A stretch of 52,601 nucleotides of DNA from positions 1 through 52,601 of the forward strand of contig CALXKM010000016.1 in assembly GCA_944388865.1 (NCBI GenBank), given 5' to 3'. A program made the translations under genes and the position numbers. Shown piece after piece: positions 1 to 52,601 of this stretch. The DNA comes from an uncultured Duodenibacillus sp. (GTDB taxonomy: Bacteria > Pseudomonadota > Gammaproteobacteria > Burkholderiales > Burkholderiaceae_F). Each line of letters begins with the position of its first letter. Position 1 is the stretch's first letter. Below the pieces are notes generated by a model that saw only the letters and a list, made by a program, of their open reading frames with translations, made no database searches and was not told the origin of the DNA.

Positions 1-819
1 CGGCGCTGTTGTGAATGAAAATACCGTTGAGCGCCGGACTGCTCTGACGGAGCAATCCGCCAGTAAACAGAGCGAAAAAATGTTTGAAACTGCGCGGATG
101 GAAGATTTGGCAGTTTTAGATAAACGGCTGTCAACGGAGCCGTAAAGCGTCGTATCTGCTACGAGAATAGCTTCAAAGTTGCTGTTGAGATAGCGCAAAG
201 CCAAAGATGCATAGCGGTCAGACTCAGCCTTGCTTTCTTCGCCGGTCTTGGAAGCGCCGACCGAATCGTTCTTAAACGAATACATGGCGTAGCCCGTCAA
301 GCCGGCAAAAGTCGGCGTGCGGTAGCTCACGGCATTGTCCACGCGCGTCCACATGGAAGCAGTGGCGTGGCCCGAACCAAAGCCCACGGTATAGTTTGCA
401 AAAAGCGGATCAATAGCACGGAAAAGACCGTTGGCGCCGAGCACGCTGCCGAAGATCGGCATCAGGCCGAAGGAAACAGTACCGAAGCTGCCGCTGAGGT
501 CTACGTGCGATTCACGGCCAAAGAGGCGACTCTGTTCGGAAGCGCCTGTATCGGAGGCAAACCCAGATTCAAGCGTAAAGCTCACCTTCAAACCGTTGCC
601 GAGATCTTCGCTGCCGCGAATGCCCCAGCGCGAGCCGAATTCCTTGCCGGTTTCCATTGAGAAGGAATCCTTGGCGTCCTCTCCTGCAAGATCCGAATCG
701 GAGTGCACGTAGCTAAAGCCCGTGTTGATCAAGCCGTAGAGCTCAATCTGAGGAGCTGCACTTGCCGTACCGATGAATGCACCAGCAACCGACAAGGCAA
801 GAAGCGTCTTTTTCATCAT
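1..819 (-). CDS. Outer-membrane porin, betaproteobacterial type (3' end outside window)
   Basis: General diffusion porin that forms a trimeric outer-membrane beta-barrel. The reading frame opens with two ATGs (819 and 816) behind a good ribosome site (AAAGGAAGAG). It encodes a Sec signal peptide (MMKKTLLALSV..., likely cut after TASA), then the Gram-negative porin start APQIELYGLINTGFSY and the hallmark SRWGIRGSEDLGNGLKVSF block near residues 63-81. The frame stays open to base 1 (273 codons); porins of this family have about 350-400 residues, so the C-terminal strands lie to the left of the window. The last ~40 codons in the window are rich in Ser, Arg and Cys and do not look like alternating beta-strands, so a frameshift near position 120 cannot be excluded. 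It appears to be transcribed alone. Confidence 0.9.
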   Translation of the reverse strand, partial: MMKKTLLALSVAGAFIGTASAAPQIELYGLINTGFSYVHSDSDLAGEDAKDSFSMETGKEFGSRWGIRGSEDLGNGLKVSFTLESGFASDTGASEQSRLFGRESHVDLSGSFGTVSFGLMPIFGSVLGANGLFRAIDPLFANYTVGFGSGHATASMWTRVDNAVSYRTPTFAGLTGYAMYSFKNDSVGASKTGEESKAESDRYASLALRYLNSNFEAILVADTTLYGSVDSRLSKTAKSSIRAVSNIFSLCLLADCSVRAVRRSTVFSFTTAP

Positions 820-1128
820 AGTTGCTCTTCCTTTGGTTGGAATTGGGATGTTTTAATACGCCCACGAGTTTAGAAATGATGAAAAACTTAGAGGAGAGTC
901 ATGAGAGTGCCATCAAACTAGTAGAACTACTTAATCACTCAGTATCATTTTTATTCGGCGCAAATGCAGGCTTTTTGAGCTGCACCTAATCTAAAAGACG
1001 TATAAAAAAGGCGCCCTAAAGCGTTGATGTTTTGCAACTTTTCAACGCATTTTTCAAATGCTCAAGGCAAAAAGCTTCAACGCAATCTGACTCCGCTGCT
1101 TCTTTTTTGTTTTGCTTGGGGCTTGTCA
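820..1128. other. Intergenic region, porin leader
   Basis: This 309-base gap is more AT-rich than its neighbours and holds the porin promoter and leader, reading leftwards. I see no convincing -35/-10 pair and no protein-like reading frame. A short inverted repeat at 1021-1048 is listed separately. Confidence 0.5.
1004..1048 (-). terminator. Candidate terminator of the Crp/Fnr-type gene
   Basis: Inverted repeat GCGTTGA (1021-1027) / TCAACGC (1042-1048). Read leftwards it is followed, after a short GGCGCC palindrome, by a run of six T (plus-strand A run near 1004-1010). The position downstream of the regulator's stop codon fits, but the gap between stem and T-run is longer than usual. Confidence 0.35.
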
Positions 1129-1974
1129 TCAGTCTTTGTCGTCGTCTGAAAACAAGTTCGTCAGCGTCGCACGCGGAGGATGATCTGTTTCCTCTTCCAG
1201 ATTCCGGATCCATTTATGGATGGGCTTTAAAACATCGAGTTTGATGCGGGCTACGTCGCCGCTCACCACATAGTCGCCCCTCAGCTTCAACGCATTGACG
1301 CTGCGATCGAGCGTTGCGCTCGAACAATTTAGAACTGCTCTGAGAGCTTCACCTCTTAACGGCAAAGGCATGCGCACCCAAGCAACGTCATGTTCAATCT
1401 CAAGATGCCCAAAAGCGACAGCCCAGGACAGCAAAAAGGCCAAGAGCCGCCCTTCGATATCCATCTGCGCCAGAATGCCAAAGCCGAGCCTATCGGAGAG
1501 CGCCATCTTTTCGAATTCGCTTGAGACAAGAAGCGTGAATTCAGGATCGTTTTTGCACACGCCCATAACGAGTGAATGAGGAACGCTCACCACGACGCTT
1601 GGCACAACTGCAAAATAACTTCCAATGCAGGGACTACGGCTGAAAAAATTTAGGTTCCCGCAAGCCAGTCTGCCAGGCACCGAAAAAGCCATGGCAGGAC
1701 TCGACTGACTATACGCACAACCAAAAAACCGCGCAGTAATGCCCAACTTTACAAGCACCAGACGATCGACCTTGTCGGTCACTTTGCCCAGCACCGGATC
1801 GTGCGCATTGAGCTGCTTTTCAACACCCCAGCGCTCGATCAAGGAACGGAGCTTTGGATGCAGCGTCGGAGCAAGCCACGGGTAGATTGGGAAATTTCCG
1901 TTGCCGTCTTCCCTAATTTCCTTGTCTCGAGAACTCTCAATTTCCTTGAACCAACTAGCTGATGGCGCTCTCAT
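1129..1974 (-). CDS. Crp/Fnr-family transcriptional regulator
   Basis: 281-residue protein with the two-part plan of the Crp/Fnr family: an N-terminal effector-domain-sized region of about 180 residues and a C-terminal winged helix. The best family signature is the C-terminal half: a dimer-helix-like stretch with GRLLAFLLSWA, then CSSATLDRSVNALKLRGDYVV, which matches the recognition helix and wing. The N-terminal region lacks the cysteine cluster of FNR and the cAMP-contact motif of Crp, so the signal sensed is unknown; it could be a redox or anaerobiosis regulator by analogy with relatives. ATG at 1974 is the only sensible start. It is monocistronic between the porin and pncC. Subfamily not assigned. 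Confidence 0.8.
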   Translation of the reverse strand: MRAPSASWFKEIESSRDKEIREDGNGNFPIYPWLAPTLHPKLRSLIERWGVEKQLNAHDPVLGKVTDKVDRLVLVKLGITARFFGCAYSQSSPAMAFSVPGRLACGNLNFFSRSPCIGSYFAVVPSVVVSVPHSLVMGVCKNDPEFTLLVSSEFEKMALSDRLGFGILAQMDIEGRLLAFLLSWAVAFGHLEIEHDVAWVRMPLPLRGEALRAVLNCSSATLDRSVNALKLRGDYVVSGDVARIKLDVLKPIHKWIRNLEEETDHPPRATLTNLFSDDDKD

Positions 1975-2204
1975 GTCTGAGCCTCTTTCGTCTTATTGCC
2001 TACCGCAGACGCAGACAGCGAAGCACCAGCACCTACCCGAATGATCTAAGCAAAACTGTGCAGTCCGCGTCAGGTTGTTACCCGAAAGAAGAAGATACGG
2101 TTTTTCAACATTGAAACAACCTTCCTAGGCGGGTTGTCACTAACGGGAAAACCCTGACAAAAAGAGATCTTTTTCCAACAGCTTACATAGCAACACGCCG
2201 CAAC
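1975..2204. other. Intergenic region between regulator and pncC
   Basis: 230 bases without a gene. It contains an inverted pair AGGTTGTT (2072-2079) / AACAACCT (2115-2122) upstream of the Crp/Fnr-type gene, which could be an operator but is widely spaced. Near 2158-2175 an AT-only hairpin (AAAAAGA/TCTTTTT) sits just after the pncC stop codon. Confidence 0.3.
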
Positions 2205-2741
2205 TTATCGCATGAAAGACTCTGCGCTCTCAATGAGTCCCTGAAGCGCACGCAAAATGCTTTGCATGCGCACCGCTCGACGGTCTCCCTCAAAATGCTC
2301 CGTCGTGGTTTGAACGAGCGGGGCTGCAGCATTCTCGACACGGACAGCAAAGCCAAAGCAGACCGTGCCGACAGGTTTTCCGGGAACAGCACCGCCCGGG
2401 CCGGCAATGCCCGTAACGGACACGGCGCAATTTGCCTTCGGGCACGCAGCAAGGGCGCCTGAGGCCATCTCGCAGGCCGTCTGCTCGCTCACCGCCCCAT
2501 AGGCTTTAAGCGTTTCTTCGCGCACGCCTAAAAGATCGTGCTTGGCATCATTGGTATACGTTGCAAAGCCACGGTCAAACCAGCCGCTTGAACCAGCGAT
2601 CTGCGTGATTACAAAAGAAACGCCGCCCGCCGTGCAGCTTTCAGCCGTCACGCACACAAGCCCCTTTTCATTAGCAATGCGGCCAAGCTCTTGAGCAGCC
2701 TCTTCAATGCGCATCTGAATCTCACGCAGATTTGTCGCCAT
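2205..2741 (-). CDS. pncC: Nicotinamide-nucleotide amidohydrolase (CinA C-terminal domain family)
   Basis: Deamidates nicotinamide mononucleotide to nicotinate mononucleotide, recycling NAD breakdown products in the cytoplasm. The 178 residues form the single C-terminal domain of CinA: CVTAESCTAGGVSF near residue 30 and SVTGIAGPGGAVPGKPVGTVCFG around residues 110-130 are the family's most conserved blocks. There is no N-terminal molybdopterin-binding-like domain, as is usual for the short PncC proteins. ATG at 2741 gives full length. It is the last gene of the minus-strand thiL-pgpA-pncC run, a typical order in betaproteobacteria; 85 bases separate it from pgpA. Confidence 0.93.
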   Translation of the reverse strand: MATNLREIQMRIEEAAQELGRIANEKGLVCVTAESCTAGGVSFVITQIAGSSGWFDRGFATYTNDAKHDLLGVREETLKAYGAVSEQTACEMASGALAACPKANCAVSVTGIAGPGGAVPGKPVGTVCFGFAVRVENAAAPLVQTTTEHFEGDRRAVRMQSILRALQGLIESAESFMR

Positions 2742-2826
2742 ATTTTGTTCTCACAACCGTTGTATTGGACCACGACGAAAAAAGATCTCGACTTGACGTA
2801 GCCGCTGCACTTTGCATTTTTGAGTT

Positions 2827-3390
2827 TTAAAAGACTCCAGAAAAAAGCGAAATGCCGGGCAGAAGACGCGAGACGATCATATCGATAACAATAACGACGG
2901 CCGTTGCCCAAACGGCGGCAAAAAAGTCGTCAAGCATAATTCCCCAGCCGTTTTTCATCTTTTCATCAATGATGCTCGCCGGGGGCAGCTTCACAATGTC
3001 AAAGATGCGAAACGCTGCAAATGCAGCCAGCCACCCTGCAGGATTTTGCGGCAGCATCACGCACACCAGCCAAACGGCTGCAACCTCATCAATGACGATG
3101 CAGCCTGCGTCCTCCACCCCCAAATCGTCGCTCGTCTTCTGCGAAGCCCAGGCGCCAATGATGAAGATCATCGCGATGACGGCAAGCAGCATCTGCCAGT
3201 CGAGAAACTGCACCATTGCGATCCAGACGAGCACGCCGGCAGCCGTGCCCCACGTCCCCGGCCCCGGGCGCAGCAGCCCGGCACCGAAAAAGAGAGCAAG
3301 CGCATGGGCCGGATGCGAAAAAACAAATTTCATCGTCGGCCTGACGCTGTTGGCCGGATTGTCTGCAGCGTACTTTTCACGCAATCCCAT
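2827..3390 (-). CDS. pgpA: Phosphatidylglycerophosphatase A
   Basis: Inner-membrane phosphatase that converts phosphatidylglycerol phosphate to phosphatidylglycerol. The 187-residue protein carries the signature RPGPGTWGTAAG near residues 41-52, the acidic pair in GCIVIDEVAA, and the DDFFAAVWA block near the C-terminus, with three to four hydrophobic membrane segments. I use ATG at 3390 (MGLREKYA); a TTG six codons upstream is also in frame but has no better ribosome site. It follows thiL after a short gap, the standard thiL-pgpA pairing. Confidence 0.94.
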   Translation of the reverse strand: MGLREKYAADNPANSVRPTMKFVFSHPAHALALFFGAGLLRPGPGTWGTAAGVLVWIAMVQFLDWQMLLAVIAMIFIIGAWASQKTSDDLGVEDAGCIVIDEVAAVWLVCVMLPQNPAGWLAAFAAFRIFDIVKLPPASIIDEKMKNGWGIMLDDFFAAVWATAVVIVIDMIVSRLLPGISLFSGVF

Positions 3391-3426
3391 GTTCTGCTCA
3401 AACCTCAAAAGTGCTCAGAGCGATCC

Positions 3427-4431
3427 TCAAGCAAAATGATCAAAACCTGTCGAAGGCAGCAGCAAAAGCTCGCCCCTTTCATCGTGAAGCCGAAGCTGCT
3501 CGGCATCTGGCTCCGGCGCCTTCTCAATAATGCGTCCGATGCGGGTCACCGGCGTCAAAGCAGAAATCGAAGCCTGCTCAATGAGACCTCGCTTTTCGGG
3601 CGGCGCTGTAAAGACAAGCTCATAGTCATCGCCTCCGCTCATCGCCGCCTCAAGCTGCATGGCGCGCGAAAGCGCTTTGACGGCCGGATGCACTGGAACC
3701 AGCTCCCACTGCACGTCTGCAGCCACCTGACTACGCTCGAGAATATGCCCCAGATCCTGAGCAAGGCCGTCAGAAATGTCCGCGCAGGCGCTTGCTGAAC
3801 TCAACAGCGCGGTTCCCAGCGCATTTCTTGCCTCGGGGCGATCCATGCGGTGCGCTGCCGACGGGAAAAGCTCGTGAGGAAGCGTCCACTTGCCCCAGCG
3901 ATGCATCAGCGCGGCGTACGACCCGCCAATTGAACCCGATACCCAAATATCGTCGCCCGGGCGAGCACCTGCTCGCGTCAGTCCCATCTCAGAGGGCAAA
4001 TCACCCATGGCCGTAATCGAGATGGTCACCGGAGCATGAGCCTCTCCGACCGTGGCCGTACGCGTCGTATCGCCGCCCAAAAGCGGGCAGCCCGAAGCCA
4101 AAGAGAGCTCCATCAAGCCTTTGGTAAAGCCCGAAAGCCAGGCGTCGTCGCGCGCTGGAAGCGCAATCGATAAAAAGAACGCTCGGGGAACAGCGCCAGC
4201 TGCCGCCAAATCGGACAAATTAACTGCCAGAGCCTTGTAGCCCACGTCTTCGGGACGCGCCGAGGGCAGAAAATGCGTGCCGATGGCCATCATATCGGTG
4301 GTAACGGCTATGCGTCCGGCCGGCATATCAATGATGGCGCAATCATCGCCCACCCCTTTGCTGCGCCAGGCTCCGAACGCATCATGCGTGAAATAACGCT
4401 CAATGATGGAAAATTCACCGTTTTGAACCAT
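3427..4431 (-). CDS. thiL: Thiamine-monophosphate kinase
   Basis: ATP-dependent phosphorylation of thiamine monophosphate to thiamine diphosphate, the last step of coenzyme synthesis. The 334 residues match the family length. It starts with the typical GEFSIIERYF and carries GVGDDCAIIDMPAG (residues ~22-35), the nucleotide/Mg2+ segment LAVNLSDLAAAGAVP, the GGDTT motif and ADISDGLAQDLGH. The frame is open 109 codons further upstream, but those codons overlap nusB and look non-coding; ATG 4431 has AGAGG eight bases ahead. It lies in the nusB-thiL-pgpA order, but with 140 bases after nusB rather than direct contact. Confidence 0.95.
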   Translation of the reverse strand: MVQNGEFSIIERYFTHDAFGAWRSKGVGDDCAIIDMPAGRIAVTTDMMAIGTHFLPSARPEDVGYKALAVNLSDLAAAGAVPRAFFLSIALPARDDAWLSGFTKGLMELSLASGCPLLGGDTTRTATVGEAHAPVTISITAMGDLPSEMGLTRAGARPGDDIWVSGSIGGSYAALMHRWGKWTLPHELFPSAAHRMDRPEARNALGTALLSSASACADISDGLAQDLGHILERSQVAADVQWELVPVHPAVKALSRAMQLEAAMSGGDDYELVFTAPPEKRGLIEQASISALTPVTRIGRIIEKAPEPDAEQLRLHDERGELLLLPSTGFDHFA

Positions 4432-4571
4432 TTCGACCTCTGAGAAAAATCCTTCAAGCACAAAAAGGCACGGAGCGACCGAAAATTCGACTTTTTCGGC
4501 TGCGCCGCGCCCTTTGAGTATCCGCTCAAGTCGTATGGCGCCGTCAGTGCGCCGCCCTTTTTGCGAAAAAA
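4432..4571 (-). promoter_or_regulatory. nusB-thiL spacer with hairpin
   Basis: These 140 bases lie where the two genes are commonly adjacent. On the transcribed strand there is a perfect seven-pair stem, CCGAAAA/TTTTCGG (plus coordinates 4479-4485 and 4493-4499). I do not find the conserved CTGAGA core of a TPP riboswitch. It may be an attenuator, a local promoter or neutral spacer. Confidence 0.25.
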
Positions 4572-5087
4572 CTAATGTTTGGCCGACTGCACTTCGTCCG
4601 GACGAACCTCTGCGGCAATCTTGTCGAGCACGCCGTTGACGAGCTTGTAGCCCTTGTCGGCGCCAAACTGCTTGGAGAGCTCGACGGCTTCGTTGATCAC
4701 GACGCGATAGGGATTTTCCATTCTGTGAATGAGCTCCCAGACGCCGATCATGAGACATGCGCGCTCCACGACTGAAAGTCTTGAAGGCTCGCGGTCAAGG
4801 TGTCGAGAAAGACGCTCCTCAATGGCTGCGCGCTCTTCAAGAACGCCGCCCAGAATCTCGCGATAAAACTCCTTATCGCAATCTTCAAAATCTGCAGGCG
4901 TCAGATCACAGCCCGACACGGGCTGCCCCTCGTCGGTAATCACCGACACGAGGTTGGCATCAATGGCGGCAAAGTCTGCAGCCGGATTGATGATTGACTC
5001 GTAGATGCCAAGCAGAGCAAACTCGCGCGCCTTGCGACGCTTGCCCACAACCGAAGGAATGCGGTTATGCTCACTCATCGTCGTCAT
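4572..5087 (-). CDS. nusB: Transcription antitermination factor NusB
   Basis: Binds boxA RNA together with NusE/S10 and supports antitermination, chiefly on rRNA operons. The 171-residue all-helical protein has the N-terminal [16 protein letters not shown], the central [16 protein letters not shown] and the C-terminal [31 protein letters not shown], the usual fingerprint of the family. Its start overlaps the end of ribH by 17 bases (5071-5087), showing translational coupling in the ribH-nusB operon that is common in proteobacteria. Confidence 0.96.
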
Positions 5088-5574
5088 CCGTCATGTCGAA
5101 CATATCAAAATCCGACTCAGGCAGCACATTGACGAGATTGGCCATTTCCACGGCGCAACGCGCGCAGTCCACACCCTTCATCTTGGTGCGGGCCTTGCAC
5201 TGATCGTCGTTTTCAGTGGTCAGAATGCCGTTGGCAATCGGAATGTCGCACTCAGCGCTGACGCGGGCCACGCCAGCTGCCGACGTATTGGAGACGATCT
5301 CAAAATGATAGGTCTCGCCGCGAATGACGGCCCCCAAAGCGATCAGCGCATCAAAGCTGCCGCTTTCGGCTAAATGCTCAAGCGCAAACGGAATTTCCAG
5401 CGCGCCGGGCACGGAGACGTGCGTGATGTCTTCTTCGTCAACACCGAGGTTGATGAGTTCCTGCAGACAGGCCTCAAATTCTTCTTTCCCGGCATATTCG
5501 TTGAAGCGGGAAACGACAACGCCAATACGCAGGCCGGTGCCATCGAGACTTCCTGCAATCTTCTCAACTGCCAT
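5071..5574 (-). CDS. ribH: 6,7-dimethyl-8-ribityllumazine synthase
   Basis: Condenses the ribityl-aminopyrimidine with dihydroxybutanone phosphate to form lumazine, the substrate of riboflavin synthase. The 167 residues include [14 protein letters not shown] near the N-terminus, the substrate loop [14 protein letters not shown], and [14 protein letters not shown] with the catalytic histidine. The C-terminal tail is acidic ([12 protein letters not shown]), a few residues longer than usual. It heads the ribH-nusB unit. The bifunctional ribBA gene often found just upstream of ribH in betaproteobacteria is absent here. Confidence 0.96.
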
Positions 5575-5939
5575 GTGTTTGTACTCCTATTGGTCATCAG
5601 AGAACCCGCAGGGGCTCTCTTTTGTTTTGTGTGGAGGTATTTTAGCGAGACAGACCGCAAAAAGCCTCCTGCAAGCCTTCAAAATCAACGCAAAGAGCCA
5701 TGTTCGAGGCTTTTTTCCATGAATTTGCCTCTTTGCGGGATGTTGTTGCCTACGCAAAAAATTATCGAAGCTCAGCTACGGAGGCGGAGCTGCAGCTAAG
5801 AAATTCCTTCTCGAGCTTGAAGGCATTCGTCTCACTCAGGCCGTAAGTTGTCCTTAAGACAGCCCGCTTGCTCCAGACGAGATCGACGTTGCTAGACTAT
5901 GGGCCTTGCTGACTGATCTTGAATTTTTTACCATCTTCC
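5575..5939. other. Intergenic region upstream of ribH
   Basis: 365 bases between the ribH start and a divergently oriented membrane gene. The ribH leader can form a stem from AGAG..CCC and GGG..CTCT at about 5600-5621. No FMN-riboswitch consensus is apparent. The centre contains a short reading frame (5700-5846), listed separately, and is otherwise unexplained. Confidence 0.4.
5700..5846 (+). CDS. Possible small ORF or gene remnant, 48 aa
   Basis: ATG at 5700 opens a 48-codon frame (MFEAFFHEFASLRDVV...) ending with TAA at 5844-5846, with AAAGAG close before the start. The composition is protein-like (YAKNYRSSATEAELQL), but a second frame over the same bases also stays open, as happens by chance in this GC-rich sequence. 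I do not recognise a family. It may be a decayed end of a lost gene. Confidence 0.2.
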   Translation: MFEAFFHEFASLRDVVAYAKNYRSSATEAELQLRNSFSSLKAFVSLRP

Positions 5940-6452
5940 ATGTCTTCTGATACCGGCACGTTCATTGCAGCGATTTGCTTTCTGCTTGCTGTTTTCTACA
6001 CAGTCATTCAGCTTTTGCGGCTGATCTTTCCCGTCTGGGCCTGGCGCTACGAAAAAAATTCAATTGAAGCCACGGAACTGCTCGAGCGCGCTCTACCCTA
6101 TGCCACGCCCCGACAAATCGCCGACAGCGCCCCGGCGCAAAGCTGCTTTAACCGTCTGATGCAGGAAAAGAACATCACCGAACAAGAGCGTCCTTTTCAA
6201 GTAAAGTTTCGCCGCCGCATTCTGCTGATCGTCATCTTCACCGGTCTTCTGATGTATCTGCGCTTTACGGCCAACAATGTTCCGGCAGAGGCGCCGCTTC
6301 TTGCGCTTGACCTCGTGCTTGTAGCCGTTGGCATGATGTTCGGTGATCTGGCGCGCTACCGCATCTGGCGCACGCAAAGCCACGTGCGCCAAATGCTGCT
6401 CGCAAACGAACAAGCCGCACAGAACAACGCCAAGGCTGAAGCGAGCGGCTAG
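5940..6452 (+). CDS. Hypothetical inner-membrane protein
   Basis: About 170 residues, family not recognised. I see an N-terminal membrane segment (TFIAAICFLLAVFYTVIQLLRLIF), a ~65-residue soluble part with many charged residues, then two further hydrophobic segments (ILLIVIFTGLLMYL and LLALDLVLVAVGMMFG) and a basic C-terminal helix. ATG at 5940 is preferred to the upstream in-frame TTG at 5919; neither has a strong ribosome site. It is the only plus-strand gene in the riboflavin/cofactor block, and its last four bases overlap the end of the convergent old-yellow-enzyme gene. Function unknown. Confidence 0.7.
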   Translation: MSSDTGTFIAAICFLLAVFYTVIQLLRLIFPVWAWRYEKNSIEATELLERALPYATPRQIADSAPAQSCFNRLMQEKNITEQERPFQVKFRRRILLIVIFTGLLMYLRFTANNVPAEAPLLALDLVLVAVGMMFGDLARYRIWRTQSHVRQMLLANEQAAQNNAKAEASG

Positions 6453-7522
6453 AAAAAAGCTGGAATATACGGAGCCGGTGCTTGTACGACGGCATGCAGC
6501 TCCTGAGCGGCCATCCGCCCCCATTGAGGATTGCGGATCATTTCGCGCCCAATGCATACGCCGTCGGCATCGCCCGCAGCAATGATCGCCTCGGCCTGCA
6601 GCGGCTCGGTGATGTTGCCGGCAGCATAAGTCACAATGCCGGTCTGCTCGCGAATCGTGCGCGCGTACTTTTGCACCATAATCCTGCCCGAGGGCATTTG
6701 CTGAGCCAGGTCAAGCCCGCCGCCCGAAGATACGTCAACGGCGCTGACGCCCTCGTTTCTGGCGCACTTTACAAATAAAGCAACATCTTCAATTTGAAGG
6801 CCGCCGGGCAGCCAGTCGCAAGCCGGCACGCGAAGCGCCAAGACAAGTTCTGGCGCTGCCGCGCGCACAGCGCGAATGACTTCAAGCGCAAAACGCATGC
6901 GCGCATGCTCATCCCCGCCCCATGCATCGGCACGACGATTGGTTGCCGGCGACAAAAACTGATGCAGCAAGTAGCCGTAAGCAGCATGCAGCTGAATGCC
7001 GTCGAAACCTGCCCGAGCTGCCCTGACGGCAGCCGCTGCGAAATCGGCAATGACCCGCTCAATGTCGTCTTCGGTCATCACCCTCGGGGCTGATGCATCG
7101 GCAAAATAGCTGCCTTCGGAGGGCGCAAGCAGGTCTGCCCCCCACTCCTGGCGCGAGAGCACTCTTTTTTCCCGTGCAGGATCAGCTCGTCCGCCCTTGC
7201 GGCCGGCGTGAGATAGCTGCACAAACAGCCGAGTGCCTTCAGATTTCTTGCGGCAGTTCTCGACGAGCTCGGCCATCGCCCGCTGCTGAGCATCGTTGTA
7301 AAGCCCCAGACAGCGCGTCGTAATTCTCCCCTCCGGTGAAACGGCCGTTGCCTCAACAACCACCAAACCGGCTCCCGAGTCGACAAGCTTGGCGTAGTGC
7401 TGCATATGCCAGGCGCCGACCAGGCCATCATCGGCACGGCACTGGCACATCGGGGGAACGCAGATGCGGTTGGGAATCGTCAGGCCGCCGACTTCAATGG
7501 GCGTAAACAAGAGTGCGCTCAT
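6449..7522 (-). CDS. Old yellow enzyme family FMN-dependent ene-reductase
   Basis: 357-residue TIM-barrel flavoprotein of the YqjM/NamA class, which reduces activated C=C bonds with NAD(P)H. Visible features are LFTPIEVGGLTIPNRI at the start, Cys26 in the PPMCQC motif that tunes the flavin in YqjM, FVQLSHAGRKG (residues 100-110), and the substrate-binding loop at 179-190. There the usual HAAHGYL reads HAAYGYL, so the second carbonyl-binding His is Tyr182. Tyr28 of YqjM is Cys28 here. It lies 15 bases downstream of ribE and is probably co-transcribed with it. The physiological substrate is unknown. Confidence 0.88.
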   Translation of the reverse strand: MSALLFTPIEVGGLTIPNRICVPPMCQCRADDGLVGAWHMQHYAKLVDSGAGLVVVEATAVSPEGRITTRCLGLYNDAQQRAMAELVENCRKKSEGTRLFVQLSHAGRKGGRADPAREKRVLSRQEWGADLLAPSEGSYFADASAPRVMTEDDIERVIADFAAAAVRAARAGFDGIQLHAAYGYLLHQFLSPATNRRADAWGGDEHARMRFALEVIRAVRAAAPELVLALRVPACDWLPGGLQIEDVALFVKCARNEGVSAVDVSSGGGLDLAQQMPSGRIMVQKYARTIREQTGIVTYAAGNITEPLQAEAIIAAGDADGVCIGREMIRNPQWGRMAAQELHAVVQAPAPYIPAFF

Positions 7523-7537
7523 GAAACACCGGCCAAA

Positions 7538-8164
7538 TTAGAACAGATCGTCGCCTTCTTTGTCGCGAAGCGAGACCATGCGTTCGATGTAGCGCGCCAA
7601 TGTGTCGATCTCGAGATTGACCCAGTCCTGGGCCTTGAGATGCTTAAGAGTCGTCACCTCAATCGTATGCGGAATCAGATTGATGCTGATGAGCGCCCCC
7701 ATAGCCGTGTCTTCGACCGAATTGATGGTAAGCGAAACGCCGTTGACGGTGACCGAGCCCTTGTAGGCAAGATACGGAGAAAGCTTGAGCGGCGCGCGAA
7801 TGACAAGCTTGTAGCTTTCGGCCACTTTTTCAAAAGACTCCACTGAACCCACGCCGTCGACATGGCCGCTGACGAGATGCCCGTCGACGCGATCACCCAG
7901 GCGCATGGCCTTTTCGAGATTGACTTCACCAAAAGTATCGAGACCAGCGGTCTTCGAGAGGCTCTCGCCGCTCACATCAATCTGAAAGTCGCGGCCGTCG
8001 ATCTTGGTGACGGTCATGCAGGCGCCGTTGACGGCAATAGAGTCGCCGACGCGCACCTCTTCAAGATGAAACTCCTCGGGCGTCGTAATCGTCAAACGCA
8101 CGCCGTTGCCGAGTTTTTCAGGTTCGCGCACTTTGCCGATGGCTTGAATAATTCCGGTAAACAT
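7538..8164 (-). CDS. ribE: Riboflavin synthase, alpha subunit
   Basis: Dismutates two lumazine molecules to riboflavin plus the pyrimidine precursor. The 208 residues show the internal duplication of the family: MFTGIIQAIGKV at the N-terminus, two barrels each with a V-N-G-x-S/C-M/L-T motif (SIAVNGACMTV and SVTVNGVSLTI), and GHLVSGHVDGVG between them. Length is normal (about 200-215). It follows ribD and precedes the ene-reductase gene on the same strand. Confidence 0.96.
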   Translation of the reverse strand: MFTGIIQAIGKVREPEKLGNGVRLTITTPEEFHLEEVRVGDSIAVNGACMTVTKIDGRDFQIDVSGESLSKTAGLDTFGEVNLEKAMRLGDRVDGHLVSGHVDGVGSVESFEKVAESYKLVIRAPLKLSPYLAYKGSVTVNGVSLTINSVEDTAMGALISINLIPHTIEVTTLKHLKAQDWVNLEIDTLARYIERMVSLRDKEGDDLF

Positions 8165-8196
8165 TTTTGTTTTTGTTCCTTAAGTGATTAAAGTTT

Positions 8197-9297
8197 TTAC
8201 TTTTTTCGAAGCGTCAGCTGCAGATCTTCGCCCACGCGGCAGACGTCGTGAAAGCGCCAGCGCTGCACCTCATCCATCTTGAGGCATTGAGGCAAGCGTG
8301 CAATGGGCAAACCTTCGCCCATCAGGCAGGGCGCACAAAAGCACACGATTTCATCAATCAGCCCGGCCGCAAGCAGCGCGCCATTTAATCCCGCTCCCGC
8401 CTCTACGTGAAGTTCGTTGACCGCATCAGCACCGATGGAGGCAATGACGGTCTTCAAATCGAGCCCCTCTTGGGCGTCCTCAATGACGCGCACCTCGGCG
8501 CCCGCCTTTTCAAGCGCTGCGATTTTAATGGGATCGGCTGCTTTTCCAACAAAAATGACGCATCGCCGGCCCTGCAGAATCTTTGCATTCACCGGCGTCT
8601 GAGCCCAGCGATCCACCACGTACTTGACAGGGCTCGGATAGTCGCCCTCGAGCCTCACATTCATCTGAGGATCGTCGGCGAGCACCGTGCCGATGCCGGT
8701 GAGCAGTCCCTGCGCGCGCGCCCGCAGCAAGTGCCCGGCGCGGCGTGCTTGAGCCCCTGTGATCCACTGACTTTGCCCGTTGGCAAGCGCCGTTCGTCCA
8801 TCGAGGCTCGCTGCGGTCTTCATGCGCACCCAGGGCGTTGATCTCTGCATGCGGGTAAGAAACCCTATATTGGCCTCATAGGCCTCTTGCTCGCAGACGC
8901 CGCAGTCGACTTCAATGCCGGCATCTTTGAGCATGGCAAGGCCTTTGCCGGCCACCAAAGGATTGGGGTCGCGCAAAGCGGCCACAACGCGGCCGGCCTT
9001 CTCCTGAATCAACCGCAGGGCGCACGGCGGCGTTCTGCCATAGTGCGAACAGGGTTCAAGCGTGACGTAAAACGTAGCGCCCTCAACAGACTTGCCAGCC
9101 TTCTGAGCGTTGTTGATGGCGTCAATTTCGGCATGCGCGCTGCCCGGCGCATGCGTGTAGCCGCGAGCAATCTCAATGCCGTCGCGCACGATCACGCAGC
9201 CCACGGCAGGATTAGGAGGCGCAACGAACTGTCCCTTGCGGCTTTCCGCAACGGCCTCAAGCATCCATTGGCGGTCCTGCTGACAGGAAGGCGTCAC
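8197..9297 (-). CDS. ribD: Bifunctional riboflavin deaminase/reductase RibD
   Basis: Deaminates diaminohydroxyphosphoribosyl-aminopyrimidine and reduces the ribosyl side chain. The 366-residue protein has an N-terminal cytidine-deaminase-like zinc domain (HAEIDA near residue 54, then TLEPCSHYGRTPPC) and a C-terminal dihydrofolate-reductase-like domain starting near WVRMKTAASLDGR. The start is a GTG at 9297 that overlaps the nrdR stop codon (GTGA), supported by GGGAG nine bases upstream; this implies translational coupling with nrdR. The next in-frame ATG, 11 codons in, would remove the start of the deaminase helix. Confidence 0.95.
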   Translation of the reverse strand: MTPSCQQDRQWMLEAVAESRKGQFVAPPNPAVGCVIVRDGIEIARGYTHAPGSAHAEIDAINNAQKAGKSVEGATFYVTLEPCSHYGRTPPCALRLIQEKAGRVVAALRDPNPLVAGKGLAMLKDAGIEVDCGVCEQEAYEANIGFLTRMQRSTPWVRMKTAASLDGRTALANGQSQWITGAQARRAGHLLRARAQGLLTGIGTVLADDPQMNVRLEGDYPSPVKYVVDRWAQTPVNAKILQGRRCVIFVGKAADPIKIAALEKAGAEVRVIEDAQEGLDLKTVIASIGADAVNELHVEAGAGLNGALLAAGLIDEIVCFCAPCLMGEGLPIARLPQCLKMDEVQRWRFHDVCRVGEDLQLTLRKK

Positions 9298-9797
9298 TTG
9301 TCAGCTCCCGCGCCTTGCGGGGCACTTTTGCTTTGCTGAGCCGTCTCGGCCTCGTCGAGCCCCAGCATCAAACGATGAAAGCCCTCAGGATCATCCACGT
9401 TGTAGTAGACGCTGGCAAAGCGAACATAGGCAACGGCATCGAGCTTTTTGAGCTCCTTGAGCACGAGCTCGCCCACTTTGGCCGATGGAACCTCGCGCTC
9501 GCCCAGCGTACGCAGCTGCTGCTCAATGCTTGAAATCACCTCTTCAATGCGTTCGGACGAAACCGGACGCTTTCTCAGAGCCAGGCGTATTGAGGAACGA
9601 ATTTTTTCTCGGTCGTACTCTCGACGATCGCCTGTGCGCTTGACGATGACGGGCATGTTGAGCTCGGCCCGCTCAAACGTCGTAAACCTCTTGCCGCACA
9701 CCGAACAGACGCGGCGGCGGCGAATTGAAAAGCCGTCATCGCTTGAGCGCGAATCAATAACGGCGGAATCCTTGGCTTTGCAAAACGGACATCGCAT
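9294..9797 (-). CDS. nrdR: Transcriptional repressor NrdR
   Basis: ATP/dATP-sensing repressor of ribonucleotide reductase genes. The 167 residues contain the N-terminal zinc ribbon (Cys3, Cys6, Cys31, Cys34 in MRCPFC and VCSVCGKRF) followed by the ATP-cone domain (PVIVKRTGDRREYDREK...), which is the full family plan of about 150 residues. The C-terminal 15-20 residues are a Ser/Gln/Ala-rich tail. ATG at 9797 has AGAGGA upstream. It sits between glyA and ribD in the common betaproteobacterial order glyA-nrdR-ribD. Confidence 0.97.
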   Translation of the reverse strand: MRCPFCKAKDSAVIDSRSSDDGFSIRRRRVCSVCGKRFTTFERAELNMPVIVKRTGDRREYDREKIRSSIRLALRKRPVSSERIEEVISSIEQQLRTLGEREVPSAKVGELVLKELKKLDAVAYVRFASVYYNVDDPEGFHRLMLGLDEAETAQQSKSAPQGAGADK

Positions 9798-9886
9798 GGC
9801 GATCCTCTTGGAGTCTTCCTACGGGGGCAAAAGTGCCGGCGAAACTTAACTATTTTAGTCCGCCGAACACCTTGCGTTTCCTGACT

Positions 9887-11152
9887 TTACACGCGATAGA
9901 CCGGGAACATCGCCGTGAGTTGATCGACCTCGCGGCGAACGCGCTCGAGCACGGCCGCATCCTCAGGCGCTTCAAGAAGATCGGCCATCAGATTGGCGGT
10001 CTTTCTCATTTCGGCCTCCTTGAAGCCGCGGGTGGTCATGGCCGGCGTGCCAAGACGGATGCCCGAGGTGACGAAAGGCTTCTCCGGATCGTTGTGAATG
10101 GCGTTCTTGTTGACCGTAATGTGCGCTGCCCCCAAGAGCGCTTCGGCCGCCTTGCCCGTGATGTGCATCGGACGCAGATCCACAAGCATGACATGACTCT
10201 GGGTTCCGCCCGAGACAATGCGCAGACCTCGCTTTTCGAGCTCTTCGGCCAAAACAGCAGCGTTTTTCATCACCTGCCGGCCATAATCCTTGAATTCGGG
10301 CTTGAGCGCTTCGCCCAGAGCAACAGCCTTAGCTGCAATGACATGCATGAGGGGCCCGCCCTGCATGCCGGGGAACACAGCCGAGTTGATGGCCTTTTCC
10401 AGATCGGGACGGCAGAAAATGATGCCGCCGCGCGGACCGCGCAGGCTCTTGTGCGTGGTGGTCGTCACAATGTCGGCGCTGCCAAAGGGAGAGGGATAGA
10501 CGCCCGCGGCTATAAGTCCCGCGTAGTGAGCCATGTCGACCATCAAAAGAGCGCCCACGCTGTGGGCAATGTCGGCAAAGCGCTTGAAGTCGATGCGAAG
10601 CGAATAGGCCGAAGCTCCGGCGATGATGAGTTTGGGCTTGTGCTCCTTGGCCAGGCGCTCCACCTCATCGTAGTCAATAGCCTCTTTTTCGTCATCAACG
10701 CCGTAGCTGACGATGTTGAAGTACTTGCCAGAGAAGTTGATCTTCATGCCATGGGTAAGGTGTCCGCCGTCGGCAAGACTCATGCCCATAATGGTGTCGC
10801 CCGGATTGGCCACGGCCATCAGCACCGCCTCATTGGCCTGAGCACCGGAGTGAGGCTGCACATTGACGGCCATCTCGACGCCCGCAGGCTCGCAAAAGAG
10901 CTTTTTGGCACGCTCGATGGCAATGCGCTCAATTTCATCGACATACTGACAGCCGCCGTAGTAGCGCTTGCCGGGATAGCCCTCGGCATATTTGTTAGTG
11001 AGCTGACTGCCCTGAGCCTGCATCACGGCCGGAGAAGCGTAGTTTTCGCTTGCAATGAGCTCAATGTGCTGCTCTTGGCGCTGCATTTCCGCAGCAATGA
11101 ACTTCCAGACTTCGCTGTCGCAGGCTGCGACGGTGTTCGAATAGTGGTACAT
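9887..11152 (-). CDS. glyA: Serine hydroxymethyltransferase
   Basis: PLP enzyme that interconverts serine and glycine with tetrahydrofolate, the main source of one-carbon units. The 421-residue product has the conserved [20 protein letters not shown] near residue 31, [10 protein letters not shown], the [12 protein letters not shown] block and the PLP-lysine motif [14 protein letters not shown]. The frame is open 112 codons further upstream, but the true start is ATG 11152 (MYHYSN), which gives the normal family length and has AAAGGAATCAGGGG just upstream. It is divergent from the phosphate transporter gene. Confidence 0.97.
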
Positions 11153-11511
11153 GCCCCTGATTCCTTTCGTGTGGATGAACAAGTCGGGCGCTTTCACGCG
11201 CCGCCTCTGCCGATAAAAAACGCCCTTTTCAGATTCGCGCCGGCCACGACAACGACCTGTCGCCGCAAGCCGCCCGAAAGCACCTCTTCCGGGATGCTCA
11301 TCTGAGGTACTTACATATTCAGACAACTTGTAATTATCGCATTGAGACAAAGACAAATTTGAAGACAAAACCGGCAAAAAAGCCTTTTTGTCAGGGCACG
11401 TCATCGTTTTGTCATATGTTTCGAGCCGTTTCGTCATTTTGCAAGAGCACACTGCGCGCCGAGTCTGCTTATGCCGACACATTCCCAAAAAGAAATTTTC
11501 AGGCTGAAACC
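11153..11511. other. Divergent promoter region glyA / pit
   Basis: 359 bases between two divergent starts. The glyA leader can form a hairpin GGCGC(TTTCAC)GCGCC at 11187-11202. The half next to the phosphate transporter carries regularly spaced GTCA repeats, listed separately. I see no riboswitch that I can name. Confidence 0.5.
11388..11437 (+). promoter_or_regulatory. Candidate Pho-box array (PhoB site) upstream of pit
   Basis: Seven-base words resembling the PhoB half-site CTGTCAT occur at 11388 (TTGTCAG), 11398 (ACGTCAT), 11409 (TTGTCAT) and 11431 (TCGTCAT); the intervening register at 11420 is degenerate. Spacings are 10, 11 and 22 bases, i.e. one or two helical turns in one face, as in known Pho boxes. 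The array ends 74 bases before the start codon of a phosphate transporter, which supports the reading. No phoB gene is in the window. Confidence 0.5.
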
Positions 11512-13740
11512 ATGGAAAACTATTACTTGGCGCTATTGGCCTTTCTTGCGCTGGTAGCGGCTTTCGACTTATTTGTGGGCGTCAGCAACGACGCCGTGAA
11601 TTTTTTGAACTCCGCGCTCGGCTGCCGCATCGCTTCCTTTAAAACAACAATGCTCGTGGCAAGCATCGGCGTCATGCTCGGAGCCACCTTCTCCTCGGGC
11701 ATGATGGAAATCGCCCGCTCAGGCGTTTTCAATCCGCAGATGTTCACATTCTCGGAAATCATGGTGATCTTTTTTGCCGTGATGGTCACCGACATCATTC
11801 TTCTGGACACCTTCAATTCGCTCGGACTGCCGACTTCGACCACCGTCTCGATCGTCTTCGAACTGCTCGGCAGCGCTCTGGCTGCCGCAGCCTACACGCT
11901 TTTGGCCGACGGCAAGTCGATCGTTGAAGTCGCCCAATACATCAACAGCTCCAAGTCGCTGACCATCATCTCGGGCATTCTGATTTCCGTCGTGGTAGCT
12001 TTTGTTTCAGGCACCGTCGTTCAGTACATCGCTCGCCTGATCTTTACCTTCAACTTTGAAAAGATGTACCGGCGCATCGGCGGCCTGTACGCGGGCTTTG
12101 CCATCACGGCCATCTTCTACTTCCTGGTGATGAAGGGCGCCAAGGGCGCGAGCTTCATGCAGCCCGAATGGATTGCATTCATGACGAAGTACACCTTCGA
12201 GATCGTCTCGACTCTCTTTGTTGTTCTGTCGGCAGTCTTTCAAGCACTCATCATCTTTGCCAACGTCAACATCTTCAAGATCATCATTTTGGCTGGTACG
12301 TTTGCCTTGGCTTTTGCCTTTGCGGGCAACGACCTTGTGAACTTTGTGGGCGTGCCGCTGGCAGCGCTCGACTCCTACAACGAGTGGATTGCCTCGGGCG
12401 CTGCGGCCGATGCCTTTACGATGGAAAGTCTTCTGAAGCCCACCGTGGCCAACACCTTCTTGCTGCTGCTTGCCGGCCTCATCATGGTGCTCACATTATG
12501 GTTCTCGCGCAAGGCTCAGATTGTGATTCAAACCTCGATCAACCTCTCTTCGAGCAACTCCGGCGAACAAGAACAGTTCGGAAGTTCGCTCCCAGGCCGC
12601 GTCATCGTGCGCGCCAGCATGGGCCTAGGCCGAATCATCAATCAGATCATCCCGATGGGCATTCAAAACGGCATCAACAAGCGTTTTGAGCCCAAAAAGC
12701 TCGTCAAGGGCGAAACGCCTCTTCCCTTTGACTATGTGCGCGCCTCGATCAATCTCGTTGTGAGCGCCATTTTGATTGCCTCGGCCACGAGCCTGAAGCT
12801 GCCGCTGTCGACGACCTACGTGACCTTCATGGTTGCCATGGGCTCGAGCTTTGCCGACGGTGCATGGGATCGTGAAACGGCCGTCTACCGCGTCTCGGGC
12901 GTTCTCACCGTGATCAGCGGCTGGTTCCTGACGGCCATCAGCGCCTCGACCATGGCCGCCGTGATCTGCTGGCTTACTTTCTGGGGCGAAGGCATTGCCG
13001 CGTTGATTTTTGCCGTCGGCTCGACCTTCCTGCTGATTCGCTCAAATCTTCGAGCCAAATTGGAGACTGCCAACATCCGCGCCGATCTCGATACGCGCTA
13101 CGATGCAGCCAAGGTTCAGGAACTGGCCCACCAAAAGACCAACGAGAATTTCGGCAAGACCGTCTCCATCTTCAGCAATGTGGTTCAGAATTTTCTTGCC
13201 GACAAAGAGTCGTCCCTGCGTCATGCCAAGACGGAAAGCTCGGAGCTCTTTGACAAGATGAGCGCCGACAGAAGCCTCTACTACCGCATGGCAAATTCGA
13301 GCTTCAAGCCGACCAAGGACGATTTTGACGCTCGCTACTGCTATTACCGCATCTCGACCAACATCCGCGAGGTCGGCCGCGAGCTGCAGGCTCTCTCCAA
13401 GCTTGCCGCCGAGCATGTGGCCAACCGCCACCGCATCTATCAGGGCGAGCTCAAAAAGGAACTCATTGAACTTGCCGAGTACCTCTCCAAGATTTCGACT
13501 AATGCCCAGGGCTCTCTCGACATCCAGAGCATTCTTGAGCACAGCACGGAAGCCAGCGACAAGATCGACGCCATGCAGGCCGAACTACTGCGCCGCATCC
13601 CCGACGACAAGCTCTCCGTGAGAGGCTGCGAGCTTTACCTCAACTTCCTGGTCTTTGCTCGTGAATTCGTCAACCGCTGCTCGATAGCCGCCGTGCTTGA
13701 GAACCAGCTCAGTGACATCACCCGCAAAAAGTCCGCCTAA
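11512..13740 (+). CDS. PiT-family inorganic phosphate transporter with long C-terminal cytoplasmic domain
   Basis: Cation-coupled phosphate symporter of the inner membrane. The 742-residue protein has two PiT repeats: N-terminal [16 protein letters not shown] plus [13 protein letters not shown], and a second copy with [19 protein letters not shown] and [17 protein letters not shown]. The remaining ~190 residues after the last membrane segment (from about residue 505) are helical and charged and resemble PhoU-like or coiled domains; E. coli PitA (499 residues) lacks this. ATG 11512 ([11 protein letters not shown]) is chosen over upstream in-frame codons that read through the promoter. A Pho-box-like array lies in front. 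It could also carry other oxyanions. Confidence 0.9.
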
Positions 13741-13800
13741 CCTCCTCGGACGCTGGCAATCGGCTCACTGCGCTGGCCGCCTGCCGCATTGACCTCAAGG

Positions 13801-13827
13801 CCTCGCTCTCTTGGCGAGGTCTTTTTT
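13801..13827 (+). terminator. Rho-independent terminator of pit
   Basis: Stem CCTCGC (13801-13806) / GCGAGG (13814-13819) followed by a T-rich tract (TCTTTTTTG). It lies 60 bases after the phosphate transporter stop codon. Confidence 0.8.
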
Positions 13828-13916
13828 GTTTGCGTGCTTTGCATGCTCCATTAAGCACGGGCTGATGGCGCTGATACAATCGGCAAGTTTTTTCAGCGCT
13901 CTGTTCTATTTTGCGC

Positions 13917-14357
13917 ATGCTCATTGAAACTTTGACGAATTTTTTTGCCGGCGAAGGCGGCATCTGGGCGCTGTGCGCTTCGGCCTTTTTGTCGGCAACG
14001 ATTCTGCCCGGCAGCTCCGAAGCTATTCTGACGGCTGCCCTTGCCTCGTCTGCGGAAAGCTCGCGCACGCTGCTGTTGGTTGCCGCAGCAAGCCTCTTCA
14101 ACACGCTGGGGAGCATGACGTCCTGGTGCATCGGGAGATTTTTCCCCGACCGGCTTCCCAGTGCGCCGGCAATCGAACGGCTGCGCCGCTGGGGCGCCGC
14201 GGCGCTCTTTTTTGCATGGGTGCCTGTTGTCGGAGACATGCTGCCGCTTGCCGCGGGCTGGCTGAAAATCAAATTCTGGCCTGCGCTCTTTTGGACCGCG
14301 GCGGGCAAAAGCGCACGCTACAGCGCTCTTGCCGCAGCCGTTTTGAACATCCTTTGA
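13917..14357 (+). CDS. YqaA-like (DedA-superfamily) membrane protein
   Basis: About 146 residues, four hydrophobic segments. The short VTT/SNARE-associated fold is suggested by the early LSATILPGSSEAILTAAL, which corresponds to the conserved FxxSxxxPxPSE region of YqaA proteins, by NTLGSMTSWCIGR, and by the later AWVPVVGDMLPLAAGWLK with the glycine/proline-rich helix. DedA relatives act in lipid or polyprenyl-phosphate flipping and membrane homeostasis; the role of the YqaA branch is not settled. ATG 13917 or TTG 13911 could start it. It converges on the radical SAM gene. Confidence 0.8.
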   Translation: MLIETLTNFFAGEGGIWALCASAFLSATILPGSSEAILTAALASSAESSRTLLLVAAASLFNTLGSMTSWCIGRFFPDRLPSAPAIERLRRWGAAALFFAWVPVVGDMLPLAAGWLKIKFWPALFWTAAGKSARYSALAAAVLNIL

Positions 14358-14402
14358 CTGCCCGCGAGGACTTGCATGCAGAAGGCGCCCTGCCTGCGTC
14401 AA

Positions 14403-15179
14403 TCAGGGATAGCAGTGAACGTCGATGCCGCGCTCGCGCAAAATAGCAGCAATGCGCTCAAGCTCCTGAGCGCTTGCCTTTTGAAGGCCCGAGCGCGGGG
14501 TGTCGCGCGCAAGCGTATAAATGTCGACGCCTTCGGGATGAATGGCCTCGACCATATCGGCCCACGGCAGCACAAAGGCATCCGTCGTGTTGTCCACGCT
14601 TTTTCCCTCAAACGTTCCCTTCATGAACATCGTCTGAATGATGCACTTGCCTTTAAAGCTCTTCATCCAGTCAGTGACCTCATTGAGGTCGTAGCGCGCA
14701 TTGGGTCGATTGACGCGCTCAATATAGTCGCAGTCAACGGCATCGAGCTTGAGGCACGGACGATCAATGAGGCCGAGCGCCTTGCGGACATCTTCGCGAT
14801 CCAGATGCGTCGCATTGGTCAGCAGGCACACCTTTGCCTGCGCAAAGTACTTGTCGCGCAGCGCGCACGTATCCATGACGATGCCCAGAAATTCAGGGTG
14901 CGAGGTGGGCTCTCCATTTCCGGCGTAGGTCACGGCATCAATTTCCTGACCCGCAGCATGCATTGCTTTAAGCCTTTTTTCGAGCGCCTCGGCAACCTCC
15001 TCGCGCGTAGGCATTCTGAGCTTGGGACGGCGCTCGGCGTTGAGGCCGCACTCGCAGTACACGCAGTCAAAACTGCAGATCTTCCCGTCGGCCGGCAGCA
15101 AATTCACGCCAAGGCTGCGCCCGAGTCTGCGGCTTTTTACTGGTCCAAAAATCGGAGAGTCGAAAAGAATCGTCGACAT
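14403..15179 (-). CDS. Radical SAM protein, COG0731-like
   Basis: 258-residue radical SAM enzyme. The 4Fe-4S motif is CSFDCVYC (Cys-x3-Cys-x2-Cys) near residue 36, preceded by the FGPVKSRRLGRSLGVNLLP block that marks the bacterial COG0731-like group (distant relatives of archaeal wyosine synthase Taw1). The barrel motif VTYAGNGEPTSHPEF follows near residue 83. Start: ATG 15179 with GGAG nine bases upstream, rather than the open upstream codons to 15233. The substrate is unknown; a tRNA or small-protein modification is possible. It lies 57 bases downstream of pyrE and may be in its operon. Confidence 0.82.
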   Translation of the reverse strand: MSTILFDSPIFGPVKSRRLGRSLGVNLLPADGKICSFDCVYCECGLNAERRPKLRMPTREEVAEALEKRLKAMHAAGQEIDAVTYAGNGEPTSHPEFLGIVMDTCALRDKYFAQAKVCLLTNATHLDREDVRKALGLIDRPCLKLDAVDCDYIERVNRPNARYDLNEVTDWMKSFKGKCIIQTMFMKGTFEGKSVDNTTDAFVLPWADMVEAIHPEGVDIYTLARDTPRSGLQKASAQELERIAAILRERGIDVHCYP

Positions 15180-15236
15180 GGATATCTCCGCGTCTGCGAC
15201 CGATTGCACCGCAGACGCAAAAGCCTGAAGCAAAAA

Positions 15237-15926
15237 TCAGTTTTCGCGAGCCGTGGCCACCACGCCGTGCATGGCCGCCCAGGTCCAGGGAGTGTTAAGC
15301 CATTCCATGACGAGCTTGGTCTGATTCTCATCGATGATGCCCATTTGATGCGCCTTTTTCACAACCAGATCGAAGGCGATCACGTCGTAAGTCGCAATGC
15401 CCTGCTCGGCAAACAAGCGCATGGTTTCGGGAATGGCATAGTTTGTAATCGACATGACCTGCGTGACTTCGGCACCCTCTTCGCGCAAGGCGCGAATGGC
15501 ATCCAGACAGCTCAAGCCCGTCGAAATATGGTCTTCGAGCAGCAAAATGTTGAGCCCCTTGACGTCGCCGCCCTCAATACGAGAACGGTTGCCGTAAGTC
15601 TTTGCCTTCTGACGCACCATGATGGCAGGAAGTCCAAGACGGTAAGCAAGCGCAGCCGCATGCATGGAGCCTGCGGCCTCCACGCCTGCGACGACGTCAA
15701 ACTTCAGGTCATACTCTTCGACGCGGCTTGCCATCGTCTCAATGACATCGTTCCAGGCCTCGGGATGAAAGAAAAGCTTGCGATTGTCGACGTAAACGGG
15801 AGAAATCAGGCCCGACTTCAGCCGCATGGGCGCATCGGAGAGAAACTCCACTGCCTGAGCGCGAATCAGTCGCTCGGCCATGATGTCTTCGGCAATCTTG
15901 CTCGTGTAGCTCGGCTTGTAGCTCAT
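15237..15926 (-). CDS. pyrE: Orotate phosphoribosyltransferase
   Basis: Makes orotidine monophosphate from orotate and PRPP in pyrimidine synthesis. The 229-residue protein has FLSDAPMRLKSGLISPVYVDNRKL, the loop VRQKAKTYGNRSRIEGG, and the PRPP motif ILLLEDHISTGLSCLDAI, where the usual VEDVITTG reads LEDHISTG. Good ribosome site AAAGGAGAG before ATG 15926. It follows the amidohydrolase gene by 18 bases, so the pair is probably one pyrimidine-related transcript. A closely related phosphoribosyltransferase with another base specificity cannot be excluded. Confidence 0.85.
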   Translation of the reverse strand: MSYKPSYTSKIAEDIMAERLIRAQAVEFLSDAPMRLKSGLISPVYVDNRKLFFHPEAWNDVIETMASRVEEYDLKFDVVAGVEAAGSMHAAALAYRLGLPAIMVRQKAKTYGNRSRIEGGDVKGLNILLLEDHISTGLSCLDAIRALREEGAEVTQVMSITNYAIPETMRLFAEQGIATYDVIAFDLVVKKAHQMGIIDENQTKLVMEWLNTPWTWAAMHGVVATAREN

Positions 15927-15944
15927 AACAAAACTCTCCTTTGC

Positions 15945-16934
15945 TTACTGCAGACCCAGGACCTTGCGGCCGTTGACGCTGGCGATGTTGACCAACTGCT
16001 CAAAATCATCAAATCGGCAGCCCGTGGCAAGCAGCTGCAGCTCGTGCCACATGTCGCCGGCGCTCCAGGGCACCATGGCATCGCACACATTGTCCGTGCC
16101 AAGCGCCACGGTCACGCCGGCGGGCACCAGCTCGTCGACAGGCGTCATGGAGTTGTGCATGGGACCGATCTTTTCGGTGCGCGCCGTATCAATCCAGGCC
16201 GTCGGACAGCAGACCATCATGACGTCGGCCTTCTTGAGAAGATCGTACAAACGCTGACGATACATCTTGGAGTGTGCGCCGATCGAGATGCCGTGAATGG
16301 CGACGACGCGCCCCTGCATGCCGTGCTCAATGGCTTTGAGCGCAAGCATCTCGGTTTCGTACTCGCTTGACATATTGAACTGATCGACATGCACATGCAC
16401 CATCTTGTTTTGCGCTTTGGCGGTGCCAAGCAATATGTCGAAAGCTTCGGCTGCGCGACCAAAGTCGCGCTCGTCGCGCTTGGGCAGGCCGCCGATGATG
16501 TCGACCATTTCCGAGCCGATGTCAAACCACTTGCGCGCCTCGGGGTCAATGACGCCCTTCAACGTCTGATTGGCAAACTTCACCGTGATTTGATCGGCAT
16601 AATGCTCGCGGGCGCGAATGCCGGCGCGAATGGCGCGGTCTTCGGTCATCGGATCAATGTCGACAAACGTCGCGCAGGCCGTGCAGCCCTGACTGATCAT
16701 GAGCTCAAAAAACATCGAAAAGCGCCGATAGAAGTCCTCTTCGGTCGAGTCTTTCTTCAAGCGATCAAGCGCATCCCACTTCTGCTGCAGCGTGCAGGTG
16801 CGGCGCATCTCAAGAATCTCGGGCGAGAGCGTAAAGGCGCGGTCTGCGTGCGCATGCGTGTTGACCCAGCCGCCGGCCTTCATGATCGCCGGCTCAAGCA
16901 TCTCGCGGATCGTGCGCGGATTTTCTGTCGTCAT
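15945..16934 (-). CDS. Cytosine-deaminase-like amidohydrolase
   Basis: 329-residue metal-dependent hydrolase of the amidohydrolase superfamily. Ligand motifs are His27 and His29 (NTHAHADRAF), His182 (VHVHVDQ), His214 (AIHGIS) and Asp281 (ALGTDN). The pattern is closest to bacterial cytosine deaminase, but the small N-terminal beta-sandwich half is missing, so the barrel starts almost at once. The catalytic Glu of CodA (HCDE) is Gln185 here (HVDQ). Linkage to pyrE supports a pyrimidine or related base as substrate, but the Gln change makes the exact reaction uncertain. It lies between apbE and pyrE on the same strand. Confidence 0.78.
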   Translation of the reverse strand: MTTENPRTIREMLEPAIMKAGGWVNTHAHADRAFTLSPEILEMRRTCTLQQKWDALDRLKKDSTEEDFYRRFSMFFELMISQGCTACATFVDIDPMTEDRAIRAGIRAREHYADQITVKFANQTLKGVIDPEARKWFDIGSEMVDIIGGLPKRDERDFGRAAEAFDILLGTAKAQNKMVHVHVDQFNMSSEYETEMLALKAIEHGMQGRVVAIHGISIGAHSKMYRQRLYDLLKKADVMMVCCPTAWIDTARTEKIGPMHNSMTPVDELVPAGVTVALGTDNVCDAMVPWSAGDMWHELQLLATGCRFDDFEQLVNIASVNGRKVLGLQ

Positions 16935-16979
16935 GTCTAGTGTCCCGCAAAAAGAATGTTCGATCGAACCCTGAACGCA

Positions 16980-18098
16980 TCAGGGCACAACCTTAATTGT
17001 CATTGATTTATCCAAAACTTTCACATTGTCGGCAATGGAGCGGCTCACCCAGAGCGTCTTCAGATCCGAAGAGACGAGAATGACGCTCAGTTTTTCGCGC
17101 TCAGCGGCGGCCAGCGCCTTTTTCGAACCCATAGCAAAAAGAGCCGTGCACCAGCCATCGGCCGCAGCGCCGTCGGCGTTGACGATGGTGACGCTCGCCA
17201 GATCCGTTGCTGCCGGCTCTCCCGTGACGGCGCTCAGAATATGGCCGTACGTTTTGCCTGCCGATTCGATTTTTCGCTCATAAGCGCCGCTTGTGATCAC
17301 CGATACTGCGCTTGCTTCAAGCACGGCAAGAATCGTATTGCGCTCGGCATCGGGCCTTTGCACGCCGATGCGCCAATTCTGACCGGACGGATTGTTGGCG
17401 ATGAGCGCCACGTTGCCGCCCAAATCGATGATGCCGTGGTCAGCTCCGATGCGCTTCATGTCTTGGACCAACGCCGAACCGATCCAACCCTTGGCAATGG
17501 CGCCCAGATCCAGACTTTGTCCGGCATCAATACGCACGCGGCAGGCCCCAGGAGTTTCATCAACAGCGATGCGTTTGTAGTCGACCTTTTCGAGCGCCTT
17601 TTTAATGTCTTCTTGCTTGGGATGCTTGTCGCCGCCAAAGCCGATCTTCCAGACATTGACGAGCGTACCGATCGTCGGTTCGAAAGCGCGGTCAGACTTT
17701 TGGGCGATCGTTTTGGCTGTTTGCACAAGCGCGGCGATGCGGCAGTCCACGGGCACCCATTGACCCGCATTCTTATTGACTTCGTTTAAGGGGCCGTCGC
17801 CGTGCACGGTAAAAAGCTTTTCGTATTCGGCCACTTTGGCCTCAAATGCATCGGCAAAGCCGGCTGCCGTCTTCTCATCGGCCGCATAGAGCTTGGCCGA
17901 GACAATCGTGCCCATCGAAAGCCCTGCATATCTGGCTTCATAAACCGAATCGGCCTGAGGCGAAGACGAGGAAACGGCCCCAGCGGCAGAGCCCTGCGCC
18001 TGCGCAGCTGCGCTCAAAGGAAAAGTCAAAAACAACGCCGCGCTGCTGATGGCCGCGGCGAGCCCTACGCGTAGATGCCAATTGCCGACTGTGCGCAT
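16980..18098 (-). CDS. apbE: FAD:protein FMN transferase
   Basis: Exported flavin transferase that links FMN covalently to a Thr/Ser of periplasmic or membrane proteins. The 372-residue product starts at ATG 18098 with a clear signal peptide (RVGLAAAISSAALFLTFPLSAAAQA). Motifs are SMGTIVSAKLYA, SLDLGAIAKGW, GIIDLGGNVALI and AAADGWCTALFAMG, all in family order. The signal sequence lacks a lipobox cysteine. The likely client is the FMN-binding protein at 26083-26412, which has the flavinylation-type GAT motif. 45 bases separate apbE from the amidohydrolase; that linkage looks incidental. Confidence 0.94.
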   Translation of the reverse strand: MRTVGNWHLRVGLAAAISSAALFLTFPLSAAAQAQGSAAGAVSSSSPQADSVYEARYAGLSMGTIVSAKLYAADEKTAAGFADAFEAKVAEYEKLFTVHGDGPLNEVNKNAGQWVPVDCRIAALVQTAKTIAQKSDRAFEPTIGTLVNVWKIGFGGDKHPKQEDIKKALEKVDYKRIAVDETPGACRVRIDAGQSLDLGAIAKGWIGSALVQDMKRIGADHGIIDLGGNVALIANNPSGQNWRIGVQRPDAERNTILAVLEASAVSVITSGAYERKIESAGKTYGHILSAVTGEPAATDLASVTIVNADGAAADGWCTALFAMGSKKALAAAEREKLSVILVSSDLKTLWVSRSIADNVKVLDKSMTIKVVP

Positions 18099-18371
18099 GT
18101 ACTCAAACTTGAATTTCTGACGATAAATAGAAGCGGTCGCGTCCTGAAGCAAATCCTGCGACCGCAAAAAAACGTCCGCGACATCAGAAAGCCGGGACGA
18201 TGCCTGACGCAATTTAGCACATTGCACGCGCCTGCACCGTTGCAACTGCGGCGTTGTTGCCGCAAAATACTTTGAGCCCTAGCAACGCAGTTAGCCTCTG
18301 AAGGCGCGCGTGCTTGTATTTTTTTGCGCGGGAGTTTTTTGCTTCACAACTTCAAATAAGGAAGCCTTCTT

Positions 18372-19088
18372 ATGCCTCAAATGACGATTTCCGGTTCAAT
18401 AGATCCGCTCTTGAGCGTGGTTCTCGAAAAGGGCGAGGCGATTTTTGCCGAACGCAACGCCATGGTGTCGATGGATTCGACGCTGGCATTGACGGGCCGA
18501 GCCAAAGGAGGCATTTTTTCGGCGCTCTCGCGTAAATTCCTCAACGATGAAAGCTTTTTCCAGCAGAAAATCGAAGCCGTCGACGGCGCAGGTGAAGTCC
18601 TTCTGACGCCGACGCTTCCGGGCGATGTATGCATCCTGACCTGTGGAGAACACCAATACATGATCTCCGACGGCGCCTACCTGGCAAGCACCGAAACGGT
18701 TGAACTCGAGGCAAAGTCCCAAGGACTAGGGCGGGCATTACTCGGCGACTCGGGCGGATTTTTCGTTATGAGCACCGAAGGCCACGGACAGATTGCCGTC
18801 AGCGGCTTTGGCTCAATGCGCGCCATCGAACTTGACGGGTCCCGTTCGGTCTACGTCGACAACGGGCACCTCGTCGCATGGGATCGAGAGCTTGAGTACG
18901 AACTTGCGCTCAACACCGCAAAGCAAGGCTTTTTCGGCAAACTGCTGCACAGCCAGACCTCGGGCGAAGGCATTGTTCTGAAGTTCTCCGGCCGCGGAAA
19001 GCTTTTCGTCTGCTCGCGCAACCGCGGAGGCTTCGTTGACTGGATGCTCTCTCAGATGCCCCAGGAAAAAGCTCCGAAAAACGACTAA
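18372..19088 (+). CDS. AIM24-family protein (TIGR00266)
   Basis: 238-residue protein of the AIM24/TRAP-like beta-helix family, found in bacteria and in the mitochondrial cristae protein Aim24; biochemical role unknown. Signs of the family are VLEKGEAIFAERNAMVSMD near the N-terminus, the Phe/Gly-rich SALSRKFLNDESFF segment, and GLGRALLGDSGGFFVMSTEGHGQIAVSGFG, followed by VDNGHLVAWD. No signal peptide. AAGGAAG lies ten bases before ATG 18372. It is 443 bases upstream of the envelope operon on the same strand, so co-transcription is possible but not shown. Confidence 0.88.
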   Translation: MPQMTISGSIDPLLSVVLEKGEAIFAERNAMVSMDSTLALTGRAKGGIFSALSRKFLNDESFFQQKIEAVDGAGEVLLTPTLPGDVCILTCGEHQYMISDGAYLASTETVELEAKSQGLGRALLGDSGGFFVMSTEGHGQIAVSGFGSMRAIELDGSRSVYVDNGHLVAWDRELEYELALNTAKQGFFGKLLHSQTSGEGIVLKFSGRGKLFVCSRNRGGFVDWMLSQMPQEKAPKND

Positions 19089-19531
19089 GCGCCGGCTGCC
19101 GCCAAACGAAGCGCTGCTATCAGAGGCAAAAAGCAGAGCGCACCCAAAAAAAACAAATCACCCTCCTTATGACAGATTTGCAACACTTTCTTACAGGAGC
19201 AATTCGACAGTGGGATAATGGGGGTTCATGGTTTGATCAAGGCCGGCTTTTTTGTGCGTTTTTTTGTTGTCCATGCCGTCATCGACTTGCATTCACCTTG
19301 ATTCAAGGCTCTGCGTGCTGAGCAATGTGATGCGAGCAAAGCAACGGCTGAGAAATAGCGTTCTGCCGTCTCAACGAGTGCGTTTGCGCTCGCGGCTTTC
19401 TGCGTGCGGCTTGCTTCAGTCCGCGGACGCCCGTTTTGCCGCGCCCGCAGATTCTTCTGTGCGGATTTCTTTTCCTTTTCAACTTTTCGGCGCTTCTTGC
19501 TTGCTGCGCCGGTTTTTTTGCGTGCTAAAAA
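19089..19531. other. Long leader region of the exported-protein operon
   Basis: 443 bases with no convincing gene. The sequence GGATAATGG near 19212 is a possible -10 element; I could not pair it with a good -35. From about 19240 the plus strand is very T/C-rich with several runs of T (for instance after GCCGGC at 19242-19247). No Shine-Dalgarno sequence precedes the first gene of the operon (GTGCTAAAAAATG). This suggests a long untranslated leader. Confidence 0.4.
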
Positions 19532-20425
19532 ATGAAAACAGCTCTTCTTAAAACCGCCGTTATTTTGTCAATCGGATTGTTCGGCGCCTCCATCAACGCC
19601 AATGCTCAGGCACTTGCCAAATGGCGCGTTGCCGTCTCCGAGCTTCAAATCAGCCCGGCTCTTTCTGCTTCTGCAGCCAAGACCGTCCAGCAGTCGAGTC
19701 TGCGCACGGACATTGAAGACGCCATTCGCAACGGCCGCAAATTCGAAGTCGTCTCGCGCAATACGGCCAAGATGCAGGCTCTGCGCGCCGAGCAGCAGTT
19801 TGCCCAGTCCGGCTTGGCTGCCGGCGACGCCGCCGCCACCGGTCAGATGTCCAACGCCCAGTCGCTTGTCGTCGTCGAAGTCCAAAACTTCGCCTTCGGC
19901 CGCTCGGCAAACAAGATCCCCAACATCGAAAACAAATACCGCATCAGCGACTATGCCAACATCGAGCTCAACGTGCAGATTCTCGACACTACCAAGGGCA
20001 CGATGACGGGGTCCTTCAATGTAGAGGCCAAGGCATCAAGCGGTACGCGCGTGAGCAACTCCGTCGGCTCGCCAAGCCGCGACATTCTCGACAAGGCGCT
20101 TGATCGCGCAGCTGCCGACCTGGCCAACCAGCTCTCCGATACGATTTTTCCGATTACCGTCATCCAGGCCAAGGGCAAGCAGCTCTACGTCAACCGCGGC
20201 GCTGACGGCGGCCTCAAGGTCGGCGACAAATTCATCATCTTCCGTCCAGGTGAAGCTCTGATTGACCCGACCACCGGCGAAAATCTGGGCTCAGCGGAAG
20301 AAGAAGTTGGAACCGCCAAGGTTGTGCGCGTCAATCCGAAATTCACCATCATGGAAGTGACCAACGGCGACGTCGCCCTGATGGAAGCCGGATTCATCCT
20401 GCGCCGCCCGGTTGCTGGAAAGTAA
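19532..20425 (+). CDS. CsgG-like exported protein
   Basis: 297 residues with a Sec signal peptide (ending near NANAQA, residue 26). The central part resembles the CsgG/curli-secretion fold: RVAVSELQISP (the strand-1 motif), DIEDAIRNGRKFEVVSRNTAKMQAL, LVVVEVQNF, and ANIELNVQILDTTKG. Unlike CsgG it has no lipobox cysteine. Residues 207-291 form a C-terminal module (GLKVGDKFIIFRPGEALIDP...VGTAKVVRVNPK) that is repeated in the next gene. No curli subunits are nearby. It is first of six exported-protein genes; 19 bases separate it from the next start. Function unknown; an outer-membrane-associated periplasmic role is inferred. Confidence 0.75.
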   Translation: MKTALLKTAVILSIGLFGASINANAQALAKWRVAVSELQISPALSASAAKTVQQSSLRTDIEDAIRNGRKFEVVSRNTAKMQALRAEQQFAQSGLAAGDAAATGQMSNAQSLVVVEVQNFAFGRSANKIPNIENKYRISDYANIELNVQILDTTKGTMTGSFNVEAKASSGTRVSNSVGSPSRDILDKALDRAAADLANQLSDTIFPITVIQAKGKQLYVNRGADGGLKVGDKFIIFRPGEALIDPTTGENLGSAEEEVGTAKVVRVNPKFTIMEVTNGDVALMEAGFILRRPVAGK

Positions 20426-20444
20426 CTGCCTGCAGGGGACGCAA

Positions 20445-21680
20445 ATGCAAAACACTTTTCTGAACACCTCCATCAAGACGGCTTTAGCGGGCGCGCTTGC
20501 CGTCTGCATCGGGTGCGCTGCGGCCGCAGGCATCACGACGAAGACCGTCAATGCCGAAGGCTACGGCGCCGATCGCAAGGAAGCTGTCAACGCCGCGCTT
20601 GTCGAGGCTGTCGCCAAGGTGCGCGGTTTGTCGATCGTCAACGTCTCTGCCTCTGCCAAGGCTTCGACTTCAACGGGCTTTAATCTTGGCAGCAAATCGA
20701 TTCGCATGGGCGCAGTGAGCGAATCCAACGCCGACGCAACGGCCTCGGAAACCGCAGGCTCCGTCAAGAGCTATGAAGTGATCAGCGTGACGGAAGAAAA
20801 TGGGCGTCTGCACGCCAAGATTTCTGCCGACATCTCCGTCTACAAAGCCGATCAGTCCAACAATCGCCGAAGCATTGCCGTGGTGCCGTTTCGCATTCCC
20901 GAAGATGCCCCTGCTCAGTACGAAAAGTTTCAGCAATTTATCAGTCAGGGTGCGGTCGACTATGTGACGAGCACGCGCCACTTTGCTGTTGTTGACCGCA
21001 GCTACGAAAAGGAGCGCATATTTGAATTCCTGCGGCTTTTGCTGCCCGACGTCAACCGCGACGAGCGAGCCCGCATCGGCAACAGCACCGGCACGGACTA
21101 CCTCGTGGTGGGCGACATCATGAATTATCAGACTCGCAAGACAAAAACCAAAGTTCCGTACACGAACGAAATTCTCGAAAAGGAAACAACTTCGGCTACG
21201 GTTGCTTGGCGCGTCTTGGAGGCTGCCACAGGACAGATACTGGCCGCCGGCACGCTCAAAAAGGACTTCAACTCGATTGATCCCGACATCGGCCGCACGA
21301 TCGGCGAAGAAATTGCCGAAAAGATTGCCGACATCATTTATCCGATCGTCGCCCTTGAATTCAGCAACGGCCGCATTTCGCTTGCCCAAGGCGGCGGCTC
21401 CATGAAAGTCGGCCGCGTCTATACGCTCAATCGCTACGGAAAAGCCCAAATCGACCCCTACACCCGCGAACCGATGGCTCGCGAAGAAATTCCTGTCGGA
21501 AAGGTTCGGATCGTTTCCGTCAGTCCCAAGATCTCCTACGCCGAAGTCATCGACAGCCGCGTTGATCTCTCCGGCATGGGCCCCAAGGAGTACGTCCTTC
21601 GCGCCATTGACGACGGAATGTCCGGATCCTCGCGCGGAGCTGCCAAACCTGCCGTCAAAACCATGACTCCGGCCTGGTAG
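20445..21680 (+). CDS. FlgT/CsgG-like exported protein
   Basis: 411 residues. After a signal sequence (to about residue 28) comes an N-domain EGYGADRKEAVNAALVEAVAKVRG (38-61) like that of FlgT and LPP20-type proteins, then a CsgG-like middle domain beginning RRSIAVVPFR (141-150) with RHFAVVDRSYEKERIFE, DYLVVGDIMNY and VAWRVLEAATGQILAAG. Residues 299-375 carry a C-terminal module homologous to that of the preceding protein (MKVGRVYTLNRYGKAQIDPYT...VGKVRIVSVSPK). FlgT belongs to the flagellar outer-ring, but no flagellar gene is near. ATG 20445 has AGGGG ahead. IGC at 22-24 is a poor lipobox. Confidence 0.75.
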   Translation: MQNTFLNTSIKTALAGALAVCIGCAAAAGITTKTVNAEGYGADRKEAVNAALVEAVAKVRGLSIVNVSASAKASTSTGFNLGSKSIRMGAVSESNADATASETAGSVKSYEVISVTEENGRLHAKISADISVYKADQSNNRRSIAVVPFRIPEDAPAQYEKFQQFISQGAVDYVTSTRHFAVVDRSYEKERIFEFLRLLLPDVNRDERARIGNSTGTDYLVVGDIMNYQTRKTKTKVPYTNEILEKETTSATVAWRVLEAATGQILAAGTLKKDFNSIDPDIGRTIGEEIAEKIADIIYPIVALEFSNGRISLAQGGGSMKVGRVYTLNRYGKAQIDPYTREPMAREEIPVGKVRIVSVSPKISYAEVIDSRVDLSGMGPKEYVLRAIDDGMSGSSRGAAKPAVKTMTPAW

Positions 21681-21706
21681 AAATCAATTAGAGAGAGTTT
21701 TTTGAA

Positions 21707-23161
21707 ATGAAGATTGCACTCAACGTTCTTTCGGCTTCCGTTCTTCTGGCAATGTCGGTGAGCTTTGCATCAAATTCAGCGGCCCAACCTCAAACCGTCG
21801 TGACAACCCCGACAGCAGCGGCCAGCGCTCAGACGCAGGTTGCCTCTGCTGCGCCCGTTGCCGTCGTAACGGTCGAGACCGTCAAAGACATCAATCAGAT
21901 CCCTGTGGCCGATCAGCAGCCCACTGTTAAAAAGCAGCGTCCGAGTCATGCTGTCCGAGAAAAAATTACGGCCTACGTGAAATCCAAGGGCATCGTGATC
22001 GCAACCAATCAAGATGGAAAGACCTTCTATGACGGCTACGCCACGGTCAAGATCAACCGTGCCAGTCCCGACTACGGCAAAGCGCTTGCCATGGCCTATC
22101 AGGAGGCCTACATGGCTGCGCTGGCCAAATTTGCCGAACAGCTCGAGCAAACCGTTGCAGACCGTCTCGAGCGCGATCTCTTCACCGACAGCAGCACCAA
22201 CGCCAGAGAGTTTGCCGCCGAACCCGGACAGAGCAAAATCCAAACGCTCATCGACAAGGGGCTTGAGCTTGCTGGAGCAAAGCTCGATGATGCCTTAAGA
22301 AAGCTTGGCACCACCGAGGCTCAGATCAAGAGCCTTTCGCCGGCCGAAAAGAAGACCCTTTACAAGAACTCGATTCTGCAGACCACCGTGCAGCACGCTT
22401 CTCTTGCCTTGGGCGGCATCAACATTCAGCAGAACTTCATCGAAAGCGATGAAAAGGGCAATGCCGCCGTCGGCGTTCTGATTGCCTACTCGCCCAAAAT
22501 GGCCTCGGTTGCCGAGTCGCTTGCACGCGGTGAAAAGCCTCTGATCCGCGCTGTCGGTCAGCCCTTAGAGGAGCTGCTGCCCTTGAACGAGCCCGAAAAG
22601 CTCGCGCAGAACTTTGGCCCGCGTCTTTTGATTGACAGCTACGGGCCCGTCATCGTGTCTTTCGGCTTGTGGAGCTCTTCGTACACGGGCACCGATGACG
22701 TTCTGGCAGACCAATACGAACAGGCAGCTCTGCGGCAAGCCAATGCCGATGCCAACGCACAAATCGCGCGCTTTCTTTCTGTGTCCTTTACCACCGACTC
22801 TGAAGCCACCAGAGGCGCATCGGCCGAACGCTATGTTGAAAAAGACAAGCAGACGGGACGTGCGGGCGCCGACATTGCCAAAAACATCATCACAGATCGC
22901 TTAAGCGAGCAAAGCGTAGCTCAAGCCAATGCGCGGCTTTCCGGCGTTGAAACTCTCAAGGAGTGGACCTGGCAGATGCCCGAAGGCCAGCTTCTAGTCG
23001 GCGTCGTGAAGGCATACCGCTTTGCCGGCATAGAAAATGCCCGAAAGATCCTCGAGGGGCCGCAGGAAGAGAGTCAGCCAGAACCTCAGCCGCAGGACCA
23101 GAACCCGGTCGGCGCCATCAGCAGTCAAGGAAGTGTTGAGTCTTCGCTTGACGTCTTTTAA
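21707..23161 (+). CDS. Exported protein of unknown function
   Basis: 484 residues, family not recognised. A Sec signal peptide (cut near SNSAA-QPQ, residue 27) is followed by an Ala/Thr/Val-rich linker to about residue 75, then a mixed alpha/beta body. A helical stretch DYGKALAMAYQEAYMAALAKFAEQLEQTV recalls the amino-terminal helix of FlgT/LPP20-like proteins; ALRQANADANAQIARFLSV and EWTWQMPEGQLLVGVVKAY near the C-terminus look like a second such unit. The tail is Gln/Glu/Pro-rich. Lengths and phase place it inside the operon, 26 bases after the FlgT/CsgG-like gene. Probably periplasmic. Confidence 0.7.
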   Translation: MKIALNVLSASVLLAMSVSFASNSAAQPQTVVTTPTAAASAQTQVASAAPVAVVTVETVKDINQIPVADQQPTVKKQRPSHAVREKITAYVKSKGIVIATNQDGKTFYDGYATVKINRASPDYGKALAMAYQEAYMAALAKFAEQLEQTVADRLERDLFTDSSTNAREFAAEPGQSKIQTLIDKGLELAGAKLDDALRKLGTTEAQIKSLSPAEKKTLYKNSILQTTVQHASLALGGINIQQNFIESDEKGNAAVGVLIAYSPKMASVAESLARGEKPLIRAVGQPLEELLPLNEPEKLAQNFGPRLLIDSYGPVIVSFGLWSSSYTGTDDVLADQYEQAALRQANADANAQIARFLSVSFTTDSEATRGASAERYVEKDKQTGRAGADIAKNIITDRLSEQSVAQANARLSGVETLKEWTWQMPEGQLLVGVVKAYRFAGIENARKILEGPQEESQPEPQPQDQNPVGAISSQGSVESSLDVF

Positions 23162-23196
23162 ACCAACTCAATCAAACCAGTAAAAGGAACAGAGCA

Positions 23197-24744
23197 ATGA
23201 GAAACATCAAAAAACTTCTGCTTGCAGCTGCAGTCACGGCCGCTCTTGCCGGCTGCGCAACCACACGCAGCGACTCTCTCGGCCTGGCTGAAAACGAAGG
23301 CGTAAAAACATACGCTGAAGCCTATCAGCCCGCCCGCGACCTGCTCACCGCCGGCAATTTCGACGAAATGAGAGCAAAGATGAAGACTCAGGTCCTCGAC
23401 AAGGACGGCAAGGAGCTCTCCAACGAAGAAATTCACGAAAAGCTTCTTAAGTCGGCAAGCGAACTGTCCCTGATGGAGCGCGGCCTGCTGTCGCTCAATC
23501 TGGGCAAATTTGAACGCGCCCTGTTCTTCTTTGACATTGCCGAAGAAAAGCTCAACTTTGCCGAAGACAATGAAGGCATCGGCGACAAGGGAGCCTCGCT
23601 GTTTAAGTCGGGCATGGCCATGCTCACCGGCGCTTCGGAAATGTCCGACTATGAAGTGCGCAGCTACGAAAAGGTGATGCTGCTCAACTACAAGGCTCTG
23701 TGCTACATGCTGCTTGGCGACCGCAAGGCCTACAACGTCACGCGCCGCGCCATTGACCTGCAGCAGCAGGAATGGGAAAAGTTCCAGCAGAAAAAAGTCG
23801 AACTTGAGGAAAAACTTGCCAAGGACGGCATGGAACTCGGTCCTGACGGCGTACCGGTGCCTGTAAAGGGCGCAGCCGCTCCGAAGGCTGCCGCCGCCCA
23901 GCAGCAGGCTGCCGCTGCTCAGGCCCCTGACATGAATCAGATCATCTCCAACATCAATGTTGATGACCGAACCGAAGAAGTCAAGAAAAAGGCAGCTCTT
24001 GTCACGTCGGCCTACGTCAACCCCTTTGGCGACTACATGAATGCTGTTTTGCAGGAATTCGACAGCCTTGAAGACAAGTCGCTTCGCGACAACGCACGCA
24101 TTTCCTATGAAAAAGTCGTCAAGAACAATAAGGACTGCAGAGCAGCGAAGATCGCTCAAAAGTCCGTCATGAAGGGCATCGGCAAGAATCAAAAGCTCGT
24201 GCAGGTGATCTTGTCAGACGGCTTTGCTCCCTATCAGCTCGAAAAAAGCCAGGAGTTCGTCGTCGGCAAATACCGCGCCACAGTCAACTATTCGAGCGCA
24301 ACGCCTGTTGAGTCGCCCTTGGTTGCCGCCAACGTCAAGGTCGGCGGCAAGAACGTGAAGATGTCGAGCCTCACGAAGATGGAATCGATCATCTTGCGCG
24401 ATGAACAGGACAACCTGCCGTGGCGCACCCTGGACATCGCTCTGGCGCTGCTGCGCTCTGCCGTTGCCAATGACCAGCTCGGCGTCCTAGGCGGGGCACT
24501 TGCGAGCGCAATTCAGCATCCTGATACCCGCTCTTGGCTGAGCCTGCCCAATCAGGTGCTCGTGAGCCGCATTGTTGTTCCCGCCAATCAAAACGCCATT
24601 GAGCTGACGACCGTCGACAAGGACGGCAAGACGCTTGCTGCAACCAAAGTTGAGATCGCCGACAAGGGCCCGACTGTTGTTTATGCTGTCAATTACGGCA
24701 ATCACATTCAGGCCTACGCCAACGCCTTCTCGTGGGTGAAATAA
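23197..24744 (+). CDS. COG3014-type lipoprotein
   Basis: 515-residue lipoprotein: signal sequence with lipobox LAGC at Cys19. The N-terminal half is helical and TPR-like (SELSLMERGLLSLNLGKFERALFFFDIAEEKL, then VMLLNYKALCYMLLGDRKAYNVTRRAIDLQQQEW), followed by an Ala/Gln-rich linker near residues 230-250 and a second half with NPFGDYMNAVLQEF and NLPWRTLDIALALLRSA. This matches the uncharacterised family COG3014, which I recall as a frequent neighbour of LpoB and YcfL. Good ribosome site AAAGGAACAGAGCA. Probably anchored in the outer membrane facing the periplasm. Confidence 0.8.
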   Translation: MRNIKKLLLAAAVTAALAGCATTRSDSLGLAENEGVKTYAEAYQPARDLLTAGNFDEMRAKMKTQVLDKDGKELSNEEIHEKLLKSASELSLMERGLLSLNLGKFERALFFFDIAEEKLNFAEDNEGIGDKGASLFKSGMAMLTGASEMSDYEVRSYEKVMLLNYKALCYMLLGDRKAYNVTRRAIDLQQQEWEKFQQKKVELEEKLAKDGMELGPDGVPVPVKGAAAPKAAAAQQQAAAAQAPDMNQIISNINVDDRTEEVKKKAALVTSAYVNPFGDYMNAVLQEFDSLEDKSLRDNARISYEKVVKNNKDCRAAKIAQKSVMKGIGKNQKLVQVILSDGFAPYQLEKSQEFVVGKYRATVNYSSATPVESPLVAANVKVGGKNVKMSSLTKMESIILRDEQDNLPWRTLDIALALLRSAVANDQLGVLGGALASAIQHPDTRSWLSLPNQVLVSRIVVPANQNAIELTTVDKDGKTLAATKVEIADKGPTVVYAVNYGNHIQAYANAFSWVK

Positions 24745-24757
24745 TTCGTGAATCAGC

Positions 24758-24791
24758 CTCGCTTGAGCCCACACCTTTCGGCTCAGGCGAG
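24758..24791 (+). repeat. Intra-operon hairpin
   Basis: Twelve-pair stem CTCGCTTGAGCC (24758-24769) / GGCTCAGGCGAG (24780-24791) with one G-T pair and a ten-base loop. There is no T-run, so it is unlikely to stop transcription. It may be an RNA-processing or stability element that separates the COG3014 gene from the ycfL-lpoB pair. Confidence 0.6.
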
Positions 24792-24818
24792 CATCATCAA
24801 CATTGAGGTTTTGTCCAT

Positions 24819-25334
24819 ATGAAAAAACTTTGCCTTGCGCTTGCCTGCGGCGCCTTAGTTCTGTGCGGCTGCCAAACGCCCGCCCCTGTGAGCGCCCCAG
24901 AGCCTGAGCCCTTGCTGCTGTCGGCTAATGTCGCCCCCGGCGTTGCCGTTCACTATGACAACGAACTCGTTGCCAGCGCGCTTGAGGTTGTGCGCGCCAA
25001 CATCAACGCCTCGGGCAGACTTCCGAAGCTCACTTTTCAGATCAGAAACAAGATTTCCCAACGCTATCCGATTGAGTACCGCATTGAATGGCTTGATGCC
25101 GACGGCGCCCCGCTGATGGTCTCGAGCGCCTGGCAGCAGGTCACGCTTTCGGGCAATGCCATTCGCGCCGTCACGAGCATGGGCAAGAGCCCCGATGCCA
25201 AGACGGTCAACATCGCGTTGCGCATTCCGCAGCCTGTTGAAATCTTTGTTCCTGAGCCCGATCCCATGGAGCAGATGAAGATGCAGGAAGAATACAACCG
25301 TCAAATGATGCAAAACGCTCAGCAACCGCAATAA
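24819..25334 (+). CDS. YcfL-like lipoprotein (DUF1425)
   Basis: 171-residue lipoprotein with a signal peptide and lipobox-like LCGC (Cys19). The body LTFQIRNKISQRYPIEYRIEWLDADGAPL...WQQVTLSGN...ITSM-like AVTSMGKSPDAKTVNIALR matches the YcfL family, an Ig-like beta-sandwich in the outer-membrane lipoprotein encoded beside lpoB in E. coli. A C-terminal Met/Gln-rich tail of about 25 residues is extra. It directly precedes the LpoB-like gene, which supports the assignment. The function of YcfL itself is not known. Confidence 0.82.
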   Translation: MKKLCLALACGALVLCGCQTPAPVSAPEPEPLLLSANVAPGVAVHYDNELVASALEVVRANINASGRLPKLTFQIRNKISQRYPIEYRIEWLDADGAPLMVSSAWQQVTLSGNAIRAVTSMGKSPDAKTVNIALRIPQPVEIFVPEPDPMEQMKMQEEYNRQMMQNAQQPQ

Positions 25335-25349
25335 CTTTTAGCAACCGTT

Positions 25350-25901
25350 ATGAATACACGCCTTTTTCTTGTCTGCGCCGCAACGAGCTCTTTGCTGCTT
25401 GCCGGCTGCGCCACCACGGGAAGCAACTCTTCTGGCAGCACTTTTGCTCCTGCCATCTTCGGGCACTCCCGCACCGTGTCCATCGTTGACTCCTCGGACC
25501 GCAACAAGCTTGATACGAAGATCTCTCTTTCGGACATCATCGCCTTTGCGGAAAATCTCACCAACAAGATGCTCGCTTCGCCCGTCATCGCCAAGGCAAA
25601 GAAGCCGCCGCGCATCGTCGTCGGCACTTTGCGCCAGAACACGCATGACGAAAACCTGCGCGTCGGGGACATTCAGGACCGCATTCAGGAAGTGCTCTTT
25701 AACTCCGGCGCCGTTCGCGTTCTTGACAGCTCAGCAAACAACTTCGACTACATCATGCGCGCTGAGATCACCGACATCGTCCAGCGCGCTCCCGATGGAC
25801 AAAAGCAGGTGGACTACACCATGAAAATCAAGCTCTTTACCATTGACGGAGAACTCAAGGGCCAGTGGTCTGACGATCTGTCTCTTTTCAAGTCCAGATA
25901 A
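25350..25901 (+). CDS. LpoB-like peptidoglycan-synthase activator lipoprotein
   Basis: 183 residues; lipobox LLAGC (Cys20). The mature domain begins with SDIIAFAENLTNKMLASPVI, then RIVVGTLRQNTHDENLRVGDIQDRIQEVLFNSGAVRVLD, DYIMRAEITDI and the closing DGELKGQWSDDLSLFK, which is the order and spacing of the LpoB/COG3417 family. In E. coli LpoB activates the synthase PBP1b from the outer membrane; it has a long disordered linker there, while here the linker is short (about 25 residues). Whether a PBP1b partner exists cannot be judged from this window. Last gene of the operon; terminator at 25955-25987. Confidence 0.82.
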   Translation: MNTRLFLVCAATSSLLLAGCATTGSNSSGSTFAPAIFGHSRTVSIVDSSDRNKLDTKISLSDIIAFAENLTNKMLASPVIAKAKKPPRIVVGTLRQNTHDENLRVGDIQDRIQEVLFNSGAVRVLDSSANNFDYIMRAEITDIVQRAPDGQKQVDYTMKIKLFTIDGELKGQWSDDLSLFKSR

Positions 25902-25954
25902 GCTTGGTTTTCTCTGACCGCGTCATTTTTGCACGCATTCAGAAGCCCACATAC

Positions 25955-25987
25955 TCGGCCGTTGATTCTGAAGCGGCCGATTTTTTT
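25955..25987 (+). terminator. Rho-independent terminator of the exported-protein operon
   Basis: Perfect stem TCGGCCG (25955-25961) / CGGCCGA (25974-25980) with a 12-base loop and seven T in a row directly after it. It lies 53 bases after the LpoB-like stop codon. Confidence 0.92.
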
Positions 25988-25997
25988 CAAGCAGCAA

Positions 25998-26042
25998 AAA
26001 GCCGGCCCTTTTAGCGCACATTCTGCAAAAAAGACCGGCTTT
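25998..26042 (-). terminator. Terminator of the FMN-binding-protein gene
   Basis: Inverted repeat AAAGCCGG (25998-26005) / CCGGCTTT (26035-26042). Read leftwards it is followed by TTTTTGC. It lies 40 bases beyond the FMN-binding protein's stop codon and back-to-back with the operon terminator. Confidence 0.75.
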
Positions 26043-26082
26043 ATTTGAGCTCGCGCCCGAAAGCGCGGAAAGGCTTTTCGAA

Positions 26083-26412
26083 TTACTGAGCCTTCTTCAG
26101 AGCGTTGTTGACGGCTTCAATGATTCCCTTGGAGGAATTGGTGGCGCCCGTCACGCCCTGCACGCCTTCGGTACCGTTCTTCTCAACGATTGCCTTGGAG
26201 ACGTTCTTCTCAGCAGCCTTGAGCAGCATTTCGGTTTCGCCGTGCTTGACGACCTTCACGCCCGTGATCTTGCCGGAGGCAACGGTCACTTCAACCTGAA
26301 TCTGGCTGGCATTGCCCTTGCCTTCGCCCGTGTAGGTGCCATCCTTGTAAGCGGCGGAAACACCAGTGCACAGAAGGGCAGCAGAAGCTGCAACGATGAG
26401 TTGCTTGATCAT
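26083..26412 (-). CDS. Periplasmic FMN-binding protein
   Basis: 109-residue protein: Sec signal peptide (to Ser19-Ala20, VSA-AYKDG) and one FMN-binding domain, the domain type fused to many fumarate and urocanate reductases. Landmarks are YKDGTYTGEGKGNASQIQVEVTV and the flavinylation motif TGATNSS with acceptor Thr91. The Asp normally six residues before the acceptor is Gln85 (VQGVTGAT). ApbE at 16980-18098 could attach the FMN. It follows the fumarate-reductase-like gene on the same strand and would serve as its electron donor or mediator. Start ATG 26412, not the longer frame upstream. Confidence 0.9.
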   Translation of the reverse strand: MIKQLIVAASAALLCTGVSAAYKDGTYTGEGKGNASQIQVEVTVASGKITGVKVVKHGETEMLLKAAEKNVSKAIVEKNGTEGVQGVTGATNSSKGIIEAVNNALKKAQ

Positions 26413-26566
26413 TTTGACTCCTAGATAAGTAAGTCTGTAGTAGAAAGAAAAAAGGAAGTCCTGCAACGCACTGTCAGAGCACTGCCTCTGCCAGTACGGC
26501 ACCGCGCAATAATGCGCGCAAGCAGGCCGCGCTGTCAAGAAAAAGACTTGTCAAAACAACGCTAAA

Positions 26567-26645
26567 GCCCGCAAACGTCGGCCTGCCGATGGCAAACCGA
26601 CTGCGGGCTCGCACGCTCCCGGCAATGGGAGCTTTGCTCCATTGC
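26567..26645 (-). repeat. Two tandem hairpins between the flavoprotein and the FMN-binding-protein gene
   Basis: Read leftwards, the first hairpin is GCAATGG/CCATTGC (26622-26628 and 26639-26645) with inner AGC/GCT pairs. The second is GCCCGCA (26567-26573) / TGCGGGC (26602-26608), with an inner GTCGG/CCGAC. The second ends in CTTTAGCGTTGTTTTG, only weakly terminator-like. Together they may cause partial termination or protect one of the two messages. Confidence 0.6.
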
Positions 26646-26730
26646 GCCATCCTCTCAACAGTGCCTTGTACAGAACGATCCGCCAAGGCGGGAAAAGAAG
26701 AAGAATAGCACACCCCTGCTTAACGCAAGA

Positions 26731-28137
26731 TTAGTGAGCCTTGGCGTAAGCAGCAGCGCCCTGACCAGCGATGCGGCCATAGACGATGATGTCGGCCTGA
26801 GCATTGCCGCCGAGACGGTTGCCGCCATGCACGCCGCCCGTCACTTCACCAGCAGCGAAGTAGCCCGGGATCACCTTGCCCTTGGCATTGAGCACTTCAG
26901 CCTTGGTGTTGATCTTCACGCCGCCCATCGTGTGGTGCACGGCAGGCGTAACGCGAATAGCGTAGTAGCCCGGCTTGTCAAGCGGACGTTCCATCTTGGT
27001 GCGGCCGCAGCAGCTGTCCTTGCCGGCCTTCTGATCCTTGGCGTACTGAGCCATCGTGGCCTTAAGAGCATCGGCAGGAACGCCCATGTTCTTGGCAACT
27101 TCATCGAGCGTCTTGCCCTGGATGACCATGTCGGGGGTCTTGATGTAGCCTTCGATAGCCTTCAGAGACTTGCGGACGTCTTCATCAAAGAACATGAAGG
27201 CGTGCCCGGTGGGCTGCTTGAGGATGGCTGCGGAAACAACGTCACGCGTGCCGAGCTCGTCGCAGAAGCGCTTGCCTTCGGTATTGATCAGCACAGCGCC
27301 GTTGCCGCGCACGGCTTCGGTCACCATCACGCCCGTCTTTTCAACAACGGTCGGATGCGTCTGAATCTGGTCCATATCCACGAAGGCTGCGCCGATCTTT
27401 TCGCTCAGCGTGATGCCGTCGCCCGTGGCGCCCGGATGGTTGGTCGTTGCAAAGCCCTTCAGGCGCGGAATGATCTTGCTCACCATTTCGTTGTTGCCGG
27501 CAAAGCCGCCTGCGGCATTGACCACTGCCTTGGCATCGATTTCATAGGTCTTGCCGTCGTTCTTGACTTTGACGCCGGTCACAGCGCCCGTCTTCTTGTC
27601 CTGGATCAGATCCACAACCTGGCTCTCGGTGCGCAGATCAATCTTGCGAGCCTGAACGGTGTTGTAGAGGGTCTTGACGACTTCAGGACCAACAGAAGCG
27701 CCGCCCGTGGGACGGTGGCAGCGCTTGTTGGTGGCGCCGCCCATGAAGCCCACGTCGTTGAAGTCGCCGCCGAGGCTGATGAGCCACTGAACGGCAGCGT
27801 TGGAATTCTTCACGAGGGTGCGCACGAGTTCAGGATTGTTGCGATTGTGACCGCCCTTCATCGTATCCTGATACATCTGCTCAAGGCTGTCCTTGATGCC
27901 GAGCTTGGCCTGCTGCGGAGTTTCAGCAGCATTGATGCCACCCGTTGCGCGAATAGTATTGCCGCCAGGGAAGGCCATCTTTTCAAGAATCACAACCTTG
28001 GCGCCCGCATCGTGAGCCGTAATAGCTGCGGCCATGCCGGCGCCGCCAGCGCCGATCACAACCACGTCGGCCTTTTCACCAGCCTGAGCCATGCCAAAGG
28101 CGGCGGCAATCATCGAAGCGATAACAAGTTTCTTCAT
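26731..28137 (-). CDS. Periplasmic fumarate-reductase-type flavoprotein
   Basis: 468 residues: signal peptide (IASMIAAAFGMAQA) followed by an FAD-binding domain (VVVIGAGGAGMAAAITA, residues 25-41; GGNTIRATGGINAAET) and the catalytic cap. Residues matching the active site of Shewanella flavocytochrome c3 are His261 (QTHPT), Arg298 (GTRD), His401/402 (VHHTMGG) and Arg441 (GGNRLGG), so it should reduce fumarate or a related enoate such as urocanate or methacrylate. No haem motif and no FMN domain are present; the next gene supplies the FMN domain separately. An unusual Cys-Cys pair (376-377, SCCGR) lies in a cap loop. Confidence 0.93.
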   Translation of the reverse strand: MKKLVIASMIAAAFGMAQAGEKADVVVIGAGGAGMAAAITAHDAGAKVVILEKMAFPGGNTIRATGGINAAETPQQAKLGIKDSLEQMYQDTMKGGHNRNNPELVRTLVKNSNAAVQWLISLGGDFNDVGFMGGATNKRCHRPTGGASVGPEVVKTLYNTVQARKIDLRTESQVVDLIQDKKTGAVTGVKVKNDGKTYEIDAKAVVNAAGGFAGNNEMVSKIIPRLKGFATTNHPGATGDGITLSEKIGAAFVDMDQIQTHPTVVEKTGVMVTEAVRGNGAVLINTEGKRFCDELGTRDVVSAAILKQPTGHAFMFFDEDVRKSLKAIEGYIKTPDMVIQGKTLDEVAKNMGVPADALKATMAQYAKDQKAGKDSCCGRTKMERPLDKPGYYAIRVTPAVHHTMGGVKINTKAEVLNAKGKVIPGYFAAGEVTGGVHGGNRLGGNAQADIIVYGRIAGQGAAAYAKAH

Positions 28138-28234
28138 TTTCCCCTCCTACTGGGAATTTTCTTAATTGTTTTCATATTCAAAAAGCACAAGCACGCGCAG
28201 CGCACGCACATTCTGCTTTCTATGAACGCGCCCG

Positions 28235-28240
28235 ATTATA
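28235..28240 (-). promoter_or_regulatory. Candidate -10 element for the flavoprotein gene
   Basis: Perfect TATAAT on the minus strand, about 98 bases upstream of the start codon. No good -35 hexamer is found 16-18 bases before it, so an activator-dependent promoter is possible. Confidence 0.35.
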
Positions 28241-28393
28241 GACTTTGTCCCTAGACGCCCTGGATATTAAAGTTAATCGCTTTTGACATGACGCATATCC
28301 ATCTCGGCGCTCCTTACAAAACCAACATCGGCATGCCGCCAACCTTTGCCTTCAGCTCATTTGCAACACAGCAGCGCCTTGCTCAAGCACAGC

Positions 28394-28440
28394 AAAAAAA
28401 ACAGTCGTCCGAACTGTCAGAGTTCAGAGACTGCTTTTTT
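28394..28440 (-). terminator. Terminator of glnS
   Basis: Stem CAGTC (28402-28406) / GACTG (28429-28433) with an inner GAACT/AGTTC pair. It is flanked by an A-run on the left (28394-28401) and a T-run on the right, so it could act in both directions. It lies 28 bases beyond the glnS stop codon. Confidence 0.8.
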
Positions 28441-28467
28441 TGAAGGCTTTGACTGAATGCCTTGCAC

Positions 28468-30564
28468 CTACTTCTTTTGCTGCTTGCCCCAGCTGTCCCT
28501 GAGTCCGACGGCAAGGTTGAGCACCGGGTGCTGAGCCGAATGGTCCTTGCTATCGGTCACGAAATAGCCGGTGCGCTCAACCTGAAAGCGCGTATCGGGA
28601 GCTGCTTGGGCAAGTGCCGGTTCAACATATCCCTGATAGGTCTTCTTGCTGTCGTGATTGAGCACATCAAGGAAATTCTTCTCCGCGTCGGGCTGAGCCA
28701 CGGTAAAGAGCCGGTCATAGAGCCGGAATTGAGCGGGCACGGCGCTTGCGGCATCAAGCCAGTGAATGGCAGCCTTGGTCTTGACGGAATCTGCGCCAGC
28801 CGAGCCCGTCTTGGTCTCGGGCAGATAGTCGGCATGCACGCACACCACGTTGCCGTCGGCATCCTTTTCAAAGGACGTGGGCACAATCACGTAGCCGTAG
28901 CGCAAACGCACGGGCTTGGCAGGAGAGCCATCGGCAGGCACCGTCAGACGACGATAGCCCTTAGGCGGAACCTCTGCGAAATCGTCAGCCTCAATCCAAA
29001 GCTCGCGGCTCATCGTAAGGTGCCGCTCTCCCATTTCAGGCTTTTGCGGATGGTTGGGTGCCGAGAGCTCTTCGCTTTGGCCTTCGGGATAATTGTCAAT
29101 CACAAGCTTTAAGGGATGCACGATGGCAAAGCGGCGCTCGGCGCTTGACTCAAGATCCTCTCTGAGGCTTTGCTCAAGAACGCCGTAGTCGATCCAGCCG
29201 CCCGCCACACGACTCACACCGCAGTGTTCGACAAAGTTCTGCAGCGCACGGGCCGTGTAGCCGCGACGACGCAGTCCTACAATGGTCGGCATGCGCGGAT
29301 CATCCCAGCCGTCGACATAACCCTCGGTCACAAGCTGAATGAGCTTGCGCTTGCTGAGCACAACGTAGGTCAGGCTCAGACGATTGAACTCGTACTGATG
29401 CGAGAGCAGGAAGAAATTCTTTCTGACAACGGCCGACAGCGCCGCCTGCAGCAGCGGCGTGAAGTTTTGGGGGTATTGGCCAAGCAGCGCAAAAAACGTC
29501 TTGCCCTCGGTTCCATCGAGCGTCTCAGGGCCGGTCGTGGCAGCCCAGCGGCCGAAGATCTCGCGCATGGCATTTTCAGGCTCGCTTTGACCAAGCTTGC
29601 CCGCGGCGTTGAAGGCAGCGCGCGCAAAGGCAAGCGCACGGTCGTCTTCGCCTGCGGCCATCTTCGCGACAAGCGCCTTGGCTTCTTCAAACTGCGGCGC
29701 GCGCAGCACCGGAATGATGCGCTCAAGCGCCCAATCATAAAACGCTCTTTGATCTTCAAACTCAAGCGTGCAGATCGAGTGCGTGATGTTTTCCAGCGAA
29801 TCTTCAATCGGATGCGCAAACGTGTACATCGGATAGATGCACCACTTATTTCCCGTGGCCTGATGCTCTGCAAAACGGATGCGGTAAATTGCCGGATCTC
29901 GCAGATTGATGTTGGGCGAGGCCATGTCGATCTTGGCTCTGAGAACCATTGATCCTTCGGCATGCTTGCCGTCGCGCATTTCACGGAAAATGCGCAGGTT
30001 TTCCTCAGGCGAACGGTCGCGATAGGGCGAATTCTTTCCGGGTTCGATGAGCGTGCCGCGATTGGCGCGCATCTCGTCGGCAGACTGCTCGTCGACATAC
30101 GCGTAGCCTGTCTTGATGAGGTGCTCGGCAAAGGCGTACATCCATTCAAAGTACGACGATGCGTGATAGAGATTGACCTCGCCGTCGTGCTTCCAGTCAA
30201 AGCCCATCCAGTTGACGCTCTCGAGAATGGCGTCAACGTACTCCTGGTCCTCCTTGACCGGGTTGGTGTCGTCAAAGCGCATATGGCAGTAGCCGCCGTA
30301 GTCGCGGGCCAGTCCGAAATTCAGACAAATGCTCTTGACGTGACCGATGTGCAGATAGCCGTTGGGCTCAGGAGGAAATCTCGTGCGGATGCGCGCAGGA
30401 TCCTCAACGCCGCCGGCGGCCTGCTCGCTGTAGGGAGCAGGATGACCGCACCACAAACGGGGACGATTGTTGCCTTCACGCAGATCAGCTTCAATGATGC
30501 TGCGAATGAAATTGGTCGGACGGGCCGCGCCCGTGTTTTCTTCGTGATTAACCGTATCAGTCAT
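28468..30564 (-). CDS. glnS: Glutaminyl-tRNA synthetase with an extra inserted segment
   Basis: Class I synthetase charging tRNA-Gln. The fold is complete: PPEPNGYLHIGHVKS (HIGH motif, residues 64-78), SMVLRAKIDM, YPMYTFAHPIEDSLENITHSICTLEF, VLSKRKLIQLV (KMSKS-like, near 402-411), GWDDPRMPTIVGLRRRGYT, and C-terminal anticodon-binding barrels. At 698 residues it is about 145 longer than E. coli GlnS (554). About 100 residues (roughly 289-387) are inserted between YDWALERIIPVLR and SHQYEFNRL, which are almost adjacent in normal GlnS. About 25 more are inserted before the HIGH region (residues ~34-58). The frame is intact on both sides, so it is likely functional. Confidence 0.95.
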   Translation of the reverse strand: MTDTVNHEENTGAARPTNFIRSIIEADLREGNNRPRLWCGHPAPYSEQAAGGVEDPARIRTRFPPEPNGYLHIGHVKSICLNFGLARDYGGYCHMRFDDTNPVKEDQEYVDAILESVNWMGFDWKHDGEVNLYHASSYFEWMYAFAEHLIKTGYAYVDEQSADEMRANRGTLIEPGKNSPYRDRSPEENLRIFREMRDGKHAEGSMVLRAKIDMASPNINLRDPAIYRIRFAEHQATGNKWCIYPMYTFAHPIEDSLENITHSICTLEFEDQRAFYDWALERIIPVLRAPQFEEAKALVAKMAAGEDDRALAFARAAFNAAGKLGQSEPENAMREIFGRWAATTGPETLDGTEGKTFFALLGQYPQNFTPLLQAALSAVVRKNFFLLSHQYEFNRLSLTYVVLSKRKLIQLVTEGYVDGWDDPRMPTIVGLRRRGYTARALQNFVEHCGVSRVAGGWIDYGVLEQSLREDLESSAERRFAIVHPLKLVIDNYPEGQSEELSAPNHPQKPEMGERHLTMSRELWIEADDFAEVPPKGYRRLTVPADGSPAKPVRLRYGYVIVPTSFEKDADGNVVCVHADYLPETKTGSAGADSVKTKAAIHWLDAASAVPAQFRLYDRLFTVAQPDAEKNFLDVLNHDSKKTYQGYVEPALAQAAPDTRFQVERTGYFVTDSKDHSAQHPVLNLAVGLRDSWGKQQKK

Positions 30565-30683
30565 GATGACAAAATTCTTGTCGGAAGTCCTCAGGTCTGA
30601 TTTCCAACGTCAGACTCAGCGCCAAACAAGAAAAACTTGCGAAGTCAGAAAAGATTGATTGTAGCCAACAAAAAATGCTCGCG

Positions 30684-31040
30684 TCAGGCAAGCCCAGGAA
30701 TGCAGCCGTTGATCATGGCCACATACAGGGCCGTGCCTGAAAAAATCGACACAAGCGCGTTCTTGAAAAACCATTGCAGTGCAAAGGTGAGCGCAATGGA
30801 AAAAAGTTCCGGCGCAGGCAAGCTTCCGAAAAGTTCTGACGGGACCCTGGATGCGGCCGCTCCCAAGGCCGCATGCACGACCAAAAGCACCATGATGGCC
30901 AGCGGCAGAAATTTGCCCAGATCATCGACCCATTTCTGTTTTTTGAGCCAGTCGCTGGCTACAAAGGGTACCGCCCGCTCGGCAAAGGACACGAGCATCA
31001 TGGCGACAAACACGCATAAAAGGTAACCAAGATCGTTCAT
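30684..31040 (-). CDS. azlD: AzlD-family branched-chain amino acid exporter subunit
   Basis: 118-residue hydrophobic protein with four membrane segments (YLLCVFVAMMLVSFAERAVPF, LPLAIMVLLVVHAALGAA, FSIALTFALQWFF, ALVSIFSGTALYVAM). The AERAVPF motif at the end of the first segment is typical of AzlD. AzlC and AzlD together form a branched-chain amino acid exporter. ATG 31040 is preferred; GTG one codon upstream is possible. Eight bases separate it from azlC. Confidence 0.9.
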   Translation of the reverse strand: MNDLGYLLCVFVAMMLVSFAERAVPFVASDWLKKQKWVDDLGKFLPLAIMVLLVVHAALGAAASRVPSELFGSLPAPELFSIALTFALQWFFKNALVSIFSGTALYVAMINGCIPGLA

Positions 31041-31048
31041 CACCGCAC

Positions 31049-31759
31049 CTATTTGCCGGCGCCGAGGGCATCACTGTCGCCCTTGCCTGTGCGCAAGCGT
31101 CCCCAGACGAGCCCTGCGGCCATGCAAAATCCAATTGAAACAGCCAGAGGATTTTCCGGCAGCAGCCAGCGCGCAAGTCCGTATCCGGCCAGAGCCGACC
31201 AAAGCGGCCAAGCCGAAAAGCGCTGTCTCCAAAGCTCGCACATCAACATGGCAAACAAGCTCGTGAGAACAAAATCCAGGCCGACGAGATCAATTTGCGC
31301 AGATGCGCCGATAATCGCTCCCAGAGCGCTGCCCGCAATCCACCAGCAGTGATTGAAAAGGCTCAGCCAGAAAACTCGCTCTTTAGGGGCATTTTCCGGA
31401 TACAGACTTAAAAGAGAAAACGTCTCATCGGTGAGCGCAAAAACGCAATACCATCGTTTGATTCCCTTTTCCGGCATTTTCCTCAAAAGCGGCAATCCGT
31501 AAAACACATGCCGCAGGTTGAGCACCGCCGTTGCAAAGGCGATGGCAATGACTGAGGCGCCGGCTGCGAGCATCGGAACCATCATGTACTGCACTGCGCC
31601 GCCGTAAATCATCACCGAGGCGACCGGTGCGAGCCAGACTTCGCCTCCGGCCTGCGTAAAAAGAAACCCGAAGACGATGCCCAGCGGAACGTAGCCCAGC
31701 ATCACGGGGATCGAATCCCGGAAAGCCTGAGCGATATTGTTGTCTTCTGAGGTCTTCAT
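31049..31759 (-). CDS. azlC: AzlC-family branched-chain amino acid exporter subunit
   Basis: 236-residue inner-membrane permease of the AzlC/YgaZ family. Signature segments are AFRDSIPVMLGYVPLGIVFGFL at the N-terminus, IYGGAVQYMMVPMLAAGAS, and VLNLRHVFYGLPLLR with FALTDETFSLLS, which are conserved in the family. ATG 31759 is used; the 23 open codons upstream have a charged, non-membrane composition. It is transcribed with azlD. Confidence 0.92.
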   Translation of the reverse strand: MKTSEDNNIAQAFRDSIPVMLGYVPLGIVFGFLFTQAGGEVWLAPVASVMIYGGAVQYMMVPMLAAGASVIAIAFATAVLNLRHVFYGLPLLRKMPEKGIKRWYCVFALTDETFSLLSLYPENAPKERVFWLSLFNHCWWIAGSALGAIIGASAQIDLVGLDFVLTSLFAMLMCELWRQRFSAWPLWSALAGYGLARWLLPENPLAVSIGFCMAAGLVWGRLRTGKGDSDALGAGK

Positions 31760-31916
31760 GCGCAAAAAAAATAAAAAAAGAAACGAGCGCTCAGAGCTTC
31801 GAAAGCCCGTTCGAGCGCCCGACCGCAAAAATCAGAGCCGGCATTCTAACAGAGAGGCATCCGGCGCAGTCCCTTCCTCACCACAAAGGCCATTGGGATT
31901 GGGCGCAAAGTGCGTC

Positions 31917-32411
31917 TCACGGCTTCTTTGTTGCCAAAACCTCAATCGTCTTGCAGACATCAACGCGGCCCATCGAGCCGCAGGCAGTCTCAAGCTCAGC
32001 AGGCGTCAATTCGACGGCGCTGGCTGCGTCGCCCACCGCCGGAAAAACCGTTTCAAAACGTTCGACAGAAACATCAACCCAGCATTGAACGCCTTCGTTT
32101 CTGCCAAAAGGCGTCACTCCTCCGGGACGGTGTCCGACAAGAGGCTCAACCTCATCGAAGGCAAGCATCTTTGGCTTGAAGCCAAAGGCACGCTTGAACT
32201 TGCCGCCGTCAATTCTGGCATCTCCTGCGGCCACCACCAAAAGAGCTCGCCCATCGCGCGTTTTGAGCGCAATTGTTTTGGCTATGCGCTCAGGCGCAAC
32301 ACCGAGAGCTTGAGCGGCAAGCTCAACGGTTGCCGAAGACTGCTCAAGCACGCGAATGCGCTTGCCGAAACCTTTTTGCTGCAGATCCAAGCTTGCTTTT
32401 GCAAAAGACAT
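31917..32411 (-). CDS. ybaK: YbaK-family aminoacyl-tRNA deacylase
   Basis: 164-residue trans-editing protein that hydrolyses misacylated tRNA, typically Cys-tRNA-Pro. The family hallmarks are the early VLEQSSATVELAAQALGV, RIAKTIALKTRDGRALLVVAAGDARID with the catalytic lysine region, GGVTPFGRNEG and the C-terminal ELTPAELETACG. Length is normal. It follows moaC after 11 bases, probably one transcript, although the two functions are unrelated. Confidence 0.9.
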   Translation of the reverse strand: MSFAKASLDLQQKGFGKRIRVLEQSSATVELAAQALGVAPERIAKTIALKTRDGRALLVVAAGDARIDGGKFKRAFGFKPKMLAFDEVEPLVGHRPGGVTPFGRNEGVQCWVDVSVERFETVFPAVGDAASAVELTPAELETACGSMGRVDVCKTIEVLATKKP

Positions 32412-32422
32412 CTCTTGAGCCT

Positions 32423-32914
32423 TTATCGCGCAGCCGCATCAGGCGCCACCCAGTGCCCCGACTTGCCGCCTTGTTTTTCAATCAGCCTGATGCCGTCCAT
32501 CACCATGAAGCGATCAACGGCCTTGCACATGTCATAAATCGTCAAAAGGCCTACCTGCACGGCCGTCAGTGCCTCCATTTCCACGCCAGTTTGACCGCAC
32601 GTTTCGCACACAGCACGGCAGACGACGGCACTTTGCTCTTTTTGCAGGGCAAAATCAACCGTCACGTGCGTGAGCGCTATCGGATGACACAAAGGAATCA
32701 GCTCTGCGGTTTTCTTGCTTGCCATGATCGCCGCCACACGCGCCACGCCGATCACGTCGCCCTTTTTTGCCTTGCCCTCGGCAATAAGCGCAAACGTCTC
32801 GGGCTTCATGCGAATGCAGCCTTCGGCAACCGCCGTGCGGTGCGTCTGGCTTTTGGCGCCAACATCGACCATATGGGCATTGCCGTGGTCATCAAAATGA
32901 GTGAGTTCGGACAT
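32423..32914 (-). CDS. moaC: Cyclic pyranopterin monophosphate synthase
   Basis: Second step of molybdenum cofactor synthesis, acting after MoaA. The 163-residue product has [41 protein letters not shown], and [21 protein letters not shown] with the conserved lysine and aspartate residues of the active site. ATG 32914 ([11 protein letters not shown]) is the family start; the 33 open codons upstream lie in the divergent promoter. No other moa gene is in this window. Divergent from bepA. Confidence 0.96.
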
Positions 32915-33039
32915 AACCAAACTTTCCTTTGTAATATCCTTTTGCGATTCTTGCGAGTTTTGCCACATTGCTGTGCACCTTTGATCGGTATGATACCGAG
33001 AAAGTTTTTTCAAGCCTTTGTTTTGTCTGCCGCAGACTC

Positions 33040-34545
33040 ATGTTCAAACGCCTTATTGCTCTGGCTGTCAGCCTCTCGATTGCCGCGCTGCCCGCTCCCT
33101 CCTGTCTGGCTGCCGGTTCCGGCGTAGGACAGTACAACCTGCCGAGTCTGGGCACGGTGGCAGGAGCCGACCTCACGACAATGGACGAGCGGCAGCTCGG
33201 CGAGCAGCTTATGCGCCGCGTGCGCGCCGACGCCTCTTTCATGAGCGACCCGGAAGCGACCGACTACCTCAATCGTCTGGGCTACCGGCTCGTTGCCGCG
33301 GCCGATCCCTCGCCCTACGACTTTTTCTTCTTTCCGATCCGCAACAAGGCGCTCAACGCCTTTGCTCTGCCCGGCGGCTTTATTGCCGTGCACTCCGGAC
33401 TCATCATTGCTGCGCAAAATGAAAGCGAGCTTGCCGGCGTCATCGGACACGAAATCGGACACGTCACGCAGCGCCACATCGCCCGCATGCTGCAGCAAAG
33501 CGAAGGGTCGCTTGCCATGACGCTGGGCTCGATTCTGCTTGCCCTGCTCGCGGCCCGCGCCGGCGGCAGCTCCAGAGGAGACGCCGCCATGGGCATCATG
33601 ATGGGCACGCAGGCGGCAATGATCCAAAACCAGCTTGGGTATTCGCGCGACGCCGAACGCGAGGCCGATCGCGTCGGCTTGCAGAGTCTGCAAAACGCTG
33701 GATTTGATCCGCACGGCATGGAAGCTTTTTTCGAACGCCTGCAAAAAAACAACCGCTGGTACGAGTCGGCAAGCACCTCCTACATCTCGACGCATCCGCT
33801 CACGAACGAACGCATCAGCGACATGCAAAACCGCACGCGCACCCTGCCTGCAGTCAACCACAACGACAGTCTCGACTTCAAGCTCATACAGACGCGCATG
33901 CGCGTGCTGCAGGAGACGCGCTACGACGGATGGCTTTCTGCGCTCAAAAGCTTTGACCTTGAGCTTGCCAAAAAGCCCGATCGCCAGCGCGAAGCCGCAC
34001 TTCGCTACGGCAAGTCGGTTGCTTTAAGCAAAATGAACCGCAACGGCGAAGCCCTCAATGAAGTGCGCCGCGCCAAGACGCTGGCCGCAACGCCCAACAT
34101 CATCATTGACAAGCATGTCAGCGAGCTTGTCTTTTTGACTGCAAAAACAGATGCAGAAAAAAAGAAAGCCATCGAGCTTGCCCGCGACACGGCGCAAAAA
34201 TACCCATACTCGAGCCTTGCGGCCACAAACTATGCCGAGCTTCTTTATCAGGCCGGAGACAATGCCGCCGTCGTCAAATTCATCCGTGAGCAGAAAGCGC
34301 TCGGTAAAAACGATCCCGACTACTACGCTTATCTCGCACGCAGCTACGAAGCACTCGGCCAGAAGTCCATGAGCTACGCCGCCACGGGAGACATGTATGC
34401 GCTCATGCACAATCCGCGCGCGGCCTTGTATCAGTTCGATCTCGCGCAAAAAGCCAACGACGCCGACTTTTACGTCATGAGCGAAATCGACGCCAAACTG
34501 CGAGAACTACGCGAGCAGGTGCTTGCGCTGGACAAAAAAGACTAG
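33040..34545 (+). CDS. bepA: M48-family periplasmic metalloprotease/chaperone, BepA-like
   Basis: Periplasmic zinc protease that assists or degrades stalled outer-membrane proteins such as LptD. The 501-residue protein has a signal peptide (LIALAVSLSIAALPAPSCLA), the zinc motif HEIGH at 137-141, third ligand Glu206 in SRDAEREADRVG, and a C-terminal TPR region from about residue 280 (YGKSVALSKMNRNGEALNEVRRAK, SSLAATNYAELLYQAGDN, YLARSYEALGQ). Length and layout match E. coli BepA (487). ATG 33040 is chosen since the 24 codons before it lie upstream of the signal peptide. Divergent from moaC. Confidence 0.93.
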   Translation: MFKRLIALAVSLSIAALPAPSCLAAGSGVGQYNLPSLGTVAGADLTTMDERQLGEQLMRRVRADASFMSDPEATDYLNRLGYRLVAAADPSPYDFFFFPIRNKALNAFALPGGFIAVHSGLIIAAQNESELAGVIGHEIGHVTQRHIARMLQQSEGSLAMTLGSILLALLAARAGGSSRGDAAMGIMMGTQAAMIQNQLGYSRDAEREADRVGLQSLQNAGFDPHGMEAFFERLQKNNRWYESASTSYISTHPLTNERISDMQNRTRTLPAVNHNDSLDFKLIQTRMRVLQETRYDGWLSALKSFDLELAKKPDRQREAALRYGKSVALSKMNRNGEALNEVRRAKTLAATPNIIIDKHVSELVFLTAKTDAEKKKAIELARDTAQKYPYSSLAATNYAELLYQAGDNAAVVKFIREQKALGKNDPDYYAYLARSYEALGQKSMSYAATGDMYALMHNPRAALYQFDLAQKANDADFYVMSEIDAKLRELREQVLALDKKD

Positions 34546-34560
34546 TCCCAGTGCTGGCGC

Positions 34561-34582
34561 CCGATGCACATCGGCCTTTTTG
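34561..34582 (+). terminator. Terminator of bepA
   Basis: Short stem CCGAT (34561-34565) / ATCGG (34570-34574) followed by CCTTTTTG, 16 bases after the bepA stop codon. The stem is small, so efficiency may be modest. Confidence 0.55.
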
Positions 34583-34803
34583 CTGATGCGCTTTTGGCGA
34601 CGGATTGTGTCAAAATACGGGCCTAACCGGCTCTGACGTCGGCGCCTTCCATTGCCGCGCCCGTCAACGGCCACTTTGATCGTTTTTATCTCAAACGGGC
34701 CGCACTCCCAGAAAACATGCGCCGCGCCCTCTGCCGCGTTGCAGGCAAAGTGAGGCTCGCGGTCTTATTGTGTGCGTGTCCGCTTCTCGTTGTAATTTCC
34801 ACC

Positions 34804-35886
34804 ATGGCTATTGAAGACTATCTGACCATTGCTGAACCTACCGACGAGGTCATCGAAACCGATGCCGTCATCGTCGGCGCCGGCCCTGTGGGCCTTTTCC
34901 AGGTTTTTGAACTCGGCCTTCTTGAAATCAAGGCCCATGTCGTCGACTCGCTTAAAAATGTCGGCGGCCAGTGCATGGAGCTTTATCCCACCAAACCCAT
35001 TTACGACATTCCTGCGGTTCCCGTGTATTCGTCCTACGAACTCACCGAGAACCTCTTAAAGCAGATTCATCCCTTCAGCCCCGTTTTCCATCTTGGCGAG
35101 GAAGTCACGCAAGTGCACAAGCGCGAAGACGGACTTTTTGACGTAGCCACCGACAAGGGCACGAAATTTCTGTGCAAGGTCGTGATCATCGCCGCCGGCG
35201 TCGGCTCCTTTCAGGCCAGACCGCTTCGCGTGCCGGGCATCGAGAAATTCGAAGGCACGCAGCTTCACTACCGCGTGCGCGATCCCGAGATGTTCAACGG
35301 CAAAAACATCGTCATCTGCGGCGGCGGAGACTCGGCGCTTGACTGGACGCTCAACCTTGTGGGCAAAGCAGAAAGCGTCGTGCTTTTGCACAGACGCGAC
35401 GGCTTTAGAGCCGCAGCATCGTCTGTAGCGCGCATGCGCGAGCTGTGCGAAAACTGGGAGATGCAGTTTGAAGTCGGTCAGGTGACCGGCTTTGAGGAAG
35501 CCGACGGCAAGCTCACCGAGATTCGCGTCACGGGCGGCGACGGCGTCGTGCGCCGCATGCCGCTTGACCATCTGCTCGTCTTCTTCGGTCTGCAGCCCAA
35601 GATCGGCCCGATCGCCGAGTGGGGGCTGCAGCTTGAACGCAAGCAAATCGTGGTCGATACCGAAAAATTTGAAAGCTCCATCCCGGGCATTTTTGCCGTG
35701 GGCGACATCAACACCTACCCCGGCAAGAAAAAGCTCATTCTCTCGGGCTTTCATGAATGTGCGCTTGCGGCCTTCGGCGCGAGCAAGTACGTCTTCCCCG
35801 AAAAGAAGGTCTTCTTGCAGTACACAACGACAAGTCCGAAGCTGCACAAGGTGCTTGGCGTTGAAACCCCGACTTTCGACGATTAG
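34804..35886 (+). CDS. Thioredoxin-reductase-like ferredoxin/flavodoxin-NADP reductase
   Basis: 360-residue FAD/NAD(P)H flavoprotein that exchanges electrons between NADPH and ferredoxin. FAD site: [19 protein letters not shown] (residues ~20-38) and the closing [35 protein letters not shown] site: [20 protein letters not shown] near 167, followed by the [11 protein letters not shown] motif. The Cys-x2-Cys of thioredoxin reductase is absent, which places it with YumC-type FNRs. A tail of about 30 residues after the FAD helix includes aromatic residues that stack on the flavin. ATG 34804; the upstream open codons are not used. Confidence 0.92.
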
Positions 35887-35904
35887 TCAGCGAGTTCAAA
35901 GCAA

Positions 35905-35940
35905 GGCCTCGAGGCGAAAGATCTGCCCGAGGCCTTTTTT
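35905..35940 (+). terminator. Terminator of the ferredoxin-NADP reductase gene
   Basis: Perfect stem GGCCTCG (35905-35911) / CGAGGCC (35928-35934) followed by six T. It lies just after the reductase stop codon, between two convergent genes. Confidence 0.88.
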
Positions 35941-35945
35941 ACGCC

Positions 35946-36788
35946 TTATTGCTCTCCGACTTTGGCCATTTCCCGGTTGCGCAGTTCCCGCGCCTGAGAG
36001 CCGAACGCATCCTCAAAGCGTTCTATGGCGTCAATGATGGGAGCATCGAGAAAATGCCGCGCAATTTCGATGTCTTCGGCAGGTACTCCGTAGGCAGCCT
36101 CAGCGATCGACCCGGCAATGCAGGCAATCGTGTCGGAGTCTCCTCCAATGGAGATGGCCCCGCGAATGGTGTCGTTGTAGTCGACTCCCTCAAAGAATGC
36201 TTCCAGAGCCTGCGGCACAGAGCCTTGCGTGCTTGCGCTAAAGCCATAGTAGGGCCGGATGGCATCCAGAGAAAACTCCAGACAGTAGTAGTTGGCTTCG
36301 ATATAGTTTCGAATGCGCTCTTTTGGGGCACCTGTTCGGGCAAGGAAAATGGCGCTTGCCACGGCCTCGGCGCCGTGCACAGCCTGAGGATAGTTGTGCG
36401 TGACGACGCTTACCGTACGAGCAAGCTCCTGCGCCTGCTGCAGGCTCGAGGCCGCCCACGCGCAAGGGCTCACGCGCATGGATGCTCCGTTGCCCCAGCT
36501 TCCGTAGGGCTGCAGAGAACTCTGCCGCACCCAGCGCAAAAACCGATCGCCGTAGCCTCGTCCAGGATAGCTCTCGCACCAGCGTCGGAGCGCCTGCACT
36601 GTTTCGGCCGACAAGTCGCGCCCAGGATCCCTGCGGCAGATGACCAGCGCGTCGGCCACCGCGGCCGTAAGCACAGTGTCGTCCGTAAACCGGCAGTCTT
36701 CACCAAAAAATACGAAATTTCTCGACTTGTAGTTGTCAAACTCAAAACGAGATCCGATGATGTCGCCGATGACTGCGCCCCAAAGCAT
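35946..36788 (-). CDS. ADP-ribosylglycohydrolase family protein (DraG-like)
   Basis: 280-residue Mg2+-dependent hydrolase of the DraG/ARH family, which removes ADP-ribose from proteins or cleaves related ADP-ribose bonds. The metal motifs are intact: WGAVIGDIIGSRFEF at the start, FTDDTVLTAAVADAL (about residues 33-47) and ISIGGDSDTIACIAGSIAEAAYG near residue 215. No nitrogenase or DraT gene is in the window, so the client differs from classical DraG. ATG 36788. It is divergent from nadK across a 208-base gap. Confidence 0.88.
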   Translation of the reverse strand: MLWGAVIGDIIGSRFEFDNYKSRNFVFFGEDCRFTDDTVLTAAVADALVICRRDPGRDLSAETVQALRRWCESYPGRGYGDRFLRWVRQSSLQPYGSWGNGASMRVSPCAWAASSLQQAQELARTVSVVTHNYPQAVHGAEAVASAIFLARTGAPKERIRNYIEANYYCLEFSLDAIRPYYGFSASTQGSVPQALEAFFEGVDYNDTIRGAISIGGDSDTIACIAGSIAEAAYGVPAEDIEIARHFLDAPIIDAIERFEDAFGSQARELRNREMAKVGEQ

Positions 36789-36996
36789 TGTCTGTCGTCC
36801 CGCAGCCGTTGCTGCTAAAAAACTCTTTCCTTGTGCGAATCGTACACGCAAAAAAACATGAGCGGCTTTCCAGGCTCCTTTGAGCAATCTTCGTTTTGTT
36901 AGACTTGGAGCAAGTTTGTTGAACGCGCGTCTTTTTTGCAGTTCTTGCCCTTGATTCCGACAAGACTGCGCCAGCAGGACCGATACAGAACACTTT

Positions 36997-37953
36997 ATGC
37001 AAAGCTTTGAACACGTTGCCGTCATCGCCAAACCCAACGGCAACATTGCCTGCTATGTGCAGGAACTCATCAAAATCATCGAAAAAAACGGCTGCAAGCC
37101 CTATCTCGATGAAAATGCAATCCGCCACATGCCCCAGCCCGGCCGCTACGAGTCGGGCCCCGTACATGAAATTGCGCGTGAATGCGAAGCGGCCATCGCC
37201 ATCGGCGGCGACGGCACGATGCTCGGCGCCGCTCGCATGCTTGCCCCCTACAGCCTGCCCGTGATCGGCATCAACGCCGGACGGCTCGGCTTCATCACCG
37301 ACATTGTGATTGAGGACATGCGGCGTTTGGTTCCGAGCATGCTCACCGGACACTACACGGTCGACAGCCGCAGCATGCTCGCCGGCGAGGTCTACCGCAA
37401 CGGCGAGAAGCTTTTTCAGGAACACAGCGTCAACGACATCGGCATCAGCCACGGCCGCGCTCTGGGCATGGTCGAATACACGGTCTACGTCGACGGTCTG
37501 CAGATGGCCGTGCAGCACGCCGACGGCGTCATCGTGAGCACGGCCACGGGATCGACGGCCTACGCCATGGCCGCCGGCGGCCCCATCATGCATCCGCAAT
37601 GCAAAAACATGCTGCTTGTGCCTGTGGCGCCGCACACCCTTTCAAACCGTCCCATCGTTCTGAGCTCTCGCTCGGTCATCGACATCGAAGTCAACGAAAC
37701 CCGAAGCGCCGTAGCAAGCTTTGACGCGCAAGTGCTCTTTGACGTCGTTGCCGGCGACGTGCTGCGCGTCTATGTAAGTCCCTACACCTTTACGATGCTG
37801 CACCCCGTGGGCTACAACCACTTCGACTTGCTTCGACGCAAGCTCAAGTGGAACTACCTGCCCAAGGCCGAACGTCCGATTCATACGCCGGTCGACAAGC
37901 AGACGGCGCCTGCCGTCATCCGCGCTCCCGTTCCCGTCAGCAAAAACCGATAA
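36997..37953 (+). CDS. nadK: NAD kinase
   Basis: Phosphorylates NAD to NADP. The 318-residue protein has the GGDGTML motif near residue 69, the INAGRLGFITD segment, NDIGISHGRALGM, and GVIVSTATGSTAYAMAAGGPIMHP, all diagnostic for NadK. About 20 residues longer than usual at the C-terminus (HTPVDKQTAPAVIRAPVPVSKNR, basic and Pro-rich). It is the first gene of the nadK-recN-alr run; recN starts 20 bases after its stop codon. The nadK-recN order is common in betaproteobacteria. Confidence 0.96.
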   Translation: MQSFEHVAVIAKPNGNIACYVQELIKIIEKNGCKPYLDENAIRHMPQPGRYESGPVHEIARECEAAIAIGGDGTMLGAARMLAPYSLPVIGINAGRLGFITDIVIEDMRRLVPSMLTGHYTVDSRSMLAGEVYRNGEKLFQEHSVNDIGISHGRALGMVEYTVYVDGLQMAVQHADGVIVSTATGSTAYAMAAGGPIMHPQCKNMLLVPVAPHTLSNRPIVLSSRSVIDIEVNETRSAVASFDAQVLFDVVAGDVLRVYVSPYTFTMLHPVGYNHFDLLRRKLKWNYLPKAERPIHTPVDKQTAPAVIRAPVPVSKNR

Positions 37954-37973
37954 TTTTCTTTTGTGCGTGCAGC

Positions 37974-39653
37974 ATGCTTGAACTTCTGACTTTAAAAGAC
38001 TTCGTCATCGTCTCTTCGCTCGACATTGAGGCAGAAAAAGGACTGACTTGCCTGACGGGCGAAACCGGCGCAGGCAAGTCGATTCTCATCGATGCGCTTG
38101 AATTTGTCCTCGGCGCCAGAGGCGATCCAACCGTGATTCGCGAGGGCGCCCAGCGCACCGAAGTCTGCGCGCAGTTTACGGTCGTACCTCGAGCTCGAAG
38201 CTGGCTTCAAAACGCGGGCTTTGAGGAGTGCGACACAGTATTGCTGCGCCGCACAATTGATACCAAAGGGCGCTCGCGCGCCTGGATCAACGCCACGCCC
38301 GTGACGATTACTCAAGCCAGAGAGCTCGGCGAGCGGCTCGTCGACATTCACGGCCAGCACGCGCATCAGTCTCTTTTAAAGCCTGCCTACCAAACGCAGC
38401 TTGTTGATGGATTCGGCGCCACCAAAGCCCTTCGCACGGCTGTTCGCGACGCCTGGCTTGCCTGGCAGCACCGTCTGCGGCTGCTGACCGAGGCGACCGA
38501 AGATCAGGAAAAACTGCAATCCGAAGCCGAGCGTCTGGGCTGGATCAACGAAGTCTACGAAGAGCTCCAGCCCCAGGAAGGCGAATGGGAGCGAATCAGC
38601 CAAGAGCACCAGCTCTTATCAAACAGCGCCGACATCGTGCAAAACATCCGCCATGCGCTTGAGTGTCTGCGCGAGGGACAAGAGAGCGCCTCGCAGCTCG
38701 TTTCAACAGCCCAAACAGAACTTGCTGCCGCCTCTCGCTTTGATGAATCCTGCGCACAGTTTGAAGCGGCCCTGTCGCAAGCCGCGGTGATCATCGACGA
38801 CACCGCACGAGACATCTCGCACCACCTCGATCGCTTTGACGTCGATGAAGAGCACTTTGCCGAAATCGATGAACGGCTCAACAGCTACTGGAGAGTCTCG
38901 CGCAAATTTCACCGCACGCCCGAAGAGCTCTACGCGCACTGGCAGGAAACCCGCGAGAGGCTGCATCAAATTGAGCTTTCAAGCGATATTGAAGCGCTAA
39001 AAAAAGCGGAGGCTCAGTGCAAGAAAGTCTATCTTGAAGAGGCCGCCAAGCTCACGCATGCGCGACGCGAGGCTGCCGCCAAACTGTCTGCGGCGGTAAC
39101 GGCTGAGATGCAGACGCTTTCGATGGTCGGAGGCAAGCTCGAAATCGCCCTCAACCCCTGCGAGCCACGCTCCTCCGGCGTTGAATCCTGTGAGTTTTTG
39201 GTAAGCGGCCACGCCGGCGCCACGCCCAGGCCGCTCATCAAGGTAGCCTCCGGCGGCGAGCTTGCCCGAATTTCGCTAGCTATTGCCGTCATCACCGCAC
39301 AGATCACGCCCGTGCCTACGCTTATTTTCGATGAAGTCGACACGGGCATCGGCGGAGCCGTCGCCGAAGTCGTTGGGCGTCTTCTTCGCCGGCTCGGCAA
39401 CACGCGTCAGGTGCTGTGCGTCACGCACTTGCCTCAAGTTGCTGCCTGTGCGCACCAGCAGTGGCTTGTGCACAAGCACACCGAGGACAACGTGACGACA
39501 AGCTCCCTTAAGCCTCTCTCGGCGCAGGAGCGCGTCTCTGAAATTGCCCGAATGATGGGCGGCCGGGTCATTACCGAGGCCACCCTCACGACGGCCGCCG
39601 AATTGATCGACAACGCCGCCAAGGACGATCCTAGACCTAAGAGCGGCGCATAA
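37974..39653 (+). CDS. recN: DNA repair protein RecN
   Basis: SMC-like ATPase in recombinational repair of double-strand breaks. The 559-residue protein has Walker A GETGAGKSI at about residues 29-37, the RecN N-terminal FVIVSSLDIEAEKGLTCLTG, a long coiled-coil middle, the ABC signature VASGGELARISLAI and Walker B TLIFDEVDTGIGG, then the D-loop region VTHLPQVAACA. ATG 37974 directly follows nadK. Length is normal for RecN (about 550). Confidence 0.96.
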   Translation: MLELLTLKDFVIVSSLDIEAEKGLTCLTGETGAGKSILIDALEFVLGARGDPTVIREGAQRTEVCAQFTVVPRARSWLQNAGFEECDTVLLRRTIDTKGRSRAWINATPVTITQARELGERLVDIHGQHAHQSLLKPAYQTQLVDGFGATKALRTAVRDAWLAWQHRLRLLTEATEDQEKLQSEAERLGWINEVYEELQPQEGEWERISQEHQLLSNSADIVQNIRHALECLREGQESASQLVSTAQTELAAASRFDESCAQFEAALSQAAVIIDDTARDISHHLDRFDVDEEHFAEIDERLNSYWRVSRKFHRTPEELYAHWQETRERLHQIELSSDIEALKKAEAQCKKVYLEEAAKLTHARREAAAKLSAAVTAEMQTLSMVGGKLEIALNPCEPRSSGVESCEFLVSGHAGATPRPLIKVASGGELARISLAIAVITAQITPVPTLIFDEVDTGIGGAVAEVVGRLLRRLGNTRQVLCVTHLPQVAACAHQQWLVHKHTEDNVTTSSLKPLSAQERVSEIARMMGGRVITEATLTTAAELIDNAAKDDPRPKSGA

Positions 39654-39689
39654 TTGCAGACTCTCAATAGAGTTTTGCAAAGGCCTCTC

Positions 39690-40766
39690 ATGTCCAGACC
39701 TATTTCTGTTGTGATTCACATCGATGCCTTGCGGCACAACCTCGCACGGCTGCGCGAGGCCGCCCGCGGCCGCACGCTTTGGGCCGTCGTCAAGGCAAAT
39801 GCCTACGGGCACGGTCTTGAAAACGCCGTGTGCGGCTTTGCCGAGGCCGACGGACTCGCCATGCTCGATGCCAGCGAAGCCAGACGCGCAAGAGCCGCTG
39901 GCTGGAAAAAACGTCTTTTAATGCTCGAAGGTTTTTTTGACGCTGCCGACGCGCACGAGCTCGAGCGGCTCGGCGCCGAGCCCGTCATTCATTCCCGCTG
40001 GCAAATTGAACTTTTGAAGTCCGCGCCGCACTCGAACCTCAAAGTGCACGTCAAGATCAATTCGGGCATGAACCGACTGGGCTTCATGCCCGAAGAAGCC
40101 TGCGGCGTCATCAACGAGATCGGCTCCATCCCGGGCGTTGAAGTGCTCGATGCCGTGACGCACTTTGCCAATGCCGAACGGCCTTTTGGATGCGACTCTG
40201 CCGCAAGCGTTTCCGAGCAGCTCAAACGCATGCAGAGCATTGCCGCAACCGAAGAGCTTTGCATGGCCAATTCTGCCGCAGGTCTGCTGCAGCCTGACGT
40301 TAAAGGAAATGGTCTGCGCGCGGGCATTGCCCTCTACGGCATCAGTCCTTTGGGTGAAGTCTCATCTCAGGAGCTAGGCTTGCGGCCTGCCATGACGCTT
40401 AGCGCCGACATCATTGCTCTGCGCACCGTCTGCCGCGGCGAAGCTGTGGGCTACGGCAGTCGTTGGGTTGCGCAAAGAGACTCGCGCATCGCCGTCGTAG
40501 CCTGCGGCTACGCCGACGGCTATCCGCGCTCGATGCCCGATGGCGCTCCCGTCTGGGTTGAAGGCAAAAAGGCGCCCCTTGCCGGCGCCGTCTCCATGGA
40601 CATGCTCACAATTGACGTGACCGATGTGCCGCAGGCCCGAATCGGTAGCCCCGTCGAACTCTGGGGCGAGCACATCTGCGTCAACGACCTCGCTTGCCGC
40701 TGCGGCACCATCGGCTATGAACTGCTGTGCGCCGTTGCCAGCCGCGTTCCGGTCTCTTCCGACTGA
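39690..40766 (+). CDS. alr: Alanine racemase
   Basis: PLP enzyme that makes D-alanine for peptidoglycan. The 358 residues have the PLP-lysine motif WAVVKANAYGHG near residue 31, VHVKINSGMNRLGF, the ANSAAGLL block, LRAGIALYGISPL, and the catalytic tyrosine region GEAVGYGSRWVA near 255 plus AGAVSMDMLTIDV. ATG 39690 is preferred over an upstream in-frame TTG that lies against the recN stop codon. Third gene of the nadK-recN-alr run. Confidence 0.96.
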   Translation: MSRPISVVIHIDALRHNLARLREAARGRTLWAVVKANAYGHGLENAVCGFAEADGLAMLDASEARRARAAGWKKRLLMLEGFFDAADAHELERLGAEPVIHSRWQIELLKSAPHSNLKVHVKINSGMNRLGFMPEEACGVINEIGSIPGVEVLDAVTHFANAERPFGCDSAASVSEQLKRMQSIAATEELCMANSAAGLLQPDVKGNGLRAGIALYGISPLGEVSSQELGLRPAMTLSADIIALRTVCRGEAVGYGSRWVAQRDSRIAVVACGYADGYPRSMPDGAPVWVEGKKAPLAGAVSMDMLTIDVTDVPQARIGSPVELWGEHICVNDLACRCGTIGYELLCAVASRVPVSSD

Positions 40767-40786
40767 GCGCTCTCCTGCAAAAGACA

Positions 40787-40820
40787 ACGGGCCGCGCTCC
40801 ACAAAAAGAAGCCGGCCCGT
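40787..40820. terminator. Hairpin between convergent alr and apbC
   Basis: Perfect stem ACGGGCCG (40787-40794) / CGGCCCGT (40813-40820). Neither flank has a clean T-run in the needed position (leftwards: TGTCTTTTG), so it is either a weak terminator or a 3'-end protecting structure. Confidence 0.5.
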
Positions 40821-40841
40821 GAAAAAACAAGCAAACAAAGG

Positions 40842-41924
40842 CTAGTCGTTGACGACCTTCACCGAAGGAATGATGCGGCTCATATCCTTGGCCGTCTGAG
40901 CAACAGCAGCTGCCGCCTTGAGGGCGATCTCGCGATAAATCTTAGCCGCGGTGCCGTCGGGATCAGCCGCAACGCTCGGACAACCGCTGTCGGCCTGTTC
41001 GCGAATCTTGGCATCAAGCGGTAGTTGACCAAGCACTGGCACCTTGTACTGCTCGCTCATGCGGCGCGCGCCGCCTTCTCCGAAAATGTGCTCCATGTGT
41101 CCGCACTTGGGGCAGACGTACATCGCCATGTTTTCCACGATGCCGAGCACGGGCACGTTGACTTTCTCGAACATGCGCAGTCCCTTCTTGGCATCGAGCA
41201 GCGCAATATCCTGCGGCGTCGTGACGACAATGGCGCCCGTCACGGGCACAGACTGCGACAGCGTCAACTGAATGTCGCCCGTTCCCGGCGGCATGTCGAT
41301 GACCAGATAGTCCAAATTGTCCCAGGCAGTTTGATTCAAAAGCTGCGTGAGCGCCTGAGCGACGAGCGGACCGCGCCAGATCATGGGCTCATCCGGGGAA
41401 ATCATGAAGCCGATGGAATTGATCTGCAGTCCCTTGGCTTCAATCGGATCCATATTGACGCCGTCGGCGCTTGTAGGCTGTCCTTCGGCGCCAAGCATCG
41501 TGGGCTGCGAGGGTCCATAAATATCGGCATCGAGCATGCCCACGCGAGCGCCTTCTGCGGCAAGCGCCAGCGCAAGATTGGCGGCAACCGTTGATTTGCC
41601 CACCCCGCCCTTGCCTGAACTCACCGCAATGATGTTTTTGACATTGGCAAGGGTTTTGAGCGTGCGCTGCACGCGGTGAGAAATGATCTCGCCCGAAACT
41701 GTGATGAGTACGTTCTTAGCGCCCGCCTCAAGAAGAGCCTTCTTGACGCGGCTTTCGGTTTCGGCGCCCACCGACTTGACGGGATAGCCCGGCGCGACGG
41801 TAAGCGCAACGCTGTCGCCGTCAACGACGACATTTTTAATGGCTTTGTAGTTGCTAAGCGGTTGGTTGCAGACCGGTTCCTCTACGGCTCCGGCGATGGC
41901 GACGACTTGATCGTTGGTCAGCAT
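40842..41924 (-). CDS. apbC: Mrp/ApbC-family Fe-S cluster carrier ATPase
   Basis: 360-residue P-loop protein that carries and inserts 4Fe-4S clusters. An N-terminal MIP18-like domain (LTNDQVVAIAGAV..., about 100 residues) precedes the deviant Walker A IAVSSGKGGVGKSTVA, the DADIYGPSQPTMLG switch, the DYLVIDMPPGTGD Walker B, and the cluster-binding Cys-x2-Cys in YVCPKCGHMEHIF. ATG 41924 gives the normal length; the open frame continues 55 codons upstream into the divergent metG promoter. Divergent from metG. Confidence 0.95.
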   Translation of the reverse strand: MLTNDQVVAIAGAVEEPVCNQPLSNYKAIKNVVVDGDSVALTVAPGYPVKSVGAETESRVKKALLEAGAKNVLITVSGEIISHRVQRTLKTLANVKNIIAVSSGKGGVGKSTVAANLALALAAEGARVGMLDADIYGPSQPTMLGAEGQPTSADGVNMDPIEAKGLQINSIGFMISPDEPMIWRGPLVAQALTQLLNQTAWDNLDYLVIDMPPGTGDIQLTLSQSVPVTGAIVVTTPQDIALLDAKKGLRMFEKVNVPVLGIVENMAMYVCPKCGHMEHIFGEGGARRMSEQYKVPVLGQLPLDAKIREQADSGCPSVAADPDGTAAKIYREIALKAAAAVAQTAKDMSRIIPSVKVVND

Positions 41925-42133
41925 GGGAATTTCTTTCGTTTTGATTGCACGACTTACTGCCCGCCGTTGAGAGGGGGACTTCATCAGTGAGAAACTCGAC
42001 CAATTTGAAGCAAAACCCATCCTGCGGGAATAGAATTGAATGTTACGCCAAAAATGACCCTTTCTACGAAAGGTTATTTGTCGGCGCATTTTTGATTTTT
42101 GTGTTTTTATTTACAACCATTCTGCATCTTCTC

Positions 42134-44254
42134 ATGACAACCAAAAAGCGCAATCTCTTTGTCACTACCGCTTTGCCCTATGCCAACGGGGCCTTTCACA
42201 TCGGCCACATCATGGAGTACATCCAGGCCGACATCTGGGTTCGTCATGAGCGAATGTGCGGCAATACGGTGCATTTCGTGGGCGCCGATGACGCCCACGG
42301 CGCGCCGATCATGATCGCCGCTCAGAAAAAAGGCATCACGCCGCAGCAATTTGTTGCCGAAATCGCCGCCGGTCGCAAACAGTATCTTGACGGCTTTCAC
42401 ATCACGTTTGATCACTGGCATTGCACCGACAGTCCTGAAAACACCGAACTCTCGCAGATGATCTATCTGCGGCTCAAAGAAGCCGGCTTGATCTACACCA
42501 AAGAAATCGAGCAGTTCTACGACACGGCCAAAGGAATGTTTCTGGCCGACCGCTTCATCAAAGGAACCTGCCCCAAGTGCGGCGCTCCTGATCAGTACGG
42601 CGACTCGTGCGAGAAGTGCGGCTCGGTCTACTCTCCCACCGACCTGGTCGATCCCAAGAGCGCGCTCTCGGGCACGACGCCGGTTCTGAAGACCTCAACG
42701 CACTACTTCTTCAAGCTCTCTGATCCGCGCGCCGTCGAGTTCCTACACGAATGGACGCAGGGCAAGGGCGCCGACGGTGCAACCCGCGTACAGGCCGAAG
42801 TTCTTGCCAAAGATCAGGAATGGCTCTCTGGCGGCAACCTCGCCGACTGGGACATCTCGCGCGACGCTCCTTATTTCGGCATTGAAATTCCCGATGCGCC
42901 GGGCAAGTATTTTTACGTCTGGCTCGACGCTCCCATCGGATACCTTGCAAGCTTTAAGGCCTACTGCGCCAAAATCGGTCTTGACTTTGAGGCCGAGCTT
43001 ACCCGTGAGGACACCGAACAGATCCATTTCATCGGCAAGGACATCATCTATTTCCACACGCTGTTTTGGCCGGCCATGCTGCATTTCGCGGGTAAGCCCT
43101 TCCGCGTTCCGGATCATGTCAATGTTCACGGCTTCATGACCGTCAACGGTCAGAAAATGAGCAAGTCGCGCGGCACCGGCATCAGCCCGCTTGAATACCT
43201 CAAGCTCGGCATGAACGCCGAATGGCTGCGCTACTATCTCGCGGCCAAACTCAACGGCCGCGTCGAAGATGTCGATTTCACCAAAAACGACTTCCAAGCG
43301 CGCGTCAATTCCGACCTTATCGGCAAGTACGTCAACATTGCCAGCCGCGCTGCGGGCTTTATCTTCAAGCGCTTTGAAGGCAAGGTATCCGATGCCGCCA
43401 TGAGCGATCCGATTCTGAGCACTCTGCGCGAAGCTGCCCCTGAGATCAAGGCAGCCTACGAAACGCGCGAATATGCCCGCGCCATGCGCCGCATCATGGA
43501 GCTTGCCGACGTCATCAACGAGTTTGTTGACCGCGAAAAGCCCTGGGAGCTTGCCAAAGACCCTGAGCGCGCAGCCGATTTGCAGCGCGTGGCCTCCGTT
43601 GCGCTCGAAGGCTTCAGACTTCTGACGCTTTATCTCAAGCCCGTGCTTCCGGCAACGGCCGAGCGCGTCGAAGCATTCCTCAATTGCGGCGAACTCACCT
43701 GGGACAGCGTTGAAAATGTACTCTCGAGCAGCCGCCCAATTTCCAAGTACGAGCACCTGATGGGACGCGTCGATCGCGAAAAGCAGCTCGACAAACTTCT
43801 GCCTGAAGTCGGCGCAGTGCAGGCCGAGGAACCCAAGCCCGCCAAAGCCCCCAAGGCAGCCAAAAAGCAGGCCCCTGCCGCCGCCCCGAGTGCTCCTGGG
43901 GGCGAGCCCATTGCCGAAATCTGCACAATCGAAGACTTCATCAAAACCGATCTTCGCGTCGCTCGCATCGTCAAGTGCGAGGAAGTCGAAGGATCCGACA
44001 AGCTTCTGCGTCTTGAGCTTGACGTCGGCGAAGACCGTCTGCGTCAGGTTTTCTCCGGCATCAAAGCCTGGTATAAGCCTGAGGATCTCGTCGGCCGTTT
44101 GGTTGTGATGATTGCCAACTTGGCGCCTCGCAAGATGCGCTTTGGCGTAAGCGAAGGCATGGTGCTTGCTGCCAGCAGCGCGCTCAAAAAGGACGAAGGC
44201 GTTTATCTGCTCGAGCCCTTTGAAGGAGCCGAGCCCGGCATGCGCCTGCACTAG
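42134..44254 (+). CDS. metG: Methionyl-tRNA synthetase
   Basis: Class I synthetase charging tRNA-Met. The 706-residue protein has [19 protein letters not shown] (HIGH motif at ~22-25), a single zinc knuckle [18 protein letters not shown] near residue 145, [17 protein letters not shown], the KMSKSRG loop near 340, an anticodon-binding helical domain, a Lys/Ala/Pro-rich linker and a C-terminal tRNA-binding OB fold ([32 protein letters not shown]). The plan equals that of E. coli MetG (677), with a slightly longer linker. ATG 42134. Confidence 0.97.
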
Positions 44255-44278
44255 TCAAGAAACTTTTGTCAATCTGAT

Positions 44279-44307
44279 AGTGCTGACGGATTCAATCCGT
44301 CAGCACT
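44279..44307 (+). repeat. Perfect 12-base inverted repeat after metG
   Basis: AGTGCTGACGGA (44279-44290) / TCCGTCAGCACT (44296-44307) with a five-base loop, starting 25 bases after the metG stop codon. There is no T-run (TGCCTTAGG follows), so it is not a standard terminator. It probably forms a stable 3'-end structure in the metG message. Confidence 0.75.
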
Positions 44308-44431
44308 TGCCTTAGGCTTGCAGTAGGCATGAGCTTGCTTGATGTCCGCGTACGAGATTGGGTTCGTCCGTAAAGGCAGTTTCGCCGCTGTGCAGACACG
44401 GCATTTAGCGTACCTACAAGCCAACAATCCC

Positions 44432-44475
44432 AAAAACGCTGCCATTCCTTGTCATCAAGGCCTGGCAGCGTTTTT
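44432..44475. terminator. Strong bidirectional terminator
   Basis: Thirteen-base perfect stem AAAAACGCTGCCA (44432-44444) / TGGCAGCGTTTTT (44463-44475). The A-run on one side and T-run on the other allow it to stop transcription from metG (rightwards) and from the cyclase gene (leftwards). Confidence 0.9.
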
Positions 44476-44554
44476 CTTTACTCGACGGCTGAAAAAGCAG
44501 CTTTCAGTGTATTGATATGGATGAGAGAGGAAAAGTTGGATCCAACAGTTCTGG

Positions 44555-45190
44555 TTACATGCGGCCAAAAGCCCTGACTGGGGAGCCGTCTTTTGCAGAG
44601 GTTTTCAGCGGAAGAGCAAAAAAGAAAAAGCGCCGACCAAGAAGCATCTCAACATTGGCAAGATTTTCCACAATCAGTCCGTGGCTAGCCTCAAACCACA
44701 GCTTGTGCCGGAGGTCTTCACCCGGCCTGTCTGGCCCGCAGGCATCAAGTCCAAAACCTTTGAGCCTCATGCCGGCCATGCGCGCCAAAAGCTTCTCGGA
44801 AGGAACCGCAATATTGCTCGAAAAATATTCGGCACTCTGCCACAGACGCGATTGCCCCGTATAAAGAATCACCCAGTCGAGTTGCTCAGACTCCACCTGT
44901 TCAACAACATCAGCTGAGATTTCTCCATCACGCACAAAGTTTGTGCAGTCCAAGGCGACAGCCTCACCCATGAAGTTTTCAAGCGCAAAAGCGCTCAAAG
45001 GCCTTGCGTTGTCAATCATATGCGCAGGCGCGTCCACATGCGTGCCGGCGTGCGTGCCCATCGCAATTTTGTGCACGGCAAAACCATCGAGCTCAACTGT
45101 TGTCGCAGGCTCAACAAAGATCTGAGGATCTCCTGGATAGGCGAGCGTTTTTTTGTCGATAGTGTGGGTGAGATCAATGTAGCTTGTCAT
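44555..45190 (-). CDS. Cyclase-family metal-dependent hydrolase (kynurenine-formamidase-like)
   Basis: 211-residue protein of the cyclase/kynurenine formamidase family (PF04199-type). The family signature is MTSYIDLTHTIDKKTLAYPGDP at the N-terminus and GTHAGTHVDAPAHM near residue 48, which supplies the zinc-binding His and Asp residues, and then LDWVILYTGQSRLW. Characterised relatives hydrolyse N-formylkynurenine or isatin; the substrate here is unknown. ATG 45190. It follows dcuC on the same strand after 151 bases containing a terminator, so the link is loose. Confidence 0.85.
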   Translation of the reverse strand: MTSYIDLTHTIDKKTLAYPGDPQIFVEPATTVELDGFAVHKIAMGTHAGTHVDAPAHMIDNARPLSAFALENFMGEAVALDCTNFVRDGEISADVVEQVESEQLDWVILYTGQSRLWQSAEYFSSNIAVPSEKLLARMAGMRLKGFGLDACGPDRPGEDLRHKLWFEASHGLIVENLANVEMLLGRRFFFFALPLKTSAKDGSPVRAFGRM

Positions 45191-45239
45191 GGCGCAACCT
45201 TTGCCGAAGCCCCAAAGAAAACCAGCGCAAAACAACGAA

Positions 45240-45297
45240 AAAGAGCCGCCCGTTGCTGCTCAAAACACCCCAGAGTGCAACGTCGGCTCTTTTTTTT
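45240..45297 (-). terminator. Terminator of dcuC
   Basis: Long stem: AGAGCCG (45242-45248) / CGGCTCT (45284-45290), with an inner CGTTGC / GCAACG. It has an A-run to the left and a run of eight T to the right, so it may act both ways. It lies 45-100 bases beyond the dcuC stop codon. Confidence 0.85.
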
Positions 45298-45341
45298 CTT
45301 GGTGCGCAAACTCTTGACTGCTGCGCACCAATTTTTTCGCA

Positions 45342-46613
45342 TCAAACCATCAGCAGCGCGCAGGCAAGCACGGCGATGAAGCACGGAATGGCCGTGCGCT
45401 TGACGACTTCAAGCGGATTGACCATGGCAATGCCCGAGACAAGAATCGTCACGCCGGCCAAAGGCGACATCGTGCGGCCCAATGCACCGGTCAGGAAGGC
45501 CAGACCGCCCAGACCTTCGATCGTCATGCCGAAGTCCTTGGCGTGCGGCGTCACGGTTTCATTGAAGGCAAGCGTTGCAGCGTCGCCCGAACCCGTGATC
45601 ACGCCCATGATGTAGGGGCCAAACGATCCGCCCCAGCGGGCGATGTCGTTGGATTCCTTCAGGGCCGAAACGAACACGTCGATCAATCCCGTGGCACGCA
45701 GACCAGCAGCGAAGACGCCCGCGGCGATGATGATGCCCATTACGTCTGCGTAGCCCTTGCCCATGCCGTTGAAGAACTGCTTGGAGAAGTCCTGCGGATT
45801 GGCGCGCGCCACAGCCAGAGCGCAGATGGCGCCGATCAGCATGGCCTGCGCCACGCCCATCTTGATGGCCAGAATCCACATGTTGCCCGTCACCAGAATG
45901 CCGATCGGGATCAGCGGAATAATGGCCTTGATCGGGCTCGGAACGAAGTTGTCGTCATTCTTCTGGAGCTTGGATTCGTCAACCTGAGCGTTTTCATCAC
46001 CCTTGTTGTCGCCCAGAATCAGGCAAACGATCAGCGTACCCACGATGAGAATCGCGCCGCACATCAGAGAGTACGGGGTATGAGTACCGATGAACTCAAT
46101 GACTTCCATATTGGCCATCTTGGCCACATAGGGGTTGTGAGACGTGCCGGGCGACAGATACGAACCGATCGTGCCGGCAAGAACGGCCGCTGCAGCGGCA
46201 GCGGGCTTGATTTTTGCCCGAAGCATCACCGGAATGAGCGTCGAACCCACGGCAGCCGCACAGCCGGCGGCCGAAGGAATGGCGATGTTGACAAAGAATG
46301 TAATGGCCGTGCAGAGCGGGATCAGGAAGATGCCCAAGCCGCGAATCGGCGAAGCCAGATAATGAACGAGTGAACGGTCGCACTGCGTGTAGCTTGCGAC
46401 GAATGCAAAGCCCATCGAGCCGCAGATTGCCATGATGAGCGAATTATTCGTCATGGACTTTGCAAACTGATTGACGCCAGCCATGAAGTCCCAGCTGATT
46501 AAGCAAAGGAACAAGCCGGCGGCAATGAGCACCATGCGCGTTTCCCAACGCTTAACAAGCGCCCATATGGTCGCAAAAATGACAACGACTGCAATCCAGG
46601 AAAGTATGGTCAT
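45342..46613 (-). CDS. dcuC: DcuC-family C4-dicarboxylate carrier
   Basis: 423-residue inner-membrane carrier with about 12 hydrophobic segments. It matches the DcuC/YfcC-like plan: early ETRMVLIAAGLFLCLIS, VNIAIPSAAGCAAAVGSTLIPVMLRA, YLSPGTSHNPYVAKMANM, a charged cytoplasmic loop near 205-225 (GDNKGDENAQVDESKLQKNDD), ITGSGDAATLAFNETVTPHA, and GRTMSPLAGVTILVSG. DcuC relatives export succinate or exchange C4-dicarboxylates during anaerobic growth, which would suit the fumarate-reductase-like enzyme at 26.7-28.1 kb. Substrate not proven. Transcribed alone. Confidence 0.88.
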   Translation of the reverse strand: MTILSWIAVVVIFATIWALVKRWETRMVLIAAGLFLCLISWDFMAGVNQFAKSMTNNSLIMAICGSMGFAFVASYTQCDRSLVHYLASPIRGLGIFLIPLCTAITFFVNIAIPSAAGCAAAVGSTLIPVMLRAKIKPAAAAAAVLAGTIGSYLSPGTSHNPYVAKMANMEVIEFIGTHTPYSLMCGAILIVGTLIVCLILGDNKGDENAQVDESKLQKNDDNFVPSPIKAIIPLIPIGILVTGNMWILAIKMGVAQAMLIGAICALAVARANPQDFSKQFFNGMGKGYADVMGIIIAAGVFAAGLRATGLIDVFVSALKESNDIARWGGSFGPYIMGVITGSGDAATLAFNETVTPHAKDFGMTIEGLGGLAFLTGALGRTMSPLAGVTILVSGIAMVNPLEVVKRTAIPCFIAVLACALLMV

Positions 46614-46937
46614 AAGAATTGCCCTCCAGTCGGATTTTTATCCTTTTGTTTTTTATCGTCCAATCCCGCAGTCGCAAAACGACACGCTCGCAAGACTCGG
46701 ACTTTTACTGCTACAACCGAGTTTAACCGAGGCAACGCTCAAAGTTGATACGTTTCGATACGATTTCTAATAAATTCCCAAATTGCGCCTTTAGCATCAA
46801 AAATCTGTGCTGTCTTTGCAAATCCCAGCAAACGCCTCAGAATGCGAAAAGGCATCGAATCCCGAAAAAAGATCGACGCCTTTTTTGCTTTGATTTCGAC
46901 CGCCGTCGGACAGCCCAAGCAAATTTGCCTGCCGCTT
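46614..46937. other. Intergenic region between dcuC and erpA
   Basis: 324 bases holding the dcuC promoter (leftwards) and the erpA terminator. The stretch AAAGTTGATACGTTTCGATACGATTT (46741-46766) contains GATACG twice; I find no proper FNR or CRP palindrome there. No gene seen. Confidence 0.4.
46847..46886 (-). terminator. Terminator of erpA
   Basis: AAAAGGCATCGA (46847 onward) pairs with TCGACGCCTTTT (to 46884) with one A-C mismatch. It is flanked by A-run and T-run, so could work in both directions. It lies about 52 bases beyond the erpA stop codon. Confidence 0.75.
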
Positions 46938-47315
46938 TTAGACCGAGAAGGATGATCCGCACGAGCAGGAAGTCACCGCGTTGGGATTGCGAATGACGAA
47001 TTGCGAGCCTTCAAGGTCTTCCTTGAAATCGATTTCCGCACCCACAAGGTACTGCATGGAAAGCGAATCAACAAGGAATGTCACGCCGTCGCGCTCTATG
47101 ACGGCATCGTCTTCGGCCGGCTTTTCCTCGAACTGAAATCCGTACTGAAAGCCCTGGCACCCGCCGCCTTGCACGAACACGCGCAAGGGCATGTTGGGAT
47201 CATCCTCTTCGGCCAAAAGCTCCTTGACTTTAGCCACGCAAGCATCGGTAAAGACAAGCGGTTCGGGCGCTTCATCCGGAGAGGGATTTTCGAGCACTTT
47301 GTTTTCTTCAGTCAT
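46938..47315 (-). CDS. erpA: A-type Fe-S carrier ErpA
   Basis: 125-residue A-type carrier that passes Fe-S clusters to apoproteins. Cluster ligands are Cys in [11 protein letters not shown] and the C-terminal CSCG. The early [16 protein letters not shown] and [18 protein letters not shown] match ErpA more than IscA (Q-G-F-Q instead of C-S-G-x). It has an acidic N-terminal extension of about 20 residues. ATG 47315; the frame is open upstream but without coding character. Monocistronic. Confidence 0.93.
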
Positions 47316-47499
47316 GAATTTTTTCTCCACGTCCGATCTCATTTTCAGAAGCGGACACATCAGAAGGTTGGCGACCGATTATATCGAAGGCAAGGCAAAG
47401 CAGTGCCCGGGCCCGCGCATCTCGTGTGCAAAAGTTCTTGTCGGTCAGATATGGACAGGCTTGCTTGGCGCCATTGTTTGTCGTACTGCCAGACCAAAT

Positions 47500-48756
47500 C
47501 TAAAGCATGCGTCTGCGCGGATCCTCACCCTTGGGCATAAGCATCCAGGCGCGCACCACGCTCTTTTGTCCGCCCGCCCTGCGCCCAGCTGCATCTCCAT
47601 AGCCCCAGAAGTAGTCAAAGCGCAGCACGCCTCGAATGGCGCTTCCGGTGTCCTGAGCCACGACGGCGCGCGCTGCGTCCAAATGCGGACGATCCTGCTT
47701 CATGTCAATCACAAAAGGCATGCCCATAGGCCAGTAGCGACGGTCAACAGCAATTGAGGCCTCAGGCGTCAGCGGCACGCCCTGCGAGCCGATGGGGCCA
47801 GCTGTTTCATCAGCATCCTTTCGCTCTTTGAAAAACACAAAGCTTGGGTTTGCGTTTAATAGTTCCTGCGTGCGCTGCGGATTTTCTTTAGCCCAGCGCT
47901 TGATGCGCTCCATGCTCATCTCGGAGCGCGAGAATCCGGCATTTTTCACCAGCCAATTAGCAATTGCCCTGTAGGGGTGTCCGTTTTGATCAGCGTAGCC
48001 CAGACGCATGAAAGTGCCGTCATCGAGAAGCACCCTGCCCGAGCCCTGCACCTGCAGAAAAAAGGCCTCCACCGGATCATCCACCCAACAAAGCACATAG
48101 CGCCTCATGTCAGAGCGACGCGCAATCTGCTCTCTTGTATCGTAGGGCACAAGTCTGCGCCCCTCGAGCTTGCCGCGCAGCCGCATGCCTTTGAGCTCAG
48201 GATGAAGGCTCTGCAAATCCACCACAATCAAATCGTCAGGGACGCGATAGACGGGATGCTGATAAGGCCCATGCCTGCGGCGGCTTCCTCTGAGCATCGG
48301 CTCGTAGTAGCCCGTAGCGATTCCCGCATCGCTGATCTGCTCATCCTTTTTGCCGGCAAGAGAGGCCACACGCCAGGGATCAAACCATGTGAGAAAAAAC
48401 TCTCGTGCTCCGCCTTGCCTCACAAACTGTGCGTTTGAGCAAGCATCAAGCCAAATTGCCTTGGTTCCCATCTGAGTGCAGGACCGCTTGAAGGCGGAAA
48501 GCGCCGCTTCCCAGCTGGCTTCAGACACTGGCGGCAGTTCTGAAAATGAAGCCCGGGCAAATCGCACGTCGCCGTCAACCACCGGATAAGCCGCCTCAAC
48601 GAGAGTCGCTTCCGGTTCTTCTTCAGGAATTGGAACAATCGTCTCGCCGGAAATAATGACCGGCGCATCTTCTGGCGGCGTGGTTGTGCATGCCGCAAGC
48701 AGAACAACTGCCCCAGCAATGGCCGCGCGTTTGAACCAAAGCTCGAAACCTGACAC
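47500..48756 (-). CDS. mltA: Membrane-bound lytic murein transglycosylase A
   Basis: Outer-membrane lipoprotein that cleaves peptidoglycan glycan strands to 1,6-anhydromuropeptides. The start is GTG at 48756, with a strong GGAGG six bases ahead; the GTG at 48771 would put that site inside the gene. This gives 418 residues with lipobox LLAACT (Cys23). Family blocks: FLTWFDPWRVASLAG, GIATGYYEPMLRGSRRRHGPYQHPVYRVP, the 3D-type domain AVVAQDTGSAIRGVLRFDYFWGYGDAAG with catalytic Asp, and a C-terminal RAWMLMPKG. Gap of 184 bases to erpA. Confidence 0.94.
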   Translation of the reverse strand: MSGFELWFKRAAIAGAVVLLAACTTTPPEDAPVIISGETIVPIPEEEPEATLVEAAYPVVDGDVRFARASFSELPPVSEASWEAALSAFKRSCTQMGTKAIWLDACSNAQFVRQGGAREFFLTWFDPWRVASLAGKKDEQISDAGIATGYYEPMLRGSRRRHGPYQHPVYRVPDDLIVVDLQSLHPELKGMRLRGKLEGRRLVPYDTREQIARRSDMRRYVLCWVDDPVEAFFLQVQGSGRVLLDDGTFMRLGYADQNGHPYRAIANWLVKNAGFSRSEMSMERIKRWAKENPQRTQELLNANPSFVFFKERKDADETAGPIGSQGVPLTPEASIAVDRRYWPMGMPFVIDMKQDRPHLDAARAVVAQDTGSAIRGVLRFDYFWGYGDAAGRRAGGQKSVVRAWMLMPKGEDPRRRML

Positions 48757-48812
48757 TGATGCCCTCCGCACAAAAATAAAAATGGATGAGCAGCCTTTAG
48801 TTTTGCGGCAGG

Positions 48813-49979
48813 CTAAAAGCGCTCTTCTTCAGAAAGAAAGCGCTCCTGCACATCGCTCAGAAAACGCCTGCCCAAATCGGTTGCCGCAATGCGCCCGGCA
48901 TCCCGCACCAAGAGTCCTTCTTCACGAAGCTCCTTGAGCACGGGATCAATCACCGACAAACTCAGTCCCGTCGTCTGCTGCCAGCGCTCGGCGGGAACGC
49001 CATCGAAAAGTCTGAGTGCATTGAGCATAAACTCAAAGGGCAACGACTGTGCATCAACATCGTGCAGCTGTCCGGCCACGCGTCCGTGCTCAATATCATC
49101 CATGTACAAAAATGGCGAAGCGCGATGCACGGTTCTCACAATGCCCCCATCGACGGTCACCTTGCCGTGCGCGCCGGCACCTATGCCCAAATAGTCGCCG
49201 AAAGTCCAATAGGTCAGATTGTGCCGACAACGCCGTCCGGCTCTGGCATACCCAGATATCTCGTAGTGCTCAAAGCCAGCTTCGCAAAGAGCCGCATGCA
49301 CAAGCTCCCCCATATCGGCAGCCGCATCAATGTCCGGCAGCCCCGCGGGCGGCCTCTTGGCAAAGGCCGTCCCCTCCTCAATCGTGAGCTCATAAAAGGA
49401 CAGATGCACGACTCCAGAGCACAAAGCCGCATCCACATCGCGGCGCACATCCTCAAGCCTCTGTCCTGGCAAGGCATACATCACGTCGAGATTGACGTTG
49501 TCCGTGCAGTGCAATGCCGCCTCCACTGCACGATGAGCTTCCTGCCCCGTATGAATGCGCCCGAGCGCCTTCAAGAAGCGATCATCAAAGCTCTGCACGC
49601 CGATCGAAAACCGATTGACGCCAGCCTGAGCGTAGTCCTCAAAGCGCCCGTGCTCAACGGTGCCGGGATTGGCCTCCATCGTCACTTCACAGTCTGATGC
49701 AAGCCGAACGCGGCTGCGAATGCCCTCCATTAAACCGGCAAAGCCATCAGGGCTCATCAAGCTCGGCGTGCCGCCGCCAAAAAAGATCGACGTCACCGTT
49801 CTTGGCCCAGCCAGCTGCAGGTTGACTTCGAGATCTATGAGCAAGGCGCTCAAATACTCTTTTTCGTGATTGCGATTGGACAGAGCCGCCGAATTGAAGT
49901 CGCAGTACGGGCATTTGCGCACGCACCAGGGCCAGTGCACGTAAAGCGCAATGCCTGTCTCGGGCTTAATTTCTACCAC
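48813..49979 (-). CDS. hemW: Radical SAM haem chaperone HemW
   Basis: 388-residue radical SAM protein, often mislabelled as oxygen-independent coproporphyrinogen oxidase. The cluster motif is CVRKCPYCDF (Cys-x3-Cys-x2-Cys) near residues 19-28, with IALYVHWPWC before it. SIFFGGGTPSLM, EANPGTVE, FSIGVQSFDD and the C-terminal HemN-type winged domain follow. Its first bases overlap rdgB's end by seven (49973-49979), so the rph-rdgB-hemW genes are translationally coupled. It inserts haem into respiratory enzymes. Confidence 0.95.
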   Translation of the reverse strand: MVEIKPETGIALYVHWPWCVRKCPYCDFNSAALSNRNHEKEYLSALLIDLEVNLQLAGPRTVTSIFFGGGTPSLMSPDGFAGLMEGIRSRVRLASDCEVTMEANPGTVEHGRFEDYAQAGVNRFSIGVQSFDDRFLKALGRIHTGQEAHRAVEAALHCTDNVNLDVMYALPGQRLEDVRRDVDAALCSGVVHLSFYELTIEEGTAFAKRPPAGLPDIDAAADMGELVHAALCEAGFEHYEISGYARAGRRCRHNLTYWTFGDYLGIGAGAHGKVTVDGGIVRTVHRASPFLYMDDIEHGRVAGQLHDVDAQSLPFEFMLNALRLFDGVPAERWQQTTGLSLSVIDPVLKELREEGLLVRDAGRIAATDLGRRFLSDVQERFLSEEERF

Positions 49980-50572
49980 CCCCAGCGCTCCTTTAAAGCC
50001 TCGAGCATGCGCACCATGGCGCGGCCTCTGTGACTGACGGCATTTTTCTCCTCGGCAGTCAATTCAGCTGCTGTTTTGCCAAATTCGGGCAGATAAAAAT
50101 GCGGATCGTAGCCAAAGCCTCCCGTGCCGCGAGGCGAATCAATGATCTCTCCCGCCCAGCTTGCCTGCGCCACGACAGGATCAGGATCATCGGCCGTGCG
50201 CACCGCCACAAGCACGCATGTGTAGGACGCACGCTTGTCTGCGACATTTTTAAGCGCAGCCACAAGCTTGACATTGTTGGCAGCATCGTCGGCGTGATTG
50301 CCCGCATAGCGCGCCGAATGCACGCCGGGCTCGGTAACCAGAGCATGCGCCGTGATGCCCGAATCATCGGCCATTGCCGGCAGTCCTGTTTGCCGCGCTG
50401 CGTTGCGCGCCTTGGCAAGCGCATTTTCTAGAAATGTGCCGAAAGGCTCTTCGCACTCAACGACGCCAAGCGCTCCCTGAGCCGTCACTTCAATGCCTCG
50501 GCTGCCGAAAAGCGCATTGAATTCGCGAATTTTTCCCTTGTTGTTGGAGGCCAGTACTAATCTTTTCAACAT
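49973..50572 (-). CDS. rdgB: XTP/dITP pyrophosphatase
   Basis: Sanitises the nucleotide pool by hydrolysing dITP/XTP to monophosphates. The 199 residues have VLASNNKGKIREF at the start, the ENALAKARNAARQTGLPAMADDSGI block with catalytic acids, YAGNHADDAANNVKLV, and the GYDPHFYLPEFGKTAAEL plus NAVSHRGRAMVRMLE motifs. Between rph and hemW in the usual order. Confidence 0.96.
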   Translation of the reverse strand: MLKRLVLASNNKGKIREFNALFGSRGIEVTAQGALGVVECEEPFGTFLENALAKARNAARQTGLPAMADDSGITAHALVTEPGVHSARYAGNHADDAANNVKLVAALKNVADKRASYTCVLVAVRTADDPDPVVAQASWAGEIIDSPRGTGGFGYDPHFYLPEFGKTAAELTAEEKNAVSHRGRAMVRMLEALKERWGW

Positions 50573-50590
50573 GCCAAAGCCCTTGCTCTG

Positions 50591-51316
50591 TTATTCGAGT
50601 CCCAGAGCTTGCCTCTGGGCCAACATGATCTCGCGACAGCCTTTGTCTGCCAAATCAAGCATGCCGGCGAGCTCTGTGCGCGAAAATGGAGCACCCTCTG
50701 CCGTGCCCTGCAGCTCGATGAAGCGGCCGCTTGCGGTCATCACAACGTTCATATCCGTATCGCTTGAGCTGTCTTCAACATAATCCAAATCAAGCACAGC
50801 CCCAGTTTCGGTCATGCCCACGCTGATGGCGGCGACCTGCTCGAGAATCGGATTTTCTTCAATCAATCCCTTGGCAAGCATCCACTGTACGGCATCGTAG
50901 AGCGCCACCCAGGCGCCGCTGATCGAAGCGCAGCGCGTGCCGCCGTCGGCCTGAAGCACATCGCAATCAAGCGTGATGGTATAGGGGCCAAGCTTTGTAC
51001 GGTCAACGACTCCGCGCAGGCTGCGCCCGATGAGTCGTTGAATTTCCTGCGTACGGCCCGACTGCTTGCCGCGGGCCGCCTCGCGATCGGTACGCGTGCC
51101 GGTCGATCGCGGCAGCAGTCCGTATTCGGCCGTCACCCACCCTTCGTTTTTGTCTTTCAAAAACTTAGGAACGCCATCAAGAACGCTTGCCGTGCACAGC
51201 ACCTTTGTGCGTCCGACACTTACCAGCACGCTGCCTTCGGCGTGGCAGGTAAAGCCTCGCTCAAAACTCACCGCGCGCTTTTCATCGAAAGCGCGCCCGT
51301 CGTGTCGCTCGTTCAT
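50591..51316 (-). CDS. rph: Ribonuclease PH
   Basis: Phosphorolytic 3'-5' exoribonuclease that trims tRNA. ATG 51316 ([12 protein letters not shown]) has AAGGAAGAAAGAC ahead and yields 241 residues, near the E. coli 238. Motifs: [35 protein letters not shown], the arginine-rich loop, and [18 protein letters not shown]. An ATG 16 codons upstream (51364) is also in frame but has a poorer site. Catalytic aspartates in [19 protein letters not shown] are present. Confidence 0.96.
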
Positions 51317-51493
51317 GTCTTTCTTCCTTGCCGTTTGGGCATCAACCGTGTTTACATCGGGCATAATCCTACACGCCTTTTGCAGGCGTCGCGCCTGAAG
51401 TCCTAGTGTGCAAGGCTGTTAGCGCTTCCCATGCTGCTCGTTCAGACGCCCGCCTTTAAGTTCGCGACACCTTCGTTACATCATTTGTTTTTT

Positions 51494-52393
51494 ATGTCAG
51501 TCATTCATTCCATGACCGGTTTTGCCAACGCGCAGGGCGAAACTCCTTTGGGCCTTATTCATATTGAACTGCGCTGCGTCAACTCCCGCTTTCTCGACAT
51601 CACGATGCGCATGCCCGAAGAGCTGCGCCCCTTTGAGCCGATGCTCCAAGAAATCGTCAAGTCGCGCGTTGTTCGCGGCAAATTCGAGTGCCGCATCGGC
51701 TTTTTGATGATGAATCAAACGGCTCCCTCGGTCAATGTTGGCGCACTGCAAAGCCTGCAGGCTCTGCAAAGCCAGATTTTGGCCCAAATGCCGCAGGCTC
51801 AGCCTCTGCGCATGACCGACATTTTGGAATATCCAGGCATCGTCAAAGCAGCAGACGTCGACAATGAGGCCGTAGAGGCATCATTGCGCGCAGTGATGAA
51901 TCAGGCCATGGACGCCTTCGACGGCAGCCGCAGCCGCGAAGGCGAAGCTCTAAAGAAGATTCTCGAAGCCAACTGCACGAAGATTCTCGAAACGGTTGAC
52001 GCTCTGGCTCCGTGCATTCCCCAGATTCATGAGCAAATCAAAGCCAAGCTCACCGAAAGACTTGAAGCCGCTTTAAGCGAGGCGCTCTCCAAGGCAGGCT
52101 CGCTTACCAAAGAGGATGTCGCCGAACGCATTCGTCAGGAAGTGACGCTCTACGCACTTCGCATGGATGTCGCCGAAGAGATCAATCGGCTTCGCACGCA
52201 TGTTGCCGAAGTGCGCCGCGTGCTTGCAGCAGGAGGCGCCGCCGGCCGCAGACTTGACTTCCTCACGCAGGAAATGAACCGCGAATCCAATACGCTCGGC
52301 AGCAAAGCCGCCTCCATTGAAATGACCGATGCGGCCATTTCACTCAAGCTCTCGGTTGATCAAATGCGCGAGCAGCTCCAAAACATTGAATAG
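51494..52393 (+). CDS. yicC: YicC-family endoribonuclease
   Basis: 299-residue protein of the YicC/YloC family; E. coli YicC is a Mn2+-dependent endoribonuclease that targets certain small RNAs. The hallmark N-terminus HSMTGFANAQGE, IELRCVNSRFLDITMRMPEELR, and the C-terminal RRLDFLTQEMNRESNTLGSKA are all present, and length is normal (287 in E. coli). ATG 51494 after 21 open upstream codons. Divergent from rph, as in many proteobacteria where rph and yicC are neighbours. Confidence 0.95.
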   Translation: MSVIHSMTGFANAQGETPLGLIHIELRCVNSRFLDITMRMPEELRPFEPMLQEIVKSRVVRGKFECRIGFLMMNQTAPSVNVGALQSLQALQSQILAQMPQAQPLRMTDILEYPGIVKAADVDNEAVEASLRAVMNQAMDAFDGSRSREGEALKKILEANCTKILETVDALAPCIPQIHEQIKAKLTERLEAALSEALSKAGSLTKEDVAERIRQEVTLYALRMDVAEEINRLRTHVAEVRRVLAAGGAAGRRLDFLTQEMNRESNTLGSKAASIEMTDAAISLKLSVDQMREQLQNIE

Positions 52394-52419
52394 CGCTCAG
52401 GCAAGCGCCCTGCTTTCTT

Positions 52420-52451
52420 AGGCAGCCCATACTGCGCGCTGCCTTTTTTTG
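52420..52451 (+). terminator. Terminator of yicC
   Basis: Perfect stem AGGCAGC (52420-52426) / GCTGCCT (52438-52444) followed by a run of T (TTTTTTTG). It lies 27 bases after the yicC stop codon. Confidence 0.9.
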
Positions 52452-52492
52452 TTGCGACACAACCAGCTTCTAGACCGTAACGCTAGGAATTA

Positions 52493-52516
52493 GGTACGCG
52501 ACTTCGGTCGCGTGCC
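52493..52516. repeat. Hairpin with TTCG tetraloop
   Basis: Ten-pair stem GGTACGCGAC (52493-52502) / GTCGCGTGCC (52507-52516), one T-G pair, with the stable loop TTCG on the plus strand (CGAA on the other strand). It begins four bases after the stop codon of the partial minus-strand gene. There is no T-run. Confidence 0.7.
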
Positions 52517-52519
52517 ATC

Positions 52520-52601
52520 TCAGCGAGTCATTGCATTCAAATCAAATTCGTCGATGTGGAAATTGAGTTTGGCTACAAGTTTCTGAACTGACTTTTTAAT
52601 C
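52520..52601 (-). CDS. 3' end of an unidentified gene
   Basis: The last 26 codons of a minus-strand frame that enters from the right edge, ending with TGA at 52520-52522. The visible end of the protein is IKKSVQKLVAKLNFHIDEFD and then LNAMTR, a basic helix followed by an acidic turn. Too short to assign; the strong hairpin directly after it supports a real 3' end. Confidence 0.4.
   Translation of the reverse strand, partial: IKKSVQKLVAKLNFHIDEFDLNAMTR

Follow-up and report, generated by a model that had tools for sequence, protein, structure and literature searches.

We find that positions 19,532 to 25,901 of the window, the 52,601-nucleotide stretch of an uncultured Duodenibacillus sp. analyzed here, encode what appears from its protein families to be a so far unnamed envelope system, also encountered in distantly related bacteria, with flagellar ring proteins and LpoB as its relatives. 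No description of such a system was found under the family names searched in the openly licensed literature, in keeping with the first-pass annotation, which regarded it as a candidate for an undescribed system. The segment consists of six consecutive plus-strand ORFs (g1 to g6), each encoding an exported protein, with intergenic gaps of 19, 26, 35, 74 and 15 bases. A hydrophobic signal sequence, judged by eye, is present at the N terminus of all six products, and three of them carry a lipobox (LAGC in g4, LCGC in g5 and LAGC in g6), confirming the exported-protein operon that had been proposed. The terminator proposed to close it corresponds to a terminator-like hairpin behind g6, the strongest of 15 such patterns in the region, where 10.7 are expected by chance. 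A promoter scan of the region returned a single weak sigma-70-like site, fewer than chance, and an Rfam scan gave no match at gathering scores, the upstream intergenic region included (Table 1).

Table 1. Features of the six-gene operon and its flanks (positions in the window).
Feature	Position	Strand	Basis
Upstream intergenic region, presumed promoter/leader	19089..19531	+	Left boundary of the segment that relatives G017 and G018 lack
g1, FlgT-like protein of short form: CsgG-type core and FlgT_C domain; has a signal sequence and lacks a lipobox	19532..20425	+	Pfam FlgT_C, CsgG; paralogous to g2
g2, FlgT-like protein of full length: weak FlgT_N, CsgG-type core and TsaP/FlgT_C-type C-terminal domain behind a signal sequence	20445..21680	+	Pfam CsgG; family profile matches
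g3, DUF6844 protein with a signal sequence, related to PDB 4QVR	21707..23161	+	Pfam; 4QVR match
g3 repeat 1, residues 82-272, possibly SHS2/LPP20-like	21950..22522	+	
g3 repeat 2, residues 294-446, possibly SHS2/LPP20-like	22586..23044	+	
g3 C-terminal tip LDVF, behind a low-confidence tail	23147..23158	+	Conservation of the aromatic final residue among family members
g4, TPR lipoprotein: TPR superhelix about residues 35-330, beta domain 332-510	23197..24744	+	Lipobox, model, TPR matches
g5, YcfL family lipoprotein (DUF1425)	24819..25334	+	Pfam DUF1425/YcfL (PF07233), 61.2 bits, cut-off 28.3
g6, LpoB family lipoprotein, short form	25350..25901	+	Pfam LpoB (PF13036), 37.1 bits, cut-off 22.3
Intrinsic terminator-like hairpin	25955..25980	+	9 pairs, run of seven T, behind last gene g6

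The gene families of the operon are kept together across phyla. Among 33 named loci collected with the FlgT-like profile, 17 combine genes for all four of TPR protein, LpoB, DUF6844 and FlgT-like protein within a single cluster. In nine of these full clusters, a short lipoprotein ORF occupies the gap between the TPR protein and LpoB, and DUF1425 matches were obtained for all six of the nine gap ORFs that were scanned (four above and two under the cut-off). The gene order here is FlgT-FlgT-DUF6844-TPR-YcfL-LpoB, and elsewhere TPR-(YcfL)-LpoB followed by either DUF6844-FlgT or FlgT-DUF6844. Because the order varies among loci, the linkage reflects more than inherited order, and the reappearance of the same families together in distant genomes points to co-occurrence beyond chance. 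No additional neighbor gene recurs with the full set across distant lineages (families in at least three loci). A second type of neighborhood was also seen, in which a 413-aa lipoprotein and proteins of 360–366 and 229–240 aa accompany DUF6844 and a FlgT-like protein.

The gene set is rare yet phylogenetically broad. DUF6844 is present in five of 398 genomes of the phylum, all five of which carry LpoB beside the TPR protein; within the family of the host (67 genomes), short-type LpoB occurs in seven, DUF6844 in eight and both in six. The first-pass annotation had made much depend on the genes being kept together in relatives. This stands for distant relatives, in which the families are linked across phyla, but not for the host genus, where DUF6844 is found in only one of ten genomes. 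The same distribution bears on the idea that the products are an envelope-stability or vesicle-control lipoprotein set that forms no ring, each protein acting individually as a spacer or chaperone between outer membrane and cell wall. Three lipoproteins and a TPR protein would suit that role, and LpoB adjoins the TPR protein in 60 of the 398 genomes, 55 of them without DUF6844. We nevertheless consider such a set unlikely, as DUF6844 accompanies the FlgT-like gene in 30 of the 33 loci, themselves selected by the FlgT-like profile (L050 has only a partial DUF6844 match, and in L036 and L051 the gene lies on the other strand, in L051 about 6.6 kb away), and the two families also occur without the lipoprotein trio, for example in L018.

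Two related genomes (G017 and G018) align to the window as far as 19,087 and 19,106 and resume at 26,028 and 26,083, the operon segment being absent from both at the same place; another genome, G011, has no matching left flank in the stretch compared. The notion of a mobile island was rejected: the G+C content of the segment is 56.1% against 56.3% for the window, and the two edge stretches compared share no direct repeat of more than 9 bases. A search of 72,556 plasmid records with g2 gave three, each below 30% identity. Identities to genome G059 are 70% for g1, 68% for g2, 57% for g3, 71–74% for g4, 61% for g5 and 78% for g6, values on either side of that for GlnS (75%); those to G064 are 52% for g1, 41% for g2, 32% for g3 and 66% for g6, against 63% for GlnS. 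By sequence comparison, a recent distant donor for the operon appears unlikely.

The first two genes encode the FlgT-like proteins. Pfam assigns g1 to FlgT_C (32.2 bits, cut-off 27) and, barely above the cut-off of 20.8, to CsgG (20.9 bits), and g2 to CsgG (26.5 bits), with FlgT_N falling below its cut-off in g2 (13.9 bits) and FlgT_C exceeding its own in g1 only. Together with the assignments of g5 and g6, these matches substantiate the CsgG/FlgT-like, YcfL and LpoB identities first read from the translations. Family matches among 29 FlgT-like members are to CsgG in 26 (E up to 0.01), LpoB in 17, FlgT_M in six, FlgT_N and LPP20 in two each and FlgT_C in one. The family profile matches CsgG and, through its C-terminal domain, TsaP of type IV pili (6ve2, E 5.4e-10); TsaP entries are LysM proteins, whereas Pfam finds no LysM domain in g1 or g2. 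The final residue of g2 is a tryptophan (codon 21675–21677).

The third protein belongs to DUF6844 (PF20891; 73.3 bits, cut-off 27) and matches PDB 4QVR, the Francisella protein FTT_1539c, over its full length, so that the two form one protein family. FTT_1539c is characterized, in the portions of the literature available, only as an immunoreactive hypothetical protein: sera of mice that had received outer-membrane vesicles recognize it, and it appears among the immunodominant antigens (PMC10963506, PMC4207810). A fold search with the two halves of DUF6844 returned 4qvr first and Tip-alpha and Lpp20 next, and DUF6844 may be a tandem SHS2/LPP20-type protein; LPP20 lipoproteins are themselves present in three Sulfurimonas operons. 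The SHS2 fold is shared by FlgP, FlgT, Lpp20 and dodecin, and FlgQ resembles a repeat of two FlgP units, according to part of one report (PMC12222027). The last residue is F or W in 29 of 30 non-redundant DUF6844 proteins, and position −2 is acidic in 25 of 30; g3 itself carries V there.

The CsgG-type core shared with the curli secretion channel allows for an outer-membrane pore, as the first-pass annotation had suggested in proposing a pore or ring: FlgT/CsgG-like proteins would form a channel that the other products feed or gate, perhaps to export the DUF6844 protein. The CsgG matches above favor this reading, as does the recognition of the Francisella protein by vesicle sera in the available parts of PMC10963506 and PMC4207810. 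However, the simple lipobox pattern is missing in 37 of 38 FlgT-like proteins, g1 included; the cysteine of g2 sits in a poor context and is not present in its nearest relatives. The alignment to CsgG (110 columns, probability 68, E 4.9e-5) ends ahead of what we take to be the position of the second membrane hairpin, and the stretch at that site, 38 residues in g2 and 26–52 in relatives, is by eye shorter than in CsgG. The FlgT_C domain of g1 is a further difference from CsgG. We found no other CsgG match in the host genome and no substrate-like gene that recurs alongside the complete set in distant lineages (families in at least three loci). The pore is thus weakened to the point of being improbable, and the ring-type relatives favor the ring.

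The remaining three genes encode the lipoproteins. No Pfam or NCBIfam family exceeds its cut-off for g4, the TPR lipoprotein to which the first-pass annotation gave the label COG3014 and whose family has the lipobox pattern in 21 of 21 members. Its structure model (pLDDT 79) gives generic TPR matches in a fold search and no convincing match for the beta domain; its N terminus weakly matches the lipoprotein chain 9hiv_D in sequence (E 0.004). The YcfL and LpoB families of g5 and g6 are adjacent in identical order in E. coli, where no TPR, DUF6844 or FlgT-like gene lies alongside. All 15 aligned members of the g6 group match PF13036 at E up to 0.1. Against the NCBIfam equivalog for the PBP1b activator proper (TIGR02722), g6 scores 32 bits where 110.55 are needed, and the group profile reaches E. 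coli LpoB in the PDB only at E 0.4. The two proteins are 17% identical, and the distance from the lipobox cysteine to the first conserved aspartate is 42 residues in g6 and 59 in its E. coli counterpart, the only enterobacterial LpoB in the comparison.

Membership of g6 in the LpoB family and the adjacency of ycfL and lpoB in E. coli are consistent with a regulator of peptidoglycan synthesis, in which LpoB and its partner lipoproteins would activate a class A PBP from the outer membrane while the FlgT/CsgG-like proteins position LpoB. E. coli LpoB works with the UB2H-containing PBP1b, and the first-pass annotation had proposed a test for a PBP1b homolog with that domain. No UB2H domain was found in a PBP of the host genome (98.8% complete): the sole UB2H match is below the cut-off and lies, by reading of its sequence, in Mfd, and the one class A PBP with a Transgly domain carries an OB domain (PCB_OB). 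A PBP-sized UB2H match is also missing from 16 of 21 operon-bearing genomes, many of them bins of unestablished completeness, and from 29 of the 60 in which LpoB and the TPR protein are neighbors. Across the 398 genomes, LpoB and UB2H do co-occur above expectation, although the 79 LpoB genomes contain the TPR protein in 61 cases and UB2H in 47. A further 48 UB2H genomes have no strong LpoB, as would be expected from Pseudomonas, where the UB2H domain of PBP1b binds a different protein, LpoP, and not LpoB (PMC7267771, available in part). With the shorter linker of g6 also against it, we doubt this regulator, and the proposed link of the operon to peptidoglycan synthesis through PBP1b found no support here.

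Flagellar H-ring and basal-disk proteins form outer-membrane-associated rings, as described in parts of PMC6375700 and PMC12222027. The FlgO/FlgP/FlgT (FlgQ) proteins of polar flagella share with the operon FlgT-like domains, an outer-membrane lipoprotein and, putatively, SHS2/LPP20-like repeats. The operon differs in that its lipoprotein matches LpoB and not FlgO, DUF6844 takes the place of FlgP, and TPR and YcfL lipoproteins are added. A search of the 98.8% complete host genome for FlgI, the flagellar P-ring gene and the flagellar gene searched, gave no match. Modified accessory rings of flagella or type IV pili, serving those machines where present, would suit the FlgI matches in 14 of 21 operon genomes and the TsaP-like C-terminal domain, but are the least probable alternative, given that the other seven genomes (the host and six others) have no FlgI match and no flagellar or pilus genes were recognized by eye among the recurrent neighbors.

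We favor, at a probability of roughly 0.45, a single outer-membrane-anchored periplasmic assembly, a ring or scaffold of the FlgP/FlgT (basal disk/H-ring) type that is independent of the flagellum. The basis of this reading is the linkage of the families across phyla, the three lipoboxes, the two FlgT-like profiles and the DUF6844–4QVR relationship; the roles of the products are those that we infer. The DUF6844 protein, with its two putative SHS2/LPP20-like repeats, would build an oligomeric periplasmic body together with the FlgT-like proteins, and the LpoB-family, YcfL and TPR lipoproteins would anchor this body at the outer membrane. DUF6844 might dock through its acidic-aromatic C-terminal tip onto another component, perhaps the TPR protein, much as the SSB tail docks. 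LpoB would serve as an adaptor of the assembly; activating a UB2H-type PBP1b would not be its role here. The whole may support an appendage, an export path or envelope stability.

More tentatively, LpoB may have originated not as an activator of peptidoglycan synthesis but as the adaptor lipoprotein of such a ring machine at the outer membrane, working apart from the flagellum and made up of the TPR lipoprotein, YcfL, LpoB, FlgT-like proteins and DUF6844. In it, DUF6844 would form the ring and carry, in its acidic-aromatic tail, the signal for assembly. The association of LpoB with PBP1b would have come later, in enterobacteria; these would have retained just ycfL-lpoB, acquired the long linker seen in E. 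coli and lost the other genes. A survey of more than 400 species with strict cut-offs, available in part, restricted LpoB and the UB2H docking domain of PBP1b to enterobacteria, with a joint origin (PMC3060616). In our survey, LpoB family members lie next to a conserved TPR lipoprotein in 60 of 398 genomes of the phylum, and a PBP-sized UB2H match is lacking in 29 of these. The survey yields a testable prediction on the role of LpoB before PBP1b. It also provides an initial genomic context for families of unknown function, namely DUF6844, DUF1425/YcfL, the TPR lipoprotein and the FlgT-like pair. If the proposed assembly is real, parts of a flagellar-type ring would be in use without a flagellum.

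Six plus-strand genes (g1 to g6) lie in a row in the window, separated by 19, 26, 35, 74 and 15 bases from g1 to g6. All six products have signal-like N termini, as judged by eye, and those of g4, g5 and g6 carry lipoboxes. The TPR lipoprotein g4 matches no Pfam family above the cut-off, and g6 scores 32 bits against the NCBIfam LpoB equivalog, below the 110.55 needed. The gene layout, signal sequences and Pfam matches thus bear out the first-pass annotation, which had described a six-gene exported-protein operon. All parts that match anything fall in families already known. In the openly licensed papers searched, we found no mention of DUF6844 or COG3014 and, under the names tried, no description of the six-gene set.

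Features of the operon, its flanks and related loci
Feature	Location	Family or remark
Operon, g1 to g6	window 19532-25901	plus strand
g1, FlgT-like		FlgT_C and CsgG (Pfam, above cut-off)
g2, FlgT-like		CsgG (Pfam, above cut-off)
g3		DUF6844 (Pfam, above cut-off)
g5		DUF1425 (YcfL) (Pfam, above cut-off)
g6		LpoB (Pfam, above cut-off)
Terminator-like hairpin	window 25955-25980	3' of g6
AIM24-family gene	window 18372-19088	immediately upstream of operon
ApbE, FMN_bind, FAD_binding_2 protein	window 16980-18245 and 26083-28137	on the operon's two sides
Second cluster type	L018:5866-11762; L015:5674-11531	genomes G051, G053
LPP20-domain lipoprotein	L035:866-1798	25.9 bits (cut-off 25.9)
LPP20-domain lipoprotein	L043:1349-1963	37.6 bits (cut-off 25.9)
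LPP20-domain lipoprotein	L056:595-1500	34.3 bits (cut-off 25.9)
Additional 242-aa exported protein	L035:163-888	no Pfam match
Divergent second DUF6844 copy	L048:7896-8969	between DUF6844 and FlgT-like gene
LpoB-family match	L063 (G034:C158:2029-2214)	in-frame TGA

Two close relatives, G017 and G018 (GlnS identity 96% and 85%), have flanks collinear with the window, with 48 and 195 bases, respectively, replacing the operon. The operon's composition is uniform with its surroundings, and comparison of its edge stretches revealed no flanking repeats. The AIM24-family gene is also the left neighbor of the empty site in the two relatives. The ApbE, FMN_bind and FAD_binding_2 protein on either side suggests that the operon adjoins a flavin-based respiratory reductase locus.

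DUF6844 is present in 8 of 67 family genomes, 1 of 10 of the genus and 5 of 398 sampled from the phylum, including the own genome. LpoB (PF13036, E up to 0.001) matched in 14 of the 67, seven of them with the short type (frames of 179-263 aa whose match begins at profile position 2-7). Six of these seven also have DUF6844; the remaining matches begin further into the profile, mostly in longer frames. The TGA within the LpoB-family frame of one relative (L063) could reflect decay or an assembly error. No LpoB was found near DUF6844 in G051 and G053, where the neighborhood differs: the second cluster type there encodes, besides DUF6844 and FlgT-like proteins, a 413-aa lipoprotein and exported proteins of 360-366 and 229-240 aa, with no Pfam family above cut-off among those scanned. 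Relatives of the lipoprotein occur in 7 loci and of the 360-366-aa protein in 10, labeled Opitutales, Alphaproteobacteria, Chlorobium and others.

The FlgT-like protein profile (A3) retrieved 33 named loci, 30 of them with a DUF6844 protein (a partial match in L050, on the opposite strand in L036, and about 6.6 kb off on the opposite strand in L051), a co-occurrence biased by A3 seeds drawn entirely from DUF6844 loci. The profiles used for this count and the next were built from the first relatives and then iterated on the 33 loci. Genes for the TPR lipoprotein, LpoB, DUF6844 and FlgT-like proteins cluster in 17 loci, labeled Sutterella (2), Turicimonas (1), Sulfurimonas (4), other Campylobacterota (1), Alteromonas (2), Planctobacterium, Litorivivens, Halodesulfovibrio, Alcaligenaceae (2), Bordetella parapertussis (1, a metagenome bin) and Paceibacterota (1), although many sources are metagenome bins and labels may be wrong; several of the other 16 stop at a contig edge. 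Nine clusters have a gap between the TPR protein and LpoB that holds a short lipoprotein ORF, and all six scanned match DUF1425 (four above, two below cut-off); the Alteromonas loci lack this gap. That gene order varies among lineages speaks for the genes being functionally linked. Sulfurimonas operons add lipoproteins with an LPP20 domain, encoded upstream of the TPR gene. Of the DUF6844 proteins counted, all but the second copy of L048 end in F or W.

LpoB and UB2H, its docking domain on PBP1b, are described in the literature as confined to enterobacteria (PMC3060616). In the 398 genomes, with gene coordinates transcribed by hand, we counted LpoB in 79 (78 at E up to 3.2e-18, plus the own genome with a weak match), the TPR protein in 65 (E up to 0.001, with a profile built with the own genome and one other sampled genome) and UB2H in at least 95 (matches that cover 63 or more of 85 positions, in frames of 736-933 aa, listed down to about E 1.5e-5). 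Of the 79 genomes with LpoB, 61 also have the TPR protein, encoded next to LpoB in 60 of them, and 47 have UB2H among the matches listed; Fisher values are descriptive only, given the hand transcription, these bounds on the UB2H count and the non-independence of related genomes. Among the matches listed, 29 of the 60 with the adjacent pair lack UB2H; UB2H is present in 16 of the 18 genomes that have LpoB but no TPR protein, and occurs without strong LpoB in at least 48. All five DUF6844 genomes are among the 60, and 55 have the pair without DUF6844. Among the 30 best-scoring of 78 LpoB loci (about 3.4 kb each), the TPR protein occurs in 29, a YcfL match in 22 and a separate CsgG/FlgT-like gene downstream in 6. 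E. coli keeps ycfL-lpoB, but the other operon genes are absent beside them.

The operon could act as a PBP activator, a possibility weakened by the occurrence of a near full-length UB2H in a 766-824-aa frame, counted as PBP1b, in only 5 of 21 operon-bearing genomes (completeness known for four), leaving out a 43-position sub-cut-off match in a 747-aa frame of G474. UB2H matches of some kind occur in 10 of the 21, above cut-off in 8, most of the extra ones in 1149-1219-aa frames. The single Transgly-domain protein of the own genome carries PCB_OB, and the one UB2H match in that genome is weak and lies in a frame reading as Mfd. The possible reading as a pore has lost support.

With FlgT-like proteins, outer-membrane lipoproteins and what may be a tandem SHS2/LPP20-like protein, the set of parts comes nearest to FlgO/FlgP/FlgT and FlgP/FlgQ, yet the flagellar P-ring protein FlgI has no match in the own genome and six others, 7 of the 21. 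We therefore favor a flagellum-independent ring or scaffold that the operon products would form, anchored in the outer membrane, with LpoB as its putative adaptor. For such an assembly we infer ring formation, docking of the acidic-aromatic C-terminal tip of DUF6844 proteins and a physiological role.
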